Source: Mariprofundus sp. | GTDB lineage: Bacteria > Pseudomonadota > Zetaproteobacteria > Mariprofundales > Mariprofundaceae | Length of the DNA: 35,120 nt | Assembly (NCBI GenBank): GCA_030950555.1 | Contig: JAUZRH010000236.1 | Location: forward strand, 1-35,120 | Direction: 5' to 3' | Shown: one piece after another, positions 1 to 35,120 of the stretch | How the letters are laid out: each line of letters opens with the position of its first letter | Numbering within the stretch: position 1 is the first letter of the stretch | Program-made: the position numbers and the translations under genes | Notes under the pieces: model-generated | The model's database searches: none | Told to the model about the DNA's origin: nothing | Seen by the model: only the letters and a program-made list of their open reading frames with translations

Positions 1-40
1 ATATAGGTGCAGCGTTTGGGCTGCTTAGGAGATAGACAAC

Positions 41-304
41 GTGGCAAATCATTCATCCGCACTCAAACGTGCTCGCCAGGATCAGAAAAAACGGTTAGTG
101 AACCGTACACAGAAATCGGCTATGCGCAGTGCAGTTAAGCAGGTCATGGTAGCAGTTGAGGCCGGCGATAAATCAGCTGCTTCAGTTGCACTGAAACGGG
201 CAACATCTTTGATCGACCGTGCAGGTCGCAAACAGCAAATGCATGCAAGCCAGGCTTCACGTCGTGTTTCACGCTTGAACTCACACGTTAAAGGCATCGC
301 TTAA
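41..304 (+). CDS. rpsT: 30S ribosomal protein S20
   Basis: This 87-residue, Lys/Arg-rich protein is ribosomal protein S20, which binds 16S rRNA in the body of the small subunit. It opens with ANHSSALKRARQDQKKRL, the typical S20 beginning, and the length matches the family (about 87 aa). The start is GTG, preceded by AGGAG at 27-31 with a 9-nt spacer. A non-ATG start is also known for enterobacterial rpsT, where a weak start codon takes part in autogenous control; whether that holds here is inference. The gene stands alone and is followed by a strong intrinsic terminator. The ORF antisense to it is a shadow. Confidence 0.97.
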   Translation: MANHSSALKRARQDQKKRLVNRTQKSAMRSAVKQVMVAVEAGDKSAASVALKRATSLIDRAGRKQQMHASQASRRVSRLNSHVKGIA

Positions 305-323
305 TTAACCCATTTTTTTATTC

Positions 324-359
324 AAAAGCCCGCCTTTTTAGGTGGGCTTTTTTGTTTTT
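324..359 (+). terminator. Rho-independent terminator of rpsT
   Basis: A 10-bp stem (AAAGCCCGCC pairing with GGTGGGCTTT, one G-U pair) encloses a 6-nt loop and runs into a T-rich tail, TTTGTTTTTG. It begins about 20 bp after the rpsT stop codon, so it most likely ends a monocistronic rpsT transcript. Confidence 0.9.
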
Positions 360-785
360 GGAATTTGGGGAACGACATCTTTTATTGTTGCTTGGATTTA
401 GCTCTTTGGTTGTAGTGATTCATGTATGACATCTGTGATACCCGACCTGATCGGGAATGATGGGCATCCATAGTTACATCACTGCACACCTCAAGTTGGT
501 CCAGCGGGACTAAAGTCCCACCCCCAGGATACTCTCTTGTTTCACACAGACCTGATGCCTTTGTGGTGAGCTTCAGAATGCTTTTTGGTGCTCGTGAGTG
601 TCAGTAAGTCTCACCGATGCATGATATGTAGAGCCGTGATAGACCCATACTCAATAAAATAACTACTCTCTCCTTTGCGTGCTTTGTGGTGAAAGGTTTA
701 TTGTGCTTGAAAAGATTAAGGTTTTGTTCATCTTCTCTCCATACTATCCTGTCCCGATATTCGACGTGACCACTTGGAGTTGATT
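360..785. other. Non-coding interval with repeat remnants
   Basis: I see no credible gene here. It holds an imperfect hairpin at 438-458 (ATACCCGA, 5-nt loop, TCGGGAAT), a degenerate member of the ATTCCCGA/TCGGGAAT repeat found elsewhere in the window. A short perfect hairpin GGGACT-AA-AGTCCC lies near 508-521. The word CTTTGTGGTGA occurs at 559-569 and again at 682-692, and a third time at 5759-5769. The interval looks like worn repeat material. The promoter of the following oxidoreductase gene must lie at its 3' end but I could not assign it. Confidence 0.6.
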
Positions 786-3700
786 GTGCCAGATAAAATC
801 CGCGAAATTCCCTATAACTATACATCCTATTCTGATCGAGAGGTGGTGATCCGCTTTCTTGGTGAAGATGCTTGGGATGATTTGAATGTGCTGCGTGCTC
901 AACGGCGTACGGGGCGCTCGGCTCGCATGCTCTTTGAAATTCTGGGTGACCTGTGGGTGGTAGAACGCAATAGTTTTCTACGTAATGATCTGCTGGATAA
1001 TCCAAAGCGGCGGCAGGCTATGCATCGTCGTCATTATGATCGTTTGAAGAGAATTCAAGCGGGTTCAGAGGGTAATCCTCGGGCTTCAAAGGTCGCATCT
1101 TGTACTAGTCGCTTGCTGGAAGATTTTTACGCTTGGTTTACTGAAGAGCCCGCTAAACGATTGGCTGCACGCAAAGCCTTTGCCCAACATACGCATGTGA
1201 ATAATGTCCATTTTGATGCTTTTACTCTCACCCATCACGCGACTGATGCGACGGACTGGCGTCATCATGCCCCTTTCTGTGTGCTAACACCGGATAATGC
1301 CGACGAACTACCTGGTTTGGTGAAAGCTGCTGCTGCGTTGGATTTGGTGATCATTCCACGTGGTGGCGGTACCGGTTTGTGCGGTGGTTCTGTACCGTTA
1401 TCCAATAATTCGGTGATGATAAATGTTGAGAAACTGGACCATATTGGGGCTGTGGTAACGCAAAATATTGGTTTACAGGGTGAGGTTGCAACGATTTCAG
1501 CCGGAGCGGGTGCTGTCACAGGTAAGGTGATGGAGGCTTCTAAACCGAGTGTTTTTGCCACTGACCCCACCAGTTTATGGGCCTGTACGATTGGCGGCAA
1601 TGTAGCTTCGAATGCGGGTGGTAAGCATGCGGTGATTTGGGGTACCTGCATTGATAATCTGTTGTCTTGGAAGTTGGTAACACCTGATGGTAACTGGTTG
1701 CTTGTGGAGCGTATCGACCATTCGATGGGTAAAATTCATGAACAGTCTGAAGTAAACTTTCGTCTGACGCGTACCGATGGATCTTCGGGTGCACTGCTAA
1801 GTGAAGAGTTGTTGAAGCTTCCCGGTTCTATCTTTCGTATGCAGGGCTTGGGTAAGGATGTGACGCGTAAGGCTTTAGGTGGTCTGCCGGGGGTACAGAA
1901 AGAGGGTACTGATGGCCTGATTTCAGAGGCAACCTTTATCTTGCATCGCTCCTATCAAGTGACGCGTAGTGTCTGTTGTGAGTTTTTTGGTCAGGAACTG
2001 AGTAAGGCCACCAGTGCTATGGTCAGTATAAAGGAGCATGTGGATGCTTTTGAAGGTGCGCATCTGGAAGGCTTGGAGCATTTTGATGCAAAATATGTAA
2101 AAGCGATTGAATATATCTCCAAATCCACGCGTACAGAAGCGCCACGTGTGGTGCTTTTGATTGATGTTTCTGGTGATGATGATGTGGCGATAGGCAAAGC
2201 GTGTGCTGATATATGCCGATTAGCATCTCAAGGTGATGGCGAAGGCTTTGTGGCGATAACATCGTCAGATCGGGCTCGTTTCTGGGGTGATCGTGGTCGT
2301 ATGGCAGCCATTGCTAAACATACACGTGCTTTTAAACTGAATGAGGATGTGGTGATCCCGCTGCCTCGTCTATCTGAATATAATGATTATGTGGAACATC
2401 TAAATATTGAGAATTCCATTAGTAATAAGATCGCGATACTCAATAGCAGCAGGGCTTATCTTGCCAATACGATGGAGCGCCTAGATGGTAATCGTCAGCA
2501 AAAAAAGGGGTTAGACCTTGAAGATGATGCCTATCTGAAAGATAAGTTACTTAAATGTATGGCTCTTGTGGAGCGGGTGAGTGAAAATTGGGCTCACCTA
2601 CTGAAATCATTAGACTCTCCTTGCAAAGAGTCTGCCTACCTGTTGCATGATGTGAAATACAAACGTAATGAACTGCTATTCCGCGTCATCCAGCGAGGCG
2701 GAATGCGTATCTCCTATCGTGCTGAAGTAGAAGCAGAGCTTTGTGATCTGCTGCGTGGCCATGATTCATTGATTGAAGGTGTGAAGAAGAGTCATAAAAA
2801 AACACTCTCCAGTCGCATTGTAATTGCGACGCACATGCATGCCGGCGATGGTAATGTGCATACAAATATTCCGGTCAATTCCAATGATTATGCCATGATG
2901 AAGAGAGCCCACCGGATGGTTGAGAAGGTCATGGCCAAAGCTGTGGAGCTTGGTGGGGTGATCTCTGGTGAGCATGGCATTGGTATTACCAAGCTGGCCT
3001 TTATGCAGCCTGAAATTCTGCTGGAGATGGCTGATTATCTTCACATGCACGATCCCACAGCGCTATTTAACCGTGGCAAGTTAGTGCCTGGCACCAATCT
3101 TCAACTAAGTTACACACCCAGTTTTAATTTATTGGAGATGGAATCGATGATTCTGGAAGCGGCCAATCTGACCGAAATATCTGAATCGATCTCTCCTTGT
3201 TTGCGTTGTGGTAAGTGTAAGCCGGTCTGTAATACCCATTTTCCACGCGCCAATATGCTCTATTCGCCACGCAATAAGATTCAAGCAACGGGGGCCATTA
3301 TTGAAGCCTTCCTTTATGAATCGCAGACAGGCTCAGGTATCTCTTTTGAGCAGTTTGAGGGGCTACATGATGTGGCTGACCACTGTACGATTTGTCATAA
3401 ATGTGAATCGCCTTGCCCGGTGAATATTGATTTTGGCGATGTGACAGAAAATCTACGTGCACTGCTCAAAGATAAGGGGCAGTCGAGATTTAATGTTGGC
3501 GCCAAGCTCTCGATGCTCTTTTTACTGGTGCAGGACCCTCGTGCTGTGCATCTAATGCGGGAAGTGGTGATACGCTGGGGCTATGCCGGCCATCGTTTGC
3601 TCAATAAGCTGGCTAAAATGACCGGCTTGATTCGCAAAAAGCAGGCGGCCAAACGCAATTTGGATGGTGTGCAGGCGCAATTGATCAACTTTATAGAGCG

Positions 3701-4583
3701 TCCCTTGCCATCGCTCTCGAGTGGCACGGCTCGTCAAAAATTGGGACTTGAATCGCGTGATCGCAATATGATTCCAATTTTACGTGATCCAGCCAAAGCG
3801 AATGGGCGGGCGGTTTTCTACTTCCCCGGTTGTGGTTCAGAACGTCTCTTTTCGGAAGTAGGATTGGCAACGCAGGCGATGCTGTTTGAACAGGGTGTGA
3901 ATGTGGTGCTACCACCGACCTACCTCTGTTGTGGTTATCCATCAACGGCCAGTGGTGATCATGAAAAAGGGGATCAGATTACCTATGATAATCGGGTACT
4001 TTTCCATCGTATTCGCAATGCCCTGTCATACATGGATTTTGAGGCGGTGATTGTCTCTTGTGGCACCTGTTATGATCAGTTGGAGCGATATGAACTCGAA
4101 CAAATTTTCCCTGATGCACCCTTGATTGATATTCATGAATATCTGATGGAGCAAGGGGTGTCAGTGGAGGCGGTGAGCGGCGTGGAGTATATGTATCACG
4201 AACCCTGTCATTCACCAATGAAACGCCATGGCACGCATGCTGCCATCTCTTCGTTGCTGGGTTCTGAAGCAGTGAAATCAGAAGAGTGCTGTGGTGAAGC
4301 TGGCACGCTGGCGGTGGCTCATCCTGTGATTTCCGGTAAAATAAGAAGCCGTAAAGAGGAGGAGATGCAGAAGGCAAAAGCGAAACTACCCGGTTTAGCC
4401 GAGCAGAAGATTTTGACCTCCTGTCCCTCTTGCTTGCAAGGACTTTCCCGATTGGAGGGTGAGGTGGATGTGAAAGCGGATTACATTGTAATTGAGCTAG
4501 CACGACAGCTGCTTGGCGCAGATTGGCAGGCGCAGTTTATCCGTAAAGTGAAGCATGGTGGCACAGAACGGGTCTTGATGTAG
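786..4583 (+). CDS. FAD/4Fe-4S oxidoreductase, DUF3683 type (D-lactate/glycolate dehydrogenase-like fusion)
   Basis: This 1265-residue protein fuses what are usually separate subunits. The order is an N-terminal DUF3683-like domain (about 1-130), an FAD-binding type-4 domain with PRGGGTGLCGG near residue 190, and an FAD-oxidase C-terminal domain with THMHAGDGNVH near 682 and SGEHGIGITK near 727. Two 4Fe-4S motifs follow, CxxCxxCxxxC near 805 and near 868. Two CCG domains as in GlcF/GlpC/HdrB come last (CCGYP and SCGTC; CCGEAG and SCPSC near 1168-1215). The family oxidises 2-hydroxyacids such as D-lactate or glycolate and passes electrons through Fe-S clusters; the exact substrate cannot be read from sequence. 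I chose the GTG at 786 because GGAG lies 6 nt upstream; a TTG at 774 is the alternative. A lipoprotein gene follows after 2 bp. Confidence 0.9.
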   Translation: MPDKIREIPYNYTSYSDREVVIRFLGEDAWDDLNVLRAQRRTGRSARMLFEILGDLWVVERNSFLRNDLLDNPKRRQAMHRRHYDRLKRIQAGSEGNPRASKVASCTSRLLEDFYAWFTEEPAKRLAARKAFAQHTHVNNVHFDAFTLTHHATDATDWRHHAPFCVLTPDNADELPGLVKAAAALDLVIIPRGGGTGLCGGSVPLSNNSVMINVEKLDHIGAVVTQNIGLQGEVATISAGAGAVTGKVMEASKPSVFATDPTSLWACTIGGNVASNAGGKHAVIWGTCIDNLLSWKLVTPDGNWLLVERIDHSMGKIHEQSEVNFRLTRTDGSSGALLSEELLKLPGSIFRMQGLGKDVTRKALGGLPGVQKEGTDGLISEATFILHRSYQVTRSVCCEFFGQELSKATSAMVSIKEHVDAFEGAHLEGLEHFDAKYVKAIEYISKSTRTEAPRVVLLIDVSGDDDVAIGKACADICRLASQGDGEGFVAITSSDRARFWGDRGRMAAIAKHTRAFKLNEDVVIPLPRLSEYNDYVEHLNIENSISNKIAILNSSRAYLANTMERLDGNRQQKKGLDLEDDAYLKDKLLKCMALVERVSENWAHLLKSLDSPCKESAYLLHDVKYKRNELLFRVIQRGGMRISYRAEVEAELCDLLRGHDSLIEGVKKSHKKTLSSRIVIATHMHAGDGNVHTNIPVNSNDYAMMKRAHRMVEKVMAKAVELGGVISGEHGIGITKLAFMQPEILLEMADYLHMHDPTALFNRGKLVPGTNLQLSYTPSFNLLEMESMILEAANLTEISESISPCLRCGKCKPVCNTHFPRANMLYSPRNKIQATGAIIEAFLYESQTGSGISFEQFEGLHDVADHCTICHKCESPCPVNIDFGDVTENLRALLKDKGQSRFNVGAKLSMLFLLVQDPRAVHLMREVVIRWGYAGHRLLNKLAKMTGLIRKKQAAKRNLDGVQAQLINFIERPLPSLSSGTARQKLGLESRDRNMIPILRDPAKANGRAVFYFPGCGSERLFSEVGLATQAMLFEQGVNVVLPPTYLCCGYPSTASGDHEKGDQITYDNRVLFHRIRNALSYMDFEAVIVSCGTCYDQLERYELEQIFPDAPLIDIHEYLMEQGVSVEAVSGVEYMYHEPCHSPMKRHGTHAAISSLLGSEAVKSEECCGEAGTLAVAHPVISGKIRSRKEEEMQKAKAKLPGLAEQKILTSCPSCLQGLSRLEGEVDVKADYIVIELARQLLGADWQAQFIRKVKHGGTERVLM

Positions 4584-4585
4584 GG

Positions 4586-5188
4586 ATGTTACGCGCGCTT
4601 TTTTTACTGATGCTGTTATGGCTCAGTGGTTGTGCTTCGACCCCGCCCAAGCAGCTTAATGATGGTTGTGCTATTTTCAGGGAGAAAGATGATTGGTATG
4701 AAGATGCCAATGACTCTTTTGAAAAGTGGGGTGTGCCAGTTCATGTGCAGATGGCGATTATTCATCAGGAGTCCCATTTTAGACAAAAAGCATTGGCGCC
4801 GGATGATACACTGTTAGGCTTTATTCCCTGGGGACAGGTGAGCACAGCTTATGGTTATGCCCAAGTGCTTGATGGCACGTGGGATTGGTATATTCGTTCA
4901 AGCGGCAATAGTGGTGCTGATCGGGATGATTTTGGCGATGCAACAGACTTTATCGGCTGGTATGGCAATCTTGCGCAGAAAAAAATAGGCATTTCCAAAT
5001 GGGATGCCTACAACCAATATTTAGCTTATCACGAAGGCATGGGCGGTTGGAAACGAAAGACCTTTAATAAAAAACCTTGGTTGATAGGGGTAGCACACAA
5101 AGTAGCGCGCCGGGCTGCGATGTATCGCAAGCAACTAGCACGCTGTAAAGATGAACTTGATAGTGGCTGGAGTCTCTGGCCTTTCTGA
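4586..5188 (+). CDS. Lipoprotein with lytic transglycosylase (SLT)-like domain
   Basis: This 200-residue protein has a lipoprotein signal ending in the lipobox LSGC (Cys at residue 16), so it should be lipid-anchored in the envelope. The body resembles SLT/lysozyme-fold transglycosylases: an IIHQESHF segment with the putative catalytic Glu, AYGYAQVLDGTWDWY, and a late YNQYLAYHEG segment. Such enzymes cleave the glycan strands of peptidoglycan. It starts 2 bp after the oxidoreductase stop codon, so the two are probably co-transcribed although no functional link is obvious. The specific family is inferred from motif order; activity is not certain. Confidence 0.8.
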   Translation: MLRALFLLMLLWLSGCASTPPKQLNDGCAIFREKDDWYEDANDSFEKWGVPVHVQMAIIHQESHFRQKALAPDDTLLGFIPWGQVSTAYGYAQVLDGTWDWYIRSSGNSGADRDDFGDATDFIGWYGNLAQKKIGISKWDAYNQYLAYHEGMGGWKRKTFNKKPWLIGVAHKVARRAAMYRKQLARCKDELDSGWSLWPF

Positions 5189-5190
5189 TC

Positions 5191-5215
5191 AAAGGGGACG
5201 TTAACCCTTTATTTT
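5191..5215 (+). terminator. Possible weak terminator
   Basis: AAAGGG and CCCTTT pair across an 8-nt loop and are followed by ATTTT, directly after the lipoprotein stop codon. Position suits a terminator, but the stem is only 6 bp and the T-tract is short. Confidence 0.4.
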
Positions 5216-5287
5216 ACCACTATACTATGCGTACGGATCTCCTCACCAAGACTATGTATTTCCACGTAGGCGTGTGGAAATGGGGAA

Positions 5288-5397
5288 GAGAGCGTTTATG
5301 TGATATGGATTCCCGATTCAACCTTCGGGAAGCAAGTAGCGGGAACGCCGCTCAAGTTTCTCGTGAAGAACTTGTCCCCGCGAAGGCGTGGAATGAC
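5288..5397 (-). repeat. Dispersed GC-rich intergenic repeat, copy A (reverse orientation)
   Basis: Read on the minus strand this segment matches the copies at 29045-29165 and 34781-34858: a CACGCCTTCGCGGGG block, a GTTCTTCACG block, GGCGTTCCCGCTACTTGC, then ATCGGGAATCCATATCA and AAACGCTCT. It holds several short inverted repeats (TTCCCG/CGGGAA). It lies only in intergenic sequence and has no believable coding content. Confidence 0.85.
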
Positions 5398-5485
5398 GTA
5401 CAGTCCATGCTTGCTATATGCGCGTACGGCTGCCTATCTTAAAGGTGACCTTGGGGGTACGACTTTAGTCGCGCAGCAATACTAA

Positions 5486-5645
5486 GGGCCTCGGAAATAA
5501 TAAAACATCCAAAAGGTGCGCAGGATAGTTGTTGGATTCAAGGCGCAGAAACAGGTGCATAGCTGGGCCTATGTAACTGTTTCTGCAACGTAGAAGGCGA
5601 GCTTATAGACCAGTAGAATTGGATGTTTTATTATTTCCGCGGCCC
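5486..5645. mobile_element. MITE-like 160-bp element with terminal inverted repeats, complete copy
   Basis: The ends are 26-bp inverted repeats (5486-5511 and 5620-5645) that differ at one position and begin GGGCC. TAA flanks both ends (5483-5485, 5646-5648) and could be a 3-bp target duplication. Inside, a hairpin at 5545-5586 pairs GCAGAAACAG with CTGTTTCTGC, then TGCATAG with CTATGTA (one G-T pair) around a CTGGGC loop. A second copy begins at 35020 and shares a 30-bp identical internal block (5517-5546 here, 35051-35080 there). There is no ORF, so any movement would need a transposase in trans. The family is not one I can name. Confidence 0.8.
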
Positions 5646-5813
5646 TAACCCCCCCCCCCTCAAAAAAAGCATTGAGATCAGGTGTGGCGTCTTAAAAGGG
5701 GCGTCGTAGAGATAGTCCAATAACTAAAATATTAGTGCTTTACTGTGTGTCTTAGTGTCTTTGTGGTGAGGAAGTTGTTCTATGTGCTTGAATCTTTTGC
5801 AGGCGTGGCTTTT
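5646..5813. other. Non-coding tail of the 5.2-5.8 kb repeat island
   Basis: Directly after the TAA that flanks the MITE-like element there is an uninterrupted run of 11 C (5649-5659). The rest is AT-rich and contains the third copy of CTTTGTGGTGA (5759-5769). The flagellar cluster on the minus strand ends at 5814, and I see no clear intrinsic terminator for it here. Confidence 0.5.
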
Positions 5814-6089
5814 TTATAGTTTGCGCGCTAGGCGTTGATCGGTTTTGTATAAAAACGCTAGTAGTTCAGCTACAAGTTGATAAGCGTCTTCTGGAATCTC
5901 CGTGCCAGGTGGAATGCGAGCCAAGAGGCCGGTGAGGGCATCATCACGGTGGATATGGATTTTTTCTTTGCCGGCAATTTCTAGTATTTTTTCAGCGATG
6001 AGCCCATAGCCTGATGCCAATACTTTAGGAGCCTCCCCTGCTAAAGGGTCATAACTAAGGGCTACGGCGGCTTTTTTATCTTGTCGCAC
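5814..6089 (-). CDS. Stand-alone FlhB C-terminal-domain protein (FlhB2/YlqH-like)
   Basis: This 91-residue protein matches only the cytoplasmic C-terminal domain of FlhB: AVALSYDPLAGEAPKVLASGYG followed by a helix-rich tail. It aligns with the end of the full FlhB encoded at 12401-13468 (IALAYDPLSPGAPKLLAKGKG). It lacks the four membrane helices and begins after the point where the NPTH self-cleavage motif would lie. Proteins of this type occur next to fliK genes in several bacteria and may modulate substrate switching of the flagellar type III export apparatus; the role here is inferred. The start is GTG, 2 bp after the fliK-like stop, and it is the last gene of the cluster. Confidence 0.85.
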   Translation of the reverse strand: MRQDKKAAVALSYDPLAGEAPKVLASGYGLIAEKILEIAGKEKIHIHRDDALTGLLARIPPGTEIPEDAYQLVAELLAFLYKTDQRLARKL

Positions 6090-6091
6090 TG

Positions 6092-6853
6092 TTATATCTG
6101 CCTTACGGCTGAAATGCGCGCTTGCAGTACAGGTTCATTGCCTTCCGAGAGATCCGCTTTTAGGGCGGGGAGGAGTCGGTTTGTATTTTCTGTATTTTGT
6201 TGTTTCTCGCTTAGCCAGTCATGGAATGGTTGGCGTAACTCGACAAAGCTCTGATGGGCGGCAGCGCGAAGTTTTAATTGCGGTGGTGTGCCGGGTTGTT
6301 GTTGTAGGGCAAAATAAAGTGTACCTAATTGATCCATATCAATGCGGCCATGAAGGGCAAAGCTGTCAGCGTCGCCCTCTTTTTCAATCATGCCACGCGG
6401 CTGTTGGCTCTCCCTATCTTCAAGCATAATGCGATAACCATTGGCTGATTCATTGGCATTAAAGGGGAAGCCTTCCTGTTGGTTCCATGGGCTATGAGTC
6501 GGACGCTGTTGTGGCTGGGTTGGTGCGTCTGTCTGTTTGTTGGATGCCATTTCAGCCAGGCGGCCAGCAATGATATCAATGGCTTGTTGTCGACTTAGGA
6601 TGCGGAAAGAAGCTGGGGACTCTCGGTTTAATAGTTCAAACCAGAGCTGTCCTGGCGGCAATTTGGCTAATAAGCCGGGTGGCAGCATGGTTTGAAATTT
6701 TTGATTGGCAATGATCAAGGTAGGCATAGCTGTTGTCGTGGTTTCAAGGCGGCCGGCCAGTACACTACCTTTAGGCCAAGGCAGGGCGCTGCTAGCCGTG
6801 GTGGGCTTGCCTGCCTGCATCAGTCCTTGGAGTAAAATGCTGGAGAGCTTCAT
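6092..6853 (-). CDS. fliK: FliK-like flagellar hook-length control protein
   Basis: This 253-residue protein has a Gln/Pro/Thr-rich middle (about 130-165). Its C-terminal region reads LHGRIDMDQLGTLYFAL and then LKLRAAAHQSFVELRQPF, resembling the globular C-terminal domain of FliK, which contacts FlhB to switch export from hook to filament. It is shorter than most FliK proteins (often 350-450 aa), and the N-terminal ruler part is reduced. The neighbouring FlhB C-terminal-domain gene supports the call. Because similarity is limited to the pattern of the C-terminal domain, identity as the only hook-length ruler of this organism is uncertain. Confidence 0.65.
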   Translation of the reverse strand: MKLSSILLQGLMQAGKPTTASSALPWPKGSVLAGRLETTTTAMPTLIIANQKFQTMLPPGLLAKLPPGQLWFELLNRESPASFRILSRQQAIDIIAGRLAEMASNKQTDAPTQPQQRPTHSPWNQQEGFPFNANESANGYRIMLEDRESQQPRGMIEKEGDADSFALHGRIDMDQLGTLYFALQQQPGTPPQLKLRAAAHQSFVELRQPFHDWLSEKQQNTENTNRLLPALKADLSEGNEPVLQARISAVRQI

Positions 6854-6874
6854 GCTGTGTTGCTGAGTAAGATA

Positions 6875-7384
6875 TTAATGGGAAGAGGCCGCGTTTGCAT
6901 GTAATTTTAGCATCAGCGTTACTTGCGCAAGTGGCATATCTAAGCGATCAGCAATGGTTTCGGCGCTATCACCCTCTCGGTGCATGCGTAAAATCATGGT
7001 CGCCTGGGTGCTACTTTGAGGAATCTCTCTAGCGACTTGCTGCTGTAGTGGTGCCGTGGCTCTGTCGGGTAAGGGTTTGTTCTGGCGCCTTGGCGCTTGT
7101 TGTTGGTGATCTTGGTAGCGCAGTGGGGCGCTTTCCTGTTCGGGTTGTTGATCGTGTTTGTTTTGTAGTTTATCAATCATCTGCAAGGCGCCATCGAGGT
7201 GGTGCGTTGCTTGATCTAGTTGGGAAGTGGCGCTCAACAGTAGTTGTTCTAGCTTGATCTGTCGGCGTCCATTACGATACCAACTCACCCACAACATGAA
7301 GATGCCGGTGATTAAGCCTATATCAACACATAAGCTAAGCCACTCGTTGGCTGAGTTAGGAAGCAATGTTACGATCGTCTCCAT
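6875..7384 (-). CDS. DUF2802 family membrane-anchored protein
   Basis: This 169-residue protein has one N-terminal membrane segment (about 17-36, LCVDIGLITGIFMLWVSWY), a helical, probably coiled-coil stretch (about 45-80), a Gln/Pro-rich linker, and a C-terminal helix-turn-helix-like tail (ILRMHREGDSAETIADRLDM). That layout fits DUF2802 proteins, which sit in flagellar/chemotaxis clusters of polar-flagellated proteobacteria near fliA and the motor genes. Function is not established. It starts just behind the fliA stop codon, so it should be translated from the same mRNA. Confidence 0.75.
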   Translation of the reverse strand: METIVTLLPNSANEWLSLCVDIGLITGIFMLWVSWYRNGRRQIKLEQLLLSATSQLDQATHHLDGALQMIDKLQNKHDQQPEQESAPLRYQDHQQQAPRRQNKPLPDRATAPLQQQVAREIPQSSTQATMILRMHREGDSAETIADRLDMPLAQVTLMLKLHANAASSH

Positions 7385-7386
7385 TG

Positions 7387-8127
7387 CTATACAGTTAGTC
7401 CCATCAGGGCGCGTAAGCGCAGGACCATCTGAGAGTGAATTTGAGAGACACGTGATTCAGTCAGCCCAAGAATCAAGGCAATCTCTTTCATGGTGAGTTC
7501 TTCATAATAGTAGAGTGTGATGAGTACATGCTCACGGGCAGGTAGTTTACTGATGCCATCGGCCAGTTGTTCAACAAACTCCATCAATGAGTGTTGGGCT
7601 TCTGGGGTTTCTGAAGCATCTGATGCTAAGGTTTCAAGGATGCTGATCTGATCATCATTATCATTATTTGTCGGTAGATCATCAAAATGAATGACCGACA
7701 TACTGCGTACCTGGTGAAGACGGGTACGGTACTCATTGAGGGTGATCTTCAGGTGCTTAGCAATTTCAATCTCATCAGCAGGCCGACCATATACTTGCTC
7801 TAATTCCTGAAAGGCTGATTGCATCTCTTTGGCATTATCCCGCAGACCACGAGGCATCCAATCAAAAGCACGCAGATAATCAATCATCGCGCCGCGCACA
7901 CGATAAGAGACAAATGTTTTAAATTGCACCTCGCGACTATGATCAAAGCGCCGGGCTCCATCTAACAGGCCGAGCACGCCCGCATTGATGAGATCATCAA
8001 ATTCAATTGAATCAGGTGTTCGACGCATTAATTGATCGGCGTGATAGCGCACCAGCGGGAGGTACTCAGCGAGCAGCTCATCGGGCGTTGGTGCTGCTAC
8101 TGCATCATATTTAGGTGAGCGATTCAT
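7387..8127 (-). CDS. fliA: Flagellar sigma factor sigma-28
   Basis: This 246-residue protein is a sigma-70 family factor of the FliA type. Region 2 includes LVRYHADQLMRR, FDDLINAGVLGLLDGARRFD and FKTFVSYRVRGAMIDYLR. Region 3 includes MQSAFQELEQVYGRPADEIEIAKHL. Region 4 ends with YYYEELTMKEIALILGLTESRVSQIHSQ, the promoter-reading helix-turn-helix. Length fits the family (about 240). It directs late flagellar and motility genes. Its ATG overlaps the stop of the preceding 72-aa gene by 4 nt (ATGA), so it is probably translationally coupled. I found no flgM in the window. Confidence 0.96.
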   Translation of the reverse strand: MNRSPKYDAVAAPTPDELLAEYLPLVRYHADQLMRRTPDSIEFDDLINAGVLGLLDGARRFDHSREVQFKTFVSYRVRGAMIDYLRAFDWMPRGLRDNAKEMQSAFQELEQVYGRPADEIEIAKHLKITLNEYRTRLHQVRSMSVIHFDDLPTNNDNDDQISILETLASDASETPEAQHSLMEFVEQLADGISKLPAREHVLITLYYYEELTMKEIALILGLTESRVSQIHSQMVLRLRALMGLTV

Positions 8128-8342
8128 CTGCTTGTATCCTGTGGTTCGGAATCATGCGGCTTATTGGTTGGCAGAAGTAAATTTAACCAAGCTAAGAGTA
8201 TGCCCATCCAAGCACCGGCAAAGGTTAAAATGAGCATGCGAAGCATGGCATCGGCGATCGGGATATTCTGTATCAAACAGATGGCTAAGCCAAATAGTAG
8301 GCCGATAAGGCTGCCAGAGAGTCCTGCTTGAACTGGTTTCAT
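8124..8342 (-). CDS. Small two-helix membrane protein, unknown function
   Basis: I do not recognise this 72-residue protein. It has two hydrophobic segments (about 7-26 and 34-57) joined by a short loop and a charged C-terminal tail. It is locked into the operon: its ATG shares one base with the flhG stop (TAATG), and its stop overlaps the fliA ATG by 4 nt. That coupling on both sides is good evidence that it is a real gene, and suggests expression in proportion to FlhG and FliA. No flagellar component of this shape is standard between flhG and fliA. Confidence 0.8.
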   Translation of the reverse strand: MKPVQAGLSGSLIGLLFGLAICLIQNIPIADAMLRMLILTFAGAWMGILLAWLNLLLPTNKPHDSEPQDTSR

Positions 8343-9241
8343 TAGAGCGTCGTTCCAGTAGCGGCCATGCTCTCGATGTTATCATCCTCCTCCTCATCTA
8401 AGGAGGAAGCGAGGCTATGTTCCCAAAAAAATTGGAGACCGGCAGAACGCGAGTTATCACGCGGACGTGAGAGCAGGGTATCAAAGAGTTTTTCGAGATG
8501 GCGAGAGAGATCACTGCCGTCGTAAAGAAGTGGCTGTTGACGTTGGATTGATTTACGCACATCCATATGGTGAGGGACATAGCCGATATAATCAAGGTAA
8601 ACATCCAGATAACGGTCACTTACTGATAGCAGACGTTTGAATGTGATGTGCCCATCCATCTCTTCGGTCTGGTTGATGATGACCATAAAACGACGCACAT
8701 CGCGCTGTTGCGACATCACTTTAATGAAAGCGTAAGCATCAGTCAGAGAGGTAGGATCCGTAGTTAATACAACCAGCGCCGTTTCAGAGGCCGAGGCGAA
8801 GTAAAGAACATTGTCACCAATACCTGCTGCGGTATCGATAAGAATAAGATCGTATTCTTTACCTGCTTCGCGCAAGTTGTCGAGAATTACCTGTTGTTCG
8901 GTCACATTTAGGTTGGTTAATTCGTATAGGCCCGTGCCACCGGGGAGCACATCAAAACCCTGTTTACAGGAGATAATAAGCTCCGATAAGCTAGCGTTAT
9001 CATTGAGTAGATCGCGAATGCTGCCGGAAGTTTGTAGTCCTAACATTACATCTACATTGGCCAAGCCAAGATCGGCATCTATAAGAAGCACTTTTTTACC
9101 TTGCGCTGCGGCATGGGTGGCCAAATGGACAGATAGAAATGATTTACCCACACCACCCTTGCCACTACTAATCGAGATGACTTGGGGAGAATGGGTTTCA
9201 GTGCTTTGGTCTTGATTTAATTCTTGTGAGGGCATGTTCAT
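8342..9241 (-). CDS. flhG: MinD-like ATPase FlhG (FleN)
   Basis: This 299-residue ParA/MinD-family ATPase has the deviant Walker A SSGKGGVGKS, the switch segment DADLGLANVDVMLG and IDTAAGIGDNV. FlhG limits flagellar number and works against FlhF at the pole. I place the start at the ATG at 9241, which overlaps the flhF stop as ATGA and has AGGA about 9 nt upstream; a longer frame reaching 9301 would run deep into flhF and adds residues atypical of the family. A C-terminal Asp/Glu-rich stretch (EEEDD) is present. Confidence 0.95.
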   Translation of the reverse strand: MNMPSQELNQDQSTETHSPQVISISSGKGGVGKSFLSVHLATHAAAQGKKVLLIDADLGLANVDVMLGLQTSGSIRDLLNDNASLSELIISCKQGFDVLPGGTGLYELTNLNVTEQQVILDNLREAGKEYDLILIDTAAGIGDNVLYFASASETALVVLTTDPTSLTDAYAFIKVMSQQRDVRRFMVIINQTEEMDGHITFKRLLSVSDRYLDVYLDYIGYVPHHMDVRKSIQRQQPLLYDGSDLSRHLEKLFDTLLSRPRDNSRSAGLQFFWEHSLASSLDEEEDDNIESMAATGTTL

Positions 9242-10296
9242 GTGGAGGATTCCTGAGTAGCTTTTCCTAGCAATGTGGTGAGGGCTTGATCGGTTAACCA
9301 ACCCATCTGTTCTGGAACTTCAGGGCCAAAACTACAAAAGCCTAATGGTAGTCTAGCAGCAATGGACCAGTTGACAATTTTTCCGGGTTTTTCTGTTTCA
9401 TCCAACTTGGAAAATGCCAGATGTGTCATGGTTATTGCTGTGTGATGTGCCAGTAGCTGCATGCCATCCTCCTCATCCATATTGGCTGGTAATACCAAAA
9501 AACGGTGTGTGCATTGTAGAGCATCCCATAAACAGGTCTGCCGTTTCAAGCCAAGATCACGTCTGGGGCTCCAGCCTTGAGAGTCTATAAGCAGGAGTTG
9601 TGCCGTTTGTGTTTGGAGCAGCATATTTGAGGCATCACTGACTTTGCGCAGGGGAAAAAATGAGACGCCTAGCGTATTGGCATAAGCCTTTATGCTATCA
9701 AGCCCACCCATGCGTTCGGTATCGGTGCTGGCTAGCGCAATACGAATGCCTTTCATGCTGTAATGTGCGGCTATTTTAGCAATTAACGTACTTTTACCGC
9801 AGCCTGCAGGGCCGCTAAAAAGAATCGTGTGGCGTTGCTGCAGCGGGTTGATGCGTTTGCCCCAGAGAATGCTCTTACAGGCTGTTGGTTTTCTATTGGA
9901 AAAGTCAGCGGCCAAGTCAAAAGCATGACTAGAGGAGACGCCAATTTTGCTAAGGTGATCAAAAGCGATTTTATCAGCATGCGTAGCTAATGATTCGCGT
10001 AAACTGGCACTCTCTCTGTTGCTAAGACCTTCAATAAGCCGTTCTAAGCGCCTGATTGTCTGGTCAGCTCGTGCATGGTGTTCGCTAGTTTGGGCTGACG
10101 GTTCGACAGGCGGAGGTGGACTATTCTCGGGTGCGCGCGTAGGCAAATCCAAGGCTGCATGGACATGCCAGAGACTCTTCCCACTTGCATCCTTAGATTG
10201 TTGGTGATCGAGGATCAGTGCTTCCGGGCCCATGTCTTTACGCACTTTTGCTAGTGCTTCATGCAGTTGAGGGGCGGTAAAAACCTTAATACGCAT
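9238..10296 (-). CDS. flhF: SRP-type GTPase FlhF
   Basis: This 352-residue protein has the FlhF layout: an N-terminal basic region opening MRIKVFTAPQLHEALAKVRKDMG, a variable Pro-rich linker (about 50-75), and an SRP-family NG domain with the P-loop GPAGCGKST and the G4-type SKLDE. FlhF marks the pole where the flagellum is built and recruits early export components. The G3 region reads IDSQGW where FlhF and SRP proteins normally have DTAG or DTxG. It starts 1 bp after the flhA stop, in the usual flhA-flhF-flhG order. Confidence 0.95.
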   Translation of the reverse strand: MRIKVFTAPQLHEALAKVRKDMGPEALILDHQQSKDASGKSLWHVHAALDLPTRAPENSPPPPVEPSAQTSEHHARADQTIRRLERLIEGLSNRESASLRESLATHADKIAFDHLSKIGVSSSHAFDLAADFSNRKPTACKSILWGKRINPLQQRHTILFSGPAGCGKSTLIAKIAAHYSMKGIRIALASTDTERMGGLDSIKAYANTLGVSFFPLRKVSDASNMLLQTQTAQLLLIDSQGWSPRRDLGLKRQTCLWDALQCTHRFLVLPANMDEEDGMQLLAHHTAITMTHLAFSKLDETEKPGKIVNWSIAARLPLGFCSFGPEVPEQMGWLTDQALTTLLGKATQESST

Positions 10297-10297
10297 C

Positions 10298-12370
10298 TTA
10301 CAAGCTCACTTTGGCTAAGGATTGAATATTGGTTTGTGGTGGAATCTCAGAAATTGAGAGTACCACAATACGCGTCATCACTTTGCGCAGTGCGCGAGTT
10401 AGGTGACCACGCAACTGGGGGGTGGTGAGAATCACAGGTACATCCACCTCAAACTGGGATGAGACTTCATTAATACGGGCAATCAAGCGCTGCCATTCGG
10501 CGATATCCAGTGGTAGCGACCAGCCGGGTTGTTGGTTGATTTTTTCGCTCATACGCTGTTCTAGCTCCCCATCTAACATGAATACCGACAACTCTCCTTG
10601 CTGATTAAGATAGCGCTGGGTAATCGTGCGTCCTAGTTTTGCACGTACATGCTCCACAAGGTCATCAACGCTTAACTGTTGGCCGGAGTGATCTGAGAGT
10701 GCCTCTAAAATCAGCATTAGGTCACGAATAGGAACCCATTCGGTTAATAAGCGTTGTAGGACATTCTGTAACATGCCCACGGATACTTGGGCTGGTATGA
10801 TCTCTTCCACCACTTTAGGGTGGCGTTGAGAAAATTTCTCTAATAAATCATGTACCTGCGTTCGGTCGAGCATTTCAGATGCTTGCGCACGGAGCAGTTC
10901 AGTTAGATGGGTGATGATCACCGTGGTGGGTTCAACAACGGTGTAGCCTGAGAGCTCAGCCAATTGGCGGTTCTCTTCTGAAATCCAAATCGCAGGCAAG
11001 CCAAATGCTGGTTCCTGGGTAGGTATGCCCTCAATAGGGGGGCCAATGACTTGACTCTCTAAGGCGAGAAGGTTGCGTGGTCGAATCTCTCCTTTACCGA
11101 CAATAGCACCACGAATGAGGATCTGATAATCAGAGACGCCCAGCTGAAGGTTATCTTTAATATGCACGGGCGGCAGCACAAAGCCAATCTCCTGGGTGAT
11201 CTGGCGGCGTACCTTCTTCATGCGATCAAGCAGATTGCCTTCGCGTCCACCCTCAACCATATCGATCAGGCCATAGCCAATTTCCAGCCGAATAGGATCT
11301 TCCACCAGCAGGTCATCCAAGCCCTCTTCGGGCGATGGTTCTTGCGCCGGCTCAAGCTCTTCAGTCACCGCTTCATGCTGCGTCTGCTGCTCTCCTAGTT
11401 TTAGATAATAACCCAAGGCCGCCAGACCGAGAGAGAGAATAAGAAAAGGGATAAACGGTAGGCCGGGCACAAGACTCATTAAAAATAGCGCACCGGCTGT
11501 GACAAAATGGACTTTAGGGTGGGCTGTAAGCTGTGCTTTGAGTTCGATGGGTAAGGCTTGGCTACCACTGGCGCGAGTAATGATAATACCGGCAGCCGTT
11601 GAGATCACCAGAGCTGGAATTTGAGAAACCAGTCCATCACCAACGGTGAGTAGACTGAATACGGCAATGGCATCACCGACAGACATATCATACTGCATGA
11701 CACCGATAATCAGGCCACCAACCAGATTGATTACCGTGATAATCAAACCAGCTACGGCATCGCCACGCACAAACTTTGAAGCACCATCCATGGAGCCGTA
11801 AAACTCCGCTTCACGAGCGACATCTGAGCGACGTTGTTTCGCTTCGGCCTCATCAATCAAGCCGGCATTCATATCCGCGTCAATCGCCATCTGCTTGCCG
11901 GGCATCGCATCCAGTGTGAAACGAGCCGATACTTCGGCAATACGGGTGGAACCCTTACTGATGACGACAAAGTTAATCAGTACCAGAATGATGAAAATAA
12001 TCACCCCGACAACGGTATTGCCGCCCACCACAAATTGGCCAAAACCTTCAATGACATGACCCGCTGCAGCAGGCCCCTCTTGGCCGTGCAAGAGAATCAG
12101 GCGCGTGGTGGCCACATTCAAGGATAGGCGAAAGAGCGTTGTCAGCAGCAGTAAAGAGGGGAATACTGAGAATTCAAGTGGCTTAAGTACATATAGTGAG
12201 GTGAGCAAAATAAGGATGCCGACGGTGATATTGGCAGCCAACAGTACATCCATCAGCCAGTTGGGCAGTGGCACCATCATTACCAGTAGTATGCCAAGCA
12301 CAGCGATTGCTAACAGGATATCCGGTTGCCGGCCTATTCGTTGCATTGTCATCATGGCAGCTTGCTGCAT
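10298..12370 (-). CDS. flhA: Flagellar export gate protein FlhA
   Basis: This 690-residue protein is FlhA, the large integral membrane part of the flagellar type III export gate. The N-terminal half carries about eight membrane helices, including FPSLLLLTTLFRLSLNVATTR and the conserved cytoplasmic loop with GSTRIAEVSARFTLDAMPGKQMAIDAD. The C-terminal half is the soluble domain that docks chaperone-substrate complexes (GYGLIDMVEGG, LPPVHIKDN, AFGLPAIWI). Length matches the family (about 690-700). It sits 30 bp after flhB. Confidence 0.98.
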   Translation of the reverse strand: MQQAAMMTMQRIGRQPDILLAIAVLGILLVMMVPLPNWLMDVLLAANITVGILILLTSLYVLKPLEFSVFPSLLLLTTLFRLSLNVATTRLILLHGQEGPAAAGHVIEGFGQFVVGGNTVVGVIIFIILVLINFVVISKGSTRIAEVSARFTLDAMPGKQMAIDADMNAGLIDEAEAKQRRSDVAREAEFYGSMDGASKFVRGDAVAGLIITVINLVGGLIIGVMQYDMSVGDAIAVFSLLTVGDGLVSQIPALVISTAAGIIITRASGSQALPIELKAQLTAHPKVHFVTAGALFLMSLVPGLPFIPFLILSLGLAALGYYLKLGEQQTQHEAVTEELEPAQEPSPEEGLDDLLVEDPIRLEIGYGLIDMVEGGREGNLLDRMKKVRRQITQEIGFVLPPVHIKDNLQLGVSDYQILIRGAIVGKGEIRPRNLLALESQVIGPPIEGIPTQEPAFGLPAIWISEENRQLAELSGYTVVEPTTVIITHLTELLRAQASEMLDRTQVHDLLEKFSQRHPKVVEEIIPAQVSVGMLQNVLQRLLTEWVPIRDLMLILEALSDHSGQQLSVDDLVEHVRAKLGRTITQRYLNQQGELSVFMLDGELEQRMSEKINQQPGWSLPLDIAEWQRLIARINEVSSQFEVDVPVILTTPQLRGHLTRALRKVMTRIVVLSISEIPPQTNIQSLAKVSL

Positions 12371-12400
12371 CGGTTAGCTGACTCCTTGGTTATTCATGGC

Positions 12401-13468
12401 TTAGCGATTTTTCATTTTGAAGATTTCCGCCAATATAACGGCAACCGCTTCAAATAGAACTTCAGGGATCTCTTCGCCAATATTAACTTGCTTAAACAAG
12501 GATCTTGCCAAAGGTTTGTTTTCACGCATTGGAATATGGTTCTCGCGGGCTAGTTCCCTGATCTTGGCGGCGATGTGGCCTTTGCCCTTGGCGAGCAGTT
12601 TGGGGGCGCCAGGGGAGAGTGGGTCATAGGCTAAAGCGATGGAAATATGAGTAGGATTGGTGATTACAACGTCGGCATCGGGTACATCAGCCATCATGCG
12701 GTTCTGTGCTTGTTGCATCTGCATCTGGCGGATTTTCCCCTTCATCTGAGGATCACCTTCACTATCTTTATGTTCATCACGCTGTTCTTTTTTTGACATA
12801 CGCATCGATTTTGCATGCTCCCAGCGCTGATACATGACGTCAGTTAAGGCGAGAGCCACCCAAATGACAGCAACGATCGTCGAAATTTTGACGCTTCCTT
12901 CAATGGCAAGCTTGGCAATATCAGACGTTTGTTTAAAGGCCGCATGCATGATATCAGGATACATGGCGGAGGCGACACTGGTGCAGACCACTGAAATAAG
13001 GACCATTTTCAGCACAGATTTGACAAATTCGGCCAGTGATTTTGTTGAGAACATGCGTTTAATGCCCGCCACTGGATCTATTTTAGAGTATTTCGGGATT
13101 AATGTTTCAAAGGTAAAGACAGGTCCACTGACCATCACTGTTACCAATACACCAAGTAGCATAATGGGGATGGCAAAGGGTAAAATCATCAGTGCCATTT
13201 CCGAGCCGACGGAGATAAGTACCTGCTGTATGCCTAAAGGGGTCGGTTCAATTTTAATAGTGCCAGAGAGGTAGTCTGTTAGTAGCTGCTGCATCCTATC
13301 TCCCTCCCAGTTAGCGATACCGGTGATCATGACCATGCTTATCATGGTGAAAGTAATCGCCGTGGAGGGTTCTTTACTGCTGGGTACCTGCCCCTTATTG
13401 CGGGCGTCCTCAATTTTCTTGTCACTACCTTCCTCGGTTTGTTGGCTCTTATCCTGGTCGTCTGCCAT
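12401..13468 (-). CDS. flhB: Flagellar export switch protein FlhB
   Basis: This 355-residue protein has an acidic/basic N-terminal tail, four membrane segments and a cytoplasmic C-terminal domain with the self-cleavage motif NPTH (Asn at residue 271) followed by ISIALAYDPL. FlhB self-cleaves at NPTH and, with FliK, switches export from rod/hook to filament substrates. Length and motif are standard. It follows fliR by 3 bp. A second, truncated homologue of its C-terminal domain is encoded at the end of the cluster. Confidence 0.98.
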   Translation of the reverse strand: MADDQDKSQQTEEGSDKKIEDARNKGQVPSSKEPSTAITFTMISMVMITGIANWEGDRMQQLLTDYLSGTIKIEPTPLGIQQVLISVGSEMALMILPFAIPIMLLGVLVTVMVSGPVFTFETLIPKYSKIDPVAGIKRMFSTKSLAEFVKSVLKMVLISVVCTSVASAMYPDIMHAAFKQTSDIAKLAIEGSVKISTIVAVIWVALALTDVMYQRWEHAKSMRMSKKEQRDEHKDSEGDPQMKGKIRQMQMQQAQNRMMADVPDADVVITNPTHISIALAYDPLSPGAPKLLAKGKGHIAAKIRELARENHIPMRENKPLARSLFKQVNIGEEIPEVLFEAVAVILAEIFKMKNR

Positions 13469-13471
13469 CGT

Positions 13472-14254
13472 TTAAAGGCCGCTAAAGTGGTGTAGAAAAA
13501 GTGGCACTTGTGCGGGTAGCGTGGTGAATGCACTGCTGACCAGGTAGACAAAAGCTGGCATGCTAAGCGAGAAGGTGAGCAGGCCAAGACCAACGGTGAG
13601 AGGGGCGCTGACAAAAAATACCTGAATCTGTGGTACGGCACGCGATAGTAGTCCGAGTGCCACATTGATCAGGGTGATTAAAATAATGATGGGGGCGGCA
13701 ATTTTCAGCCCCAATATAAACATCTGGGCCATGGCATCGGTCAAGATAGAAACAGCTGGAAAATTGAGTGGCTGTTGAATGGGCAGCAGGGTAAAGGATT
13801 CGATCAATGCGGCAATGAAAAAATGGTGCGCACCGGCAGATAACCAAAGTAGCATGGCCAGCGCAGAGGCAAAGGTCGAGACAACGGGCTGCTGAGAGTG
13901 CGTGGTGGGGTCGAACATATTGGCCATTGCCAGCCCCATGCCTGTACTCATTAAGATGCCGGCAAATTGTACAGCAGCAAAAATAAGCTGGGCAAACAGG
14001 GCAACGGCTGCAGCAACCAGAATCTCATGGATGGCTACCAGCACAAAGGAGATCGGTTTTAAGGGGATAACGGCTACGTTATCTTCGACTAAGGGGAAGA
14101 TAACGATGGTTAGCAGTACAATGAGTCCCACTTTTATTTGCGTGGGTAGTAGCTGATGGCCAAGTACCGGTAGCATCATAATTAAAAAGCTAATACGTAG
14201 CATCACTAGCAAGCCAATGATAATCTGATTTATATCGGGCCATGGAATATCCAT
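13472..14254 (-). CDS. fliR: Flagellar export gate protein FliR
   Basis: This 260-residue, very hydrophobic protein has about six membrane segments and the family opening PWPDINQIIIGLLVMLRISF. The central part, ILMSTGMGLAMANMFDPTT, matches the conserved FliR/SpaR core. FliR is one subunit of the FliP5-FliQ4-FliR1 export channel. It starts 2 bp behind fliQ, giving the conserved fliPQR-flhB order. Confidence 0.96.
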   Translation of the reverse strand: MDIPWPDINQIIIGLLVMLRISFLIMMLPVLGHQLLPTQIKVGLIVLLTIVIFPLVEDNVAVIPLKPISFVLVAIHEILVAAAVALFAQLIFAAVQFAGILMSTGMGLAMANMFDPTTHSQQPVVSTFASALAMLLWLSAGAHHFFIAALIESFTLLPIQQPLNFPAVSILTDAMAQMFILGLKIAAPIIILITLINVALGLLSRAVPQIQVFFVSAPLTVGLGLLTFSLSMPAFVYLVSSAFTTLPAQVPLFLHHFSGL

Positions 14255-14256
14255 GC

Positions 14257-14526
14257 TTACTGCGTCAGGCTGGGGATTAAAGCAAATATCTCATGGGTAT
14301 ATGAGACCATTTTTTCAATCATCCAAGGTGCTGCCAAAATCATGGCGATAAAAACGCAAATGATTTTGGGTACAAAAGTAAGGGTCATCTCCTGAATTTG
14401 AGTGACGGCCTGAAACAGAGAGATGGCAATACCGACCACAAGGGCGACCCCTAGCATCGGTAGCGATAGGAGCAGGATTAACTTCAGGGCTTCACTGCCG
14501 ATTTGAATAACAATATCCGGAGACAT
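14257..14526 (-). CDS. fliQ: Flagellar export gate protein FliQ
   Basis: This 89-residue protein with two membrane helices is FliQ: it begins MSPDIVIQIGSEALKLI and contains the conserved LFQAVTQIQEMTLTFVPKI. The ATG at 14526 gives the usual family length of 89; a longer frame to 14577 would overlap fliP and adds unrelated residues, so I rejected it. It starts 5 bp after the fliP stop codon. Confidence 0.96.
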   Translation of the reverse strand: MSPDIVIQIGSEALKLILLLSLPMLGVALVVGIAISLFQAVTQIQEMTLTFVPKIICVFIAMILAAPWMIEKMVSYTHEIFALIPSLTQ

Positions 14527-14531
14527 GGGGG

Positions 14532-15278
14532 CTACATGTGGAAGCTGGCGAGCAGGTTGGCGGTGATCAGGTGCCAACCATCCACCAGCACAAACAGGAT
14601 GATTTTTAGAGGGAGTGAAATCATTACCGGTGGCAGCATCATCATACCCATGCTCATCAAAACACTAGCAACGACCAGATCAAGTACGACAAAGGGAATG
14701 TAAATAAGAAAGCCGATTTCAAAGGCTGTCCTTATTTCTGAGATGACAAAGGACGGAATCAATACATGCATGGGCGTATCGGCGGCTTTGGCGGGTTTAT
14801 CTAAGCGGGCCGCATTCAGAAAAAGAATCAGGTCATCTTCTCGCGTCTGCTTTAGCATAAAGTCACGCAGTGGTGCTAATCCACGCTCAAAGGCGACGGA
14901 CTGATTGATCTCCTCATTAATATAAGGCGTCAATGCATTGGCATCTATTTTCTGCCATACAGGCATCATGATAAACATGGTGAGAAATAGCGACAGACCA
15001 ATAAGGATCTGATTGGAGGGCGCTTGTTGGGTTCCCAGCGCCTGACGTAGAAAGGAAAAAACAATCAAAATGCGGGTGAATGAGGTCATCATGACCAAAA
15101 TTGAAGGAGCCAGTGTTAGAATGGTCAGCAGAGCTAGGATCTTCATGCCATTGAACCAAGCGTCTGGGTCATCACCTTGGCCGAGACTCATAGAGAGGGT
15201 GGGGATATCAGCTGCTTGTGTGAGTTGGGGTAGTAGTAGGGCGGCTATGCTCAGGCTAAACCAAAGTAGTTTATTCAT
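14532..15278 (-). CDS. fliP: Flagellar export gate protein FliP
   Basis: This 248-residue protein has a cleavable signal peptide (about 1-22, ending LTQA) and the FliP family blocks SFTRILIVFSFLRQALGTQQ, the periplasmic EEINQSVAFERGLAPLRDFML segment and IPSFVISEIRTAFEIGF. It forms the core of the export pore. Length is typical (about 245-250). Its start overlaps fliO by 8 bp. Confidence 0.97.
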   Translation of the reverse strand: MNKLLWFSLSIAALLLPQLTQAADIPTLSMSLGQGDDPDAWFNGMKILALLTILTLAPSILVMMTSFTRILIVFSFLRQALGTQQAPSNQILIGLSLFLTMFIMMPVWQKIDANALTPYINEEINQSVAFERGLAPLRDFMLKQTREDDLILFLNAARLDKPAKAADTPMHVLIPSFVISEIRTAFEIGFLIYIPFVVLDLVVASVLMSMGMMMLPPVMISLPLKIILFVLVDGWHLITANLLASFHM

Positions 15279-15579
15279 GGCTGATGGCCGGGGTCAGTTC
15301 TTTTTGTTCGATCGTGCTACTTTGAGCATGGTCACTGCGAAGTTGGATGATGCCCCCGGGAGAGAGTGCCAATAGATACTGTTTTCCTTGATGGTTTATT
15401 TCCACAATACTATTGCGGTTGTCGATATGGATTTTTTGCATGACACGAAAATTTGTGCTGTGCTTACCTAGGTGGGACTGCACACGACGCATAGCCCATA
15501 CCAATAGTGCAAACAAACCGAGAACAAAGGCTAATCCGAGTAGCGATTGCAGCAACATCGGTAACATGGTGAATTCCAT
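15271..15579 (-). CDS. fliO: Flagellar biosynthesis protein FliO
   Basis: This 102-residue protein has one N-terminal membrane helix (about 9-27) followed by a small basic/beta-rich cytoplasmic domain with KIHIDNRNSIVEINHQGKQYLLAL, typical of FliO/FliZ. FliO acts as a scaffold for FliP ring assembly. Sequence conservation in the family is low, so the position between fliN and fliP carries much of the weight. An internal Met at residue 5 or 7 is an alternative start. Confidence 0.93.
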   Translation of the reverse strand: MEFTMLPMLLQSLLGLAFVLGLFALLVWAMRRVQSHLGKHSTNFRVMQKIHIDNRNSIVEINHQGKQYLLALSPGGIIQLRSDHAQSSTIEQKELTPAISHE

Positions 15580-15584
15580 TGTGC

Positions 15585-15878
15585 TTAAGAGAGACTGCTA
15601 ATACGAGCTAAAGCGGGTACTATTTCTGTGATGCGCACGCCTAATTTCTCACCTGTTGAAACAACTTCTCCTTTAGCAAAGATACTACCATTCGCCAGAA
15701 TCATGACCTCGGCATTAGCATCTTTATTCATTTCTATAACCATACCACGGTTTAAACGGGCAATGGTGTGTAGGGGGAGCTTAACACGGCCAAGCTCCAC
15801 GCTGATCTCGAGAGGGACATGCATAATAGCCTCGAGATTAGCTGTTTGTGAATGGTCCTGCTCCATTTGGTTACTCAT
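15585..15878 (-). CDS. fliN: Flagellar switch protein FliN
   Basis: This 97-residue protein is a SpoA-domain protein. It has the FliN core: a hydrophobic start IMHVPLEISVELGRVKLPLHTI, LNRGMVIEMNKDANAEVMILANG and GEVVSTGEKLGVRITEIV. FliN forms the lower ring of the C-ring with FliM and FliG. It overlaps the fliM stop by 4 nt (ATGA), matching the usual tight FliM/FliN coupling. Confidence 0.97.
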   Translation of the reverse strand: MSNQMEQDHSQTANLEAIMHVPLEISVELGRVKLPLHTIARLNRGMVIEMNKDANAEVMILANGSIFAKGEVVSTGEKLGVRITEIVPALARISSLS

Positions 15879-16867
15879 ACTACTCCTCCGATGGGTGCGG
15901 GTTCAATGATTTCAGCGGCTAACACGCCCGCTTGTTCCCCTGGCTTGGCATAAAACAGGTGAATCTCATCAACCCAAAGTGAGCAAGGGTCGTTGGGACG
16001 GGCATTGATGGGTAGGAAATCACCCGGTTTCATGTGTAAAAAGTCGCCAATATTGATCTGACAGCGCGTGAGTTCAAAACGAACAGACGCGGATGTTTGA
16101 GCGATGGAATCTACGAGGTGGTTTGTCCACTCCATATCGGTATCACCCGCTTCATCACTGACAGTGACACGTAGCGTCTCTAATATGGGTTCTAAAAATG
16201 GACGGGGGTAATAAATGCCCATTTGGCCACTCAGATCCTCACTTATTTTAATATCAAAAAAACAGCTGAAACAATTTTCTTTGGCACTAGTTACGGCTAA
16301 AAATTGTGGATCGTAGTCAAGCTTGCTCATGGTAAAGGTCATCGGGTGAACAGGTAGCCATAACTCACTCATGGTATCACCTAATTTGTTGGCAATGCGC
16401 TCAGATAGGCGCAATTCAACGGCGGTGAGTGTTTGCGGTTTGTCACTGGCTTCCCCTTCACCGCCGAGCATCGCATCAATAAAAGCGACAACTAAAGCAG
16501 TGTCGAAGCTTATCAGCATGCGCCCGTAGCCTTCTACCTCATAAACAAAATACACTTGCGGCACATCAACCGAGATCACATCTTTGTACATCATGTTTTC
16601 AAGGCTGCTGACGACAACGGAGATATCTTGATGGAACAGTTCATCCCACTGGCTATCAAGCAATTCAGAAAGCCTCTCCTGCAGGTTCACAAACATTGGA
16701 TAACGTTCAGGGCTATCTTCACCGGACATATCAAACTTAAACTCGGTGATATTTTCAGGCTGTTTTATCGGTGGTAGCGAGGCAAAAATAGCGTCTGTTT
16801 TTTCTTCAGGCGCCACTTCCGCCATTAGCGCCTCAATCTCTTCAGGAGCCAGTATAGGTTCGCTCAT
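15875..16867 (-). CDS. fliM: Flagellar switch protein FliM
   Basis: This 330-residue protein has the three FliM parts: an N-terminal CheY-P-binding peptide (ILAPEEIEALMAEV), a CheC-like middle domain with MLISFDTALVVAFIDAMLGGEGE, and a C-terminal SpoA domain (ELTRCQINIGDFLHMKPGD). The intact EIEAL-type peptide suggests that chemotaxis input reaches this motor although no che gene lies in the window. A good ribosome site (AAGGAG, 8 nt before ATG) is present. Confidence 0.97.
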   Translation of the reverse strand: MSEPILAPEEIEALMAEVAPEEKTDAIFASLPPIKQPENITEFKFDMSGEDSPERYPMFVNLQERLSELLDSQWDELFHQDISVVVSSLENMMYKDVISVDVPQVYFVYEVEGYGRMLISFDTALVVAFIDAMLGGEGEASDKPQTLTAVELRLSERIANKLGDTMSELWLPVHPMTFTMSKLDYDPQFLAVTSAKENCFSCFFDIKISEDLSGQMGIYYPRPFLEPILETLRVTVSDEAGDTDMEWTNHLVDSIAQTSASVRFELTRCQINIGDFLHMKPGDFLPINARPNDPCSLWVDEIHLFYAKPGEQAGVLAAEIIEPAPIGGVV

Positions 16868-16879
16868 GCTCCCTGCTCC

Positions 16880-17395
16880 TTATTGAGATACAAAGTCGGT
16901 GAAATAGATGCTTTTTATCGGCTTACCGCCAATGATGCGGTTAAGTCGGTAGACCATATCCTCTTTCAATGCGTATTTACCCTGTGGTGTGCGAATATCT
17001 GAGAATTTTTTACTGGCAAGCAGGGTAATGATCAGGTCGTTTACTTTGACCATGTTATCAGTGACTTTTATTTTGGCCTCTTCACTGCGTACTTCTAGTT
17101 TTATTTTTGTGCGTAAGAAGCGGCTCTCTTCAGTGTCGGCTAAGTTGACAGTGATATCATCAATATCCATCATAATAGGGGGGCCGGTATTTTCATCTTC
17201 AGCCTCAGGTATGGCGGTCTCATCGGTCGAAGTAACCTCTGATTTCGCCGTCTCAGTGGCAGGGGGTTCCATATTGAGCATTTTCCATGCTACAAAGCCG
17301 CCAACAGCTAGGACGAGTACCAAAAGGACCAGGTTGATGATGGGTAGTAGTCCACCACCCGATTTCCCTGAGTCTTCATTTTTTTCATCTGCCAT
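16880..17395 (-). CDS. fliL: Flagellar basal-body protein FliL
   Basis: This 171-residue protein has a short charged N-terminus, one membrane helix (about 15-36, LLPIINLVLLVLVLAVGGFVAW), an acidic Pro/Thr/Glu linker (about 44-73), and a periplasmic domain ending in NRIIGGKPIKSIYFTDFVSQ, the typical FliL C-terminus. FliL rings surround stator units and stabilise them. AGGAG lies 7 nt upstream of the ATG. A 78-bp gap separates it from the second motB paralogue, the widest gap in this part of the cluster and a possible promoter position. Confidence 0.95.
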   Translation of the reverse strand: MADEKNEDSGKSGGGLLPIINLVLLVLVLAVGGFVAWKMLNMEPPATETAKSEVTSTDETAIPEAEDENTGPPIMMDIDDITVNLADTEESRFLRTKIKLEVRSEEAKIKVTDNMVKVNDLIITLLASKKFSDIRTPQGKYALKEDMVYRLNRIIGGKPIKSIYFTDFVSQ

Positions 17396-17473
17396 TATTA
17401 TTCTCCTGAGTGCTTCTATGAATCATGTGATGATGGTCTGTTACGCATCAGTATGCTGTTGCGTGTACTATCG

Positions 17474-18172
17474 TTACTGATAAATCATGATCTCTACGCG
17501 CCTATTTTTACTGCGTCCAAAAGGTGTTACCTCTGTGGAGATCGGTTGCGATGAGCCGTAACCAACCAGTGATAGTCGATTGGGGCTGACGCCTTCGTTT
17601 TCCAGTATATGCAAGACTGATGCCGCTCTGGCTAATGAGAGGCTCCAAGGGTCATCATAAGCGCTTTTATTTAAGTTAATATGCTTGTTGGTGTGTCCTT
17701 GTACACGGATTTTTCCAGGTGACATGGCTAGCATCTGGGCGAGTTTTTTGATCACCTCAATGCTCTCTTTTTTTAGTGTGGCGCTACCCTTATTAAATAG
17801 TATGGCATCAGGAATGCGGAGATAGAGTCGGTCGTTGACGATGACACCGATAACTTTATGTGTGATGACACTGTTTTTCATGATCGACATGCTGTTTTGG
17901 CGCATAGCTAGCATAAGTTCCTTGGTGCTAACGAGCTTCTGCATGCGGAAAGGCGGAATGATTTGGATTTCGGTTTTATCACCGGAACTGAGTACTGATA
18001 CCGCTTTGCGAAAAGATGACTCGACATCAGAGAGTCCTGTTTTATCCATGGTAGACATGGAGATCAGTAGGATGAAAAAGGTAAGCATCAAGCTGACTAG
18101 ATCGGCAAAGGTGGTCATCCATGCTTCGGTGTTAGCGGCATATTGTGGTTCTTGTTTTTTCTTTTTAGCCAT
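17474..18172 (-). CDS. motB: MotB/OmpA-family stator protein, second paralogue (canonical Asp24, altered PG-binding motif)
   Basis: This 232-residue protein has a Lys-rich N-terminus, one membrane helix containing WMTTFADLVSLMLTFFILL, and a C-terminal OmpA-like domain. Asp24 aligns with the ion-carrying Asp of MotB/PomB. In the OmpA domain the usual GHTD is GHTN (Asn162) and a long insert NKHINLNKSAYDD follows; the later LSLARA Arg and NRRVEI are kept. It follows the first paralogue with a 2-bp gap and AAGG about 8 nt before ATG. The helix resembles sodium-type PomB, but coupling ion cannot be decided from this. See the paired finding on the two MotB proteins. Confidence 0.92.
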   Translation of the reverse strand: MAKKKKQEPQYAANTEAWMTTFADLVSLMLTFFILLISMSTMDKTGLSDVESSFRKAVSVLSSGDKTEIQIIPPFRMQKLVSTKELMLAMRQNSMSIMKNSVITHKVIGVIVNDRLYLRIPDAILFNKGSATLKKESIEVIKKLAQMLAMSPGKIRVQGHTNKHINLNKSAYDDPWSLSLARAASVLHILENEGVSPNRLSLVGYGSSQPISTEVTPFGRSKNRRVEIMIYQ

Positions 18173-18174
18173 GA

Positions 18175-18945
18175 TTATTGCCTTGGTTTAGTTACGGCAG
18201 AATGCTGTAGCTTATGTAGGGGGCCCTTGCTTGTCTCATCGACTTTATCTGACACAGGACGAAATTTCAGGGTGATTTCAACGCGGCGCGAGAGTTCAGG
18301 GTGATTTTTAATAGGATGTTGGTCACCCATGCCCGCGGTGATCATGCGTCCTTTTGGAACGCCGCGCTCGGCAAAGGCTGTGAATACGGCCATGGCTCGG
18401 GCAGCAGAGAGTTCCCAGTTGGAGCGGTACATGCCGCCGCGCGTCGGTTTGTCATCGGTGTGACCTTCAATCTGTACTTCAATAACTTCAGGGCGTTGAA
18501 AGCTGGTGGCTAAGCGGTTGATCAGCGGTAGGGCACTTTTTGAGATGCCCATTTGGCCACTGGCAAAAGCGATATTCTCGTTAAAACGTATTTTTACACT
18601 CTGTTGGTCGAGTGGAATCACCTGCATGGCGTCACCAAGGCCCAAGTCCTTTGCGACTTCCGTCAATTCTTTGGCGGTTCGTTTGGGGGCGGTGGCGCCG
18701 TCCACAACAGAGCGCACAGGCAGTGCTGGGCCGTCACCATCGGCTAGATTGGCGCCGCGCGGCATAGGGTTGAAGGTGCCGGCAAGCGAGCCGATTGCAG
18801 CCAATCGTTTCTCATCGACAATGACGGCATAGGATGTTAGCAGGATAAAGAAAGCCAGCATCTGCATCATGAGCTCTAAAAAAAGGGCGGCACCAGGGTC
18901 GGATGGAAAGGGAAGGATTTCAGGTTTTTTTTCGCGTTTAGCCAC
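18175..18945 (-). CDS. motB: MotB/OmpA-family stator protein, first paralogue (Glu at the ion-binding position)
   Basis: This 256-residue protein has one membrane helix (about 19-43) and a C-terminal OmpA-like peptidoglycan-binding domain with EGHTDDKPTRGG, NWELSAARA and SRRVEITLKF, all canonical. In the membrane helix, aligned on the FFILL that follows, FLELMMQMLAFF replaces the family's FADLMSLLMCFF, so Glu24 stands where MotB and PomB carry the ion-binding Asp. The plug-like region after the helix (VDEKRLAAIGSLAGTF) is present. It lies 16 bp after motA and 2 bp before a second MotB paralogue that keeps the Asp. Confidence 0.92.
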   Translation of the reverse strand: MAKREKKPEILPFPSDPGAALFLELMMQMLAFFILLTSYAVIVDEKRLAAIGSLAGTFNPMPRGANLADGDGPALPVRSVVDGATAPKRTAKELTEVAKDLGLGDAMQVIPLDQQSVKIRFNENIAFASGQMGISKSALPLINRLATSFQRPEVIEVQIEGHTDDKPTRGGMYRSNWELSAARAMAVFTAFAERGVPKGRMITAGMGDQHPIKNHPELSRRVEITLKFRPVSDKVDETSKGPLHKLQHSAVTKPRQ

Positions 18946-18961
18946 TTATCTATCTAGTCGC

Positions 18962-19720
18962 TTAATCGAAAGCAGATACACGTTCTTTTGGCGGTAAATA
19001 ACCCATGAGCTTCTGCTCCATAATACGAGGGTTCTCACCAGCTACAAGTGATTGTACGCCAACAAGAATGATCTCATGGATCAGTAGTTCCTGCTTGCTA
19101 CGTGTTTTTAGCTTTCCTGACATAGGTAGAAACAGGATGTTGGCCATCAATGCGCCATAGAACGTGGTTAGCAGTGCGATAGACATCGAAGGTCCAATCG
19201 AGGAGGGGTCACTCATGTTTTGTAGCATCAGTACAAGCCCAACCAGCGTGCCGATCATTCCCATGGACGGCGCATAGGTACCAATAGCTGTGAACATGTC
19301 AGCGCCCAGTGAATGGCGTTCACCAACTTTATCCATCTCCATGTAGAGAATTTCTTCAATAGATCCTGGTTCTTGTCCATCTATGGCCATTTGTAGCCCT
19401 TTGGCCATAAATTGATTATCAATGCTACCTACCTCGCTCTCTAGCGCCAAGATGCCATCTTTACGTACCGTTTGCGCAAGCTCTACCAGTTTGGCAATGA
19501 CATCAGGGCCTGTGTCAACTTTATACATGAAAGTTTTTAAAACGATACCAATCACCGAGAGTACATTCTTGAGTGGGTAACCCACGAGTAGTACGCCTAC
19601 CGTACCACCAATCACAATCAGCATTGATGGGGGGTCGATAAAGCTTGGTAGGCCACTACCGATGGCTGATACCACTAGGCCAAAGGCAATGACAATACCG
19701 AGAATTGTAGCTATGTCCAC
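18962..19720 (-). CDS. motA: Flagellar stator protein MotA (PomA-like)
   Basis: This 252-residue protein has four membrane helices and the stator hallmarks: the cytoplasmic TVRKDGILALE segment carrying the charged residues that touch FliG, GTYAPSMGMIGTLVGLVLML with the conserved Pro, and ALLTTFYGALMANILFLP with the conserved Thr. The pattern is closest to the PomA (sodium) branch, which is an inference. The start is GTG with TAGGAG 7 nt upstream. It is the first gene of the long minus-strand flagellar cluster and diverges from rimP. Confidence 0.95.
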   Translation of the reverse strand: MDIATILGIVIAFGLVVSAIGSGLPSFIDPPSMLIVIGGTVGVLLVGYPLKNVLSVIGIVLKTFMYKVDTGPDVIAKLVELAQTVRKDGILALESEVGSIDNQFMAKGLQMAIDGQEPGSIEEILYMEMDKVGERHSLGADMFTAIGTYAPSMGMIGTLVGLVLMLQNMSDPSSIGPSMSIALLTTFYGALMANILFLPMSGKLKTRSKQELLIHEIILVGVQSLVAGENPRIMEQKLMGYLPPKERVSAFD

Positions 19721-19865
19721 GGAGTGACTCCTAACTTAAAATTTATAGATTATGTAAACCGATACAAAACCGTACGGTCAGAATTATGCGCATAATCCTA
19801 TCTGTTGGCAACTCTGCCAGAATAGCGGAAAGGATACATGTAAAAAATTGATGCTTATTTATCTA
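19721..19865. promoter_or_regulatory. Divergent control region between motA and rimP
   Basis: The region contains two perfect palindromes: CCGTACGG at 19770-19777 and the 14-bp ATTATGCGCATAAT at 19783-19796. An imperfect inverted repeat TTGGCAACTCTGCCAGAA follows near 19804-19821. The region must carry the promoter for motA (minus strand); I could not find a clean sigma-28 or sigma-54 site. The palindromes are candidate operators. Confidence 0.45.
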
Positions 19866-19894
19866 TTGCGTTTTGACCGCTGTATGCCTATCAT
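19866..19894 (+). promoter_or_regulatory. Possible sigma-70 promoter for the rimP operon
   Basis: TTGCGT (19866-19871) and TATCAT (19889-19894) are separated by 17 bp. The -10 box matches consensus at 5 of 6 positions, the -35 box only at 3 of 6. Transcription would begin near 19900, just before the leader hairpin. This is a motif match only. Confidence 0.35.
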
Positions 19895-19905
19895 TCGCGC
19901 CGTTG

Positions 19906-19931
19906 AAAGTGAGCTGTGGCTCGCTTTTTTT
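19906..19931 (+). promoter_or_regulatory. Terminator-like hairpin in the rimP leader
   Basis: AAAGTGAGC pairs with GCTCGCTTT (9 bp, one G-T pair) around a TGTG loop and runs into T residues (7 in a row at 19925-19931). It lies about 20 bp before the rimP start. An intrinsic-terminator-like hairpin in front of rimP-nusA-infB is known from gammaproteobacteria (the rimP leader in RNA family collections), where attenuation linked to NusA has been proposed. Equivalence here is inferred from position and shape. Confidence 0.6.
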
Positions 19932-19952
19932 GTTTTAAGCAAGGCGGATGAT

Positions 19953-20432
19953 GTGATAGAGACAAAAATTGAATCATTGCTTAAGCCCATTACGGACGAG
20001 TTAGGCGTTGAGATTGTAAAAATAAAGCTTGGTAATGGCAAAAATCCTCTCCTGCGCGTAACGGTGTATAGGCCTGATGGCGTCGACTCAGTGGTTTTAG
20101 AGCGTATTAGTCGGGGGCTTGCGCTGCAGTTAGATGTTGAAGATCCGATCAGTGGCAATTATCGTTTGGAAGTTTCAACGCCTGGTTTGGATTGGCCTTT
20201 GACGACAGCAACGGATTTCAATCGCTACAAAGGTGAGTGGCTGAAAGTACAGTTTGTCGATGGCCATAGCCAGGAAGGACGCAATCTGGGTGCGACTGAA
20301 GAGGACTCCTTTATATTACAAGTGGCAGTTTCTAAGCGCGCTGAGGATGAACAGTTGGTTATCGAGATGAGAGATGTTAGCAAAGTGGTGCGAACCATTA
20401 ACTGGAAGGAGGTCTCTCGTGGCAGTAAATAG
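19953..20432 (+). CDS. rimP: Ribosome maturation factor RimP
   Basis: This 159-residue protein is RimP, needed for 30S subunit maturation. It contains TDELGVEIVKIKLGNGKNPLLRVTVYRPDGV, the block VERISRGLALQLDVEDPISGNYRLEVSTPGLDWPL (shown here only in part: the conserved LEVSTPGLDWPL ends it), and a C-terminal SH3-like barrel. I chose the GTG at 19953: AAGG lies 8 nt upstream and the protein then has family length (about 150-160). A frame extending to 19848 would add 35 atypical residues and run through the leader hairpin. It starts the rimP-nusA-infB operon. Confidence 0.93.
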   Translation: MIETKIESLLKPITDELGVEIVKIKLGNGKNPLLRVTVYRPDGVDSVVLERISRGLALQLDVEDPISGNYRLEVSTPGLDWPLTTATDFNRYKGEWLKVQFVDGHSQEGRNLGATEEDSFILQVAVSKRAEDEQLVIEMRDVSKVVRTINWKEVSRGSK

Positions 20433-20483
20433 GAAAACGCTTGCGCGATTTTCAATATCATACGGACAGGTGAGAGAGCAGTC

Positions 20484-21953
20484 ATGAATGTAGAGATGTT
20501 ACAGGTTGCTGACGCGGTTGCGCGAGAAAAATCAGTTGACAGAGAGCTGGTTCTAGAAGCAATGGAACAGGCACTGAAAACTGCGGCACGCAGAACCTAC
20601 CCAGGTCTGAATGTGTTAGCTGAGATTGATAGGTTGACGGGCGAGATTCGTCTTTTTCATCTACGCACGGTTGTTGAAGAAGTTGAAGATGAAGAAAATG
20701 AGCTAACACTTGAGCAGGGGACGGCTTTGCAAGAAGGTGCTCAGCTAGGCAGTGAGTTTCGCACAACTTTAGCTCCGATCGAGTTGGGACGCATTGCCGC
20801 TCAAACGGCCAAGCAGGTAATTAACCAGAAGATTCGTGAAGCTGAACGCGAACGGGTTATCGCTGAGTATGAGCCGCGCGTCGGTGAGTTAATCACTGGT
20901 ATAGTGAAGCGTGTCGAGCGTGGTAATGTTTATGTGGATCTAGGTCGCGGTGAGGCGGTGATGTACCGTGAGGATCTGTTGCCACGTGAAAGCTTTCATC
21001 AGGGTGATCGTGTGCGTGCATATCTACGTGAGGTGAGAAATCAGCCAAAAGGGCCGGTTGTATTTATTTCACGTTCGGATGCAGGTATGGTCCTGCGTCT
21101 ATTTGAGCAGGAAGTGCCTGAGATTGAAGATGGTATGGTTACGATTCAGGCGATTGCGCGTGATCCGGGTTCACGCAGTAAAATTGCGGTGATCTCAACG
21201 GACCCTTCTGTTGATCCGGTGGGGGCATGTGTGGGCATGCGTGGGGCGCGTGTGCAAGCTGTTGTGAATGAGTTGCATGGTGAGAAAATTGATATTATTG
21301 AGTGGACAGAAGATCCAGCTACCTTTGTTATCAATGCCTTGGCACCAGCAGATATCGAGCGGGTCATGGTGGATGAAGCAACCAATACCATTGAAGCCGC
21401 GGTCAGTGAAGAAAATCTGGCTATTGCCATCGGTCGTCGTGGCCAAAATGTGCGCCTAGCGTCTGATTTGACCGGTTGGCAGATTGAGCTGATGGGTAGT
21501 GGCGAAGAGAAAGAACGTCGTCATGGAGAAGTTGCAAAAGCGCGTTTAGTATTCCAAGATGGCTTGGATGTGGATGAAGATTTTGCCTCGGTGTTGGTAG
21601 AAGAGGGCTTCTTTTCGCTTGAAGAGCTGGCGTATTGTGCTGTTGATGATATTGCAGCTATCGAAGGATTGGATGCGGATGTGTCACTTGAATTACAGAA
21701 GCGGGCACGTAATGTGCTGCTGGATCAAGCGCTGAAACAGGGTAGTGAAGCGGCGGGAAATGAAACGTCGCTGCTTGACCTTGCAGGTATGACCCGTGAG
21801 ATTGCTGAACAGTTGGCAGCCCGTGATATGCTAACAGTTGAAGCGCTGGCTGATGCTGCCGGCGATGAGATTGAAGATATTGAAGGCTTGAGTCGGGAAC
21901 TGGCAGATGCTTTGATTATTGCAGCGCGTCAGGCGTGCGGTTGGTTTGACTAA
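20484..21953 (+). CDS. nusA: Transcription termination/antitermination factor NusA
   Basis: This 489-residue protein has the full NusA series. An N-terminal RNA-polymerase-binding domain comes first (1-125). An S1 domain follows (about 135-200, GELITGIVKRVERGNVYVDLG). Two KH domains come next (about 205-345, with DPVGACVGMRGARVQAV and IGRRGQNVRLASDLTGW). Two C-terminal helix-hairpin-helix acidic repeats (about 365-485) close the protein. The two acidic repeats are the proteobacterial form. It follows rimP by 51 bp with a purine-rich site GAGAGAG before ATG. Confidence 0.98.
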   Translation: MNVEMLQVADAVAREKSVDRELVLEAMEQALKTAARRTYPGLNVLAEIDRLTGEIRLFHLRTVVEEVEDEENELTLEQGTALQEGAQLGSEFRTTLAPIELGRIAAQTAKQVINQKIREAERERVIAEYEPRVGELITGIVKRVERGNVYVDLGRGEAVMYREDLLPRESFHQGDRVRAYLREVRNQPKGPVVFISRSDAGMVLRLFEQEVPEIEDGMVTIQAIARDPGSRSKIAVISTDPSVDPVGACVGMRGARVQAVVNELHGEKIDIIEWTEDPATFVINALAPADIERVMVDEATNTIEAAVSEENLAIAIGRRGQNVRLASDLTGWQIELMGSGEEKERRHGEVAKARLVFQDGLDVDEDFASVLVEEGFFSLEELAYCAVDDIAAIEGLDADVSLELQKRARNVLLDQALKQGSEAAGNETSLLDLAGMTREIAEQLAARDMLTVEALADAAGDEIEDIEGLSRELADALIIAARQACGWFD

Positions 21954-22545
21954 GCTTGACGCTGCACAGCGCAGTTGTATTATCTGTAAGCAGTGTCTGC
22001 CTGCAGCTAATATGTTGCGCTTGATTGTGGATTCACAAGGGCAGGTTTGGCCGGATCTGTTGCATAAGATGGATGGGCGTGGTGCTTATCTCTGTATGTC
22101 GGAGCAGTGCTTGAGTAGCTGTAGTGATAAACGATTACAGGTTTTAAAACGTGATTTTACTATTGTTTTGCCACAATGGGAAGTTGTACGGGAACGTATG
22201 ATAGATGTGTTAGATAGGCATCTGGAGCGCAGTTTTAGCCGTGTTCGGCGTAGTGCGGCAACAGGCAGGGATGCAGTTATGCATCGATTGTGGAATAATG
22301 CGCCCGTTCTGTTGCTCTTAGCAACTGATGCAGGTGAGGCGATCACACGTCAAGTGCAAGATGCGGCAGAAAAGAGAGAACAGGCAGGGCTAACATATAC
22401 GCTCATGCTTGTGGTCGACCGGAACTGGTTAGGGCGAATGCTCGGACGGGATCAGGTCGCGGTAGCAGCGCTGGATAGCTCTGCAATGATAGAAAAATTA
22501 AAACAATATTGCGTCTGGTTTGGGCGCATGAAGGTATCAGGGTAA
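21946..22545 (+). CDS. YlxR-YlxQ fusion RNA-binding protein (DUF448 + L7Ae-like)
   Basis: The protein (about 199 residues from the TTG at 21946) joins two modules. The first (about 8-60) is a YlxR/DUF448 domain: RSCIICKQCLPAANMLRLIV and the signature DGRGAYLC. The second (about 115-190) resembles the L7Ae/YlxQ RNA-binding fold, with LLLATDAGEAITRQVQDA and the late NWLGRMLGRDQVAVAAL. In Bacillus these are two genes, ylxR and ylxQ, in the same nusA-infB interval. The start is uncertain: TTG at 21946 overlaps nusA by 8 bp, and another TTG lies at 21919. The role is probably RNA or ribosome binding, but it is not settled for the family. Confidence 0.8.
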   Translation: MTKLDAAQRSCIICKQCLPAANMLRLIVDSQGQVWPDLLHKMDGRGAYLCMSEQCLSSCSDKRLQVLKRDFTIVLPQWEVVRERMIDVLDRHLERSFSRVRRSAATGRDAVMHRLWNNAPVLLLLATDAGEAITRQVQDAAEKREQAGLTYTLMLVVDRNWLGRMLGRDQVAVAALDSSAMIEKLKQYCVWFGRMKVSG

Positions 22546-22554
22546 TTAACGTAG

Positions 22555-25500
22555 ATGGCGAAGCGTATTCTAGATTTGGCAAAAGAACTCGGTGTTGACG
22601 CGGCAGAAATACAGCGCGCAGCTGTTAAATGTAATGTTGTGGTGAACGGGCCTACCAGTACCCTTGATGCCGATGATCAGAAAAAAATTCGAACTTCTCT
22701 GCAAGATGCAGGGCCTAAGTCAGCTGGAAAAACGCTGACGCTGAATCGTTCGGTGGTCGCAGGGCAGCCACGCAGTGGTGCGAAGCTTGATGGGCGAGGA
22801 CATTCCGTAGAAGTGTCTGTTCGACGTCGCCACAAGCCAACAGCTGCACCGTCAGTTGAGAAGGTGGCCAAAGTTGTAGAGAAAGAGGCTCCGATTGTGG
22901 TTGCAAAAGAGGTTGTGTTAGCGCCAGCTCAACGGGCCGCCGCCGCGGTGGAGCAGAAACGCTTAGCCGAAGCTGAAAGTAAAGCTGCTGCAAAACAACA
23001 AAAAGTGGCGCAGGCGGCTGAGACTGCTGCTGCCGATGCCAAAGCAGAGCAGCAGAAGGTGGTTGAACGCGCTGCTGCTTCACAGAAGGCGGCTGCAGCT
23101 AGTGTTAAAGCGCCTGTTAAAGTTGAAGTGAAAAAAGAGCCGCAGAAAGCCGCACCAATAGTCAACAGGAAACCTGCCGCAAAGGGTGCGGTATCCAGAC
23201 CGGCTCAGTCAAGATCAGGTGCTATGAATCAATCAGCAAAAAAAGAGCCAGCCGGCGTAGTTCGTCGTATGGCTGTGAATCCAGCGGAAGTGGCTCGCTT
23301 GAAAATAGCGGCAGCGGCAGCTGAACGAACGGCAGCTCAGGAAAAAGCGACCCAAGAGAGAATCGCCAAGCAGAAAGCTGCACAGGCGAGAAGTGGGGGC
23401 GCAGCAGGTCAAGCCAGAGAGGGTCAAAATCGTGACCGTCAGGCGAGGCCTACACAGAATAGACCCGCACAGAACAGGCCTACACAGAACAGGTCTACCC
23501 AGAATAGACCATCGCAGACAACATCTGCTCAAAGACCACGCTCACCTCAAGGTGCGAATACACCACAAGGACGTAGAGCAGGCTCTCCAGGTGGGGCTAA
23601 TCGTCCGGCTCAAGATGCTAACCATAAAGGACCACGCACAACGATCCGTCGGGGTTTGACGCCAGCTCAGATTGCTGCTTCAAAAGCACCGAGTTCTTCA
23701 CTTAAACAGATTGAAAAGAAAATTTCGGATGAACGTGCGATACGCCGTAAGGCGCAGCAACAACGGCCGAATCCAAGAGGACCAGGTGGTTCAGCCGATG
23801 CAAGAACGTCGCCGGTGCGTCGTTCACCTTCGGTGTCCATTGCGACACCTTCTTCAGATGCGCCAAAAGCGCCAACGGGGCCAGTTCGTCGTCGTGGTGC
23901 ACCTGGAGGACCGGGTGGTGTTCACCGTGGCCAGCGCCGCTTGTCACCAGCTGAAAAGGCATCTCGTCGTGCTTACGCTTCCAAGCGTAATGTTGTATTA
24001 ACGCCACAGCAGGAAGAGCGCATGGCACGTTTGGCTCGTGGTAGCAAACGTCGCAACTCAATTACTAAAGATGATGAGGATTTTGTGATTCGTACCGTTG
24101 AAATTACTGACCCAATTATGATTTCTGAATTGGCTAGCCGTATGGCGACTAAGAGTGCTGATGTGGTGAAGAAGCTTTTTGAAATGGGCACCATGGTCAC
24201 CATCAATGAAGGTATTGATGGTGAAACAGCCGCACTGATTGTTGAAGAGTTCGGTCATAAGGCACGTATTATTAATGCTGCCGCAGTTGAAGATGTGTTG
24301 ATTGAAGACGTTTCTGAGGATGATGATTCTGATCTTGTACCGCGCCCACCTGTTGTGGTTGTAATGGGCCATGTGGATCATGGTAAAACATCGATTCTCG
24401 ATGCGCTGCGTAAAGCCAATGTGGCAAGTGGTGAGGCGGGTGGTATTACGCAGCACATCGGCGCTTATATGGTCAAATTGGAAACGGGTGAACGGGTTGT
24501 CTTTATTGATACACCGGGTCATGAAGCCTTTACCAGTCTGCGGGCGCGTGGTGCAGGCATGACCGACGTTGTTGTATTGGTGGTTGCTGCCGATGATGGC
24601 GTGATGCCTCAAACAGTAGAAGCTTTGAACCATGCCAAGGCTGCCGGTGTGCCGATGATTGTGGCTGTGAATAAGATGGATAAAGATGGTGCCGATCCTG
24701 AAAAGGTGATGCGTCAATTGGCTGATCACGGTGTGTTGTCAGAAGATTGGGGTGGAGACACGATCTTTGTACCGGTATCTGCGCATACCGGTTTAGGCTT
24801 AGATGATCTACTGGATATGTTAGCACTACAGACTGAAGTGCTTGAACTTAATGCTAATCCAACACGTCGCGGTAAGGGTGTAGTGATTGAATCACGACTA
24901 GATCGTGGACGTGGTCCTGTTGCGACGGTACTGGTGCAGAATGGTACCTTTAAGCAGGGTGACACTGTTGTTGTCGGTTCTGTAACAGGTCGCCTTCGTG
25001 CGATTGTCGATGAAAATGGTGTGCAACATCGTACGGCTGGCCCATCTATACCATTCGAACTGCTGGGCTTGGGCTCAGTACCTGAATCTGGGCAAGAGAT
25101 TTTTGCCGTTGAGAATGAGAAGCAGGCACGTGATATTGTTCGTTATCGTAAGGATAAGGAACGTGAAATGGGTGCTAATGCTATGCAGCGGGCAAGCATG
25201 GATGAGCTGTTTGCTAATCTGCAAAGCGATATGAAAGAGGTGCCTGTTGTTATCAAGGGCGATGTAACAGGTTCGGTTGAAGCGATGGCTGATTCTCTGG
25301 GTAGAGCTGGAACGGACGAAGTGAAGATCAAGGTTATTCATAAGGGTATTGGTGCTATTAGTGAAACCGATATCATGCTGGCTTCCGCTTCTGATGCGAT
25401 TGTGATTGGCTTTAATGTACGTCCTGAGGCCAAAGCCAAGCGTCTGGCTACAGATGAAGGCGTTGATGTCCGCTTCTATTCGGTTATTTATGATGCGATT

Positions 25501-25845
25501 GATGATCTTAGACAAGCGATGGCTGGCGTACTGACACCGGATAAAGTTGAAAAAGTTACGGGTATTGCCGAAGTACGAGAGGTATTCCAGGCACCGAAAA
25601 TTGGCGCGATTGCCGGTTCTTATGTTACTGAAGGCTATGTGGTTCGAGGTTCACTGGTACGCATCAAACGCGATTCTGTAGTTATTCATGATGGCGTGTT
25701 GAGCTCTCTGCGTCGCTTCCGTGATGATGTCAAAGAGGTTAAAACTGGCTACGAATGTGGTATTGGCGTAGAGAAATTTAACGATGTTAAGGTGGGCGAT
25801 AGCTTCGAGTTTTATATTATCGAGGAAGTTGCAGCGACGCTGTAG
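22555..25845 (+). CDS. infB: Translation initiation factor IF-2
   Basis: This 1096-residue protein is IF-2, the GTPase that brings fMet-tRNA to the ribosome. It starts with an IF2_N domain (1-50), followed by a very long low-complexity Ala/Lys/Gln and Pro/Arg/Asn region (about 60-480). A second IF2_N-like domain comes next (about 510-580), then the GTPase core with [32 protein letters not shown] and SAHTGLG. Domains II, III and C2 complete it. The length is at the long end for IF-2 (often 850-1000) because of the linker. The ATG at 22555 has only a weak upstream ribosome site. Long antisense frames inside it are shadows. Confidence 0.98.
23446..23520 (+). repeat. Five 15-bp in-frame tandem repeats in infB
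   Basis: Five consecutive 15-bp units encode variants of R-P/S-T/A-Q-N ([25 protein letters not shown]). The units differ mainly at third codon positions, so the repeat is old or has been maintained at protein level. It lies in the disordered IF-2 linker. Confidence 0.9.
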
Positions 25846-25853
25846 GTTTGGAT

Positions 25854-26198
25854 ATGCAGAAGATTCCAGCTGTTCAGCAGCGATTTTTAATTGATATTCA
25901 ACGCCTTTTAGCGACTCTGTTATTGCGGGATGTGGCAGATCCTCGCTTTTCAGGTGTTTCGATCACACGCGTGGAGCGCTCGGGGAAACAGCTGGTGACA
26001 GTTTGGGTCTACCGAGGTAATGGCTGTGATGCAGCAATATGTATGAGTGCGTTGGAACGTATGACGCCCCATTTTCAGCATGAGTTGCGTAGGGCGATGG
26101 ATAAGCGCAAGTTGCCGAATCTACGCTTTCGCTGGGATGAAAACTTTGAAAAAAGCGGTGCTGTGATGCAGATGCTTAGAGACTTGGAACGTCCTTGA
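25854..26198 (+). CDS. rbfA: 30S ribosome-binding factor RbfA
   Basis: This 114-residue protein is RbfA, a cold-shock KH-type factor for 30S maturation. The signatures are QRFLIDIQRLLATLLLRDVADPRFSGVSITRV (conserved core DVADPRF) and the end PNLRFRWDENFEKS, close to the family's LRFxxDxSxExG. I prefer the ATG at 25854, which has AGG 7 nt upstream, over the TTG at 25848. Conventional place between infB and truB. Confidence 0.93.
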   Translation: MQKIPAVQQRFLIDIQRLLATLLLRDVADPRFSGVSITRVERSGKQLVTVWVYRGNGCDAAICMSALERMTPHFQHELRRAMDKRKLPNLRFRWDENFEKSGAVMQMLRDLERP

Positions 26199-27217
26199 GT
26201 TCACTATCACTACAACCGTTGTTTGAGGATGTTGATTGGCAACCCGTCATAGCAGCCATGCACAGAGCAAAGCACATTGTGCTGACTACCCATTGTAATC
26301 CAGATGGTGATGGTATTGGCTCACAGATGGCGTTATTTGATCTATTGAGTGAGTTAGGCGATAAGCATATATCGATGCATAATCGGGATGGTGTGCCGCG
26401 CATTTACACTTTTTTGAAACATGCTGATAAGGTTCAAAGGGGCGATGCTGCTATTGTAGCGGACAAGCCTGATCTGATCATTGCTCTGGATTGCGGTGGG
26501 CGTGGCCGTTTGGGCATGGATGAAGCCTGGTTTGCCGGGGCTACTCTGATTAATATAGACCATCATGCCAGTAATCGTCTTTTTGGTGATATTAATATGG
26601 TTGATGCGCGTTATTGTGCTACGGGTGCAATGATTTATGACCTGCTTATTGCTATGGAGCTATCGCTTAATTTCGATCGGGCTACTGCACTGTATGCTGC
26701 TATTTTAACAGATACTGGCTGTTTCCGTCTGGCTAGTGCTACACCTGATGTTTATCGCATGGGGGCAGCCCTTATCGAAGCAGGGGCGCGGCCTTGGCAG
26801 GTGAGTGTTGAGGTGTATGAGCGCCGGTCATTATCAGGCATGAAGATGATGACAGCCTGTCTTGAAACATTAAAGATCCGCGATGCAGGCCGTTCAGCAT
26901 GGGTGTTTGTTACCGAGCAGATGTATCAGGAAACGGGCGCAGATGTCGAAGATACGGAAGGCTTGATTGATTATGCTCGCAGTATTGATGGTGTCGAAAT
27001 CGCTGTGTTGATTCGTAGTGATGAAGTCAACTTTGGTGCATGGAAGGTTAGTTTTCGTGGTAAAACAATTGCCAATGTTGGCGCCTTAGCTGGCACCTTG
27101 GGTGGTGGTGGCCATGTGCATGCCGCAGGCTGTCAGTTGAAAGGCAGTTATAGTCAAGTATTAACGCAGGTACAGCTTGCAGTGAGCAACACGCTGCGCG
27201 TATCTGCTTCAAACTAA
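26195..27217 (+). CDS. nrnA: DHH/DHHA1 phosphoesterase, NrnA-type oligoribonuclease/pAp phosphatase
   Basis: This 340-residue protein has the DHH signature set: HCNPDGDGIGSQ, IALDCGGRGRLG, INIDHHASNRLFGDIN, ILTDTGCFR, and the C-terminal DHHA1 glycine motif GTLGGGGHVHAAGC. NrnA-type enzymes degrade short RNAs and 3'-phosphoadenosine 5'-phosphate. The start is a TTG overlapping the rbfA stop by 4 nt (TTGA). Many bacteria, though not E. coli, place nrnA between rbfA and truB, so context agrees. Which substrate it prefers cannot be read from sequence. Confidence 0.93.
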   Translation: MSSLSLQPLFEDVDWQPVIAAMHRAKHIVLTTHCNPDGDGIGSQMALFDLLSELGDKHISMHNRDGVPRIYTFLKHADKVQRGDAAIVADKPDLIIALDCGGRGRLGMDEAWFAGATLINIDHHASNRLFGDINMVDARYCATGAMIYDLLIAMELSLNFDRATALYAAILTDTGCFRLASATPDVYRMGAALIEAGARPWQVSVEVYERRSLSGMKMMTACLETLKIRDAGRSAWVFVTEQMYQETGADVEDTEGLIDYARSIDGVEIAVLIRSDEVNFGAWKVSFRGKTIANVGALAGTLGGGGHVHAAGCQLKGSYSQVLTQVQLAVSNTLRVSASN

Positions 27218-27221
27218 AGCA

Positions 27222-28202
27222 TTGCAAAGTGAATTAAATAGGTCGGCTGTAAAAGGCCATGCGACTAAAAGTGAACATCCCCTGTCCGGTATCGTATTTT
27301 TAGACAAGCCGTATGGCTGGTCATCACGCCAAGCAGTCAATGAATTGATTCGACTTTTTAGCAGGCCTGGATGCAAGCGCATCAAGGCGGGTCACGCCGG
27401 CACGCTGGATCCACTGGCAACGGGTATGTTGCCAATTCTGCTCGGCGAAGCAACGCGCTATGCTGAGCTAGGACTAACAGCTGATAAATCATATCGGGTG
27501 ACCTTTGATCTCTCTTATCAAAGCGATACGCTTGATTGTGAAGGGGCGATTACGGGTCGCTTTACTGAGGCGGTAAGTTGTGAGCAACTTGAGACAGCGC
27601 TCGCAGCTTACCATGGTTTGATCCAGCAAGTACCACCTGCTTATTCGGCGATTCGTATTGATGGCAAAAGGGCTCATGCACTGGCACGCCAAGGTGAAGA
27701 AGTGCTCATCCCCGCGCGTCCGGTTACGATCCACCGCATCAAATTACTAAACTTTGATACACCTCTGGTGACCCTAGAAGTGGAGTGCTCAAAAGGAACT
27801 TATATCCGTTCTTTGGCGCGTGACATTGGTGAAAGCTTAGGTGTGGGCGGTTGCGTTACTGCCCTGCGTAGGCTCTCCACAGGCGGCTGGCCTGAGGCAA
27901 TGATGGTAACTCAGGATCAGCTGCAAGCTCAGCCAGATGGCTCTGTTCTGCCGTTAGCTCAGTGGCTGAGAGATATGCCGTCACTGCCGTTGTCTACTGC
28001 GTTGGCTATCAGGTTTCTGCAAGGGCAACGTATTCAACTCGATCAAGGCGCTGATTATCCTCAAGTGACGGCGGATCAACTGCTTGTTTCCGTTTATTCA
28101 GAGCACATATTATTAGGTACGGGCATGCTTAAAGCGGGTCATCATCGGGCTGTACTGCACCCGGCGCGTATCTTACCCTCGGCGCAGAGAAGCTTTATAT
28201 GA
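27222..28202 (+). CDS. truB: tRNA pseudouridine(55) synthase TruB
   Basis: This 326-residue protein makes pseudouridine-55 in the T-loop of tRNAs. The catalytic Asp lies in HAGTLDPLATGMLPI. Other family blocks are FLDKPYGWSSRQAVN, QVPPAYSAIRIDGKRAHALARQGE and CSKGTYIRSLARDIGE. A C-terminal PUA-like region follows. Start is TTG at 27222, 4 bp after the nrnA stop; I see no in-frame ATG near the expected beginning. Its stop overlaps the next start as ATGA. Confidence 0.95.
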   Translation: MQSELNRSAVKGHATKSEHPLSGIVFLDKPYGWSSRQAVNELIRLFSRPGCKRIKAGHAGTLDPLATGMLPILLGEATRYAELGLTADKSYRVTFDLSYQSDTLDCEGAITGRFTEAVSCEQLETALAAYHGLIQQVPPAYSAIRIDGKRAHALARQGEEVLIPARPVTIHRIKLLNFDTPLVTLEVECSKGTYIRSLARDIGESLGVGGCVTALRRLSTGGWPEAMMVTQDQLQAQPDGSVLPLAQWLRDMPSLPLSTALAIRFLQGQRIQLDQGADYPQVTADQLLVSVYSEHILLGTGMLKAGHHRAVLHPARILPSAQRSFI

Positions 28203-28804
28203 GTGATGAAGAAATAAATAAAATTAAAAAAAGAAATGGCACCATCCTGATGATTACCATGGCTTTAATGCTGCTATCGGCCTTGATCAGTGCAAATCAG
28301 GAAAAAACAATATCAGAGGAGAGTAACGTGGCTCTATTTAGTAAAGCACCAAAAGCTGGCGATAAAGGGATTCCAGAGGGAAACCATATCCGTATTGAAA
28401 CTGAACATGGTTCAATTTTCATTGAACTCTATGCTGACTCAGCGCCGAATACTGTAGCCAACTTTAAAGCGCTTACAGGTAAAGGCTATTATGATGGCTT
28501 GCTCTTTCACCGAGTAATTGCCGGTTTTATGGCGCAAGGTGGCGATCCAAAAGGGACAGGTACGGGTGGTCCCGGTTACAGTGTGAAGGCCGAGTTTAAT
28601 GAACGTAAACATCAACGTGGTACGTTGGCGATGGCTCGCTCTGCTGATCCTGATTCAGCCGGTAGTCAGTTTTACATCTGCTTCGGCCCGCAGCCCCATT
28701 TAGATAACCAGTACACTATTTTTGGGCAGGTCATAGAAGGCATGGATGTGGTTGACCAAATTAGCCAGGGCGATGCCATGACCAAAGTGACTGTAGAACC
28801 TTAA
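28199..28804 (+). CDS. Membrane-anchored or exported cyclophilin-type peptidyl-prolyl isomerase
   Basis: This 201-residue protein has an N-terminal hydrophobic segment (about 14-33) after a Lys-rich start, so it is exported or membrane-anchored. A cyclophilin domain follows with FHRVIAGFMAQGGDPKGTG (including the catalytic Arg), TLAMARSADPDSAGSQFYIC and QYTIFGQVIEGMDVVDQI. It would speed proline isomerisation during folding, probably in the periplasm. It is coupled to truB by an ATGA overlap and ends the operon. Confidence 0.93.
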   Translation: MSDEEINKIKKRNGTILMITMALMLLSALISANQEKTISEESNVALFSKAPKAGDKGIPEGNHIRIETEHGSIFIELYADSAPNTVANFKALTGKGYYDGLLFHRVIAGFMAQGGDPKGTGTGGPGYSVKAEFNERKHQRGTLAMARSADPDSAGSQFYICFGPQPHLDNQYTIFGQVIEGMDVVDQISQGDAMTKVTVEP

Positions 28805-28820
28805 TTGTTGGTGTATGTTT

Positions 28821-28840
28821 GAGGGCTGTTTTCAGCCCTC
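28821..28840 (+). terminator. Terminator-like hairpin at the end of the rimP-cyclophilin operon
   Basis: A perfect 8-bp stem, GAGGGCTG with CAGCCCTC, encloses a TTTT loop 16 bp after the cyclophilin stop. No T-tract follows, so it may act poorly alone or protect the mRNA 3' end. Confidence 0.5.
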
Positions 28841-28865
28841 GAGAGTGATTCAAGTATGGGTTATC

Positions 28866-29165
28866 AGTGATTCCCGAAGCTTAAATCGGGAATTCACTTC
28901 AGATCAAACGCTCTGTTTGATTCGGGCATAGATTCATTAGCAAGTATAAAGAGTGAGCCAGTCCCAGACACCCCCGCCCGTCATTCCCGAGGCTTAAATC
29001 GGGAATCCACATCAACATGAATGCTCTGCTTGATACCAAAGGCAATGGATTCCCGCCCCACGCCTTCGCGGGGGGGGCAGGTTCTTCACGGGAAGCAAGG
29101 GGCGGCGTTCCCGCTACTTGCTTCCCGAGGGTTAAATCGGGAATCCATATCAAAGTAAACGCTAT
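28866..29165 (+). repeat. Second island of GC-rich intergenic repeats (copies B)
   Basis: The interval from 28841 to 29249 has no gene. It holds hairpins ATTCCCGA...TCGGGAAT at 28870-28893 and 28983-29006 (8-bp perfect stems with 8-nt loops). A longer mosaic at about 29045-29165 has the blocks CACGCCTTCGCGGGG, GTTCTTCACGGGAAGC, GGCGTTCCCGCTACTTGC and AAATCGGGAATCCATATCA. The first hairpin is followed by a second small one (ATCAAAC, 5-nt loop, GTTTGAT). The same blocks, in the same order, recur at 5288-5397 (inverted) and 34716-34858. Apparent ORFs across it repeat one translated motif and are artefacts. Confidence 0.85.
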
Positions 29166-29249
29166 TTTCCTCGTGCCTATGCGGCAAAACCATGGCTTTG
29201 GCTGTAATAGTTGAATCTGAATGATGCATGAGCCGGCTGATGATTACTT

Positions 29250-30644
29250 CTACTCTGTCAGGGTTGTTGTGAAGTGTTGTAGCCAGATGTGGAGGTCGCC
29301 AGAAGCTGTGGTGGCATGGGCTTGGACGATGGTGGGTTGATCTGAAATTTGTGTGGTGACTTTGGCGTATAGGGTGGTGTCATCACCGCTATTTTTTAAG
29401 TCGGTAAAGGTAATACGTAGGTTGCTAAAGTCATGACAGGCTTGGCTGCTCTGGATATGTAGTGTGCGCCTACCTGCGCTTAAGATGTGAGCTGAAAATG
29501 AGTCGCTGCACTCTTTGCCGCTAAAGCGTTGCAGGTGAATCGGAATAGGTGGCGAAAAAGCGTGCATAAGTTCGCTTGTTTTGTCAGGTAGTGAGGGGAC
29601 TTCGTCATCGATAATACCTCCTACGTCGTACAGGGTCATCTGATATGAAATTCCCTTCGGCATAACATTCATCTTTCCATCGATACGTAACTCAACAGCA
29701 GAGTCGCTTAAGGTATTTTCTGATATCAGAATCTGTCCACCAATGGTATAGGATTCGATGCGTGATGCGGTATTTACCACGCGTCCTACGACACCGTATT
29801 TGCTGCGTTTGTGTGAGCCAATATTGCCGACAATGGCTTCTCCAGTATGTAATCCTATACCCATCTCTACTTCTGGATAGCCATGCTGACGAAATTGTTG
29901 GTTGACCACATCCATCGCCTGCTGCATCTCAATAGCGCAGCGAATAGCGCGCAAGCTATCATCAGGGTGTTGTAGTGGGGCGCCAAAAATAGTGAGTATA
30001 GCATCGCCGATAAATTCATCGATAGTACCCTGATGGTGTTGGATAACATCGGTCATCTTGGCAAGGAAAGTATTGATCATTTCGACCACCGCCTCAGCAG
30101 GCAGTCGTTCAGCAATGGTCGTGAAACCGCGTAGATCAGCCATCATAATAGTTACTTTTCGCTTTTCTCCGCCGAAGTTCAGCCCTTGTGGTGTATCGAT
30201 CAAGGTATTGACGATCTCTTCAGAAAGATAACGACCAAAGGTGTCTCGTATAAAGTGATAGGCAGAGCGTAGTTTAAGCTGTGTTGCTACGCGTGCTAAG
30301 ACAATGGCCGGGGTGACTGGTTTGCTGATATAGTCAACCCCGCCCACTTCAAAGCCGCGTATTTCATCGCGGGTCTCATTTTTAGCAGTGACAAATAGAA
30401 CAGGAATGCCTTCACTGTGTGCATCACTTTTGAGTCTTTCGCATACTTCATAGCCATCAATACCGGGCATCATCACATCCAAGAGTATCAAGTCAGGTGG
30501 GGTGCCATTTGCGCATAGTTTTATCGCTTGCATGCCGTTGATTGCGACCTTGACCTTGTAATAGGGTTTAAGAATGCCCCGCAGTACATCGATATTTTCA
30601 GGGGTATCGTCAACGACCAGTATGGTGGCTTTTTCGTGCTTCAT
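29250..30644 (-). CDS. Response regulator with class III nucleotide cyclase domain
   Basis: The protein has 464 residues. It opens with a receiver domain (about 1-125: VVDDTPENIDVL, LILLDVMMPGIDGYEVC with the phosphorylated Asp, VTAKNE, ISKPV). A linker leads to a class III adenylate/guanylate cyclase domain (about 160-305). That domain keeps the two metal Asp residues (MADLRGFT; Asp214 in EFIGDA) and the catalytic Asn and Arg in VNTASR. The two purine-selecting positions are Glu210 and Gly284 instead of the usual Lys and Asp/Thr. A C-terminal region of about 120 residues is unassigned. I start at the ATG at 30644, just after the secB stop; a frame from 30704 would overlap secB. The cognate kinase is not in the window. 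Confidence 0.9.
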   Translation of the reverse strand: MKHEKATILVVDDTPENIDVLRGILKPYYKVKVAINGMQAIKLCANGTPPDLILLDVMMPGIDGYEVCERLKSDAHSEGIPVLFVTAKNETRDEIRGFEVGGVDYISKPVTPAIVLARVATQLKLRSAYHFIRDTFGRYLSEEIVNTLIDTPQGLNFGGEKRKVTIMMADLRGFTTIAERLPAEAVVEMINTFLAKMTDVIQHHQGTIDEFIGDAILTIFGAPLQHPDDSLRAIRCAIEMQQAMDVVNQQFRQHGYPEVEMGIGLHTGEAIVGNIGSHKRSKYGVVGRVVNTASRIESYTIGGQILISENTLSDSAVELRIDGKMNVMPKGISYQMTLYDVGGIIDDEVPSLPDKTSELMHAFSPPIPIHLQRFSGKECSDSFSAHILSAGRRTLHIQSSQACHDFSNLRITFTDLKNSGDDTTLYAKVTTQISDQPTIVQAHATTASGDLHIWLQHFTTTLTE

Positions 30645-30648
30645 CTGT

Positions 30649-31134
30649 TTAGTGAACGACCTGTTCACTTTCCTGTTCATTGGCCTGGGCGAGGCTCTGT
30701 TCAAAAATAGCTCTGAAATTAACAGGTTCCATCAGTAGTGGCATAAATCCACCATCGATCGTCAGCTGGCTAATGATCTGCCTTGTATAAGGGAATATGA
30801 TGGTAGGACAGTCAACCGAAAGCAGCAGAGGCATGTGTTCTTCAGCAATATTGCTGATGAAAAATACAGCGGCTTGTTCAACCTCAATTTCAAATAGTAA
30901 TTTGTCACTTTCACTATCGTTAGATTTAGCTGATATTTTCAAAGAAACTTCCCAATGTTCACCATCAATCTGTTTATGCTCAACGGCTAAATTAATCTCT
31001 ATTTTAGGCTGGCTACCAGGGATAGTGAATATTTCTGGTGCATTTGGGTTTTCAAATGAGATATCTTTTATATATAATTTTTGTAAGCTGAAGGTAGGTG
31101 TGGTTACTTCAGCGGTGCTTTCTTGGTCTGTCAT
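30649..31134 (-). CDS. secB: Protein-export chaperone SecB
   Basis: This 161-residue acidic protein is SecB, the tetrameric cytosolic chaperone that delivers preproteins to SecA. Family blocks include FSLQKLYIKDISFENPNAPEIF (conserved YIKDISFE-P), AAVFFISNI, LLSVDCPTIIFPYTRQIIS and the end LMEPVNFRAIFEQSL. AAGGA lies upstream of the ATG. A cyclase response regulator follows 4 bp later, an unusual partner. Confidence 0.96.
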   Translation of the reverse strand: MTDQESTAEVTTPTFSLQKLYIKDISFENPNAPEIFTIPGSQPKIEINLAVEHKQIDGEHWEVSLKISAKSNDSESDKLLFEIEVEQAAVFFISNIAEEHMPLLLSVDCPTIIFPYTRQIISQLTIDGGFMPLLMEPVNFRAIFEQSLAQANEQESEQVVH

Positions 31135-31250
31135 TACGCTCGTCCTTGGTTTTTTATTAGATTATTTTATTGATTATTCCCGATCTGTTCGGAAATACAC
31201 CCATACAGCGGTGATTGATATGCTATGCAAGCATAGTTGCTGCAAGGCTA
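31135..31250. promoter_or_regulatory. Gap upstream of secB with two hairpins
   Basis: The gap contains a short perfect hairpin CTATGC-AA-GCATAG near 31221-31234. It also contains a degenerate member of the window's repeat hairpin, ATTCCCGA-TCTGT-TCGGAAAT, at 31176-31196 (one mismatch). The first could be an operator or a terminator of the ligase gene without a T-tract; neither role can be proved here. Confidence 0.4.
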
Positions 31251-32123
31251 TCACATAATATCTTTACGCCAAAGACGAAGATAGACGGGGTGTCTTGGTT
31301 TACCACGTTTTGTCAGGCCGTAGTATTTAAAGGTGATGATTTTTCCTATGGGTGGTGGTGTGGTTCTTAGTTGGTGATTTAAGCCGCTGCCAATGGAGAT
31401 GATTTGACCATTATGCAGACGACACATAAGGGCTCCAGTAAGGTCTGTGAGTTTTCCTTTGCCGGCTTTATATGCGACAATCGAACACTCTGCATCTTCA
31501 CTTTTTTTTACTTTTAGTGCATTTGAACTGCGGCCGTTCTGATAGGGTGACGTTGGGTTTCTTACTACCAAGCCCTCTGCTCCCAAGCGGGTAAGAGCGT
31601 GTAAATATTGTTGCATGTGGTGCTTATCTTTGCATGGAAGTTGTTTAATGATATGGAGATAGGGGGCGCTGTGTGTCGACAAATAACGACTGAGTATGGT
31701 CAATCTCTGTGCTAGGCCGCCGTGTTGACCTGGCAGCTCAAATATTTGGTATGTTAGCTCATTCCAGCCATGATGCGGACGCTTTCGACGGACGATTGAA
31801 ACGATGCGCTCAAAGTCTCCTCTTTTGCTCCATAGTTCACCATCAAGCGCAAAAGGAGGGAAGCCATTTGTAAACCATTTAGGTGCGGCAAACAGGTGGC
31901 CACCTCGGCTGATTAATTGCTGTCCATCCCATCGGGCTCTTACCCCATCAAGTTTTTCGCTCATCAGCCAACCGCTGATATCTTGCGATGGCTGCCAAGT
32001 TTTTAGTAGCAGTAACGCGGGCTTAGATAGAGCGGTTGTGGGTAGATGGATGAATAAAAAAAGTAGCGCTATAACAGTTATTACTGGAGCTTTTGGTGAA
32101 TGAAGTCGGGTAAATGACGTCAC
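31251..32123 (-). CDS. Exported ATP-dependent DNA ligase (LigE type)
   Basis: This 290-residue protein has an N-terminal signal peptide (about 12-33) followed by a minimal ATP-dependent DNA ligase. Motif I is EKLDGVRARWDG with the adenylated Lys57, motif III FALDGELW, motif IV EGLVVRN, motif V LKVKK, then a small OB domain (IGSGLNHQLR, ITFKYYGLTKRGKPRHP). Lig E proteins of this form, with predicted periplasmic targeting, occur in Gram-negative bacteria such as Neisseria and Haemophilus, and have been linked to extracellular DNA or DNA uptake. The start is GTG at 32123 and no clear ribosome site is visible. It precedes secB in the same direction. Confidence 0.92.
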   Translation of the reverse strand: MTSFTRLHSPKAPVITVIALLFLFIHLPTTALSKPALLLLKTWQPSQDISGWLMSEKLDGVRARWDGQQLISRGGHLFAAPKWFTNGFPPFALDGELWSKRGDFERIVSIVRRKRPHHGWNELTYQIFELPGQHGGLAQRLTILSRYLSTHSAPYLHIIKQLPCKDKHHMQQYLHALTRLGAEGLVVRNPTSPYQNGRSSNALKVKKSEDAECSIVAYKAGKGKLTDLTGALMCRLHNGQIISIGSGLNHQLRTTPPPIGKIITFKYYGLTKRGKPRHPVYLRLWRKDIM

Positions 32124-32231
32124 TGTTTAGTTAACGCAGTTTGGGTGATAGCATCGGTTGTATCTGATGATGAAGTAGCTGCTTGATAGGTGTGGTCAAT
32201 GAAGTCGGGGTCATTCTGGATGATCAGTGGT

Positions 32232-33413
32232 TTAGCGCTGCAAAGCTAGTGCCGTAAAGGCCGCTACGCCGCTGCTCATGCTGTCTTCTTCAAGGTTAAA
32301 GCAGGGGTGGTGTAGCGGATAACGGGTTTCAGGGCGCCCTCCAGTCCCTAAACGAAACAGACAGCCAGGGGTGGTGTGGAGAAATTCGGCAAAATCTTCA
32401 CCTCCCATAGAGGGTTCTTGAATTTGTATGAGATCAACATCAGGTAAATATGCTTCAAACAGAGCGGTAGCTTCGTGTATGGCTTGGGTGTTATTGCTTA
32501 ACACAGGCGTTGCCTGACGCAGCGTAAAGCTGGCCGTTGCGCCCCACAGTTCTGCAGTTTGTCGGATAATTCGATCCATACGCGAGCGAATCTCCTCATG
32601 CACTTCTGTATGCAGACTGCGAAGCGTGCCTGAAAAAAAGAGTGATTCAGGTAAGACATTGCCAGCATGACCGCCGTGAATCTGGCCAATAGTCAGTACG
32701 GCGGGATGGAGTGGGTTGATCCGTCGACCAATAATCTGGTGTAGTGCTTGAATGATATGGGTGGCGATTAAAATCAGGTCTGTGCATTCATGTGGGCGAG
32801 CGGCATGGCCACCGTGGCCCTTGAGTTCTACATCAAACATGTCTGCTGCAGCGCACATTGCCCCTTCTCGTAAGCCAATGGAGCCAGCTGGAAGATACGG
32901 GTAAACATGTAGGGCATAGATATAAGAGGGTGTTATATGATTAAAAACACCATCCCTCAGCATAGCAGAGGCACCTTTACAGCTCTCTTCTGCTGGTTGG
33001 AAAACAAAGGCGAGATTATAGTGCAAAAACTGCTTTAGCTGTACGACCGCCTGAATCGTTCCTAGTAGTATGGCGGTATGGGCATCATGGCCGCAACTAT
33101 GCGAAACAGTGTCTACAGCGGAGATGTAGCTGCAATCAGGTGACTTTTCTTGAATAGGAAGCGCATCCATATCTGCTCGGAAGGCCAGCCATGGTCGTTT
33201 GTCATCAATCATGATCATGGCAAGAACGCCGTAACCACCGATTCCTTCTTGCACTGTCAGTCCAAGCTCACGGCACTGTTTGGCGACCAAGAGGGCTGTT
33301 TGCTTCTCGGCGCCAGATAGTTCTGGGTGGCGGTGGAGTTGTCGACGTGTTTTGATGACATTTTCCATAACGCTATCAATACATTTCTTTAGTTGTTTAG
33401 GGTTTATTTTCAT
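32232..33413 (-). CDS. M20 family amidohydrolase (HipO/AbgB-like)
   Basis: This 393-residue protein is an M20D-type metal-dependent amidohydrolase. It has RRQLHRHPELSGAEKQT, the metal-binding SHSCGHDAHTAILLG, QPAEESCKGA with the catalytic Glu pair, KGHGGHAARPH, and GGEDFAEF near the end. Members hydrolyse N-acyl amino acids, hippurate, indole-acetyl amino acids or small peptides; the substrate here is unknown. Its ATG overlaps the stop of the upstream ybdK-like gene by 4 nt, so the two are very probably co-translated and may act in one pathway. Confidence 0.93.
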   Translation of the reverse strand: MKINPKQLKKCIDSVMENVIKTRRQLHRHPELSGAEKQTALLVAKQCRELGLTVQEGIGGYGVLAMIMIDDKRPWLAFRADMDALPIQEKSPDCSYISAVDTVSHSCGHDAHTAILLGTIQAVVQLKQFLHYNLAFVFQPAEESCKGASAMLRDGVFNHITPSYIYALHVYPYLPAGSIGLREGAMCAAADMFDVELKGHGGHAARPHECTDLILIATHIIQALHQIIGRRINPLHPAVLTIGQIHGGHAGNVLPESLFFSGTLRSLHTEVHEEIRSRMDRIIRQTAELWGATASFTLRQATPVLSNNTQAIHEATALFEAYLPDVDLIQIQEPSMGGEDFAEFLHTTPGCLFRLGTGGRPETRYPLHHPCFNLEEDSMSSGVAAFTALALQR

Positions 33414-34528
33414 TGGTTCCAGCCATCCTGTTGCCGCATCATATTAATCACTGATGGGAAATTATTGTCTGATTTATAGAGCGCGCGTTGCATGGCTGCG
33501 CCACCACCATGTTTCCGCCACGGTTGCAGACGAGCGGCTACCAGCTCCAGTTCACTCGTGTTGATATTGTACTGGGCCAGTTTATTTAAACGCATCTCAA
33601 GCCAGTCAAGTAGGGGAATTAACTGCTCGGTGAAGGGGTCAATCATGGTGGCATGCATGCCATAACGGCTGGCACGCCAACGATTTTCACGTATTAATGA
33701 TGGATGTACATGAGGGGTTTTGTCCGCATGCATGGCGGCGATTGCTTCAGCTCGTACATAAGCGACATAGGCCGCTGCATCATCCTTGTTGACCAGCATA
33801 TCGGCAATACGAATTTCCAACGTGCCAAAGTCGGGGTGTGGGCGCATCTCCCACCATATATCACGCACAGAATCGATACTGCCGGTGCTAAGAAGCCGAC
33901 TGGCACAGTGTTCAAAATCATGCCAGTCATCAAAATAGAAAGGCATGCCTCCTTGGCTCAGTCCTTCAAATATTTTGATGCGGCTTGCTGCCAGGCCCGT
34001 ATCCTCCCCTTGCCAGAAAGGCGAGTTGGCTGAAATGGCTAAAAAAACGGGCATAATGGGTAGTAGGTGGTTCATGGCGTGGATGCAGGTGTTACCATCC
34101 TTCATGCCTATATGAACATGGGTACCAAAGATGTTAAAGCGGCGGGCCATCATCTGTAGTCGCACAAGCAAACGGGCATAACGATCATCATCCGTAAGCT
34201 GCTGATCACGCCAGCGTGAAATAGGATGGGTGCCCGATGAGAGTAGGCTTGCCTGTTGAGTGGCGAGAATTTGGCTTACTTGATGGTGTAGTGTTTGTAG
34301 TTGATCAATCGCATCAGCCGTGCAGGTGTGGATATCGGTGTTGATTTCAACTGTTGATGTAAATAGTTCGGGTTTAATGCGCGCTGAATCACCCACCGTT
34401 TTAAACACGAAGGGAGCAGCGGGGACCTGTTCGCCGCTAAGAGTATCAACTGTCATCCACTCCATCTCCACGCCCAGCGTGCCAGCAGCGGAGTTTTGGA
34501 AGGGAATGCAAGGTGTGTGCTTACTCAT
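33410..34528 (-). CDS. ybdK: Carboxylate-amine ligase of the YbdK/GCS2 family
   Basis: This 372-residue protein belongs to the glutamate-cysteine ligase 2 family and has the same length as E. coli YbdK. Hallmarks are GVEMEWMTVD, FGTHVHIGM, SANSPFWQGEDTGLAASRI, FYFDDW, WWEMRPHPDFGTLEIRIAD and ENRWRASRYGM. YbdK has weak glutamate-cysteine ligase activity in vitro; the natural product of the family is not generally known. I use the ATG at 34528 instead of a TTG two codons upstream. No clear ribosome site is visible. It leads a two-gene unit with the M20 amidohydrolase. Confidence 0.9.
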   Translation of the reverse strand: MSKHTPCIPFQNSAAGTLGVEMEWMTVDTLSGEQVPAAPFVFKTVGDSARIKPELFTSTVEINTDIHTCTADAIDQLQTLHHQVSQILATQQASLLSSGTHPISRWRDQQLTDDDRYARLLVRLQMMARRFNIFGTHVHIGMKDGNTCIHAMNHLLPIMPVFLAISANSPFWQGEDTGLAASRIKIFEGLSQGGMPFYFDDWHDFEHCASRLLSTGSIDSVRDIWWEMRPHPDFGTLEIRIADMLVNKDDAAAYVAYVRAEAIAAMHADKTPHVHPSLIRENRWRASRYGMHATMIDPFTEQLIPLLDWLEMRLNKLAQYNINTSELELVAARLQPWRKHGGGAAMQRALYKSDNNFPSVINMMRQQDGWNQ

Positions 34529-34715
34529 AGCCAAGAGTATAGCTTATCTTGGCAATAATTGAACAGACAAGATATGTGGACTGCTGTCTAGGATTTTAAG
34601 TTGCAGGGTAGCTTGATTGTTAGATGACTCCAAGCGTGAGCTGTTGCATAGGGAGAAGGACTTTAGCCCCGCATAAACCCTCGCCACGGTAATGCCATTC
34701 AAAGACCCCCGCCCG

Positions 34716-34968
34716 TCATTCTCGAGGGTTAAATCGGGAATCCACATCAAAATAAACGCTCTGCCTAACATCAAAGCCATGGATTCCCGCCCCACGCCTT
34801 CGCGGGGGCAGGTTCTTCACGGGAAGCTTGAGCGGTGTTCCCGCTATGCGATAGGGTTCATTAGACGGCCCGAATCAATCAGACTCGGTTTTGGTTGTTT
34901 GGCTAACCCTATCGCGTAGCGGGAACGCCGCCACTTGCTTCCCGTGAAGATGCGGGGCGGGAATCCGG
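34716..34968. repeat. Third repeat island with a long inverted arrangement (copy C)
   Basis: The first part (34716-34858) repeats the blocks seen at 28983-29100: a degenerate ATTCTCGA...TCGGGAAT hairpin, CACATCA, AAACGCTCTGCC, ATGGATTCCCGCCCCACG, CTTCGCGGGGGCAGG and TTCACGGGAAGC. The second part (about 34904-34968) is a shorter inverted copy of the end of the unit. The facing arms include a 22-bp inverted repeat with one mismatch (34837-34858 and 34905-34926). The 46-nt loop between them contains a further small hairpin (CCGAATC 34870-34876 with GACTCGG 34882-34888, one mismatch). Confidence 0.85.
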
Positions 34969-35019
34969 CCTAATTCCGACTTTATGCAACAGGTTTAGCA
35001 GTCTTGGACAGCATCCTAA

Positions 35020-35120
35020 GGGCCGCGGAAAAAATAAAGTATCCAGGTTATGCGCAGGATAGTTGTTGGATTCAAGGCGCCAAATCAAGCGCATAGCAGG
35101 GCTATGTAACTGATTTGGCA
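35020..35120. mobile_element. MITE-like element, second copy, cut by the window end
   Basis: It begins with TAA then GGGCCGCGGAAA, matching the terminal repeat of the element at 5486-5645, and shares an identical 30-bp internal block (35051-35080). Its hairpin pairs GCCAAATCA (35079-35087) with TGATTTGGC (35111-35119) and an inner GCATAG with CTATGT. The right half is outside the window. Confidence 0.8.

Follow-up and report, generated by a model that had tools for sequence, protein, structure and literature searches.

A 160-bp MITE of Mariprofundus carries a conserved structured core, probably acting as RNA, that recurs on several unrelated transposon ends

The repeat that occurs at 5486 and again at 35020 in the window, by which we mean the whole 35,120-nucleotide stretch analysed, is best read as a non-autonomous MITE of about 160 bp carrying a conserved, rod-shaped structured module that acts as RNA and is separable from the ends of the element; we place the probability of this reading at roughly 0.7. 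It draws on the ends of the element, its target-site duplication, its copy number, the matching ends of insertion sequences (IS), covariation, strand asymmetry and the occurrence of one core on different ends, all of which were observed. As we delimit it, the module comprises a middle stem, the asymmetric CAAGGC/AACG loop, an inner stem and the ATAGC..GCTAT tip.

The window is an entire contig (C153) of a draft genome of 2.58 Mb in 316 contigs, estimated as 87.8% complete, and holds one complete and one truncated copy. The plus orientation of the element is the strand bearing CAAGGC...AACG, and is set by these loop motifs rather than by folding. The features are as follows.

5483..5485, unstranded: left target-site duplication (TAA) of copy 1, from the sequence and flank statistics over 65 full copies
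5486..5645, +: MITE copy 1, complete, subfamily A, 160 bp, matched by model R1 at 171 bits
5486..5510, +: terminal inverted repeat of the left end, GGGCCTCGGAAATAATAAAACATCC, forming the outer stem; the same ends occur on ISAzo13-type IS of relatives
5520..5527, +: 5' side, conserved internal-loop motif GCAGGATA (alignments A1 and A4)
5528..5539, +: middle stem, 5' arm (fold and covariation)
5539..5544, +: CAAGGC, 5' side of a conserved asymmetric internal loop, with almost no variation in A4 and A5
5545..5554, +: inner stem, 5' arm GCAGAAACAG, the hairpin of the initial annotation (sequence, covariation)
5557..5574, +: apical hairpin GCATAGC...CCTATGT (fold, alignment A4)
5577..5586, +: inner stem, 3' arm CTGTTTCTGC (sequence, covariation)
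5587..5590, +: AACG, 3' side of a conserved asymmetric internal loop, with almost no variation in A4 and A5
5593..5604, +: middle stem, 3' arm GAAGGCGAGCTT (fold and covariation)
5608..5613, +: 3' side, conserved internal-loop motif GACCAG (alignments A1 and A4)
5621..5645, +: right terminal inverted repeat
5646..5648, unstranded: right target-site duplication (TAA) of copy 1 (sequence, flank statistics)
35017..35019, unstranded: TAA bordering copy 2 on its left (sequence)
35020..35120, +: MITE copy 2, a subfamily C member truncated where the contig ends, with inner stem CCAAATCA...TGATTTGG

Complete copies of subfamily C exist elsewhere in the genome (e.g., L138:10091-10249). The initial annotation had described the two copies as identical over a 30-bp block (5517-5546 and 35051-35080) and as diverging in hairpin arms that both keep paired, and this description holds: copy 1 pairs GCAGAAACAG with CTGTTTCTGC, copy 2 pairs GCCAAATCA (35079-35087) with TGATTTGGC, and the three double changes (A:T to C:G, G:C to A:T, A:T to T:A) and single lost pair (A.C) are present. 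The terminal inverted repeats (TIRs) were recovered as well, at 5485-5512 and 5619-5646 with 96% complementarity, and their length here is taken as 25 bp; likewise, the TAA flanks claimed for the element are found on both sides of copy 1, whereas the right end of copy 2 falls beyond the contig end at 35120. Copy 1 folds at -74.3 kcal/mol, compared with -41.3 +/- 3.6 kcal/mol in shuffles (z = -9). A second repeat family (TTCCCGAGGGTTAAATCGGGAATCCA... and ...CCACGCCTTCGCGGGGGCAGGTTCTTCACGGGAAGC) also occurs in the window, at 5301-5391, 28852-29152 and 34700-34966; two of its copies directly adjoin the two MITE copies, and its inverted arms measure 51-55 bp with 91-96% complementarity.

With its length of 160 bp, the absence of coding sequence, 25-bp TIRs and a target-site duplication, the element has the make-up of a MITE. 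The duplicated target is TWA: in 38 of 65 full copies the two 3-bp flanks agree exactly, and 37 of these 38 are TAA/TAA or TTA/TTA, against 18 mixed TAA/TTA pairs (p = 0.007). The TIR is shared with two congeners (G022 and G008) and a sister-genus genome (G023), the congeners bearing related elements being public Mariprofundus MAGs. In the sister genus, TIR-type ends flanked by TTA, in line with TWA, bound a decayed transposase that matches PF07592 (DDE_Tnp_ISAZ013) at 1.2e-36 and the NCBIfam ISAzo13 model NF033519 at 3.7e-34, the latter under the full-length cut-off because the reading frame is broken. The congener G022 holds remnants that have the same left end and bear fragments matching that transposase (27 aa at 67%, E = 5e-6) or its DNA (92 bp at 77%, E = 2e-14); in this genome the left end of the IS is identical to an end of a MITE over 26 bp. 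The search for a transposase with matching ends that had been proposed earlier thus yielded a decayed ISAzo13-type gene in the sister genus and remnants in a congener, but none in the host draft genome. Specifically, PF07592 had no match in that 87.8% complete assembly, nor was an ISAzo13 transposase present in the further element carriers tested; an IS5-family transposase (PF01609), considered as a host-genome partner, was rejected for want of any match in the host draft genome. The ISAzo13 transposase of the host may have been lost or left unassembled, and the autonomous element is commonly missing from the genome that carries a MITE and is not required there, although its absence leaves a gap in the case. 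From the shared ends, an ISAzo13-family transposase probably cuts and pastes the MITE in trans, recognizing the 25-bp ends and duplicating TWA. Elsewhere in the family, a 91-bp element with ISAzo13-type ends and no core, a plain MITE, lies 2 bp from a core-bearing copy (G063, L245:1663-1753).

The host genome holds many copies of the element. The TIR has 430 exact matches genome-wide (220 + 210), with none for controls or the reversed pattern, and 662 when up to three mismatches are allowed, from which we infer roughly 300 element copies. Further copies were what the initial annotation had named as decisive for its proposal, and the core pattern alone recurs 231-237 times in the host genome. 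Across about 944 kb of the genome, paired TIRs are spaced by 156-196 bp save for one 354-bp copy, and no pair at this stringency encloses a gene-sized stretch; a looser scan mostly links the ends of adjacent elements. Since the core pattern is missing from 60 relatives, 22 of them congeners, the burst in the host lineage appears recent. None of 89 scored copies lies inside an ORF of over 200 aa, and the 26 copies with both neighbours available show no orientation bias with respect to genes (7 co-directional, 4 antisense, 7 convergent and 8 divergent). No clean nested insertion with an empty site was found among the copies. Many host contigs (e.g., C55, C93, C135 and C228) start or stop within a copy, about 140 bp of which is present, and the repeat is therefore a probable cause of much of the fragmentation seen in the assembly.

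Within the host genome the inner stem tells a mixed story. A set of 109 distinct copies, drawn from three species but almost entirely from the host genome, contains 34 inner-stem arm types, and cognate arms form 214 of 306 pairs, compared with 172 for permuted arms (p = 5e-5). The short-loop subfamilies A, C, D, E and F keep 7-9 of 9 inner-stem pairs. In the commonest subfamily, the long-loop subfamily B (about 53 of the 109 copies), the arms CCAAATCAA and ACTCTGTGG form only 3-5 of 9; its spread with a mismatched inner stem indicates that stem pairing is dispensable for mobility and amplification. Members of subfamily B (e.g., L157:526-712 and L135:213-399) have a 50-nt loop in place of the short tip, with several side hairpins, and their two strands fold about equally (+ -76.1, - -74.9 kcal/mol), as would be expected had the RNA constraint been lost. 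Mosaics are frequent (e.g., L196, L110, L199 and L170); subfamily B and other mismatched copies resemble mosaics whose breakpoints fall in the loop or the 30-bp block, which would also account for the identity of subfamilies A and C across that block. Compensated private arm changes were absent within subfamilies A and C, where such changes break or wobble pairs, and together with the mismatches of subfamily B this implies that resident copies are not visibly maintained. Likewise, the middle stem in host-genome copies alone is no better paired than with permuted partners (p = 0.10), its support coming from the cross-genus alignment. Mostly uncompensated stem differences, which the initial annotation had held would speak against its proposal, are thus found in subfamily B and in the private changes of A and C, but between lineages the pairs are compensated. 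Judged from these alignments, the stem constraint is visible between lineages and not among resident copies.

When 13 short forms taken from three species are aligned (A1), they fold into a rod of 58 pairs, 12 of them doubly changed and concentrated in the inner stem, with a covariation not attained in any of 500 shuffles. A covariance model of the element (R1) was searched in 74 genomes of the family and had matches in 25, which span seven genera. The matched elements are nearly always about 160 bp long, and in them CAAGGC, ATAGC...GCTAT and AACG stand at fixed places while stem sequences change and the ends fall into different classes. In 29 divergent elements (alignment A4), 92% of cells are paired compared with 71% in shuffles, 20 of 25 pairs are doubly changed, and the covariation score is 0.549 against 0.185 in shuffles (0/500), slid controls reaching at most 0.144. 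A core-only covariance model (R2), searched at E <= 1e-4, then matched 74 of 399 Pseudomonadota genomes, where well under one genome is expected by chance on nominal and rough E-values, and the matches include 16 families outside the order of the window. Thirteen R2 matches, mostly non-zetaproteobacterial, were aligned without the model and independently of its training (A5); folded de novo they give the same structure, with 22 of 28 pairs doubly changed and a covariation score of 0.585 against 0.192 in shuffles (0/500). The CAAGGC/AACG loops and the tip are the best-conserved letters across the phylum. The claim that the stem is kept paired while its sequence varies is accordingly upheld over 42 divergent elements from many genera, beyond shuffles, and the compensation first seen between two copies is the visible edge of a larger, cross-genus pattern. 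Two species of one genus carry the element beside the same flank, ttagtattcgcgacgttgacgggc (L256 in G083 and L259 in G030), so some insertions are old or shared. In three GC-rich IMG/VR loci classed as viral (L297, L299 and L300), the core stands beside a left sequence AGAACCTGTT..., for which a matching right end was not found.

One core is thus seen on several end classes, of which examples are listed here with their target sites where these were recorded.

End class GGGCYNCGGAAA: TWA
End class GGAATGNNA.TTAAATAA: TWA
End class GGAAGCKCTGAAYAAAGC: CTAG and variants
End class GGGCACCTCGAAAAACC
End class AGTAGSTGWCCATAAGTC: TA

Sequence comparison provides IS partners for two of these classes, ISAzo13-type with TWA and IS5 with CTAG. 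For the latter, a 160-bp core-bearing MITE in G094 (L269) abuts an IS5-family IS with which it shares both ends and CTAG, and G067 (L270) contains a complete IS of the CTAG class flanked by CTAG; the two IS match NF033581 at E 1e-98 and 2e-99, respectively. A third partner was sought for AGGAG.CTATTCAAAATAACTTG ends, and none was seen in two loci. The R2 model never saw the end repeats, which lie outside the core; long inverted repeats nevertheless stand just outside it in 9 of 13 out-of-training matches, new end types included. Conversely, the core is present in 10 of 13 loci retrieved by one new end sequence alone. Because the core is common to MITEs with several unrelated ends, core and ends are separable, and the two appear to evolve separately. 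The suggestion of a mobile cassette bearing a structured RNA or single-stranded DNA element is substantiated by the TIRs, target-site duplication, copy number, partner IS and covariation.

Whether the fold works as RNA or as DNA bears directly on our reading. The motif strand folds better than its complement in 32 of 32 elements, the difference ranging from 1.6 to 30 kcal/mol under RNA parameters, and in 14 of 16 new matches, with the caveats that the model scores one strand and that the elements share ancestry. Mismatches in A4 comprise 93 G.U and 16 A.C, against shuffled expectations of 89 and 31 (p = 4e-4); in host-genome arm types without subfamily B the same asymmetry is not significant (p = 0.11). 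Tolerance of G.U, avoidance of A.C and better folding of the motif strand favour RNA, and the folded core is probably a working RNA. It is unlikely that the core instead functions as DNA, folded into a hairpin when single-stranded or extruded, and serves for instance in recognition during transposition or replication. The ends are certainly those of a DNA transposon, insertions lack orientation bias, a long palindrome can extrude in replication, and a G.T mismatch is milder than A.C in DNA too; yet the same core occurs with ISAzo13-type and IS5-family ends and so is not the site of one transposase, and the strand asymmetry is large, as the energy differences above attest.

Structure need not have been selected at all if arm-to-arm template switching (quasi-palindrome correction) and recombination among subfamilies produced the paired changes. 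Such a neutral origin would sit well with the abundance of mosaics, the successful spread of the broken subfamily B and the uncompensated private changes, but arm-to-arm copying would erase asymmetric loops, whereas CAAGGC/AACG and the tip are what is best conserved, and such an origin should leave Watson-Crick pairs alone, with the strands equivalent, whereas the data show both G.U pairs and a strand bias. We hold it somewhat less probable still than a DNA hairpin. That the window merely contains an ordinary MITE of which two copies differ by chance is very improbable: three double changes between two copies are indeed few, but the same pattern recurs in many subfamilies and species, and in three alignments none of 500 shuffles attains the observed covariation. 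An RNA module carried by a MITE remains our preferred reading.

Rfam, searched at permissive thresholds with elements from the host genome, other Zetaproteobacteria and outside, gave no match at gathering score, and the sub-threshold matches were weak and implausible. Terminal repeats are common to the MITE, the ISAzo13-family IS of the sister genus and the remnants in a congener; unlike those IS, the MITE lacks a transposase gene and its interior has no detectable IS-derived sequence. The second core-bearing class resembles IS5-family MITEs in having IS5 ends and CTAG duplications and in adjoining such an IS (L269), but its interior is the structured core common to ISAzo13-type elements and not decayed IS5 sequence. 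ERIC (IRU) is similar as a palindromic mobile repeat of about 127 bp with a long rod fold, and an E. coli ERIC copy that we tested also folds better on one strand and shows, within an internal loop, an AAGGCG motif of similar appearance. Membership of ERIC was rejected, as R2 with filters off gave no match to the ERIC copy in two orthologous loci (L332/L333). In the portion of the literature available to us, ERIC is smaller than the MITE and has TA at its termini (PMC2229807), and Correia (nemis) MITE transcripts of Neisseria fold into stem-loops for which RNase III cleavage has been proposed (PMC2229807; PMC2649163). A Correia query had no match in the phage collection. According to the accessible part of a further source, MITEAba12 and other reviewed MITEs are non-autonomous, with TIRs, a target-site duplication and a parent IS acting in trans, as here, but are described with one parent IS each, unlike a core common to different ends (PMC10969869). 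The sections available of the literature searched, in which few subscription journals are covered, contain no description of one core on different ends (PMC10969869; PMC2229807; PMC6382973; PMC3110155; PMC2267715).

We propose that the CAAGGC strand of the module is active as RNA, most likely once transcribed within a neighbouring transcript. The fixed loops of the module would contact or guide an RNA-binding protein or RNase that is widely conserved, with RNase III as the first candidate by analogy with nemis, and this putative contact could make insertions tolerable or useful. New ends would be gained when the core combines with those of a resident insertion sequence. Whether such structured RNA modules are mobile across the phylum independently of any transposase, with ISAzo13, IS5 and other ends serving as a replaceable vehicle, is a broader proposition on which we are evenly divided.

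Bacterial MITEs are usually described as decayed IS with a leftover interior. In the present elements it is the interior that is conserved, while the ends can be exchanged, and this extends over many families of Pseudomonadota; what had been genomic clutter becomes a testable functional element that the R2 model finds in many genomes. The finding raises the question of which protein or process in bacteria recognizes the CAAGGC/AACG loop, and it may provide a frame for asking whether ERIC and Correia repeats belong together with this element.
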